Shown piece after piece: positions 1 through 34,342 of a DNA stretch of 34,342 nucleotides. How positions within the stretch are numbered: position 1 is the first letter of the stretch; each line of letters opens with the position of its first letter. Source of the stretch: Thiotrichaceae bacterium (GTDB lineage: Bacteria > Pseudomonadota > Gammaproteobacteria > Thiotrichales > Thiotrichaceae). The stretch is taken from contig JALXAX010000197.1 in the NCBI GenBank assembly GCA_026991755.1, forward strand, positions 1-34,342, written 5' to 3'. Made by a program: the position numbers and the translations under genes. A model generated the notes under the pieces. It was not told the DNA's origin. It worked only from the letters and a program-made list of their open reading frames with translations, and did no database searches.

Positions 1-5
1 CGCGC

Positions 6-55
6 CCTTCGACTCCGCTCAGGGTGCTACTCTGTAGCCTGAGCGGAGTCGAAGG
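6..55. repeat. REP-like perfect hairpin at the window edge
   Basis: An 18-base arm at 6-23 (beginning CCTTCGACTCC) is exactly complementary to 38-55, with a 14-base loop that can itself form a small stem (GCTAC/GTAGC). No T-tract follows on either side, so it reads more like a dispersed palindromic repeat than an intrinsic terminator. Whatever gene lies to its left is outside the window. About 130 bases of unassigned sequence separate it from the next gene. Confidence 0.75.
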
Positions 56-190
56 CGGTGCTTGTATGTAAAAACTTTTGCAATAATTAATATAATGGAA
101 AACTTTGATACATCCGTAACTATTAGTCTATTTTATTGCACAAGACAAGGTGTTATAGCCTCAAAAATGAATCACGATTTGACTAGTATC

Positions 191-490
191 TTAACGATAG
201 ATGACGGTATGTATCACATGATCGTTCTCAAAAATAACAGCAGATCCAGCATATCGCCATGTAGTGATTTTCGGATTGCGTTTCGTTACTTTTCCGGGTG
301 CTATGCTACGCGAAATGGGTTCTCCAAATTTAGCGAGTACACTCTGCATACTCATGCCTGCTTTGGGTGCATTAGATTTCATTAAAACAGTAGGCTTTTG
401 ACCTAAATTTAATATATCGGCAGATGAACTTAATGGGGTTAAAACTGCCACACTCAGTACGCTGCTTATGATTAGCTTTTTAAGTATCAT
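191..490 (-). CDS. Small exported BamE/SmpA-like protein
   Basis: A protein of 99 residues with an N-terminal signal peptide (LKKLIISSVLSVAVL core, likely cleavage after SSSA). It lacks a lipobox cysteine, so it should be soluble in the periplasm. The mature part carries the pattern typical of the SmpA/OmlA/BamE fold: a helix ending in LAKFGEP, a WRY strand, then a VIFENDHV strand. That fold is known as a small protein-binding module in outer-membrane assembly factors; the specific role here is unknown. I chose ATG at 490 rather than GTG at 499 because an AGGTGA ribosome site sits about five bases before this ATG and would overlap the GTG. It is divergent from lolC with only about 50 bases between them. 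Confidence 0.65.
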   Translation of the reverse strand: MILKKLIISSVLSVAVLTPLSSSADILNLGQKPTVLMKSNAPKAGMSMQSVLAKFGEPISRSIAPGKVTKRNPKITTWRYAGSAVIFENDHVIHTVIYR

Positions 491-541
491 TTTCTTCACC
501 TTTGAATTTTTTATCGGTTGTATTGGGGTATACTCGCCAAC

Positions 542-1873
542 ATGTTTAAACCACTCGAATTATTCCTTGGACTACGCTATACGCGCTCGAAGCGAGATAA
601 TCACTCTATTTCTTTTATATCATTGGCTTCAATGCTAGGTATCACTCTGGGGGTTCTTGTATTGATCACCGTATTGTCTGTGATGAACGGTTTTCAGAAA
701 GAACTACGGAGCAGAATACTGGGTATGGTGTCGCATGTCACCGTTTCGGGGACAGATGGCATTTTAGAAGACTGGCAGAGCTTAATGAGTCAGCTCAATG
801 ATGGAGAGAGCCAAGATAATGTCTCGGATGCTAATACCTTGGATAATAATATCTTAGGTGTTTCAGGAGTGCAGGGCGCTGCTCCCTTTATTGAAAAGCA
901 GGTGATGGTGACTAGTGAGTTTGGAACACCACAAGGTGTTTTAATATCAGGCGTCCTACCTGAATATCAGGGTAAAGTGAGTGATGTTAATCTACTTGAG
1001 CATCGCATTGCAGGCGATCTACAAAACCTTCAGTCACGCAAATATGGCATTGTGTTAGGGGTGGAGTTAGCGGCCAATTTGAATGTAACGCTTGGCGATA
1101 AAGTGACCGTTATTTCGCCAAAAGCCAGAGTGACCCCCGCAGGGGTGATCCCACGAATGAAACGCTTCACAGTAGTGGGTATTTTCCAGATGAGAATGCC
1201 AGACTATGATAGCTCCAGCGCTTTTATCCATCTTGATGATGCCGAGCGTTTGTTTGGCATGCGTAAGGGGATTACAGGGGTACGTTTAAAGTTGGATGAT
1301 TTATTTAAAGCCGATCTAGCAACCAGGCAGCTACAAAACCAATTGCAGACCCAATCCCAGCTAAAAAATCATTACACGGTAAAAAGTTGGTCTGAAGACA
1401 ATGCCAGCTTGTTTCATGCCTTCAAAATGGAAAAAGTGATGATGTTTATTGTACTAGGGTTGATAGTCTTTGTTGCACTGTTTAATTTGGTAGCCTCATT
1501 GGTGATGATGGTTAAGGAAAAAACTGCTGACATTGCTATTTTACGAACCCTCGGAATGAGCCCTTCTGGTATCTCTAAAACCTTTATAATACAAGGGAGT
1601 ATAATTGGTATCTTTGGTACTTTATTAGGAGTTATTCTTGGCGTATTGCTTGCCACCAATGTTGAGAATATAGTACCTGCCATTGAGTCTTTGCTAGGTC
1701 GTAAAATATTTGATGAAAGTGTGTTTTATATCAGCGAAATTCCTTCAGATATGCATATCTCCGAAGTGGTCATGATTGCTCTAGCTTCATTAGTGGCTTC
1801 GGTGCTTGCTACTATTTATCCTGCTCGCAGGGCAGCCGCGATTCAACCAGCCGAATCTTTACGTTATGAGTAG
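542..1873 (+). CDS. lolC: Lipoprotein-releasing ABC transporter permease, LolC-like
   Basis: Inner-membrane permease of the LolCDE complex, which extracts outer-membrane lipoproteins and hands them to LolA. The 443-residue product begins MFKPLELFLGLRYTR, standard for the family, followed by a first membrane segment, a large periplasmic domain (about residues 45-265), three further membrane segments, and the usual ending PAESLRYE. A TPAGVIPR stretch near residue 200 resembles the LolA-binding Hook of LolC, which favours LolC over LolE. An in-frame TTG at 518 would add eight residues, but the ATG at 542 matches the family start. A short insertion near residues 85-105, rich in Asp and Asn, is absent from the paralogue downstream. 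The LolC/LolE split is an inference from the Hook region. Confidence 0.9.
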   Translation: MFKPLELFLGLRYTRSKRDNHSISFISLASMLGITLGVLVLITVLSVMNGFQKELRSRILGMVSHVTVSGTDGILEDWQSLMSQLNDGESQDNVSDANTLDNNILGVSGVQGAAPFIEKQVMVTSEFGTPQGVLISGVLPEYQGKVSDVNLLEHRIAGDLQNLQSRKYGIVLGVELAANLNVTLGDKVTVISPKARVTPAGVIPRMKRFTVVGIFQMRMPDYDSSSAFIHLDDAERLFGMRKGITGVRLKLDDLFKADLATRQLQNQLQTQSQLKNHYTVKSWSEDNASLFHAFKMEKVMMFIVLGLIVFVALFNLVASLVMMVKEKTADIAILRTLGMSPSGISKTFIIQGSIIGIFGTLLGVILGVLLATNVENIVPAIESLLGRKIFDESVFYISEIPSDMHISEVVMIALASLVASVLATIYPARRAAAIQPAESLRYE

Positions 1874-1888
1874 CCGTTACGTTATGAG
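1859..1888 (+). repeat. Short direct repeat across the lolC stop codon
   Basis: The 12 bases TTACGTTATGAG occur at 1859-1870 and again at 1877-1888, an 18-base period. The first copy encodes the terminal LRYE of the permease; the second lies just after the TAG stop in the same frame and would encode the same residues. This looks like a small tandem duplication of the gene end. Confidence 0.7.
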
Positions 1889-1920
1889 CCGAGTTAGCGA
1901 ATTGAGTGAAGGAGTTACAC

Positions 1921-3162
1921 ATGTTTAAGCCCTTAGAAGCCTTTCTTGGTTTTCGCTATACCCGATCCAGACGCGGTACTTATGTCTCTTTTATTGCCTT
2001 GGCTTCAATGATTGGTCTTGCTATTAGCGTACTCGTTTTGATCACTGTTCTATCTATTATGAATGGCTTTGAACAAGCGTTACGTGAGCGTATCTTGGGT
2101 ATGTTATCGCATGTTACAGTCTCATCAGAAATGGGTGAGGTCAATGATTGGCAAACGATACGTGATACTGCGTTAGAGTTTCCGCACGTAAAGGGCGCAG
2201 CTCCATTTATACATCAACAAATTATGCTAAATGTGGATGGTGAAGTGAGGGGGGTAAGCTTGCAAGGTGTGATGCCTGAACTACAAACCACTATTGGAAC
2301 TATCGAAGAGCATATGACAGGAAGTTTCAAGGATCTTAAAGAAGGTGAAAATGGGATTATTCTTGGACAAACGCTAGCTAAAGATTTGGGTGTGAAGATA
2401 GGCGAAGATGTCATTGCTATCAGCCTACGCTCGTTATCCTTAGACAGTGGAGAAGTACCCACGCTACAAGAGTTTAAAGTAGTAGGTACCTTCAAGCTGG
2501 ATATGAAAATTTACGATAGTACGATGGCATTCATTCATATTAAAGATGCAGCAACCATGCTTGAAATGGGTAATACCGTCACAGGTGTACGCTTACAGCT
2601 TGATGATATGTTTCAAGCGCCTGCCGTCAGTGACATGATTTATGAATTATTTGATCCGGGCATTTGGGTCACTAACTGGACACTTCAGAATAAAAACTTT
2701 TTTAAGGCGATTCAAACTCAGAAAACCATGTTCTTCTTTATTCTAATCATGCTGGTTGCAGTGGCAGCGTTTAATTTAGTTTCCACTATGATCATGGTGG
2801 TGACAAATAAAAATGCGGATATTGCGATACTGCGCACGATGGGTTTAAGCCCTGGTGGTGTGATGAGAACGTTTTTAGTGCAGGGAAGTTTAATTGGCGT
2901 TATTGGAACATCCGTCGGTGTTATTTTAGGGGTCGCTATAGCCCTCAATATAGAAACAATAGTGCCACTCATAGAGAGCGTTTTAGGTGTGCCTCTTGTT
3001 TCTGAAGATGCTTATTTTATTAGTAAAATAAAAGGCGCTATTCAATGGGGTGATATCGTTTTAATTGCGGGTAGCACTTTGTTTTTATCGTTGATAGCAA
3101 CCCTTTACCCTTCTTGGAAAGCCTCAAAAGTACAACCTGCGGAAGCACTTAGATATGAATAA
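1921..3162 (+). CDS. lolE: Lipoprotein-releasing ABC transporter permease, LolE-like
   Basis: Second permease of the Lol exporter, 413 residues, the length of E. coli LolE. It has the family start MFKPLEAFLGFRYTR, one N-terminal membrane segment, a periplasmic domain, three C-terminal membrane segments (around residues 265-400) and the ending PAEALRYE. In the periplasmic part, KDAATMLEMG followed by VTGVRLQ matches the LolE version of this region, and the LolC Hook sequence is absent. A strong AAGGAG ribosome site precedes ATG 1921; an in-frame GTG at 1906 overlaps that site and is unlikely. The gene follows its paralogue by under 50 bases and overlaps lolD by eight bases. The order C-E-D differs from E. 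coli C-D-E. Confidence 0.88.
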   Translation: MFKPLEAFLGFRYTRSRRGTYVSFIALASMIGLAISVLVLITVLSIMNGFEQALRERILGMLSHVTVSSEMGEVNDWQTIRDTALEFPHVKGAAPFIHQQIMLNVDGEVRGVSLQGVMPELQTTIGTIEEHMTGSFKDLKEGENGIILGQTLAKDLGVKIGEDVIAISLRSLSLDSGEVPTLQEFKVVGTFKLDMKIYDSTMAFIHIKDAATMLEMGNTVTGVRLQLDDMFQAPAVSDMIYELFDPGIWVTNWTLQNKNFFKAIQTQKTMFFFILIMLVAVAAFNLVSTMIMVVTNKNADIAILRTMGLSPGGVMRTFLVQGSLIGVIGTSVGVILGVAIALNIETIVPLIESVLGVPLVSEDAYFISKIKGAIQWGDIVLIAGSTLFLSLIATLYPSWKASKVQPAEALRYE

Positions 3163-3862
3163 CAATACAAACAATAATAACAGTCAATGGGTTATCCAAA
3201 GTCAGGGTGTTAGTAAAAGCTTTAAAGAAGGATCTTTAGAGGTAGATGTGCTTCACAGTGTAGATTTAAAGGTAGCCCGTGGGGAAAAAATAGCCATATT
3301 GGGAGCATCAGGTAGTGGTAAAAGCACCTTGTTACATATCCTTGGTGGTTTAGATTTACCTACCTCAGGCACAGTGACCATTAATGATCAGGATATAGCA
3401 GCTTTATCTGATCAGAAACGAGGCGAGATGCGCAATAAGTCGCTAGGGTTTATTTACCAGTTTCACCATTTACTACCAGAATTTACGGCGTTAGAAAATG
3501 TAGCTATGCCGTTACTAATTGCAGATTTGTCTGTTCAGCAAGCGACTCAAAGAGCAACGGTCATGTTGGGTAAAGTTGGTTTGGAGCATCGTTTGAACCA
3601 TAAGCCTGGACAATTATCAGGTGGTGAGCGTCAACGTGCCGCAGTAGCTAGGGCGCTAGTCACTCACCCACAAGCTATATTGGCAGATGAGCCAACAGGG
3701 AACCTCGATCAGGTTACAGCAGGAAAAATATTTGGACTCATGCAAGAGTTGAATCAGGAGTTATCAACCGCCTTTATCGTGGTCACACATGATTTGGAAT
3801 TAGCGAAGAGAATGGATAGTGTTTATCAATTAGTTGATGGTCATTTGAGTCGAGCGGTTTAA
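3155..3862 (+). CDS. lolD: Lipoprotein-releasing ABC transporter ATPase LolD
   Basis: Cytoplasmic ATPase that powers lipoprotein extraction by the two permeases upstream. The 235-residue product has every ABC motif: Walker A GASGSGKST (residues 50-58), Q-loop YQFHHLLPEFTALENV, which is the LolD-specific version, signature LSGGERQR, Walker B AILADEPTG and the H-loop VVTHD. The start ATG overlaps the lolE stop by eight bases, so the two are probably translationally coupled. The first ten residues are an Asn-rich tail (NNNTNNNNS) of no known role. Confidence 0.96.
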   Translation: MNNNTNNNNSQWVIQSQGVSKSFKEGSLEVDVLHSVDLKVARGEKIAILGASGSGKSTLLHILGGLDLPTSGTVTINDQDIAALSDQKRGEMRNKSLGFIYQFHHLLPEFTALENVAMPLLIADLSVQQATQRATVMLGKVGLEHRLNHKPGQLSGGERQRAAVARALVTHPQAILADEPTGNLDQVTAGKIFGLMQELNQELSTAFIVVTHDLELAKRMDSVYQLVDGHLSRAV

Positions 3863-3894
3863 CCTAAAATCCTCAGTTAAACAGAAGAGATGAA

Positions 3895-4416
3895 TTAATA
3901 AGGATGATGCTTATGTCGATTCTGCCAACGTTGAATAATATGAATGCGCCATAAGATACGCACGGTTATATAACCTAGCACCGAAGAAATAAAACCTAGC
4001 GTGACACTGCCCAGCAATAAAGGCTTCCATGAACTACCAATCATGCTGCTGAGCCATTCGACACTAAATGCAAAATCGATATGTTCGGGAATCGTACCTA
4101 ACATGCTTGAACCGACACGATAGGCAAAATAAAACATTGCAGGCATAGTGATAGGATTGCTAATAAAAACTAATACTACGGATAAGGGTAGATTGGCACA
4201 AAACAGAAAGGCTAAGAAACCCGCTACAATTGTTTGAAAGGGTATAGGCAACCAGGTGCAAAAAAGCCCGATGGCAAACGCCTTGGCAACAGACCTTCTG
4301 TTTAAATGCCATAAACTGGGGCTGTGTAAATGATCCCCCAATACGCCAAGAAAACTACATCGTTCATGTAGTTCATTAGAATCAGGGATGTGACGTTTTA
4401 TAAACTTTTTGGGCAT
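3895..4416 (-). CDS. DUF2062 membrane protein
   Basis: A 173-residue membrane protein of the DUF2062 family, function unknown. A basic N-terminus precedes three or so hydrophobic segments. The family signature is visible in the run AKAFAIGLFCTWLPIPFQT and in FISNPITMPAMFYFAYRVG. It lies on the opposite strand between lolD and comEC, a position DUF2062 genes often hold in gammaproteobacteria. It is divergent from comEC with a gap of 39 bases, so both promoters must fit there or inside the genes. Confidence 0.85.
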   Translation of the reverse strand: MPKKFIKRHIPDSNELHERCSFLGVLGDHLHSPSLWHLNRRSVAKAFAIGLFCTWLPIPFQTIVAGFLAFLFCANLPLSVVLVFISNPITMPAMFYFAYRVGSSMLGTIPEHIDFAFSVEWLSSMIGSSWKPLLLGSVTLGFISSVLGYITVRILWRIHIIQRWQNRHKHHPY

Positions 4417-4455
4417 ACCTAAAGAATAGTTGAAAATTATATGGTTTGTGAATAA

Positions 4456-6834
4456 ATGCGCTTATTATCCATTAGCTTCCTGGTGGGGATATTGAGTATC
4501 CAGCCACTCACCAGCTTACCCCTTTCAAGGTGGTTTTCTGGAGGTGAGATAAGCCCGTATTTACTGATTTTAGTAACATTTATTATTTTAGTTGTCGGAA
4601 TTTCCACTCGCTATAAAACGTGGAAATTCCGACCACTAGTCGGTTTAATGTTCGGTTGCTTATATGCATTATGGGCGGCAGATTCGATTCTCTCATCACA
4701 ACTACCCGCTTCTCTTGAAGGTAACGATATACTTGTCACCGGAACAGTCGCAAGTATACCCTACCCGCGCAGAGATGGGTGGAGATTTAAGCTAAAAATT
4801 GATAAAGCTAGCAGTCTAAAGAGTCCACAGCACCTATTGGCTCTAAAAGGCATGCTTCGTCTGGGTTGGTATCGCACTAAAAACACGCTAAAAGCAGGAC
4901 AAAAGTGGCGGTTGGTAATCCGTCTTAAACGGCCTGCGGGTTTTATGAACTTTGGCGGCTTTGATTATGAGAAGTGGTTGTTTCAACAGCGTATTGTTGG
5001 TACGGGCTATATACGAAAGTCGTCACACAATAAATTGCTTGCAGATAGTTCAATCTTTTCTGTAGATCATTATCGCGAGACTATTTTACGGGGCATTCAA
5101 CAACGCATCAAAGATCCTCAACAAGCGAGCATTGTGGCTGCATTAGCCGTAGCAGATCGCTCCTCAATCACCGATCAGCAATGGCAGATACTTAGGCAAA
5201 CGGGCACGAATCATCTTATTGCTATTTCAGGCTTGCACATTGGTATGGTGGCAGGGTTTGGTTTTTTCCCCGTGATGATTATTTGGTGGTTGTTTCCATC
5301 GTTATATCAAAAGATGCCCGTAAGAATGGCGGGAGGAATAGTGGGGGCTATTTTTGCTGTGAGTTATGCCTTGTTAGCGGGTTTTACATTACCCACACAA
5401 CGCGCTTTGATTATGGTGCTAGTGGTACTGTTTGGCTTGCTGGCACGGCGGCATTATTCTAGCTCCAACATACTAGCGACTGCGCTACTGGCAGTACTCA
5501 TTTATGATCCATTGGCGGTGTTATCTCAAGGTTTTTGGTTGTCGTTTGTTGCGGTGGGTTTAATTATGTTCACAGTGGCTAGGCGAATTGCAAGGCCGTC
5601 ATTGCTGATGAATGTCATAAGCATACAGCTGGTACTGTCTTTTGGTATGTTGCCGTTGATGTTTGCTTTCTTCGGTGTGGGTTCGTTGTCATCACCGCTT
5701 GCTAACCTCATCGCTATCCCGTGGGTTACGATTGTTGTCGTTCCATTAACGCTACTTGGCGTTTTGATGCTGCCATTTACTGCCTTGTCTAGCTTTTTGT
5801 TAAACCTGGCTGGCGATAGCGTCTCTATAATGATGAACGTGTTAGAAGCACTCTCATCATCAGCGTTTATGATCAGTCTTGCCGAGGTTCCTTGGTACCT
5901 GCTTGTGCTTAGTTTTGTAGGCTTTATTTGGCTGTGGCTACCCTCCAAATTTCCTGCAAGATGGTTAGGAGTGCTACTGATTCTACCTGCGATTTTATAT
6001 AGAACTGAGCCTATAGAGGAGGGCGCTTTCAAGTACGATTTATTAGATGTCGGGCAAGGCTTGGCTTCTGTCATCAGAACAAAAAACCATGTATTGATTT
6101 ATGATACGGGGCCACGAGCCAGTGCCAGTTTTGATACGGGTAAGCTAGTAGTATTGCCCTTCTTAAAAGCTAGTAATATCAGCTATGTAGATACACTTAT
6201 CTTATCGCATGAAGATATGGATCATCGTGGGGGCACGGCGGTTATTCGTCAAAATATTGATATTGGAAGTATATTAAGTAGCGATACCACTTTGTTTGAA
6301 GGAATAAAACACTGTGATAAAGGCATGAAATGGAAGTGGGATGAAGTGGAGTTTGAAATATTAAGCCCGCTAAAAGAGTGGCAAGGTAGCGAAAATGATC
6401 GTTCTTGCGTGCTTCGCGTTAGCAGTAAAAACCATAGCTTATTACTCACGGGTGATATCGAGAAAATAGCAGAAAAGCAGATACTAAGCAGTGGGGTAAT
6501 GCTAAAATCTGAAGTTATGACCATCCCACACCATGCAAGCAAAACCTCATCCAGTGAGCCTTTTATTGATGCTGTTCAACCAGCGCTAGCATTGGCTGCT
6601 ACGGGCTACCGTAACCGCTTTCATTTTCCTAATAAACACGTAGTATCGCGCTATCAACAGCGTAATATCAGCGTGATGACGACCGCTCAAAGTGGGGCGA
6701 TTAGTCTTTACTTTCCACCAACTGCGGATGCGTATCAGCTAGAAGCTTATCGTGATACGCATCAACATTATTGGAATAAGCAAAACAGAAGCCAAGCGGT
6801 TACCCCTAAACCTCAATCAAACAAGGCACATTAA
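4456..6834 (+). CDS. comEC: ComEC/Rec2 DNA-uptake channel
   Basis: Inner-membrane channel that passes single-stranded DNA into the cytoplasm in natural transformation; 792 residues, full length. Domains in order: an N-terminal hydrophobic segment with the DUF4131 region (about 1-190), the multi-pass Competence domain (about 205-490, with the LIAISGLHIGM motif), and a C-terminal metallo-beta-lactamase-like domain (about 510-745). The nuclease-type metal site is intact: HEDMDH at 585-590, then TGDIEK and a PHHASKTSS motif. This domain is thought to degrade the non-transported strand. The stop codon abuts the sbcD start, suggesting co-transcription. An intact comEC suggests competence is possible, although no pilus genes lie in the window apart from pilZ. 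Confidence 0.93.
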   Translation: MRLLSISFLVGILSIQPLTSLPLSRWFSGGEISPYLLILVTFIILVVGISTRYKTWKFRPLVGLMFGCLYALWAADSILSSQLPASLEGNDILVTGTVASIPYPRRDGWRFKLKIDKASSLKSPQHLLALKGMLRLGWYRTKNTLKAGQKWRLVIRLKRPAGFMNFGGFDYEKWLFQQRIVGTGYIRKSSHNKLLADSSIFSVDHYRETILRGIQQRIKDPQQASIVAALAVADRSSITDQQWQILRQTGTNHLIAISGLHIGMVAGFGFFPVMIIWWLFPSLYQKMPVRMAGGIVGAIFAVSYALLAGFTLPTQRALIMVLVVLFGLLARRHYSSSNILATALLAVLIYDPLAVLSQGFWLSFVAVGLIMFTVARRIARPSLLMNVISIQLVLSFGMLPLMFAFFGVGSLSSPLANLIAIPWVTIVVVPLTLLGVLMLPFTALSSFLLNLAGDSVSIMMNVLEALSSSAFMISLAEVPWYLLVLSFVGFIWLWLPSKFPARWLGVLLILPAILYRTEPIEEGAFKYDLLDVGQGLASVIRTKNHVLIYDTGPRASASFDTGKLVVLPFLKASNISYVDTLILSHEDMDHRGGTAVIRQNIDIGSILSSDTTLFEGIKHCDKGMKWKWDEVEFEILSPLKEWQGSENDRSCVLRVSSKNHSLLLTGDIEKIAEKQILSSGVMLKSEVMTIPHHASKTSSSEPFIDAVQPALALAATGYRNRFHFPNKHVVSRYQQRNISVMTTAQSGAISLYFPPTADAYQLEAYRDTHQHYWNKQNRSQAVTPKPQSNKAH

Positions 6835-8013
6835 TTGCGTATTTTACATACATCAGACTGGCACATTGGTCGGCAAATTTACAACGTATCGTTGCTTGAA
6901 GATCAGCGTTATGTGTTGGAACAGATGGTTGATATCTGTAAGACAAAGAAAGTAGATGTGGTGCTAATAGCGGGTGATCTTTATGATCGGGCGATACCGC
7001 CAGCAAACGCAGTAGCCTTGGTCGATGATATCCTCAATCAGATATGCAATGAGTTAGACATCCCCGTCATTGTGATCGCAGGAAACCATGATGGACCTGA
7101 ACGTTTAGGCTTTGCCTATCGACAATTAGAAAAGGGGAATCTGTACATTACAGGCCTTTTACAAGCAGAAATAAACCCCGTTATCTTGCAGGATAAGCAC
7201 GGTGATGTGGCTTTCTATCCTATTCCCTATGCTGACCCCGCAACGGTAAGAGATGTTTTTGATTCGATAGATAGTTCGATAAATAGTAAGGATGATGACA
7301 GTGAGGCAACTCAGCTAAGTACACACGACCAGTGTATGCAGAGGGTGCTTCAGCAAATTCCTGATCAGGAAAATAATCGTTCTGTAGTAATAAGCCACTG
7401 CTTTATATCAGGGGGTAAGGAGTGCGAATCTGAAAGGCCGCTATCGGTGGGTGGCGCAGAACAAGTCTCGGCCTCTCACTTCAAACGCTTTAGTTATACG
7501 GCGCTAGGGCATTTACATAGACCTCAAAAGCAATCGCTAGAAAGCATCCGTTATTCGGGTTCTATCCTCAAATATTCATTCTCAGAAGAACAACATAAAA
7601 AATCCATTACGCTGGTTGATATGGACGAGAAAGGTCATTGTAGTATTGAGCAGCTAGCCTTAAAAAGTCTGCGTGATATGCGAAGTATTTCAGGGGCTAT
7701 GGATGACATTATTGCGGATGCTAAAAATGATCCCCATAAGGATGATTACCTGCTCATAAGCCTTACCGATAAACATGCTATTCTCGATCCAATGAATAAA
7801 CTAAGGCAAGTCTACCCTAATATTTTGCACCTCGAACGACCAGGGTTGATGTCGCAAAACACACAAAAACTAACCAATCGAGATGTGCTTAACAAAAGCA
7901 AATTGAGCATGTTTGAAGACTTCTATCAGCAAGTTCAAGGGGATGATTTAACAGAGGATCAACAAAAAATAATGACCTCACTCATTGATGACCTGCAATT
8001 GGGAGATGTGTAA
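6835..8013 (+). CDS. sbcD: Exonuclease subunit SbcD
   Basis: Mre11-type nuclease subunit of SbcCD, which cleaves DNA hairpins and processes double-strand ends. The 392-residue product shows all metallophosphoesterase motifs: D8-x-H10, GDLYD (47-51), GNHD (83-86), SH at 187-188 and GHLH (225-228). The start is TTG 6835, directly after the comEC stop. No ATG lies nearby and MRILHTSDWHIG is the canonical SbcD N-terminus, so this start is secure. An AAGG lies about ten bases upstream. The stop overlaps the sbcC start as TAATG. Confidence 0.95.
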   Translation: MRILHTSDWHIGRQIYNVSLLEDQRYVLEQMVDICKTKKVDVVLIAGDLYDRAIPPANAVALVDDILNQICNELDIPVIVIAGNHDGPERLGFAYRQLEKGNLYITGLLQAEINPVILQDKHGDVAFYPIPYADPATVRDVFDSIDSSINSKDDDSEATQLSTHDQCMQRVLQQIPDQENNRSVVISHCFISGGKECESERPLSVGGAEQVSASHFKRFSYTALGHLHRPQKQSLESIRYSGSILKYSFSEEQHKKSITLVDMDEKGHCSIEQLALKSLRDMRSISGAMDDIIADAKNDPHKDDYLLISLTDKHAILDPMNKLRQVYPNILHLERPGLMSQNTQKLTNRDVLNKSKLSMFEDFYQQVQGDDLTEDQQKIMTSLIDDLQLGDV

Positions 8014-11000
8014 TGCGCCCGATTAAACTCACCATGACCGCTTTTGGTCCTTTTGTTGATACGCAAACTATCGACTTTGAAGCCCTAGGTGAAAAGCCTT
8101 TATTCCTTATTAATGGCGCAACAGGCTCAGGCAAGACAACTATTCTCGATGGGATTTGCTTTGCACTATACGGCCAGACCACAGGTAAAGAGCGGGAAGC
8201 AGGGCAGATGCGTTGTGATTATGCGGATGATAAGAAACTAACATCGGTAGAGTTCGAGTTTGAATTAGCAGATACATGCTACCGCATTAAACGTATCCCG
8301 GAACAACAAAGAGCAAAAGCAAAGGGTGAAGGCACGACGAGACAAGCCGCTGAAGCACAGTTGTATCGTTTAGAGGGTGATGATGAAATATTATTGGTTG
8401 CCCGTAAAGTTTCAGATGCAACCAAAGAAATTGAAAATTTAACAGGCTTACAGGTTGATCAATTTCGTCAAGTGATGGTGCTACCACAAGGCCAATTCAG
8501 ACGGTTATTAATGGCGGATTCTAAAGATAGAGAAAGTATCTTTAGCCAATTATTTGAAACACATATCTATAAACGCATCGAAGACAAGCTTAAGGCGCAG
8601 GCAAAGAAGGTCTATATCGAAGTGGCAAAGCTTCGAGATAACCAACAAGGTGTTTTAGACAGTGCAGGGGTAGAAAGCGTTGATCAGCTAATGCAAATGA
8701 TCAATACGTTAAAACCTGAATGTCAACACGCGGCACAACAAGCAGAAGCGCATGATAAGCAGTATGTTACGTTATTAAAAGGCTTTGAAAAGGCTACTGC
8801 GTTAGCCGCAGAATTTGATCAGTTACAAAAGCAACAACACCAACTGGAGCTTTTAGAACAACAAAAAGAAGCTATTCAGGATAACAAAGATCAATTAGCT
8901 AAAGCCGAATTAGCACTAAAAATATCACCTTGTTATAACGAGTTAACACGTTTAAAAACCTCTTTATCGAATCTTGCTGATAAAGAGAAGCAAGCAGATA
9001 GTGCTCTAAAAAGCGCTCAGTCACACTTAGCTAAAGCGAATACAGCGCTTGATGAAAATACCAACCGTAGCAAGCAACTCGATAAAGAAAAACAAACACT
9101 AGCCACTCTAACAGGCTATCGAGAACGCGCATTAGCCTTACAAAAAGCCGTTGATGATTTTAATACTAGCCAGAATGTATTAGTGGTTGAAGACAACAAG
9201 CTCGTCGATGCACAACAACAACTAGATAGCACAATCAAGCAGCTTGAAGAGACTGAAAAACAAATAGAGCAACTTGAAACGGATCTTTCTAGTGCATCCG
9301 ACATCACCTTAGCGCATCAAAAAACCACTGAGCTACTTAAACAGAAAGAAGCATTAGGGGTATTAAGTACTAAAAGTGATGCGCTAGAAAAGAAACTGGC
9401 TATGGTGGTTGAGGAAGGCAAAAAGCTAAATACACAAAACCAACATAAGCAGAAGGAATCCAAGCAGTTAGAATTGCTCTGGTATAAAGGTCAAGCCGCT
9501 ATTTTAGCCAGAGAGTTAGCGCAAAATGAAGCTTGTCCCGTTTGTGGTAGCAAGGATCATCCTGTTCCAGCGCAGGCTGATCAAGAGTTACCAACAGATC
9601 AACAAAGAGAAACAGCACAGAAAGAGGCAGAACAGCTACAACAACGCTATCAAGCCAAGCAAGACGAATATACAAGAGTTCATACAGAGCTAAAATCGTA
9701 TAGCCAACAAGTCGCTAGTGCAGAGAATAGTCTCGGAGAAGAAGCGGTTAAGCAACCGATAGAAGCTATCAGACAACAACAGCAAGCATTATTAGAGCAG
9801 CTAAACAAAAACAAACAACAGCAGCAGCAATTGGCACAGCTAAAGAGTGATAGAACGGCAATTAAACAAAGTTACAGCGCTTTATCGCAAGCTGTAGAAG
9901 CTATTAAAAACACTAGGGCTAGTGTTCATGCAAAAGTAGAAAGTCATAAAGCACTGGTGTCGAAATCTGAGCAAGAGCTACCCGAAGCATATAGAGCTTC
10001 AGGCAAGCTTGAGCAGTCTATTAGCCACGTTGAAAACGCTATTTCCACCTTAGAGAAAGCGATTGATAATATTCAACAGCAACATAACGAAGCCTCAAAT
10101 GAAGTGGCGAGAGCTAGCACTACTTGCGAAAACGTGAAGAAGTCTTTAACGGAGGAACAAACAAGTGTTGATAAAGCCTTCATTCAGTGGCAAGAAATAC
10201 TTGAGAAGAGTCCGTTCGATGATGAACAAAGCTATCAACAGGCTTTGTTGAATGAAGCTCAGATAAATAGCCTAAAAAGTAATATACAGGCTTATGAGTC
10301 AGGTTATCAACAAGCCAAGGGTGTGTTAAAAACACTGCTAAAATCGCTTAAAGATAAAAAGATGCCTGACTTGTCTGTACTGAAAAAAGAAGTCGATATC
10401 TCACTACAAGATAAACAAAAAGCTGATGATGTTTTAAAGCAGCTAGAAATACAATTAAGTGGTCTGAGCAAAGCTGCTAAGACGTTACAAAGTTATGCCA
10501 CAAAACTAGAAGAAAAAGAAAAGACCTATCGAGTGATCGGCACACTGTCAGATGTGGCAAATGGTGTAACGGGTAATAAGATCAGTCTGCAACGTTTTGT
10601 GTTGGGTGTTTTACTGGATGATGTATTGATTGAAGCCAGCCAACGCTTAAAGCTGATGAGCAAAGGGCGCTATTTATTATTACGTAAAGAAAACCGTGCG
10701 AAAGGTAACAAAGCATCAGGCCTGGAATTGGAAGTAGAAGATAGCTACACAGGTAAAGTACGAGCAGTCTCAACACTGTCAGGCGGTGAAAGTTTTATCG
10801 CTTCTTTATCGCTAGCATTGGGCTTGTCGGATGTAGTGCAGGCTTATGCAGGTGGTATCCGCCTGGATACCTTATTTATTGATGAGGGATTTGGTAGTTT
10901 AGATGCCGACTCTTTAGACTTGGCGATTAGAACATTGATTGATCTACGCAATACGGGGCGAATGGTGGGTATTATCTCTCATGTATCTGAGTTAAAAGAG

Positions 11001-11066
11001 CAGATCAAACTGCGCCTAGATGTGAAGAGTAGTCGCTATGGAAGTCATGTAGAGCTTGTAAATTAA
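8013..11066 (+). CDS. sbcC: Exonuclease subunit SbcC
   Basis: Rad50-type SMC ATPase that partners SbcD. It is 1017 residues long, typical of the family. Walker A is GATGSGKTT (35-43); the C-terminal half of the ATPase has the signature LSGGES (922-927) and a Walker B ending in D957-E958. Between them lie two long coiled-coil arms, rich in Gln, Lys and Glu, meeting at the zinc hook CPVC (508-511). Both arms contain Gln-rich runs, for example around residues 585-610. The ATG overlaps the sbcD stop by one base, indicating translational coupling and balanced subunit synthesis. Confidence 0.95.
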   Translation: MRPIKLTMTAFGPFVDTQTIDFEALGEKPLFLINGATGSGKTTILDGICFALYGQTTGKEREAGQMRCDYADDKKLTSVEFEFELADTCYRIKRIPEQQRAKAKGEGTTRQAAEAQLYRLEGDDEILLVARKVSDATKEIENLTGLQVDQFRQVMVLPQGQFRRLLMADSKDRESIFSQLFETHIYKRIEDKLKAQAKKVYIEVAKLRDNQQGVLDSAGVESVDQLMQMINTLKPECQHAAQQAEAHDKQYVTLLKGFEKATALAAEFDQLQKQQHQLELLEQQKEAIQDNKDQLAKAELALKISPCYNELTRLKTSLSNLADKEKQADSALKSAQSHLAKANTALDENTNRSKQLDKEKQTLATLTGYRERALALQKAVDDFNTSQNVLVVEDNKLVDAQQQLDSTIKQLEETEKQIEQLETDLSSASDITLAHQKTTELLKQKEALGVLSTKSDALEKKLAMVVEEGKKLNTQNQHKQKESKQLELLWYKGQAAILARELAQNEACPVCGSKDHPVPAQADQELPTDQQRETAQKEAEQLQQRYQAKQDEYTRVHTELKSYSQQVASAENSLGEEAVKQPIEAIRQQQQALLEQLNKNKQQQQQLAQLKSDRTAIKQSYSALSQAVEAIKNTRASVHAKVESHKALVSKSEQELPEAYRASGKLEQSISHVENAISTLEKAIDNIQQQHNEASNEVARASTTCENVKKSLTEEQTSVDKAFIQWQEILEKSPFDDEQSYQQALLNEAQINSLKSNIQAYESGYQQAKGVLKTLLKSLKDKKMPDLSVLKKEVDISLQDKQKADDVLKQLEIQLSGLSKAAKTLQSYATKLEEKEKTYRVIGTLSDVANGVTGNKISLQRFVLGVLLDDVLIEASQRLKLMSKGRYLLLRKENRAKGNKASGLELEVEDSYTGKVRAVSTLSGGESFIASLSLALGLSDVVQAYAGGIRLDTLFIDEGFGSLDADSLDLAIRTLIDLRNTGRMVGIISHVSELKEQIKLRLDVKSSRYGSHVELVN

Positions 11067-11152
11067 TGTCTAGAAGCACAAAAACTTATCACCTTGCGCA
11101 GGTAAAGAAGTATTGTGGTATAAAGGGCTGAAAATACAGGATGATGTGATGA

Positions 11153-11485
11153 TTGATTATGAAAAAAAGTTATTTCTTAGGTGGTGGAAAAACTGGAATG
11201 GCTAGAAGGTTGTCATGGGATGAACCAAGTTTAACCCTTACTTGTTCACCTGCACAGAAACAAACAGAGCGTTGTCATCCAGATGAAACCCGTCCATTAA
11301 CTGTAAGAGAGTATGCGAGGGTTCAGACGTTTCCTGATGCTTGGAAGTTTAGTGGACCCATAACATCACAATATAAACAAATCGGTAATGCAGTACCCGT
11401 TAACCTTGCGTATGCACTTGCGAGATCTTTAGTTCGTTTGCTTAATGATATAGAGTCTTTAACTGAAAATTATCCAAAGCTTTAA
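11153..11485 (+). pseudogene. C-terminal fragment of a cytosine-C5 DNA methyltransferase
   Basis: About 110 residues matching only the end of a Dcm-type (C5) methyltransferase. Motif IX is visible as RPLTVREYARVQTFPD and motif X as QYKQIGNAVPVNLA, preceded by part of the target-recognition region (GGGKTGMARRLSW, then ERCHPDE). The catalytic PCQ motif, the ENV motif and the cofactor-binding FxGxG are missing, and a TGA sits in frame immediately upstream of the TTG at 11153. This remnant cannot methylate DNA alone. A 21-codon open frame starts at 11066, overlapping the sbcC stop, but shows no methyltransferase motif. The fragment probably marks a lost restriction-modification system. Confidence 0.85.
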
Positions 11486-11730
11486 AAGCCAGTAAAAATG
11501 GAGCAATTATCGTTAGCATAGGCCACCTCTAACAACACGTTCGAACCCACCCCTTCTTCCTCAATAGTATTGTTTTGCAGGATGTTAGCCCCATAAAACT
11601 CATCAATGGATTCTTGTCTCCATTTATTAGGTATCTGGTCTAAGCGTTTACAGATTAGAAACTGTCGAAGGAGAGTTTCGGGTGAGAAGCGTTTTGAAAA
11701 AGAATGAGGGGTATAGCGGTTGTCTTCCAT
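11482..11730 (-). CDS. Small hypothetical protein convergent with the methyltransferase remnant
   Basis: An 82-residue open frame with a plausible AAAAAGG ribosome site about nine bases before its ATG. It overlaps the end of the methyltransferase fragment by four bases, tail to tail. The sequence is mixed and soluble, with a basic N-terminal half (SFSKRFSPETLLRQF) and an acidic middle (IEEEGVGSN). No family is recognised. Position beside a methyltransferase stub allows the guess that it is part of the same lost system, perhaps a piece of the cognate nuclease, but no nuclease motif is seen. It may also be a spurious frame. Confidence 0.4.
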   Translation of the reverse strand: MEDNRYTPHSFSKRFSPETLLRQFLICKRLDQIPNKWRQESIDEFYGANILQNNTIEEEGVGSNVLLEVAYANDNCSIFTGF

Positions 11731-11957
11731 GACATTGCCTTTTTGAAATTATAAAGCCTTCATTTTGTCCACTTTAACATATTAAAGCGCTTAGTTACTG
11801 TTATAACAAGAAAAACAATGTCAACGATTTTCAACTAGATACGTTTGGTGCAGGGTTGGTAGACAAGAACAAGTGACAATAAGCTTAGAATCCATCACGT
11901 TTATCTAGTCTTGTGTATTCATCCCCGTTATTCATTGCTTAGATAGCGTTATTCAGA

Positions 11958-13178
11958 ATGGAAAATACGATGCGTGACCCTCTAAACGTAACATCACACC
12001 CGTCAACTCACACTATGGATCGGGTTGATAGTGTAGGTGCTATTCGTTTGGGTATTGTGGGTACGGGTTATATCTCTCGTGGTTTTAATTTTTTCTTAAG
12101 TCATAGAACAGATTTTATCGCTAGTCGAGTGCTGACGCGCAGACCCTTAAATAGTTGTAGCGAATTCCCTCGACAAGACTTATTAACGCATTCCATAGAA
12201 GAGCTGATTGATCATTCAGATGTGATTGTAGAATGCAGTGGTGATCCGCTTCATGCCGCTGAAGTGACCCAAATGGCGTTTGCAGCAGGTTTGCCTGTTG
12301 TCACTATGAATGCAGAATTCCATGTGACCTGTGGCTCTTATTATGTCGATAAAGGTTTGTTAACTGAGGCTGAAGGTGATCAACCCGGTTGCTTAGCAGC
12401 CTTAGCAGAAAATGCACGGATGATGGGTTTTAAGCCGCTGGTGTATGGCAATGTAAAAGGCTTTAGTGACCTTAACCCTAGCTTGGAGAACATGCAGTTC
12501 TGGTCAAAAAAGCAGGGTATTAGCTTGTCTATGGTGACAGCCGCAACTGATGGCACCAAGTTGCAAGCAGAGCAAGTACTCGTGGCTAATGGACTGGGTG
12601 CGACGATTGCCCAACAAGGGTTGTTGGGTTATTCATCAGGCTCATTAGAGCAAGATGCACAGCAACTCGCGGAGGTTGCGACGCAAAAAGGTAAAGCGAT
12701 TAGCGATTATATTATTCATGCCAGCGAGCAAACCCGTGTATTTATTGTTGCGACCCATGATCAGCAGCAGCAAGCTTCTTTAGAGTATCTAAAATTAGGC
12801 TCTGGGCCTTTTTATACGTTGAGTCAAAATAGGGTGTTATGCCATCTGGAAATACTTAAAACGGTAGAGCGTGTTGTGAGCTTGGGTACGCCTCTTTTGA
12901 ATAATAGTTCTTTACCGAGTGTAAGTTTAGCAGCTGTAGCGAAGCAGGATTTGCCAGCAGGTACAGCAATAGAACACGGCATTGGTAGCTTTGATGTGAG
13001 GGGAATTGCCGTCAACATTAGTGATCATCCTGATCATGTGCCAGTGGGTCTGTTGTCTAACATTGTCTTAACCAAGGCTTTAGAAAAAGGGCAGATACTA
13101 GAGTTTTCACATATTGATATTCAGCCAAGTCTTGCGTTAACGGCCTGGTTGGAAACAAAACAAAAGGTGTGCCAATAG
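11958..13178 (+). CDS. NAD(P)-binding dehydrogenase with C-terminal SAF domain
   Basis: A 406-residue soluble protein resembling the homoserine-dehydrogenase-like/SAF group. A Rossmann nucleotide-binding motif (GIVGTGYISRG) lies near residue 33, followed by an oxidoreductase core (VIVECSGDPLHAAE, then VVTMNAE) and a SAF domain from about residue 315 (AVAKQDLPAGTAIE). The substrate cannot be read from the sequence. Genes of this kind are often found beside C-methyltransferases in sugar or lipid-head-group clusters, and here one follows 86 bases downstream, so a joint role on a sugar-like substrate is inferred. The first 20 or so residues before the Rossmann fold are unstructured-looking; ATG 11970 is an alternative start. 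Confidence 0.72.
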   Translation: MENTMRDPLNVTSHPSTHTMDRVDSVGAIRLGIVGTGYISRGFNFFLSHRTDFIASRVLTRRPLNSCSEFPRQDLLTHSIEELIDHSDVIVECSGDPLHAAEVTQMAFAAGLPVVTMNAEFHVTCGSYYVDKGLLTEAEGDQPGCLAALAENARMMGFKPLVYGNVKGFSDLNPSLENMQFWSKKQGISLSMVTAATDGTKLQAEQVLVANGLGATIAQQGLLGYSSGSLEQDAQQLAEVATQKGKAISDYIIHASEQTRVFIVATHDQQQQASLEYLKLGSGPFYTLSQNRVLCHLEILKTVERVVSLGTPLLNNSSLPSVSLAAVAKQDLPAGTAIEHGIGSFDVRGIAVNISDHPDHVPVGLLSNIVLTKALEKGQILEFSHIDIQPSLALTAWLETKQKVCQ

Positions 13179-13264
13179 AAGGATGACCAATAGAATGATC
13201 ATAAACACAAAAAGTAATACTGCACCGTCTCAAGTGGATCACAAATGATAAAACAGGGTTAATT

Positions 13265-14566
13265 GTGGATATAATGAATCAACAGCACATAGCGTGTCGT
13301 TTCTGTGGAAACAAGACCTTTGAGGTACTAGATCTTGGAAACCTACCGCTTGCTAATAGTCTGATGACTAGTCCTAGTGGTTCCAGTGATGGTGAAAGCG
13401 TCGATACCTTTCCTACAGCTTTGCATGTATGTTCAACTTGCTCTACCGCCCAACTGAGTTATTGCACCGACTTGAATGTGCTTTACAAAGATTATGTCTA
13501 TATCACTCCAGATAGCACGATGCTCTCTGAACACTATCAATCGGTTATTAATTATTTGGTAACAAAACAGTTTGTTACCCAAGCCACACGGATGCTGGAA
13601 ATAGGCAGTAATATTGGGCGCTTTCTGGCTCATTGCGAACCCCACGTTAATAGTATCCTTGGTGTTGACCCCGCTGATAATATCACTCATTTAGCAATAG
13701 AAGCTGGCGTACCAACAGTGAATGATTTCTTTAATAAAGCTTCATCAACACGTATCGCTGAGCAATATGGAAAGGTGGATTTTATTGCGGCAAGGCATTG
13801 CTTCGCTCATAACGAAAAGCCTTGGGAGATGCTTGAAGGGGTTGATGAGTTACTCACCGAAGAGGGTGTGTTTGTGATAGAGAATGCCTACTTCCCAGAT
13901 ACGATAGAAAAAGGTGAATTTGATCAGATTTACCATGAGCATATGTATTACTACAATCTTAGAGCAATTCAACAGGTGTCAAAACAATATGGCTTTAAGC
14001 TGATAGATTGTATGCACAGTGATGTTCATGGTGGAACGATGCTTTATATTGTGGTTCGTGAAGGTTCTAACAGAGCAAAAGCTGATGTTTCTGAGTCCGT
14101 AAAGCACTATCTCAAACTTGAAGAGAATGCTCATTTAATAAGCTACTATACTTCCTTTGTTGATGGCATTGAGAGCAATAAGCTTCTACTAAAACAGTTG
14201 CTTGAGCAGTTACAGGCAGAAGGTAAAATCATCCATGCGTATGGTGCATCCGCTAAATCGGTAACCCTGTTACATTATTTTGGTATTGATGCTTCTCTGA
14301 TTCCCTATGTGGTCGACTCGACGATTACCAAGCATGGCAAGTATCTTCCGCTTACTGAGATTATGGTGATTAGTGAAGAGCAAGCCCAGCTAGAGCCTGC
14401 TGATTATTATTTGTTAACCATTTGGAACTACAAGGATGAAATTATTAAGAAGGTACGTGAATCGGGGAATCAAACCTCTCAATTTATTCTCCCACATCCT
14501 TATATTCAAGTAGTGGACTCGTCCTTTACTTTATCGAATGACTTGGGTGAGAGGATGTACGCATAG
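13265..14566 (+). CDS. SAM-dependent C-methyltransferase, TylCIII/TcaB9-like
   Basis: A 433-residue three-part enzyme of the NDP-sugar C-methyltransferase family. The N-terminal zinc-binding domain has C11/C14 and C56/C59. The central Rossmann domain has the SAM-binding LEIGSNIGR (111-119). The C-terminal domain (about 290-420) contains the conserved YGASAKS and TIWNY motifs. Residues equivalent to the TcaB9 active site appear present: H182 in FAHNEKPW and Y223-H-E225-H226. Known members methylate C-3 of keto-deoxysugar nucleotides; no sugar-nucleotide genes are in this window, so the substrate is open. GTG 13265 is preferred, with AGGG seven bases before it; ATG 13274 is possible. The gene lies three bases before the DUF2156 gene. 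Confidence 0.85.
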   Translation: MDIMNQQHIACRFCGNKTFEVLDLGNLPLANSLMTSPSGSSDGESVDTFPTALHVCSTCSTAQLSYCTDLNVLYKDYVYITPDSTMLSEHYQSVINYLVTKQFVTQATRMLEIGSNIGRFLAHCEPHVNSILGVDPADNITHLAIEAGVPTVNDFFNKASSTRIAEQYGKVDFIAARHCFAHNEKPWEMLEGVDELLTEEGVFVIENAYFPDTIEKGEFDQIYHEHMYYYNLRAIQQVSKQYGFKLIDCMHSDVHGGTMLYIVVREGSNRAKADVSESVKHYLKLEENAHLISYYTSFVDGIESNKLLLKQLLEQLQAEGKIIHAYGASAKSVTLLHYFGIDASLIPYVVDSTITKHGKYLPLTEIMVISEEQAQLEPADYYLLTIWNYKDEIIKKVRESGNQTSQFILPHPYIQVVDSSFTLSNDLGERMYA

Positions 14567-14569
14567 AAT

Positions 14570-15616
14570 ATGGACACTACTATCAGCAGAACTATTAACA
14601 GAACTAGTGACAAAGCCAAAGAACAAGACATAGCAGATAATACACAACAGGTATTACGTGACTATATCCAACAGCACGGTAAACACTGTATGGCGTATTC
14701 CTCGCTACAAAAAGGTTTGGAGTATGAGGTAATGGAAGGGGTCGGATTTATTGCCTATAAATCATTTAAGCACTTCTTCTGGTCAAGAAAAGGTACAAAA
14801 GTGGTATTGGCAGACCCCGTTTGTGATGAAAAGAATAATGAGCGGTTGGTGACTCACTTTATAAAGAAATATAGCAATGTGGTGTTTCTACAAGCATCAG
14901 ATACTCTGGCAAAACTGTTAGATAGTATGGGATATGAAGTTAATCAATTCGGTATCGAAACTGAGCTAGATATTCAAAATTACACCCTTAAAGGTAAACA
15001 CCGTAGCAAGCTTCGTCAATGGCGTAATAAGTGTGAGCGAGAGCAAGTAGTCGTTAAAGAAGGACTCTTTGAAAGTAATGATTTAAGCACAATAAAAGAG
15101 CTATCAGCCGCTTGGGTTAAGCGTAAAGGAGGGCATGAGTTGACCATGCTAACCCGACCTTTGTGTTTACAAGCAGAACCAGATGTTCGTTATTTTAGCG
15201 CTTATCAAAATAATAACTTAATCGGTTTCTCAGTGTTTGACCCCATTTACTCAAAGGGTAAAGTGACAGGTTATTATCACAATATAGATCGTTTAGATCA
15301 TCAAGCACCGCATGGTACAGGTGCGTATATGCTATTGCAGGCAATGGATGTATTTAAAGCAGAAGGCAAGCAACTCATCTCTTTGGGGATGTCCCCTCTT
15401 TATAGTATTAAGCGAACACAATACCGTTATAACAACTTTCTACATGAAGCGCTCTTTTTTACCTTTAAGAATCTTGGGTTTATTTATCCTTTTAAAGGTA
15501 ACGCAGGTCATAAAAAGAAGTTTCATGGCTCTACTAAGCCTGTATTTTTTAGTAGTATCAAAGGCAATAGTTTGTGGCAACTACTAGTCGCTTTAAAAGC
15601 AATTGATTTGTTTTAA
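14570..15616 (+). CDS. DUF2156 (LPG synthase C-terminal-like) acyltransferase
   Basis: A 348-residue soluble protein of the DUF2156 family, the catalytic part of MprF-type phosphatidylglycerol aminoacyltransferases. It has the double-GNAT layout: a first half around LEYEVMEGVGFIAY and VVLADPVCD, and a second half with RSKLRQWRNK, FDPIYSKGKVTGYYHN, and the conserved LGMSPLYSI. No membrane flippase domain is present. Stand-alone members may use aminoacyl-tRNA or acyl-CoA to modify a lipid or small-molecule amine; which applies here is unknown. It starts three bases after the methyltransferase stop, so the two are almost surely co-translated, and the acceptor may be the product of the upstream enzymes. 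Confidence 0.75.
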   Translation: MDTTISRTINRTSDKAKEQDIADNTQQVLRDYIQQHGKHCMAYSSLQKGLEYEVMEGVGFIAYKSFKHFFWSRKGTKVVLADPVCDEKNNERLVTHFIKKYSNVVFLQASDTLAKLLDSMGYEVNQFGIETELDIQNYTLKGKHRSKLRQWRNKCEREQVVVKEGLFESNDLSTIKELSAAWVKRKGGHELTMLTRPLCLQAEPDVRYFSAYQNNNLIGFSVFDPIYSKGKVTGYYHNIDRLDHQAPHGTGAYMLLQAMDVFKAEGKQLISLGMSPLYSIKRTQYRYNNFLHEALFFTFKNLGFIYPFKGNAGHKKKFHGSTKPVFFSSIKGNSLWQLLVALKAIDLF

Positions 15617-15644
15617 ACAAGATTTATTCTTAGAGCAGGATGCG

Positions 15645-15812
15645 TTAAGGAACCTCTGATTAACTCTGATCGGAATTTCTGAGAGGTAGAATTTGTCAGA
15701 TTTTTGATAGAAAAGTTAGCAATAGCCGTAGCTATTGGTCACTTTTATAGCGAAAACCTGGCAGATTCTAGCCTCAGTAAAACGAATCATGAGTTGATCA
15801 GAGGTTCCTTAA
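15645..15812. mobile_element. MITE-like element, copy A (168 bp)
   Basis: Terminal arms of 16 bases (TTAAGGAACCTCTGAT) are perfectly inverted at 15645-15660 and 15797-15812. A further palindrome lies in the centre (15719-15740, GCAATAGCCGTAGCTATTGG). No reading frame of note. The interior is clearly related, in reverse orientation, to the element at 30009-30174, and in the same orientation to the shorter one at 29312-29443. It sits between the DUF2156 gene and the P450 gene and ends 65 bases before the P450 start, so it may carry or disturb the promoter. Confidence 0.8.
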
Positions 15813-15877
15813 AGGAATGTACGTATCAAAGTTTCACAAATCAGTCCCGCAACATCTAGTGGCAGGAGCGCCATTTT

Positions 15878-17257
15878 ATGAGTGAATTTATCCCCCCATA
15901 CCCTAAACGCCATGCAAAGGATTTAAACCCATTGCAGGTTTTGTTCTATGCAAAGAAAGATCTCCTTTCTATCTGGCCAGAGTCTGCCTTTAGCCAAGAA
16001 TTCATGCAGGAGAAAATCCTCAAGCAACACGTTTTTGTCGCGAATACCCCCGATGTGATTAAGCATGTTTTTGTAACAAAGCACAAAAATTATGAGCGCA
16101 AGAGTATGCAAATGAAGCGTGCTTTAGAGCCATTACTTGGTGATGGTTTATTCATAAGTGACGGGGAGACATGGAAATCCCGCAGAGGTATGCAAACCCA
16201 TTTATTTGATAATCAACATATTCAGTTATATAGCAAGAGTATGATTGAAACCATCAACGAAATGGCTGATCAATGGGCTGAATCCTCTTCAGGTAGTGAA
16301 ATAAATGTTCACACTGAAATGGCAAAATTGACCGCTGAGATCATCTCTCGAAATTTATTCGGTGCCGAGCTTGGAGCTGAAAATGCTGATGCTGTAGTCA
16401 ATGCTTTCGCTGATTACCAGTCAGTCATCAATCAGATGTCATTGTCCAACTTTTTGGGTCTGCCTGACTGGATGCCCAATGTGAGTGGCAAAATAGGTAA
16501 GGCACATAAATCTGCAAAAAATATACATCGTATTGTTGATGAGATTTTGGCGAAAACAGAAGCTGGTGGACATAAAGATACACTTGCATCGTACTTGATG
16601 CAGGCTAACAAGGAAGGTCATGTGGGTTGTCCCGCATCTGGAGCCATCACACGTGAACAAATCCGCAACGAAATTATCGTATTGTTTATGGCAGGGCATG
16701 AAACGACTGCAAATGTGTTGGCTTGGGCATGGTATTTAATTTCAAAATCTACTGATGTAGCTAAAAAGTTTTATGCGGAAATTGATGAAGTCATCGGAGA
16801 CTCTGAAGCGAGTTTTGAGGATGTAAATAAGCTCGTTTATACACGTGCGATATTAGATGAGACCATGAGGTTATACCCTCCTGTACCGATTCTATCGCGA
16901 CAGTCTCTTCATGAAGATGAAATACGCGGAAGAAAGATCCCGCCTAACTCTATTATGTTAGTGGTGCCTTGGTTGATTCAGCGACATAAAAAATTCTGGG
17001 ATAAACCCGATCATTTTATACCAGAGCGTTTTTTACCTGGCGCACCAAAACCCATAAAGTTCACCTATTTACCGTTTAGTGCTGGGCCAAGAGTCTGTAT
17101 TGGAAAATCGTTTGGTCTAACCGAATCAGTCTTGTCATTAGCTATATTGGGAAAACGTTTTCGCCTGGAAATGGATCAAGGAACTGAGGTAGTGCATGAA
17201 TGTAGATTGACGCTAAGACCTAAAGGTAAAATGCCTATGCGATTAATGCATCGTTAG
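15878..17257 (+). CDS. Cytochrome P450 monooxygenase
   Basis: A 459-residue soluble P450 with all hallmark motifs: oxygen-binding I-helix AGHETT (272-277), ExxR helix E328-T-M-R331, a PERF motif, and the heme loop FSAGPRVCIG with the proximal cysteine C407. It needs an external redox partner (none is encoded here) and oxygen. No N-terminal membrane anchor is visible. The proline-rich start (FIPPYPKRH) and the general pattern resemble bacterial P450s that hydroxylate fatty-acid or terpenoid-type substrates, but the substrate cannot be inferred reliably. An AGGAG site precedes the ATG at about ten bases. It is separated from the methyltransferase/DUF2156 genes by the MITE, so membership of that group is inferred from adjacency only. 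Confidence 0.92.
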   Translation: MSEFIPPYPKRHAKDLNPLQVLFYAKKDLLSIWPESAFSQEFMQEKILKQHVFVANTPDVIKHVFVTKHKNYERKSMQMKRALEPLLGDGLFISDGETWKSRRGMQTHLFDNQHIQLYSKSMIETINEMADQWAESSSGSEINVHTEMAKLTAEIISRNLFGAELGAENADAVVNAFADYQSVINQMSLSNFLGLPDWMPNVSGKIGKAHKSAKNIHRIVDEILAKTEAGGHKDTLASYLMQANKEGHVGCPASGAITREQIRNEIIVLFMAGHETTANVLAWAWYLISKSTDVAKKFYAEIDEVIGDSEASFEDVNKLVYTRAILDETMRLYPPVPILSRQSLHEDEIRGRKIPPNSIMLVVPWLIQRHKKFWDKPDHFIPERFLPGAPKPIKFTYLPFSAGPRVCIGKSFGLTESVLSLAILGKRFRLEMDQGTEVVHECRLTLRPKGKMPMRLMHR

Positions 17258-17306
17258 ATTTTCACCCTATCGAATCAGAATGCGTGCCTTTATAGGTCTA
17301 AGAGTG

Positions 17307-17915
17307 CTAAACCTTTGGCTTAGGAGGCACATAACGCACCCAGTTATAAGATTCATCCTTTTTAGCTTTTATCCAGTACAAATCCGCAGAATTTCTCCAA
17401 GCATCAAGGATAATAGCTTCGCTAATTTTTTGGCCTTTTGCCCGTATGCTAGGCACATTATGTTCTAAAAGTTTTCCTTGATAAGACATCATACGTTCTA
17501 AGGTTAGCGTCTTGTATGGACGATCAAGGTGCTTCGTTAAATCTTGTGCGAAGTGGTAACAAAGCCCTTTCTTACGAACGCCTGCATTAACCATTTGATT
17601 CTGGTAGTTAGGCGGAGTCATTAGCTGGTACTCGTTAGCAAGCACTTTGGGGTAGAGTATTGCTTCATAGGCAACAAGTTGTGCTTCAGCCTTATCAACA
17701 TCAGGAGACAAAGCCATGATGTCTTCTGCTAAATCATGTATTTTTATTTTATCGGTTGAGGTAATCGCTGGATAGTGAGTATGTCTGTCGCTATCAACGC
17801 TAATGTTGTCAAAGTGGATAGGGGAGATATACATACACCCCGATAGGATTAATACGACGGTGCATAAAAATAAAGTGATAAGGTTTGTAATGTGTGCAGT
17901 TTTAAAGGCGTTCAT
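17307..17915 (-). CDS. Transglutaminase-like lipoprotein, paralogue 1
   Basis: A 202-residue predicted lipoprotein: a hydrophobic signal segment ends in lipobox LSGC with C27 as the lipidated residue. The mature domain aligns without gaps to the neighbouring upstream gene from residue 37 to 197; by hand about 70% of those positions are identical. Conserved in both are C119 (KKGLCYHF), H152 (LEHNVPS) and D171 (ILDAWRNSADLYW). The spacing and the closing LDAW...W pattern recall the Cys-His-Asp triad of transglutaminase-like/papain-fold proteins. A peptidase or amidase role in the periplasm is an inference. The gap to its partner is only 15 bases, so they form one operon. It is convergent with the P450 gene. 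Confidence 0.65.
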   Translation of the reverse strand: MNAFKTAHITNLITLFLCTVVLILSGCMYISPIHFDNISVDSDRHTHYPAITSTDKIKIHDLAEDIMALSPDVDKAEAQLVAYEAILYPKVLANEYQLMTPPNYQNQMVNAGVRKKGLCYHFAQDLTKHLDRPYKTLTLERMMSYQGKLLEHNVPSIRAKGQKISEAIILDAWRNSADLYWIKAKKDESYNWVRYVPPKPKV

Positions 17916-17930
17916 ACCAGTAATCGTTTA

Positions 17931-18581
17931 TTAGGGAACATGAAGGATAGCTTCTTTTTTAGAAAAAACCACATAAGGTTCTGCTTTTCTAGGAGTATAC
18001 CTTACCCATGGATAGCCATTATCCTCTTTTAGTTTTACCCAAGACAGGGTAGCTGAATTAATCCATGCATCAAGCGCAATGGCTTCACGTATGTTTTGCC
18101 CTTTTGCTCTAATGCTAGGTACATGATGTTCCTTAGGCTTTCCTTGATAAGCCATTACGCGTTCTAAGATAAGTGTTTTATAGGGTCTATCCAAGTGTTT
18201 CATCATGTCTTGTGCAAAGTGATAGCAATGTCCTTTTTTACGCTTACCCGCATTAACCAATTGGTTATGGTAATTGGGTGGTGACATAAGTTGATATTGA
18301 TTTGCTAATACCTTTGGGTATAACACGGCTTCATAGGCTACTAAATAAGCTTCTGTTTTATCAACGGAGGATGATAAGTTTGAGATGTCTTTAGCTAGTC
18401 TTCGAATTTGTCGTAGATCTTTTGGTGTAATTGCAAGATAGTGAGTGCGTTTGTTGTGATCGACTGAAATTTTATTAAAGTGAACATGAGTGCGTGGCTT
18501 AAGTGCACTACAACTGGAAAGTGTTAAAATCGTAAAGCTAAAAACAATAACCTTTAGTAGGTATGTTGTTTGGAAGTGCAT
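17931..18581 (-). CDS. Transglutaminase-like lipoprotein, paralogue 2
   Basis: First gene of a tandem pair; 216 residues, with signal segment and lipobox LSSC (C24). It keeps the same candidate triad at identical numbering as the other copy: C119 (KKGHCYHF), H152 (KEHHVPS) and D171 (ALDAWINSATLSW). It differs mainly in the region 41-75 and in a 15-residue C-terminal extension. Blocks such as VAYEAVLYPKVLAN and HLDRPYKTL are nearly unchanged between copies, suggesting a surface or active site under constraint. It is divergent from the KpsC-like gene with about 90 bases between starts, which must hold both promoters. Confidence 0.65.
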   Translation of the reverse strand: MHFQTTYLLKVIVFSFTILTLSSCSALKPRTHVHFNKISVDHNKRTHYLAITPKDLRQIRRLAKDISNLSSSVDKTEAYLVAYEAVLYPKVLANQYQLMSPPNYHNQLVNAGKRKKGHCYHFAQDMMKHLDRPYKTLILERVMAYQGKPKEHHVPSIRAKGQNIREAIALDAWINSATLSWVKLKEDNGYPWVRYTPRKAEPYVVFSKKEAILHVP

Positions 18582-18674
18582 GATATTGCTCCATCCTCAT
18601 TAGAACTTAAAACTAGTTTAACTATTTCTAATATAGGGAGTTATGATGTACAAAATAAATAAGGGGACGCATCC

Positions 18675-19793
18675 TTGCGAACTAACAGAACATCCTTGCA
18701 TTTGAAGAAGATATATTGTTTTGGCTTTTTGTTTTTCTCAAAAAATACCGTACGCGCGTTTTTTTCTGATGAAGCGGATGATCTTGTTTTTTTACGTTCA
18801 GCTTCCGCTGCAATTAGTAAAGGTTTTAGTGAAAATGATAAAATCGCCTGTTGGGGAAAACGCGGAGAATTAGAGGCAAAGAAACTAGCGAGCCAGTTTA
18901 ATAGTCCTATATGGCGTGTAGAGGACGGCTTTGTAAGATCAGCAGGTTTAGGCTCTGATTATTCGCCACCTGTTTCATTAGCTATTGATAAGTCAGGTAT
19001 CTATTATGATGCTTCAATGCCTAGCGATATCGAAAACATGTTGCAATATGATGATTTTAACGAGGAGTTATTAAATCGTGCTTACCGTATTAAGAAGCTG
19101 CTAGTTGATCAATCTATTAGTAAATACAACCTTGGCTGCTCTTTGCAAAATGATTTTAAAGAAGCCATAGCAGACAGAATAGTTCTGTTAATTCCTGGAC
19201 AGGTTGAGGATGACGCCTCTATCCAAAAAGGCACAGTTGATATCAAAACAAATACTGACCTTATAAAATCAGTAAGAGCATCACACAAAGAAGCGTTTAT
19301 CATTTATAAGCCACACCCTGATGTGGTGAGTGGCAATCGAATGGGCATGGTTTCCCCTCATATTACCCAGCAATACTGCGATCTGGTATTAGACGATGTA
19401 AGTATTACAGAGTGTTTAGCACTGGCGGATGAAGTGCATACCATGACTTCATTAGTGGGCTTAGAAGCCTTGATGCGTGATTGCAAAGTCTACTGTTATG
19501 GTTTGCCTTTTTATGCAGGTTGGGGGCTAACACATGATAGTCATCAGTTAGATAGGCGTACACGTAAACTCACTTTAGATCAGTTGATTGCCGCTACCTA
19601 TATTCTCTATCCGCGCTATATAAATTGGCAGACAGAACAATTTTGTACGCCTGAATTAGCGATTGAGCAGATAGCTAGCGAAATTCAACGGCAGGGGGGG
19701 AAACAAAGTAATAAAGTGGGACGTTTTCATAGGCAGCTTCGTAAGTTGATGAATATGGGCAGGGGTATAGTAAAAGGGTTGAATACAAAATGA
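18675..19793 (+). CDS. One-module KpsC-like capsule Kdo transferase
   Basis: A 372-residue protein of the capsule polysaccharide biosynthesis (KpsC/KpsS-like) family. Visible motifs are WRVEDGFVRSAGLGSD, LIPGQVEDDASI, IYKPHPDV and the long conserved stretch TSLVGLEALMRDCKVYCYG then PFYAGWGLT. KpsC proper contains two such modules, each a beta-Kdo glycosyltransferase that builds the glycolipid primer of group 2 capsules; this protein has one. The start TTG 18675 has AAGGGG nine bases before it; a TTG at 18702 is an alternative. No capsule export genes lie nearby, so it may act on another Kdo-containing glycan. A run of seven G (19695-19701) lies in its last 35 codons and could shift the tail if it slips. 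Confidence 0.78.
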   Translation: MRTNRTSLHLKKIYCFGFLFFSKNTVRAFFSDEADDLVFLRSASAAISKGFSENDKIACWGKRGELEAKKLASQFNSPIWRVEDGFVRSAGLGSDYSPPVSLAIDKSGIYYDASMPSDIENMLQYDDFNEELLNRAYRIKKLLVDQSISKYNLGCSLQNDFKEAIADRIVLLIPGQVEDDASIQKGTVDIKTNTDLIKSVRASHKEAFIIYKPHPDVVSGNRMGMVSPHITQQYCDLVLDDVSITECLALADEVHTMTSLVGLEALMRDCKVYCYGLPFYAGWGLTHDSHQLDRRTRKLTLDQLIAATYILYPRYINWQTEQFCTPELAIEQIASEIQRQGGKQSNKVGRFHRQLRKLMNMGRGIVKGLNTK

Positions 19794-19836
19794 CTATCAA
19801 CGTTTACTTCAAAATTAAATTAGGATGATTTTATCT

Positions 19837-19878
19837 CAGCCCTGCTTCAGTCTAACCAAAAGAAGGGCTGTTATTTGG
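19837..19878 (+). terminator. Weak terminator between kpsC-like and rhodanese genes
   Basis: CAGCCCT at 19837-19843 pairs with AGGGCTG at 19864-19870, with a 20-base loop, followed by a loose T-rich stretch (TTATTTGG). It lies between two convergent genes, where a terminator is expected. The long loop makes it doubtful. Confidence 0.4.
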
Positions 19879-19893
19879 ATTATCCAGGTATAG

Positions 19894-20565
19894 CTATTTA
19901 GCTTTTTTATCCTTATCTACTGTAATCACAGTCAGTCCCAAAGAAGCCCAACTTTGCATGCCTCCACGGTAATATTTTATCTTAGCTGCAGGGTAGCCCA
20001 TCGCTAGTAATTTACGGATAGCTGTAGGTGATTGTCCACACCAAGCGCCATTGCAGTACATTACTAAGGTTTTTGCATTGCTATAATTGAAGGTTTCCCC
20101 TGTGATAACGTCAAATTGATCTTCCATTATTTCCAGGGTGCTGGATGATTCTTTAAATTGGGTAAAGGGAATATTGACCGCTCCAGGGATCATGCCACTA
20201 CGCTCAACCCAAGCAGGTGTGCGTGAATCAATGACAATGATGGATTCATCGCCATCAGACATTTTCTTTATGTAGTCGATCATTTCACGTTCACCAATGG
20301 TCTCGACTTTATGGGGTTCAAATGGGAACATCGCTTGTATAGAGCCACGCGTTGTTTTGCGGTAGAAGGCAACAATCTCATTGCTTTTATCTTGTGCACG
20401 CATGATTTTGATGTCTTTGCCATTGTGTTTAACTTCAACACCTAACAAGCCATGGGTGATCATTACTTGTTTGCTTTCTTTCTCCTGTGCAAGTGCAATT
20501 TGTGGCGGTAATAGGAAAATGGCAACAAGTGGCAATAAGGCTGTGAAGCTAGTGGTTTTTCTCAT
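19894..20565 (-). CDS. Exported rhodanese-domain protein
   Basis: A 223-residue protein with a clear signal peptide (cleavage likely after ALA near residue 26), so it acts in the periplasm. A single rhodanese domain covers about residues 90-215: VIDSRTPAWVERSGMIPGAVNIP is the usual first half, and YCNGAWCGQSP forms the active loop with C171 as the presumed sulfur-carrying residue and a second cysteine at 176. The fold ends with YYRGGMQSW. Sulfurtransfer or thiosulfate-related chemistry is the family role; here the substrate is unknown. The region 30-85 before the domain matches nothing I recognise. A good AGGAG site precedes the ATG; a MITE begins about 30 bases upstream of it. Confidence 0.85.
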   Translation of the reverse strand: MRKTTSFTALLPLVAIFLLPPQIALAQEKESKQVMITHGLLGVEVKHNGKDIKIMRAQDKSNEIVAFYRKTTRGSIQAMFPFEPHKVETIGEREMIDYIKKMSDGDESIIVIDSRTPAWVERSGMIPGAVNIPFTQFKESSSTLEIMEDQFDVITGETFNYSNAKTLVMYCNGAWCGQSPTAIRKLLAMGYPAAKIKYYRGGMQSWASLGLTVITVDKDKKAK

Positions 20566-20596
20566 GAACGGCTCCTAGGTGAGTAATGTTAAAGTG

Positions 20597-20753
20597 AGAC
20601 CTTTGCACGAAAGATATGACGGATAACAAAGGCTTAAATTTCCCACATTTTGTCTAAAAACTCGGCCAATAGCTCGGCTATTACCCTCCTTTTTAGACAA
20701 AATCTGAAAAATTACGCTCTTTTTTCTCTCGCCATACTTTCATGCAAAGGTCT
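20597..20753. mobile_element. MITE-like element, family D (157 bp)
   Basis: The ends AGACCTTTGCACGAAAG (20597 on) and its near-complement finishing at 20753 form imperfect terminal repeats. Inside, ATTTTGTCTAAAAA (20647-20660) is perfectly inverted at 20690-20703, enclosing GGCCAATAGCTCGGCTATTACC (20664-20685). The whole can fold into one long hairpin. The 21 bases at its left end recur at 27534-27554. The central core resembles that of the unrelated-ended elements at 15645 and 30009. It fills most of the gap between the rhodanese and pabB genes. Confidence 0.75.
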
Positions 20754-20806
20754 AAAAGTATTTATATTTGTACATATGATACATAAGAGCAAGGTATCTT
20801 TACTAT

Positions 20807-20834
20807 ATATTCTCAAAGAGGGGTAGTTTATAAT
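20807..20834 (+). promoter_or_regulatory. Candidate sigma-70 promoter for the pabB operon
   Basis: A consensus -10 box TATAAT lies at 20829-20834, with a weak -35 candidate TATATT at 20807-20812 (16-base spacer). Transcription would begin near 20841, about 20 bases before the pabB start. Only the -10 is convincing. Confidence 0.35.
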
Positions 20835-20862
20835 AAGGCTAAGTTCTCAACGGGGTCTGTCC

Positions 20863-22176
20863 TTGTTTTTATATAAGCTCTCCTCACAGCCTGATCTACT
20901 CGCTCTTCACCGAGTAAACCCTGAACGCTACCCTTTTTTATTGGAACGTAGCTCTTTTGCAGAAACCTCTCGTTATAGCTTGTTATTTGCCTTTCCTGAA
21001 GAAAGTTTGCGGGTTGAATATGATGCTAAAACGCCTTTTACACAACACTTTGATGCCTTATTCGATGAACACAAAGTTACTCATGTCGTTGATACTGATC
21101 TTCCCTTTACTGGGGGATGGTTTGTTTATTTAGGCTATGAGCTGGCAGGTCAAGTAGAGCCTGTTTTGGAGCTTAAGCCTGATGTGTTTCAGCTACCTTT
21201 AGCTATTGCGACTCGTGTTAAAACGGCGATTATCATTGATCATCTTAAAGCTGAGTCTTGGTTTGTCAGTGAACGAGAAGATGCAGAAGAATTCCAACAA
21301 GTTAAAGCCGATTTAGATAATGCCTTACCTGTTGTAGCTGATACCTTGGCGATTGAGTTGACGGAGGATGATCCTAAGCAATATCTTGAGGGTGTGGCTA
21401 AAATCTCTGAGTACATTAAGTCGGGTGATGTGTTTCAGGTTAATTTATCGCGCGCGTGGAATGGTGAGTTTTCACATGAAGTGGATGCGGCGCAGATTTA
21501 TTCAGGCTTGCGACAAGCCAATCCAGCTCCTTTTTCTGCATTAGTAAAATATGCTGATTTTTCTATTATTAGCTCCTCGCCTGAGCGTTTGGTGCGCGTT
21601 ACCGATCGTCTTATTGAGACCCGACCTATTGCAGGAACCCGCCCGCGCAGTGATGATGCACAAAAGGATGAGCGCTTGCTGCAAGAGTTGATTTCACATC
21701 CGAAAGAACGTGCTGAACACATTATGCTGATTGATTTGGAGCGTAATGACATGGGGCGAATTTGCCAACCTGGTACGGTTGATGTAAATGAACTGATGAC
21801 GGTTGAAACCTATGAGCATGTGCATCACATTGTTTCGAATATTCGAGGCAGGTTGCAACAGCAGGTTACTCCGGGCGATGTCATTAATGCAGTTTTTCCG
21901 GGTGGAACAATTACGGGTTGCCCTAAGGTTCGTTGCATGGAAATTATTGCTGAGCTTGAGGGAATTGGGCGCGGGCCTTATACGGGATCAGTGGGTTACA
22001 TCAATCATTCGGGTGATATGGATTTGAATATTCTGATTCGTACGATGGTGATGAAGGGTAAACAACTTAACTTCCGTACGGGTGCAGGTATTGTTTATGA
22101 CTCGATTCCGCAGAATGAAGTGGAAGAAACGCGTCATAAAGCTAAAGGCTTGCTAAGGACATTTTTTAGTGATTAG
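20863..22176 (+). CDS. pabB: Aminodeoxychorismate synthase component I
   Basis: Makes 4-amino-4-deoxychorismate from chorismate for folate; 437 residues. The chorismate-binding domain (about 165-435) shows FQVNLSRAW, SSSPERLVR, DLERNDMGRIC and FPGGTITGCPKVRCMEII. The GGTITG form points to PabB rather than TrpE, and pabC follows directly. However, the catalytic loop reads TRPIAGTRPR with A257, where E. coli PabB has a nucleophilic lysine (PIKGT); alanine is what anthranilate synthases have. The start is TTG 20863, with ACGGGGT seven bases before it. It overlaps pabC by eight bases. Confidence 0.88.
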   Translation: MFLYKLSSQPDLLALHRVNPERYPFLLERSSFAETSRYSLLFAFPEESLRVEYDAKTPFTQHFDALFDEHKVTHVVDTDLPFTGGWFVYLGYELAGQVEPVLELKPDVFQLPLAIATRVKTAIIIDHLKAESWFVSEREDAEEFQQVKADLDNALPVVADTLAIELTEDDPKQYLEGVAKISEYIKSGDVFQVNLSRAWNGEFSHEVDAAQIYSGLRQANPAPFSALVKYADFSIISSSPERLVRVTDRLIETRPIAGTRPRSDDAQKDERLLQELISHPKERAEHIMLIDLERNDMGRICQPGTVDVNELMTVETYEHVHHIVSNIRGRLQQQVTPGDVINAVFPGGTITGCPKVRCMEIIAELEGIGRGPYTGSVGYINHSGDMDLNILIRTMVMKGKQLNFRTGAGIVYDSIPQNEVEETRHKAKGLLRTFFSD

Positions 22177-23011
22177 CCCGTTTACATGGGTCAATGGTAA
22201 GGCTACCGATTCGCTTGCGGTGAGTGATAGAGGGTTGCAATATGGAGATGGTGTGTGGGAAACCATCGCGATCAAACAAGGGCAAGCGGTACAGCTTGCT
22301 GCGCATTTGTTTCGCTTAAAGCGTGGCTTAACAGCACTGGCTATTGAGGGTGTTGATGAAGCCTTGTTGAAGCAAGAAATTAGTCAATATATTGCTCAGT
22401 GTGTGACTTCACCGAGTTCGGGTGCTGCTGCGGTTCTAAAGGTCATTATCACGCGTGGTTCAGGGGGGCGTGGTTATAGTCCACTGGGTTGTCACACTCC
22501 GACGCGAATACTATCGTTGCATCCATGGCCTGATTACCCTGATAGCTATTCCAGAGAAGGCGTTGATATCACCTTATGTGAAACACGTTTGTCACATAAC
22601 CCTCAACTTGCGGGTTTTAAGCACCTTAATCGACTAGAACAAGTGCTCGCGCGAGCAGAAGTAGGTTCTGACTTTCAAGAAGGTTTGGTTAGGGATTATG
22701 ACGATCATATTATTGAAGCAACGATGAGCAATGTATTTGTTGTGAAAGATAGCCAAACAGTAATAACCCCCGATTTAAAGAACTGCGGTATAGAGGGAAT
22801 AGCGCGCTCATGTATAATTGATTGCCTCGGTGAAATGGGTATTGAAGTAAAAATCGGAGCTGTTTCTCTAACAGAGATCGAACAAGCAGAAGGCTTGTTT
22901 TTAAGTAACTCCGTCATGAAAATATGGCCTGTTAGGAAGTTTCGTGATATTGGCTACCAAATAACTGATAGCATTAAAGAATTACAAAAAAGGATTGCAG
23001 TAATATTATGA
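22169..23011 (+). CDS. pabC: Aminodeoxychorismate lyase
   Basis: PLP-dependent fold-type IV enzyme that splits 4-amino-4-deoxychorismate into 4-aminobenzoate and pyruvate; 280 residues. Family motifs: SDRGLQYGDGVWET near the N-terminus, the PLP lysine K151 within GFKHLNRLEQV, and IIEATMSNVFVV. The start is GTG 22169, inside the last codons of pabB (eight-base overlap), and the end overlaps mltG as ATGA. Coupling to pabB settles the assignment over the related branched-chain and D-amino-acid aminotransferases. Confidence 0.93.
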   Translation: MISPFTWVNGKATDSLAVSDRGLQYGDGVWETIAIKQGQAVQLAAHLFRLKRGLTALAIEGVDEALLKQEISQYIAQCVTSPSSGAAAVLKVIITRGSGGRGYSPLGCHTPTRILSLHPWPDYPDSYSREGVDITLCETRLSHNPQLAGFKHLNRLEQVLARAEVGSDFQEGLVRDYDDHIIEATMSNVFVVKDSQTVITPDLKNCGIEGIARSCIIDCLGEMGIEVKIGAVSLTEIEQAEGLFLSNSVMKIWPVRKFRDIGYQITDSIKELQKRIAVIL

Positions 23012-24054
23012 AAGCAATAGGTTCATTTATTAAAGGATTATTTTTTCTGGCGATTGTTGCCGCATTAGTGGGAGGTTTCTATGTCTATACTCAGTATACG
23101 GGCTATCTAAAACAGCCTATTCAACTGAATGCAGAGACAATCTCTTATGAAGTGAAAAGAGGCAGTAGTATTCGCAGAGTAGCAAAAGAGCTGGAAGCTC
23201 AAGGCGTGATGAAACCTGCACTGTATTTTGTGGCGCTGGCTAAGTTGAACAAGCAAACCAGCAAATTGAAAGCAGGAGAGTACCAGCTAACAGCAGGTAT
23301 GAAACCCACAGATGTGTTGAACTTAATCACTTCAGGTAAAGCCGTACAGTACAAACATACTATTATTGAAGGTAAATCATACAAGCAACTGGTTGCTTCT
23401 ATTAAGGCGAGTGAAGTCTTGCAACATACGTTGAGCGATGAAGATTTTGCCAATATTATGCAAAAGATAGGCAGTGATTTTGTGCATCCTGAAGGCGCTT
23501 TCTATGCGGATACTTATAACTTTCCAAAAAATACGACTGATCTGGATTTCTTGAAACGCAGTCATAAGATGATGCGAGAGAAGTTGCAAGAAGCTTGGGA
23601 AGGCCGTTCTCCTGAAGCTTCTATTAAAACCCCTTATGAAGCGTTAATTTTAGCGTCTATTGTGGAGAAAGAAACGGGTGATGAGTCTGAACGACCTATG
23701 ATTGCACGTGTATTTATTAATCGTTTGGATAAGAATATGTTACTGCAAACAGACCCGACGGTAATTTATGGAATGGGTGATGCTTATGATGGCAATATAC
23801 GTAAAAGAGATTTAACGCGAGACACGCCTTATAACACTTATACACGCGCTGGTTTAACGCCAACACCCATAGCAACGCCAGGTAGAGCTGCGCTTCATGC
23901 AGTGATGCATCCCGCTGAAGGCAAAGCACTTTATTTTGTGGCTAGAGGTGATGGCTCAGGTAAATCGTATTTTACGAATAGCAATGCAGAACATAATAAA
24001 GCGGTAGCTAAGTATCTGCGTAACCAGCGTAATTTACGAAGCAATAAACAATAA
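23008..24054 (+). CDS. mltG: Endolytic murein transglycosylase MltG
   Basis: Inner-membrane enzyme that cuts nascent glycan strands and thereby ends their elongation; 348 residues (YceG family). One N-terminal membrane helix (about 8-28), a LysM-like segment (SYEVKRGSSIRRVAKEL), then the catalytic domain with SIVEKETG, whose E220 matches the catalytic glutamate, plus LLQTDPTVIYG and YNTYTRAGLTPTPI. The ATG overlaps the pabC stop by four bases. pabC-mltG-tmk-holB is a widely conserved order. Confidence 0.95.
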   Translation: MKAIGSFIKGLFFLAIVAALVGGFYVYTQYTGYLKQPIQLNAETISYEVKRGSSIRRVAKELEAQGVMKPALYFVALAKLNKQTSKLKAGEYQLTAGMKPTDVLNLITSGKAVQYKHTIIEGKSYKQLVASIKASEVLQHTLSDEDFANIMQKIGSDFVHPEGAFYADTYNFPKNTTDLDFLKRSHKMMREKLQEAWEGRSPEASIKTPYEALILASIVEKETGDESERPMIARVFINRLDKNMLLQTDPTVIYGMGDAYDGNIRKRDLTRDTPYNTYTRAGLTPTPIATPGRAALHAVMHPAEGKALYFVARGDGSGKSYFTNSNAEHNKAVAKYLRNQRNLRSNKQ

Positions 24055-24064
24055 ATCACAAATA

Positions 24065-24703
24065 ATGGATAGTTTGATGGCTCGACGTGGAAAATTTATA
24101 ACAATAGAAGGGGTTGAAGGAGCTGGTAAGACAACGAATATTCCTTTTATTCAACAACTGTTGGCTGATAAGTCGGGGGTTGAGGTTGTGCATACCCGCG
24201 AGCCAGGCGGGACAGAGCCAGGTGAGGCTATTCGAGAGGTGCTCATTTCTACAGAGCTACCTGCAATGCACCATGATACTGAATTGTTATTGATGTTTGC
24301 TGCCCGCGCTGAGCATGTCAGAAAGAAAATAGAGCCTGCTTTAGCGGATGGAAAATGGGTGCTTTGTGATCGGTTTACGGATGCAAGTTATGCTTATCAG
24401 GGTGGTGGCAGGGGTATCTCACTTGAACGTATCGCACAACTTGAAAACTGGGTACAAGGCGATTTACGACCTGACTATACGATTTTGTTTGATGTCGATG
24501 CCGATACAGGCTTAGGCAGAGCGCGTAGCCGTGGGGAAGCGGATCGTTTTGAAGAGGAGGATATCGGTTTTTTTAATCGTGTACGTGATCAGTATTTAAC
24601 AATGGCAAAAGAACATCCTCAACGTTATCGGATGATTGATGCCAGTGTGGATTTGCAAGCTGTTCAACTGCAAATAGAACAGGTTATTAACAATTTTAAC
24701 TAG
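24065..24703 (+). CDS. tmk: Thymidylate kinase
   Basis: Phosphorylates dTMP to dTDP; about 208-212 residues. P-loop GVEGAGKTT, the DR(E/Y) region TREPGGTEPGE, the DRFTDASYAYQGGGRG motif, and a LID-like segment RGEADRFEEE are all present. ATG 24065 gives four extra residues before the typical MARRGKFITIEG; ATG 24077 is at least as likely a start. The gene lies 10 bases after mltG and 17 before holB. Confidence 0.95.
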   Translation: MDSLMARRGKFITIEGVEGAGKTTNIPFIQQLLADKSGVEVVHTREPGGTEPGEAIREVLISTELPAMHHDTELLLMFAARAEHVRKKIEPALADGKWVLCDRFTDASYAYQGGGRGISLERIAQLENWVQGDLRPDYTILFDVDADTGLGRARSRGEADRFEEEDIGFFNRVRDQYLTMAKEHPQRYRMIDASVDLQAVQLQIEQVINNFN

Positions 24704-24720
24704 TGAAAAAATGAAATAAC

Positions 24721-25755
24721 ATGAGCAAAACCACTTCAAACCTACCCAACCCATCAACTAGCGAACTTAAACATGTCTATTCGTGGCAGCAATCGCAGTG
24801 GAATAAGCTATTAGCTACTCGCAATGCGGATCATTTGCCTCATGCTTTATTATTGGCGGGAAGTGATGGTACGGGTAAGACTGATTTTGCACATGTGTTA
24901 GCGAATAGTTTACTCTGCGAACAGCCCAGTGCTGATGGTTATGCTTGTGGTGAATGTATCAGCTGTAACGTCAAAAAGAGTAATGCGCATCCCGACTATA
25001 AATATGTGGGTTTGCCTGAAGGTAAACAGCAAATCCCCGTTAAAGCGATTCGTGAATTAACAGAGTTTTTAGTGCTCAGTCGCAGTTATGAGGGATACCG
25101 AGTGGTAGTCATCAGTGCTGCTGACAGGATGAATCTTAATGCATCCAACAGCTTACTTAAATCACTGGAAGAGCCACCACCCAAAACGGTCATTATCTTA
25201 GTGGCAGACAAGCTTGGCACGTTGCCGATTACGATTCGTAGCCGTTGTCAGGTTGTTTCTATGCCTACACCTGATCAAACAACCGCTTTGCAGTGGTTGC
25301 AACAACAAGAGCTACAGAATGCTGCTGAGATGATGTTAAGCCTAGCGGATAATAAACCGTTGCTTGCATTGTCGCTTGATAATGATGAGGAGTTACTGAG
25401 TCAACGCAATAAATTTGCTCAAGATGTGATGGCGGTGTTGCAACAACGTCGTAGTGTTACTGAAGTGGCTAAAGACTGGGATAAAGCGGATTTAGATAGG
25501 CTACTGAATTGGCAACTAAAGTGGATTCATGCAGTTGCTAAGATGCAAGCGGTACAAACAGAGGGTAATGAAAAGGTTAATAAATTCTTAGCGTATATTC
25601 AATCTAGTATCAGCAGCACAGCCTCTTTCTGGAAGCTGTATAGCGATTTATTACATTTAAAGTCGATGACCAGTTATCCATTAAACCGCCTGATGTTTAT
25701 AGAATCAATGCTACTATTATGGAGTGATGTCGGAAGACCCCAATCCTCTCGATAA
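24721..25755 (+). CDS. holB: DNA polymerase III subunit delta'
   Basis: Clamp-loader subunit; 344 residues. An AAA+ domain covers the first 200 residues, with a P-loop-like GSDGTGKTD, a four-cysteine zinc module (C in LLCEQ, then YACGECISC), the ASNSLLKSLEEPP motif and a sensor-1 SRC (IRSRCQ). The C-terminal third is the helical collar domain, poorly conserved as usual. E. coli delta' has lost its ATPase activity; here the P-loop lysine is kept, so nucleotide binding cannot be excluded. Position between tmk and pilZ supports the call. Confidence 0.93.
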   Translation: MSKTTSNLPNPSTSELKHVYSWQQSQWNKLLATRNADHLPHALLLAGSDGTGKTDFAHVLANSLLCEQPSADGYACGECISCNVKKSNAHPDYKYVGLPEGKQQIPVKAIRELTEFLVLSRSYEGYRVVVISAADRMNLNASNSLLKSLEEPPPKTVIILVADKLGTLPITIRSRCQVVSMPTPDQTTALQWLQQQELQNAAEMMLSLADNKPLLALSLDNDEELLSQRNKFAQDVMAVLQQRRSVTEVAKDWDKADLDRLLNWQLKWIHAVAKMQAVQTEGNEKVNKFLAYIQSSISSTASFWKLYSDLLHLKSMTSYPLNRLMFIESMLLLWSDVGRPQSSR

Positions 25756-25797
25756 TCCATCCCCAATAATAAAAACACAATAATAAGAGGTCACATC

Positions 25798-26172
25798 ATG
25801 CAGTCAGAAGCAGTGATGGATGTAGACAAACCCGAAGTTACCGACTTACTTCAACTATCCATAAGAGACAAAATAGCCTTGCACTCCCACTATATGCCCT
25901 TTATTCGGCATGGCGGTATTTTCATTCCAACAGACAGTACCTATCAATTTGGAGAAACTATAGGAATGGTTCTGCGCTTTTTAGATCGTGGTAAGAAGTT
26001 AGTCATTACAGGAAAAGTCGTATGGGTTTCGCCACAATCCAGTAACCATAACAGTCATAACCCCGGTGTAGGTTTACAATTTGTAGGCAATACGCGTAAA
26101 GATATACAAAAAGCGATTGAAGCTTATTTGGGTGATTTAGCAAAAAGGCCAGCATTGCACCAAGCCTATTAG
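25798..26172 (+). CDS. pilZ: PilZ-domain protein of the type IV pilus type
   Basis: A 124-residue PilZ domain downstream of holB, the classic place for the original PilZ needed for type IV pilus formation. Strands such as GETIGMVLRFL, LVITGKVVWVSP and NPGVGLQFVG are clear. The c-di-GMP-binding RxxxR and (D/N)xSxxG motifs are absent (the position of the latter reads RHGGIFIPT), as in PilZ proteins that work through partner proteins rather than the nucleotide. With comEC upstream this hints at type IV pilus-linked DNA uptake elsewhere in the genome. Confidence 0.88.
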   Translation: MQSEAVMDVDKPEVTDLLQLSIRDKIALHSHYMPFIRHGGIFIPTDSTYQFGETIGMVLRFLDRGKKLVITGKVVWVSPQSSNHNSHNPGVGLQFVGNTRKDIQKAIEAYLGDLAKRPALHQAY

Positions 26173-26198
26173 CGCTAACTCATTAAGTTGTAACAAAC

Positions 26199-26241
26199 AA
26201 AAGCCACTCTAGTTCTCCTAACCTAGAGTGGCTTTTTGTTT
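26199..26241. terminator. Strong bidirectional intrinsic terminator
   Basis: A 14-base perfect stem (AAAAGCCACTCTAG at 26199-26212 with 26223-26236), 10-base loop, and a T-rich tail after it (GTTTTT). The A-run on the left gives a T-tract on the other strand. It lies between the convergent pilZ and aminotransferase genes and can end transcripts from both. Confidence 0.92.
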
Positions 26242-26258
26242 TTAGCTGGAATATTATT

Positions 26259-27440
26259 TTAGCTAGAGTATGAAGCCATAGCAGCATTAACCGCTTTACC
26301 CGAGTTAATATCCGCTCCCATATCAGTTAATACCGCATCCAAAGCACCCAAGCAATTTAGTACATTCTTTTGGTTGCTTGCAAAGCCCATTAGGCCAATT
26401 CGCCAAATCTTACCCGCCATTGGACCAAGGCCTGCACCAATTTCCAGGCTATAACGGTTTAATAACTCAGAGCGAACTTTTGCTTCATCAGTCCCTTCGG
26501 GGAACTGGATGGCATTAAGCTGTGGTAAACGATCTGCTTCATCAACAAAGAAAGAAAGTCCCATTGCTTCAACCCCCGCCTTTAGTGCTTGATGGTTGTT
26601 ATCGTGTCTTGCCCAGGCATTTTCTAACCCTTCTTCCTGAAGGATAACTAATGATTCATGCAGACCGTAAAGTGCGTTAATAGGTGCTGTGTGGTGATAA
26701 GAACGTGAACCGCCATCACCCCAATAATCCATCACAAGATTTAAATCCATAAACCAGCTTTGTACTTTGGTTTTACGGTTCTGAATTTTTTCAATGGCGC
26801 GCTCATTAAAACTAACAGGTGAGATACCCGGTGTACAAGATAAGCATTTCTGCGTGCCAGAATAAATAGCGTCTATTTCCCACTTGTCTACTTTAAGGGG
26901 TGAGCCACCTAATGAAGTCACCGCATCAACGATAGTAAGACAATCATATTTATGTGCTAATGAAACGAGTACTTGTGCATCAGAGATAGCACCTGTAGAG
27001 GTTTCAGCATGTACAAAAGCAACAATTTTAGCATCGCTATTTTCAGCAAGAGCCGTTTCTAGTTTGTCAGGGTCAACAGGCTTCCCCCAATCATCCAGAA
27101 CCATAATGGCTTCGCCACCACAACGTTCTACGTTTTCTTTCATACGACCGCCAAACACACCGTTTTGGCAAACGATAACTTTATCACCTGGCTCAACCAG
27201 ATTAGCAAAACAGGTTTCCATGCCCGCAGAACCGGGTGCAGAAACTGGCATCGTTAATTTGTTTTCTGTTTGGAATGCGTATTTTAAAAGCGTTTTGGTC
27301 TCATCCATCATGCCAACAAATGCGGGATCAAGGTGGCCAATCGTTGGGCGAGCCATGGCTTCCAGTACACGTGGGTTTACATCAGAAGGGCCTGGTCCCA
27401 TGAGTGTACGAACAGGTGGGTGGAATGATGAAATGGTCAT
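26259..27440 (-). CDS. Class V aminotransferase, alanine/serine-glyoxylate type
   Basis: A 393-residue PLP enzyme of the alanine-glyoxylate/serine-glyoxylate aminotransferase family. The N-terminal LMGPGPSDVNPRVLEAM and IGHLDPAF, the VDAVTSLGG strand, and the PLP lysine K198 in SGTQKCLSCTPG are diagnostic. SYHHTAPINALYGLHE follows, and the C-terminal IGLMGFAS is typical. It uses glyoxylate as amino acceptor, giving glycine; the donor (alanine, serine or another) is not settled by sequence. A good AGGAAG site precedes the ATG. It is transcribed alone from a likely promoter just upstream. Confidence 0.9.
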   Translation of the reverse strand: MTISSFHPPVRTLMGPGPSDVNPRVLEAMARPTIGHLDPAFVGMMDETKTLLKYAFQTENKLTMPVSAPGSAGMETCFANLVEPGDKVIVCQNGVFGGRMKENVERCGGEAIMVLDDWGKPVDPDKLETALAENSDAKIVAFVHAETSTGAISDAQVLVSLAHKYDCLTIVDAVTSLGGSPLKVDKWEIDAIYSGTQKCLSCTPGISPVSFNERAIEKIQNRKTKVQSWFMDLNLVMDYWGDGGSRSYHHTAPINALYGLHESLVILQEEGLENAWARHDNNHQALKAGVEAMGLSFFVDEADRLPQLNAIQFPEGTDEAKVRSELLNRYSLEIGAGLGPMAGKIWRIGLMGFASNQKNVLNCLGALDAVLTDMGADINSGKAVNAAMASYSS

Positions 27441-27474
27441 GCGGTCTTCCTATCTAGTCAAAAATCAAACGGGG

Positions 27475-27503
27475 ATGATAACGGTAAAAGTTAATCTAAC
27501 CAA
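27475..27503 (-). promoter_or_regulatory. Candidate sigma-70 promoter of the aminotransferase gene
   Basis: On the minus strand TTGGTT (27503-27498) and TATCAT (27480-27475) are separated by exactly 17 bases, 35 bases upstream of the start codon. Two mismatches from each consensus box leave this moderate. Confidence 0.45.
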
Positions 27504-27533
27504 GAAACCCGAATTCCTATAGTTAATATATAT

Positions 27534-27554
27534 TGAGACCTTTGCACGAAAGAT
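27534..27554. repeat. Half copy of the family D terminal repeat
   Basis: These 21 bases (beginning TGAGACCTTTGC) are identical to 20595-20615, the left end of the family D element. No matching right end follows within 300 bases; instead a different, larger inverted repeat begins 30 bases on. This suggests a truncated copy. It lies in a 350-base stretch without genes between the aminotransferase and the COG4255 gene. Confidence 0.75.
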
Positions 27555-27583
27555 TGGGCTATCAGAAATGACTATAGCCACCT

Positions 27584-27750
27584 ATGATCCTAGAAAATGC
27601 AGTTGGACAACATGTAGTGCAACCCTGTTGGGCTGACTAGCTATATGAAAAAAACTCATTAAGGATCAACCATTAATTCCTTTTTTCATTACGCCATTCA
27701 GCCCAACAGAATCACCCTACAAACTGTCCAACTGCGTTTTCAAGGATTAT
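27584..27750. mobile_element. Large imperfect inverted repeat, family F (167 bp)
   Basis: Arms of about 57 bases (27584-27641 and 27693-27750) are imperfectly complementary, with exact blocks such as GCAGTTGGACA and CTGTTGGGCTGA. The interior continues as an inverted repeat (ATGAAAAAA to TTTTTTCAT), so nearly the whole element folds on itself. It has no coding capacity and differs from the other MITEs in the window. The right end lies about 40 bases before the next gene. Confidence 0.75.
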
Positions 27751-27790
27751 TTGTTACACTTTAAATTTATTTTACTAACAATGTCCTTAT

Positions 27791-28834
27791 ATGCCGTCTT
27801 TACCGATACAACATGTTTTTGTTGCTGGTTTATTTGAACCTTTACACCTGTGGCAAAGGGATTTTGAATTTACGCCAACTGCTCCTTTATTGATAAACAA
27901 GCTGGCAAGTTTAAAAGCAAGAAAGAGTAATCATCAAGATTTACTTACTTCTATTTATGATGTTTTAGCTAATAGCTATAAAGGTGATAACAAAGCAACA
28001 GATCAGTCTATAGAATCTCACGCCCATGCCTGTTATCAATACGAAATAGGCGAGTTGGATATTTCAAAAGATGTGCTGTGTGCAATGCCAATAGAACTAG
28101 AAGCGGGTATGAGTGATATTGTCATAGGGCAAGACCCTGTTGATGATCTGACAGCGGATGAGCAACGGCAATTTTTACAGTTGTTAAATGGTCACTTTAA
28201 CCAGGATGGTTGGGAGTTTGTAGTTTCTGATAAAGGCAATTGGTTCTTACTATTACCTAAAAATACTAAGCCCAATGAAACTATACCTATTCAGGATGCA
28301 TTAGGTGCTAGTTTACGTGGCCTGGTTGAAGGCAATGAAGATATACAATGGAGTCAGCAGTTAAATGAATTGCAGATGCTTTTGTTTAGCTCGCAGACTA
28401 ATCAGCAAAGAGAGCAAAACCGACAGAGAACGATTAGTAGTTTTTGGCTTTGGGACGTTAATATTACGCCCGTTAGTATTTCTAATACGTCGAAAAGTCA
28501 TCTGGAGTTTATGGTCGGTGGTGGTTATGAAGGACAAGTGATCGCTAATACCTACCATATAGACTGGAATGCGGATATAGCTTATGAAGGTTCGCAGAAA
28601 ACAGGCTCTGGCGTATACATTTATAATGACTTACAGCTTTTAGCAAGTAGAAACGATTTAGAAGGTTGGCAACAAAAGCTTTCTGAGATTGAGCAATCTT
28701 TAGTAGCTTTACTTGATAATGACGCAATGCATACCATTATTTACGGAGGTCGTGCGCTTTCCTGGAGCTCACTTGATAAAAACAAATGGCGTTTTTTTTC
28801 TAGACGTAAGAAAACGTTGTTAGAACTAATTTAA
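27791..28834 (+). CDS. COG4255-type conserved protein, phosphoglycerate-mutase-related
   Basis: A 347-residue soluble protein. The stretch LLPKN near residue 155, ASLRGLVEGNEDIQW and the following LNELQMLLFSSQTNQQRE, then ISSFWLWDVN match what I recall of COG4255, whose members resemble part of cofactor-independent phosphoglycerate mutases but lack the full metal site. No catalytic serine-metal motif of a working mutase is visible, so an enzymatic role is doubtful and the function is unknown. It is followed 37 bases later by the HMA-domain gene. Its start is close to the end of a large inverted repeat. Confidence 0.6.
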   Translation: MPSLPIQHVFVAGLFEPLHLWQRDFEFTPTAPLLINKLASLKARKSNHQDLLTSIYDVLANSYKGDNKATDQSIESHAHACYQYEIGELDISKDVLCAMPIELEAGMSDIVIGQDPVDDLTADEQRQFLQLLNGHFNQDGWEFVVSDKGNWFLLLPKNTKPNETIPIQDALGASLRGLVEGNEDIQWSQQLNELQMLLFSSQTNQQREQNRQRTISSFWLWDVNITPVSISNTSKSHLEFMVGGGYEGQVIANTYHIDWNADIAYEGSQKTGSGVYIYNDLQLLASRNDLEGWQQKLSEIEQSLVALLDNDAMHTIIYGGRALSWSSLDKNKWRFFSRRKKTLLELI

Positions 28835-28871
28835 TCAAACAGATAGCTTCGTGCTATGGTTGGAGCAATAT

Positions 28872-29147
28872 ATGAAATATGAAATTGAAGTAGAAAATAT
28901 CCGCTGTGGCGGTTGTGCCAGTACCATTTCTAAAAAACTATTAGAAAACGAAGCGATTCAATCTGTTGATGTGCAAATTGAAGATCAAATCGTAGTAGTT
29001 GAGTCGGATGATGAGTCTGCAAAGCAATCTGCTGTTGATATCTTACTAAGTTTGGGTTACCCAGAAAAAGGCAGTGTCGAAGGTATCGCAGCGCTTAAGG
29101 GGAAGGCTAAATCAGTGGTAAGTTGTGCTGTTGGTAAGATGGGTTAG
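28872..29147 (+). CDS. Small heavy-metal-associated (HMA) domain protein
   Basis: A 91-residue single HMA domain of the ferredoxin-like fold with the metal-binding CGGC at residues 12-15, preceded by Ile-Arg rather than the common Met-x. Such proteins usually carry Cu(I) in the cytoplasm. The C-terminal extension (GKAKSVVSCAVGK) goes a little beyond the domain and includes another cysteine. ATG 28872 has TTGGAG seven bases before it, better than the in-frame GTG at 28851. No copper ATPase is adjacent, but a CuA protein is encoded about 4 kb downstream. Confidence 0.85.
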   Translation: MKYEIEVENIRCGGCASTISKKLLENEAIQSVDVQIEDQIVVVESDDESAKQSAVDILLSLGYPEKGSVEGIAALKGKAKSVVSCAVGKMG

Positions 29148-29266
29148 AGAGGCTGTGCAAGTATTCAAAAAGGTCCCGCTTTAGAAAGAGGGTTAGGTAG
29201 ATTTGAAAATTAGAAATAAATGCTGAAGTATCAGAATATTACTGACTTTTGTTAAATCCCCCTCAG

Positions 29267-29286
29267 TCCCCCTTCAAAAAGGGGGA
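29267..29286. repeat. Small G/C hairpin in the gap after the HMA gene
   Basis: TCCCCCTT pairs with AAGGGGGA around a four-base loop. The phrase around it (AATCCCCCTCAGTCCCCC) resembles dispersed repeats found in many repeat-rich genomes. It lacks a T-tract but could end the HMA transcript. It lies within a 347-base gene-free stretch (29148-29494) that also holds the degraded MITE and a G-tract. Confidence 0.6.
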
Positions 29287-29311
29287 GGCTAAAAGTGAAT
29301 ATTTTCACAGT

Positions 29312-29443
29312 CTTTAAAGGAAGCTCTTGTATCTGATTAAGGTCGTAATTTCTGAATGATAGAATTTGTCAGGTTTTTGATAGAAAAGCTGGCAAATTAT
29401 AGTCTCAGAAAAAAGAACCATGACTTGATCAGAATTCCTAAAG
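29312..29443. mobile_element. MITE-like element, copy C, internally deleted
   Basis: Shares with copy A, in the same orientation, ATTTCTGA, TAGAATTTGTCAG, TTTTTGATAGAAAAG, then jumps to the right-hand part (CTGGCA, TCTCAG, TTGATCAGA), missing the central palindrome. Its ends are CTTTAAAGGAA and TTCCTAAAG, no longer well matched. This is a decayed relative with a deletion of about 40 bases. Confidence 0.7.
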
Positions 29444-29452
29444 GGGGGGGGG
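29443..29452 (+). repeat. Homopolymer run of ten G
   Basis: Ten consecutive G at the edge of the decayed MITE, 42 bases before the next start codon. Runs of this length are prone to slippage; placed in a promoter zone it could alter spacing. Sequencing error is also possible in such a run. Confidence 0.7.
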
Positions 29453-29494
29453 CTAATTAGCTATTGAACCAGTAAATTCAAAGGAGTATAGAAA

Positions 29495-29989
29495 ATGCGA
29501 GCAACAAGTAGAGGAAGGAATTTTTTTGGTGGCTTATTAGCCTTTATGTTGCTGATTCTTTATTCATCAATACTAATCTACATGATGATGCAAGTTGTTG
29601 ATTGTGGAGAAGCCGTCTCTGCTGCTTGCAAATCCATTGATGAAAATCAAGGGATGATCTACGTGGTTACGACCATTGGTGGACTGATATCCGCTTTAGT
29701 CATCACCGAGCTTGCGATAACGCCAGCAGGTAAAAATATTGCACATCGTTTTATGGAACCTGCCGATGCCTCTGCACCACCTCCTGCGACGTCAGAGAAA
29801 ATAGTACGCGGTGCTATTACAACCCTGACATACTCCTACCTAATATCATGGGTAATGCTGGGTGTCGGCGCGTTAGTGATTGGTGTAGTGTTGTATCCTG
29901 AAGTAAGTATTACAGTACGTGCTATGGGCAATACCTGGTTAGGCTTGGCAGTCGCTGCTGGTTATTCTTATTTTGGTATTAAGAGTTAG
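29495..29989 (+). CDS. Hypothetical multi-pass inner-membrane protein
   Basis: A 164-residue protein with four likely membrane helices: about 12-33 (FGGLLAFMLLILYSS), 53-72 (MIYVVTTIGGLISALV), 115-135 and 145-162. Two cysteines (VDCGEAVSAACK) lie in the loop after the first helix, probably on the periplasmic side, and a proline-rich loop (APPPATS) joins the halves. No family recognised. The AAGGAG site eight bases before the ATG is nearly ideal. It stands alone, flanked by repeat elements on both sides. Confidence 0.7.
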   Translation: MRATSRGRNFFGGLLAFMLLILYSSILIYMMMQVVDCGEAVSAACKSIDENQGMIYVVTTIGGLISALVITELAITPAGKNIAHRFMEPADASAPPPATSEKIVRGAITTLTYSYLISWVMLGVGALVIGVVLYPEVSITVRAMGNTWLGLAVAAGYSYFGIKS

Positions 29990-30008
29990 TTAGAGTAGGC
30001 AGAAGGCT

Positions 30009-30174
30009 TAAGGGCATCTCTATTAATTCATGGTTCGTTTTACTGAGGCTAGAATTTGCTATATTTTCGCTATAAAAGTGACCAATAGCTGCGGCTATTG
30101 CTAACTTTTCTATCAAAAACCTAACAAATTCTATCTCACAGCAACTCCGACCAGAATTAATAGAGATGCCCTTA
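30009..30174. mobile_element. MITE-like element, copy B (166 bp)
   Basis: Perfect terminal inverted repeats of 21 bases (TAAGGGCATCTCTATTAATTC at its left, 30009-30029, and the complement at 30154-30174). The interior is close to the reverse complement of copy A, including TTCGCTATAAAAGTGACC and the core at 30080-30101, yet the arms differ. Its last bases provide the TAA stop codon of the anti-sigma gene (minus strand, 30174-30172). Confidence 0.82.
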
Positions 30175-30939
30175 GTTTGAAACTAAACCTTTAAGCTTCA
30201 CTAAATCTTGAGTCTTTAAGTCTGATATCAGGCTATAGCGCATGCCGTCGTTATTCCATTGCACAAGATTGTATCCTTTATAATGAGCAATTCGATCGCT
30301 TGCCGCTGTCTCTGGTTTAGGTGAAATATACAAATTAATCGTATGTTTGCGATGCCGATAGATCAGAGCCGCTACACTTTCCCCTGATAAATAATCTAAC
30401 CTTCCCCCCGCTAGTGGAAACCCTTGGCGCGTAAAATCACGAACTTTGGGTGAAAATCCTAAACGTCCATTAAACCATGGTTTAACATTGTGGCTATCAG
30501 AAGAAGCAATATCTAATAAATGCCCCGCTGTGAGTGATTGTACATGGGAGGCTACCAGCATTTCTTGCTCGCTCTCTTTGCCGTGAAAGATGGATGTACT
30601 TTGAGTAAAGGGCAGTGAAAATATCCCTAAAAATAAACCCACAAGCAGAGCAGGTACGCTGTATGCCAATGCAGATGATAGTGAGAACCATGAAGCTGTT
30701 TTTTCTTCATCGTGTAATGAATGGGCCAAACGTGCTTTTAAATGCTTAGGAGCTGTATGTTGGATCTGTTTTGATTGAAGTAGCTGGGAAGTTTCATGAA
30801 GACGTTGATATGCCTTTTGACAGCTCTCACAATTGTGTAAATGCTCTTCAATAGCGGCATGTCTGTCGTTATAGAGCGCCTTTTCTGTTTTGGAGTCTAG
30901 ATAGCTATCCAGATATTTTAGTGTGTCTTTACAGTTCAT
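30172..30939 (-). CDS. Zinc-binding anti-sigma factor
   Basis: Membrane anti-sigma factor partner of the sigma gene upstream; 255 residues. The N-terminal cytoplasmic zinc anti-sigma (ZAS) motif is H33-x3-C37-x2-C40, with another cysteine at 3. One membrane helix lies around residues 90-115 (AYSVPALLVGLFLGIFSLP). The periplasmic part, with RDFTRQGFPLAGGRLDYL and VAALIYRHRKHTINLYI, matches the kind of sensor domain found in other transmembrane anti-sigma proteins of this class. The start overlaps the sigma stop by four bases. The gene ends in the terminal repeat of a MITE, so the original C-terminus may have been changed. Confidence 0.88.
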   Translation of the reverse strand: MNCKDTLKYLDSYLDSKTEKALYNDRHAAIEEHLHNCESCQKAYQRLHETSQLLQSKQIQHTAPKHLKARLAHSLHDEEKTASWFSLSSALAYSVPALLVGLFLGIFSLPFTQSTSIFHGKESEQEMLVASHVQSLTAGHLLDIASSDSHNVKPWFNGRLGFSPKVRDFTRQGFPLAGGRLDYLSGESVAALIYRHRKHTINLYISPKPETAASDRIAHYKGYNLVQWNNDGMRYSLISDLKTQDLVKLKGLVSN

Positions 30940-31547
30940 AACTCTTCCCCTTTATGTCGTTCCCATTGCTTGGCTAACCTTGATCTGGCTCGTGCCAATC
31001 GAGACATCACCGTGCCTTGGGGAATACCAATCACTTTAGCTATTTCTTTATAAGATAGCCCCGACATTTCACGTAGAACAATGGTTTCTTTATATTCAAC
31101 GGGTAGCGCTTCGATTGCTTGGACCACTAAATGTTGTGAATACATTTTTTCAATTTCTTGTTCGGGTGAGAGAATATTTTGTAGTTCATCAAAGTATTCC
31201 TCTGTAAGGTTGTTAGTACTTTGCTCATCAAAAGAAATACTTTGGTATAAGCTTTGGCGGTGTTGTTGCATCCATGAATAGCAAGTGTTGCGTGTGATCG
31301 TTAAAACCCAGGAGCGTGCGTTGGTATCAATATAACTGTCAAAGGCACGGTAGGCTTTTAGATAAGCCTCTTGCACAATATCTTCAGCATCATTGTCGTT
31401 GCCTGATAAATAACGGGCAAGGTTGTAAGCCGCATCAAGGTGAGGTTGAAACAATCGCTCAAACTGTTTTCGTTTTTTATTTCCAAACAAGGTGCTCTCT
31501 CCATGTTCTGCCTTCTCGTACAGTTTCATACCAATGTACAGCTTCAT
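30936..31547 (-). CDS. ECF-type RNA polymerase sigma factor
   Basis: About 200 residues with sigma region 2 (GNDNDAEDIVQEAYLKAY, then WVLTITRN) and region 4 (LPVEYKETIVLREMSGLSYKEIA, then GTVMSRLARARSRL). It should direct transcription of a small regulon under control of the membrane anti-sigma factor. Two in-frame starts exist, ATG 31547 and ATG 31529, because an 18-base tandem repeat duplicates the start (MKLYIGMKLY). Neither has a strong ribosome site. If the GGGAATA box described for the intergenic region is the -35, the transcript would begin near 31552, which favours ATG 31529. Confidence 0.93.
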   Translation of the reverse strand: MKLYIGMKLYEKAEHGESTLFGNKKRKQFERLFQPHLDAAYNLARYLSGNDNDAEDIVQEAYLKAYRAFDSYIDTNARSWVLTITRNTCYSWMQQHRQSLYQSISFDEQSTNNLTEEYFDELQNILSPEQEIEKMYSQHLVVQAIEALPVEYKETIVLREMSGLSYKEIAKVIGIPQGTVMSRLARARSRLAKQWERHKGEEL

Positions 31548-31554
31548 ACCAATA
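31519..31554 (-). repeat. 18-base tandem duplication over the sigma start codon
   Basis: TACAGTTTCATACCAATG at 31519-31536 is repeated at 31537-31554 with differences at two positions (T to C inside, G to A at the last base). Each copy holds a start codon and the same bases before it, adding six residues in frame. Confidence 0.8.
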
Positions 31555-31581
31555 ACTAATAAACTGCTTTAAGCGTCTTTT

Positions 31582-31628
31582 TATTCCCGTTTATTGCGTA
31601 TCCATTAAAAAATATTTAAATGGGAATA
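31582..31628. promoter_or_regulatory. Mirrored ECF-type -35 boxes between sigma and metallophosphoesterase genes
   Basis: GGGAATA occurs on the plus strand at 31622-31628 and on the minus strand at 31588-31582, each pointing toward its gene. GGAA-starting -35 boxes are typical of ECF promoters, and ECF sigma genes usually control themselves. The -10 parts are not clear: plus-strand GTAGTC and minus-strand GACGCT are possible. Both boxes together suggest one regulon covering both directions. Confidence 0.4.
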
Positions 31629-31704
31629 TTTAAGTAGTCAGCTGAGTTATTAAGTTAATAGGGTTTTGTGAAGTAGCTCTGACTTATTAATAAGAGGATA
31701 TACC

Positions 31705-32607
31705 ATGAACATTAAAAGACGTGATTTTTTAAAAATAACTGCTTTTGGCGGTGCTGTTTTTTCGACAGGTTTATTTCAGCGAGCTGTATTTGCGGAATCA
31801 AAACAGGATGAATTTTATTTTGTACAGTTATCTGATACGCATTGGGGTTTTAACAATAAAAAGTTTAATGCTGATCCACAAGGTACATTACCCAAAGCCA
31901 TTGAGAGCATCAATGCGCTTGACCCACAGCCTGATTTTGTCGTATTTACGGGGGACTTAACCCATACAACAGATGATGATGAAGTACGCCGTAAACGGCT
32001 TGCTGAGTTTCAGGAAATTTCTAAACAACTAAAGGCAAAAACGATTCATTACATGCCAGGTGAACATGATGCATCAATAGATGGTGGTAAAGCCTACAAA
32101 GAGTTTTTTGGTGATTTGCACTATACCTTTGATCATAAGGGCATTCATTTTATCGCTTTGGATAACGTCAGTGATCCACGTGCAAGAATCGGTGAGGAGC
32201 AATTAAAGTGGCTTGAAGAAGACCTTAAACAACATGATAAAAATGCTCCCATAGTAGTGCTTACTCATCGTCCCTTATTTGATTTAGCTAAAGAATGGGG
32301 TTGGGCCACTACCGATGGAGATAAGGCCATGGAATTGTTAATGCCTTATAAAAACGTCACTGTTTTTTATGGTCATATTCATCAGGAACATCATCACACA
32401 ACAGCTCATATTCAACACCATTCTGCTAAGTCACTTATCTTTCCGTTACCTGCACCAAAGTCAGTTCCTAAAAAACACAAAATAGCTTGGGATACCGATC
32501 ATCCCTATCGTGGTTTAGGTGTTAGGAATATAGAAGTAGGAATGCCTTCTGCTAAATTTGATATTTACAATATAGATGTACTCAAATCAGCTAATACTAA
32601 GGTTTAG
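31705..32607 (+). CDS. Tat-exported metallophosphoesterase
   Basis: A 300-residue calcineurin-like phosphoesterase with a twin-arginine signal (KRRDFLKITAFGG, likely cleavage after VFA near residue 30), so it folds in the cytoplasm and is exported. Metal-site motifs: D44-T-H46, G83-D84-L-T-H87, G119-E120-H121-D122, T187-H188 and G223-H-I-H226. The third motif normally reads GNHD; here Glu replaces the metal-bridging Asn. Folding with metal before export fits the Tat route. The substrate is unknown. It is four bases ahead of the CuA gene and divergent from the sigma gene. An AAGAGG ribosome site is present. Confidence 0.88.
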   Translation: MNIKRRDFLKITAFGGAVFSTGLFQRAVFAESKQDEFYFVQLSDTHWGFNNKKFNADPQGTLPKAIESINALDPQPDFVVFTGDLTHTTDDDEVRRKRLAEFQEISKQLKAKTIHYMPGEHDASIDGGKAYKEFFGDLHYTFDHKGIHFIALDNVSDPRARIGEEQLKWLEEDLKQHDKNAPIVVLTHRPLFDLAKEWGWATTDGDKAMELLMPYKNVTVFYGHIHQEHHHTTAHIQHHSAKSLIFPLPAPKSVPKKHKIAWDTDHPYRGLGVRNIEVGMPSAKFDIYNIDVLKSANTKV

Positions 32608-32610
32608 TAT

Positions 32611-33024
32611 ATGAAGTTGTTAAAATTTCTATTAGTACTGGTATTCGCTATTTTGATCTTTAGCGGAGCATTGATGATACCTAGTCAGTATAACAACGGT
32701 GATGATAGAAAGGCTGGGAGTGCAATGGGAGCTGAGGTTGTAAACGATGAAAATATGGTAAAAATAACGGCAAGCATGTGGAAATACGACCCGCCTCACA
32801 TTGAGATTAAAAAAGGTAAACTCGTCATACTTGAGCTGACCTCACTTGATCGTTTGCATGGTTTTTATATTCCTGAATTTGATATTCGTGCGGATGTCAT
32901 GCCCAATAAAACCATAAGGGTTGAATTAATGCCTGAAAAGATAGGTAACTATCCCTTTCTTTGTGATATTTTTTGCGGTGATGGACATGGTGAAATGAAT
33001 GGTGTTATCCATGTGGTAGATTGA
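32611..33024 (+). CDS. Membrane-anchored CuA cupredoxin, COX2-like
   Basis: A 137-residue protein with one N-terminal hydrophobic anchor (about 3-24) and a cupredoxin domain facing the periplasm. The full binuclear CuA ligand set of cytochrome oxidase subunit II is present: H83 in RLHGFYIP, then C118-x3-C122-x3-H126-x2-M129. The strand FDIRADVMPNKT matches the COX2 pattern. It lacks the two-helix hairpin of true subunit II, and no oxidase genes are adjacent, so it is probably a stand-alone electron carrier, copper sensor or copper donor. It starts three bases after the metallophosphoesterase stop and is surely co-transcribed. Confidence 0.88.
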   Translation: MKLLKFLLVLVFAILIFSGALMIPSQYNNGDDRKAGSAMGAEVVNDENMVKITASMWKYDPPHIEIKKGKLVILELTSLDRLHGFYIPEFDIRADVMPNKTIRVELMPEKIGNYPFLCDIFCGDGHGEMNGVIHVVD

Positions 33025-33034
33025 GCGCTGTAAG

Positions 33035-33069
33035 ACTAGTACCCATAAGTATTTCTTGTGGGTACTAGT
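33035..33069 (+). terminator. Hairpin after the CuA gene
   Basis: ACTAGTACCCA (33035-33045) pairs perfectly with 33059-33069, and the stem continues inward by five more pairs to a five-base loop. It begins ten bases after the CuA stop. No T-tract follows, so it may be a stabilising 3' end or a factor-dependent stop rather than a classic terminator. Confidence 0.55.
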
Positions 33070-33207
33070 ACTCCAGCAACTTAGGTTTGATGGATACAGA
33101 GCAATCCAAAGCGCTCAAGACAAGGCTTGGGTTGCAGGCAATGGTTGTTCCCTTGGCAAGACCCATAACGCCCAATGTCATTGACTTAAGCCGTAACCTA
33201 TTGATAT

Positions 33208-34221
33208 TCATAGCGCTCCTTTGCAGCACATATGGAATTTATGACGATCAGTTACCTTCTTTTTTCGGGTAAAACTTCTACCCGATCGTACAGAACATAA
33301 ATCCTGTCCGATAGAGGATAACCACTCTCTAATTTCCTTACTACTTAGATTATTAAACAGCAGATGTATCAGTGTATTTTTCATAGCACTTAACGTAGAA
33401 ACAAAGTTGATTTTATAGCTTAATAAGCGTCCCTTAACCGTTTTCTCCTTATACTCCTGAGCGGCATAGGTCGTGATCGCAGCCAGTGTCTGGCAGAGAA
33501 CTCTTGCATGAAAATCTTGTTTAATGGCTAATACAGATCGCCCAGTAAAGTTCTCCATTTCAATCCCGTTTTTCTGCTTCTTATAACCTTCTTCAACTTG
33601 CCAACGTAGGTGGTATAAATCCTTAAAAGCTTTTAAAGGATAACGACGTTTATTCAATAGGTTAGTTATAAGAATGTATTCACCTTTAGTGGTTTTAATA
33701 CGCAATAAACGGACGGTAATGTCGGTGGTCGATACGCCTTTTTCTTTACAGGTTGCCTTCATTTGATCACTCGCACTTAGCATCACAATAGCCTGGTGTT
33801 TATTAGAACGAGCGAAAGCTTTAGTCTCTTTGTTAAAGTCCTTTCTCGCCCTCATACAAAAATGACTTCCCTTGTCTTGATGGGCTGCAAATAACCAGAA
33901 TGCAGGGTATCCACGATCATAAAGTGTCAGATCATCAGGGTGAGAATAAGCGAGATGTTGATAGGCTAAATCACGCTCACTATGTGTATAAGGTGCTAAA
34001 TCAGCATCTAAAATAAGCCCCTGAAAGACATCATAGAGGCATGATCCTAATGCCATAGGAATAGCCTTTTCATATTGATTGGTCATCCCTCCATAAGTGG
34101 CATAAGCACCCACCTCATCAGGAAGTAAATATTTGCTGCCATCAACCGCTAATACGCGAAGACCTAGCCATGACTGGAGTGAATTATCCTTGTAAAAGTG
34201 CTGAGTAAGACGGTGACCCCC
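33208..34221 (-). pseudogene. IS4-family transposase, N-terminus cut off by another IS
   Basis: DDE transposase of the IS4 family. From GTG 34113 it reads 301 residues, but the same frame continues upstream to about 34221 with clear transposase sequence, including LAVDGSK, which holds the first catalytic aspartate. The second is in LYDRGYPAFW, and the glutamate lies in the family signature YHLRWQVEEGYKKQ. About 90 or more N-terminal residues are missing at the junction with the IS3-type end. The C-terminus (HMCCKGAL) looks complete. A short minus-strand frame starting at 33210 (overlapping the stop) has no recognised product. The IS boundary on the left, between about 33070 and 33207, could not be placed. 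Confidence 0.85.
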
Positions 34222-34342
34222 TATGTCAGGCTAGTTGTCACCCCTAAAATTTCATAAATCAGAGGGGCGGATAGGATCAAAGTATGGCTTATTCACAAGA
34301 ACGCAAAGAAGCAATTCTTAAAAAATTATTACCGCCTGTCAA
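34222..34342 (+). mobile_element. Left end of an IS3-type insertion sequence, runs off the window
   Basis: The transposase frame of the IS4 element breaks near 34221 and a new sequence starts with TGTCAGGCTAGTTGTCACCC, which looks like an IS3-type terminal repeat (TG at the tip). About 50 bases on, the first transposase gene begins. Only this end is in the window, so target duplication and right end cannot be checked. Confidence 0.7.
34284..34342 (+). CDS. IS3-family transposase OrfA, first 19 residues
   Basis: Starts MAYSQERKEAILKKLLPP, the usual start of a group of IS3-family OrfA proteins, which carry a helix-turn-helix for binding the IS ends. A GGAT lies about ten bases before the ATG. 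The rest lies outside the window. Confidence 0.75.
   Translation, partial: MAYSQERKEAILKKLLPPV

Follow-up and report, generated by a model that had tools for sequence, protein, structure and literature searches.

A candidate redox-coupled metallophosphoesterase with interchangeable electron carriers in an ECF sigma factor module of a Thiotrichaceae bacterium

The window analysed here, a stretch of 34,342 nucleotides from a Thiotrichaceae bacterium, holds a set of four genes in which those for an anti-sigma factor and an ECF sigma factor (reverse strand) diverge from those for a metallophosphoesterase (MPE) and a CuA-type cupredoxin (forward strand). We propose that they form an ECF-controlled envelope-response module whose MPE is redox-coupled with a dedicated electron carrier, and give this reading a probability of about 50%. 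The MPE itself is probably redox-coupled, because its pairing with a carrier is consistent across carrier types and persists where the regulator is missing, because carriers are absent beside ordinary MPEs, and because related loci show links to oxidases and peroxidases. The CuA protein looks like an interchangeable electron carrier, which is more likely than a role as copper sensor. More tentatively, we suggest that the GEHD subfamily, to which this MPE belongs, is redox-coupled as a whole and the first of its superfamily with an interchangeable one-electron carrier, many of the CuA-type carriers being a natural Met variant. We know of no oxidoreductase with the MPE fold, and a full-text search of a literature collection that covers a minority of subscription papers returned no published description of the MPE-carrier pair.

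Gene content and recurrence of the locus

The features of the locus, in order of position, are:

28872 or 28851 to 29147, forward strand: HMA protein, about 1 kb away on the 3' side of the anti-sigma gene
30009-30174: MITE-like element of 166 bp with perfect 21-bp terminal inverted repeats, TAAGGGCATCTCTATTAATTC
30172-30939, reverse strand: membrane anti-sigma factor, 255 aa
30936-31547, reverse strand: ECF sigma factor, regions 2 and 4 (Pfam)
31559-31588, reverse strand: predicted sigma promoter, -35 GGGAATA (31588-31582), 17 bp, -10 GTTTAT (31564-31559)
31622-31651, forward strand: predicted MPE-CuA promoter, -35 GGGAATA (31622-31628), 17 bp, -10 GTTATT (31646-31651)
31705-32607, forward strand: Tat metallophosphoesterase, GEHD subfamily, 300 aa
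32611-33024, forward strand: CuA-type cupredoxin with N-terminal anchor or signal, 137 aa
32857, 32962, 32974, 32986 and 32995, forward strand: predicted CuA ligands H83, C118, C122, H126 and M129
33208-34113, reverse strand: transposase with DDE_Tnp_1 domain (PF01609), directly past the CuA gene at the contig end

Sigma and anti-sigma genes overlap by 4 nt, and the gap from the MPE gene to the cupredoxin gene is 3 bases. The initial annotation had recognised the four genes correctly, although the interval it gave for them, 30936-33024, leaves out the anti-sigma gene. Its assignments of the individual products are borne out. The sigma factor scores above the Pfam cut-offs for Sigma70_r2 and Sigma70_r4, and the zinc-type motif HxxxCxxC can be read in the anti-sigma factor. 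The phosphoesterase carries a twin-arginine leader (KRRDFLK), as expected of a Tat-exported protein, and its match to PF00149 above cut-off places it, with a calcineurin-like fold, in the metallophosphoesterase superfamily. The cupredoxin passes both PF13473 and PF00116, and its five putative ligands stand at the canonical CuA spacing Hx34Cx3Cx3Hx2M, identical to that described for this site (PMC6189053), so that by its motif it is predicted to be a CuA domain. The genome's one other COX2-type match is on a different contig (C55); thus, as had been claimed, no oxidase subunit is encoded at the locus, and the cupredoxin is not encoded with subunits I and III in the manner of a cytochrome c oxidase subunit II.

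The single-domain HMA protein, which had been placed 2 kb upstream of the sigma operon, does exist, but lies past the 3' end of the anti-sigma gene. Since a similar protein is found close to just one of 113 related loci, we regard the HMA gene as a bystander and exclude it from the module. Clustering of the neighbours around the related loci yielded no fifth conserved gene. The transposase gene at the contig end would fit a region that has moved recently. The inner 121 bp of the MITE-like element occur in at least 42 copies in the genome, and the anti-sigma stop codon comes from the end of this element, so its insertion may have altered the last residues of the anti-sigma factor.

Within the class, 369 genomes were searched and two close relatives emerged: one (L043) with the identical four genes in identical arrangement, the other (L044) with sigma factor, anti-sigma factor and MPE, but with a dihaem cytochrome c in place of the CuA protein. 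An MPE-alignment scan of 84,980 species confirmed at least 577 relatives, the best 80 of which come from Betaproteobacteria, Gammaproteobacteria and Alphaproteobacteria as well as from assemblies labelled Acidobacteria, Nitrospirae, Melainabacteria and others. Among these, 61 loci have flanks of 2.2 kb or more to either side, and at 54 of the 61 genes for a sigma factor, an anti-sigma factor, an MPE and a CuA-type protein occur together. The four-gene set therefore recurs in many phyla, with matching promoters (see below), and the result that would have refuted the reading in the initial annotation, no co-occurrence of the gene pairs in other genomes, is not what is seen. In an even sample of phyla, 20 of 398 genomes (about 5%) encode a GEHD MPE. 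Among the other genomes of the window's own family that were searched, no full-length GEHD MPE was found; the exception is one genome of the same genus, in which a contig ends within a fragmentary MPE of the cytochrome-c type (L207). Some plasmid records were unannotated, and genes there were called from sequence. One Blastocatellia assembly (L071) holds two MPE modules from different clades, along with two sigma-like matches.

The GEHD active site and the adjoining carriers

The known structures nearest to the predicted model of the MPE (pLDDT 86) are those of GpdQ and Rv0805 (VIA Z 23-28; 2dxl, 3d03, 2hy1), with which the MPE shares all metal-ligand positions except one. Of the positions concerned (D44, H46, D84, E120, H188, H224 and H226), the six Asp and His residues are invariant in 87 aligned MPEs. 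Position 120, which aligns with Asn97 of Rv0805, is Glu in all 87 (window codon 32062-32064), giving GEHD instead of the canonical binuclear motif GNH(D/E) with its metal-ligand Asn. By comparison, 24 ordinary MPE relatives from 57 related genomes keep the Asn, as GNHD or GNHE. The catalytic His is kept in nearly all GEHD MPEs and is Asn in L044. The invariant change from Asn to Glu marks the GEHD site, as read from the alignment, as distinct. From general coordination chemistry, a carboxylate at the Asn position would be expected to stabilise the metal there in higher oxidation states. Predicted Tat export and the adjoining electron carrier further set the window MPE apart from GpdQ and Rv0805.

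With a wider MPE alignment and more genomes, the gene adjoining the GEHD MPE proved to vary between unrelated proteins that have one-electron transfer in common. Where both flanks extend for at least 2.2 kb, as they do at 85 GEHD loci, profiles assign 61 carriers to the CuA type, 16 to type-1 copper proteins and 4 to cytochromes c, which amounts to 81 of 85 loci, or 82 with the HiPIP of L075 and 82 of 86 once the carrier-less locus L047 is added. The types other than CuA are distributed as follows:

Type-1 copper carrier: L045, L131, L145-L159
Monohaem cytochrome c, SoxA/TsdA type: L048, L129, L138, L160, L161, L164
Dihaem cytochrome c: L044
HiPIP: L075

Besides L047, three of the 85 tallied loci have no carrier; a YceI-like protein (L123) and a TPR protein (L162) in the carrier position were not counted as such. 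In the even phylum sample a carrier is present at 18 of 19 GEHD loci, and the pairing is kept at 9 of the 11 loci without sigma and anti-sigma genes. No carrier gene was detected beside the 24 ordinary GNH(D/E) relatives in the 57 related genomes, within flanks of about 1.5 kb. The contrast of 82/85 with 0/24 corresponds to a Fisher p of about 4e-21, a value that ignores both the kinship of the loci and the shorter flanks of the controls; given that kinship, the sampled loci do not count as independent observations. On the MPE tree the carrier types mostly track clades, the dihaem cytochrome and the HiPIP being nested inside the CuA clade. The labels used give five carrier changes. Since L071 was mislabelled on account of its two modules, one of the five is spurious, which leaves approximately four independent swaps.

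Variation extends to the CuA-type carriers themselves. In 77 such proteins both Cys and the second His never vary, and all but one (76) retain the Met; the first ligand position, however, is divided between His (38 proteins) and Met (39), and its state changes seven times on the MPE tree. This natural exchange offers a comparison for ligand tuning of the CuA centre. While the window cupredoxin resembles the CuA domain of oxidase subunit II (Thermus ba3, 2cua) in its Hx34Cx3Cx3Hx2M motif and, by sequence, its cupredoxin fold, it differs from that domain in standing alone and in belonging to a family in which half the members have Met in place of the first His. PmoD is likewise a small periplasmic cupredoxin with a CuA-type site outside an oxidase or N2O reductase, but its site is formed by Cx7MxHxnC at a homodimer interface, a motif that is absent from the canonical window protein (PMC6189053).

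Two further gene arrangements connect GEHD MPEs to redox enzymes. At two rhizobial loci (L160:4295-9182 and L164:4887-9707, the latter on a Rhizobium plasmid), MPE and cytochrome c genes are followed by COX1 and FixO-like genes for cbb3-type oxidase subunits in one apparent operon. This order suggests that electrons can reach a dedicated cbb3-type oxidase. A second recurrent cluster, without ECF genes, comprises a MauG-type dihaem peroxidase, a GEHD MPE and a SoxA/TsdA-type cytochrome c (L040, L041, L048, L138, L161). The contig-end fragment from the window's genus (L207) belongs to this peroxidase type.

Sigma factor, anti-sigma factor and promoters

The sigma factor consists of regions 2 and 4 only. 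Its first ATG (31547) would leave a mere 12 nt or so to the predicted -10 hexamer, which makes 31529, the second ATG, the likelier start. The anti-sigma factor combines a cytoplasmic HxxxCxxC domain (H33, C37, C40; read directly, the zf-HC2 score being under the Pfam cut-off) with one predicted membrane helix and a periplasmic domain that contains the conserved stretch SSDxHTVKPWFNGKLDFSPPV...GGRLDYL and, in an AlphaFold model, gives a weak Foldseek match to RseB/MucB. By these features the two proteins are classed as an ECF sigma factor with a class I (zinc-type) anti-sigma factor, with autoregulation predicted from the promoter motif.

Counting the window, GGAATA is found towards the MPE gene in 58 and towards the sigma gene in 64 of 67 divergent intergenic regions, compared with about 3 per strand expected from shuffled sequence, and a GGT(A/T/C)-like element follows downstream at a near-fixed distance. 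Because matching promoters face both divergent operons, the sigma factor very probably drives its own operon and the MPE-CuA operon. The strict sigma-side pattern has two matches in the whole genome, one of them at this locus; the other, at G000:C60:2250-2277, is a possible further target of the sigma factor.

The -35 element matches the GGGAATA type of ECF26, which makes the sigma factor a possible member of that group. A model of the anti-sigma factor, however, gave no match in the Sinorhizobium meliloti rpoE6 region, so that EcfR6, an ECF26 anti-sigma factor, is not detectably related to the window protein, and homology to EcfR6 lends the assignment no support. The ECF26 sigma factors RpoE1 and RpoE4 of S. 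meliloti respond to sulfite-generating compounds, and RpoE4, with a -35 of GGGAATT/GGAATAA, drives the sulfite dehydrogenase SorT together with genes for a cytochrome c and a pseudoazurin (PMC3511301, PMC6180224). The RpoE4-EcfR4/sorT-sorU-azu2 system thus resembles the window module in its GGGAAT-type -35, its ECF sigma factor with membrane anti-sigma factor and its periplasmic metalloenzyme with carriers, but has a molybdenum sulfite dehydrogenase as its enzyme, where the window encodes a protein of the MPE fold.

Alternative explanations and proposed function

If the MPE were an ordinary exported phosphoesterase that cleaves a nucleotide, phospholipid or phosphodiester, the carrier would simply belong to the same envelope-stress regulon, chemically unconnected with the MPE. 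The fold and ligands in common with GpdQ and Rv0805 and the retention of most catalytic residues speak for this explanation, and ECF regulons often group unrelated stress genes. It is nevertheless unlikely in our view, since the carrier stays with the MPE even at loci without ECF genes, whether as a CuA protein, a blue copper protein, a cytochrome c or a HiPIP, since it is missing beside the ordinary GNH(D/E) relatives, and since the invariant Glu points to a distinct site. The initial annotation had suggested the stand-alone CuA protein as a copper or redox sensor feeding the sigma/anti-sigma pair. Its complete set of CuA ligands and the very probable control of the operon by the sigma factor would agree with such a role. 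Related MPE loci, however, swap CuA for type-1 copper proteins, cytochrome c, dihaem cytochrome c or HiPIP, and several keep a like sigma/anti-sigma pair when they do so, including those with the non-copper HiPIP (L075) and the cytochrome c of L044, which argues for electron carriage. Moreover, the first His is absent from half of the CuA-type proteins, and the HMA gene is not conserved. We thus find a sensor role improbable; of the envelope response put forward with it, a redox link in the general sense is likely, and copper sensing by CuA is not supported.

A third explanation has the MPE act as a hydrolase in the way of SoxB, itself a protein of the MPE fold, while the carrier takes the electrons of a linked oxidation and sulfite or thiosulfate serves as inducer. 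In line with it, the carriers in the cytochrome-c clade are members of SoxA-TsdA_cyt-c, an MPE-cytochrome pair on an S. meliloti plasmid adjoins genes for SoxY, SoxZ, a cytochrome c and an FAD oxidoreductase, and the best studied sigma factors with a GGGAAT-type -35 respond to sulfite-generating compounds (PMC3511301). The window, on the other hand, contains no sox gene, no sulfur gene recurred among the clustered neighbours of the CuA-type loci, and EcfR6 is no detectable relative of the anti-sigma factor. A sulfur-specific function is accordingly quite unlikely.

In the redox-coupled module that we favour, the membrane anti-sigma factor would hold the sigma factor until a periplasmic signal releases it, and the freed sigma factor would switch on both its own operon and the MPE-CuA operon that diverges from it. 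The presumed products are a Tat-exported protein of the calcineurin/GpdQ fold, loaded with a binuclear metal site, and a dedicated periplasmic one-electron carrier. The Glu-modified metal site could itself oxidise a substrate, or hydrolyse one to a product that is oxidised afterwards; alternatively, the oxidation state of the MPE metals might have to be set by electron transfer. Electrons would pass via CuA or its stand-ins (blue copper protein, cytochrome c or HiPIP) to the respiratory chain. The gene set and its recurrence, the promoter common to both operons, the ligand residues, the exchange of carriers and the replacement of Asn by Glu are read from the sequences themselves, whereas sigma control, export, metal loading and the direction of electron flow are inferred from them. 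Caution is called for here, as the MPE keeps the remaining ligands of a hydrolase and gene neighbourhood is no proof of direct electron transfer.

Genes of the GEHD type, where annotated, are named just "metallophosphoesterase". Being compact, with a readable promoter and two candidate metal centres, the module could be probed for function, inducer and metal chemistry in culturable hosts such as Cupriavidus, Herbaspirillum or Massilia. If the coupling holds, a very large superfamily of hydrolases would have a branch in electron transfer.
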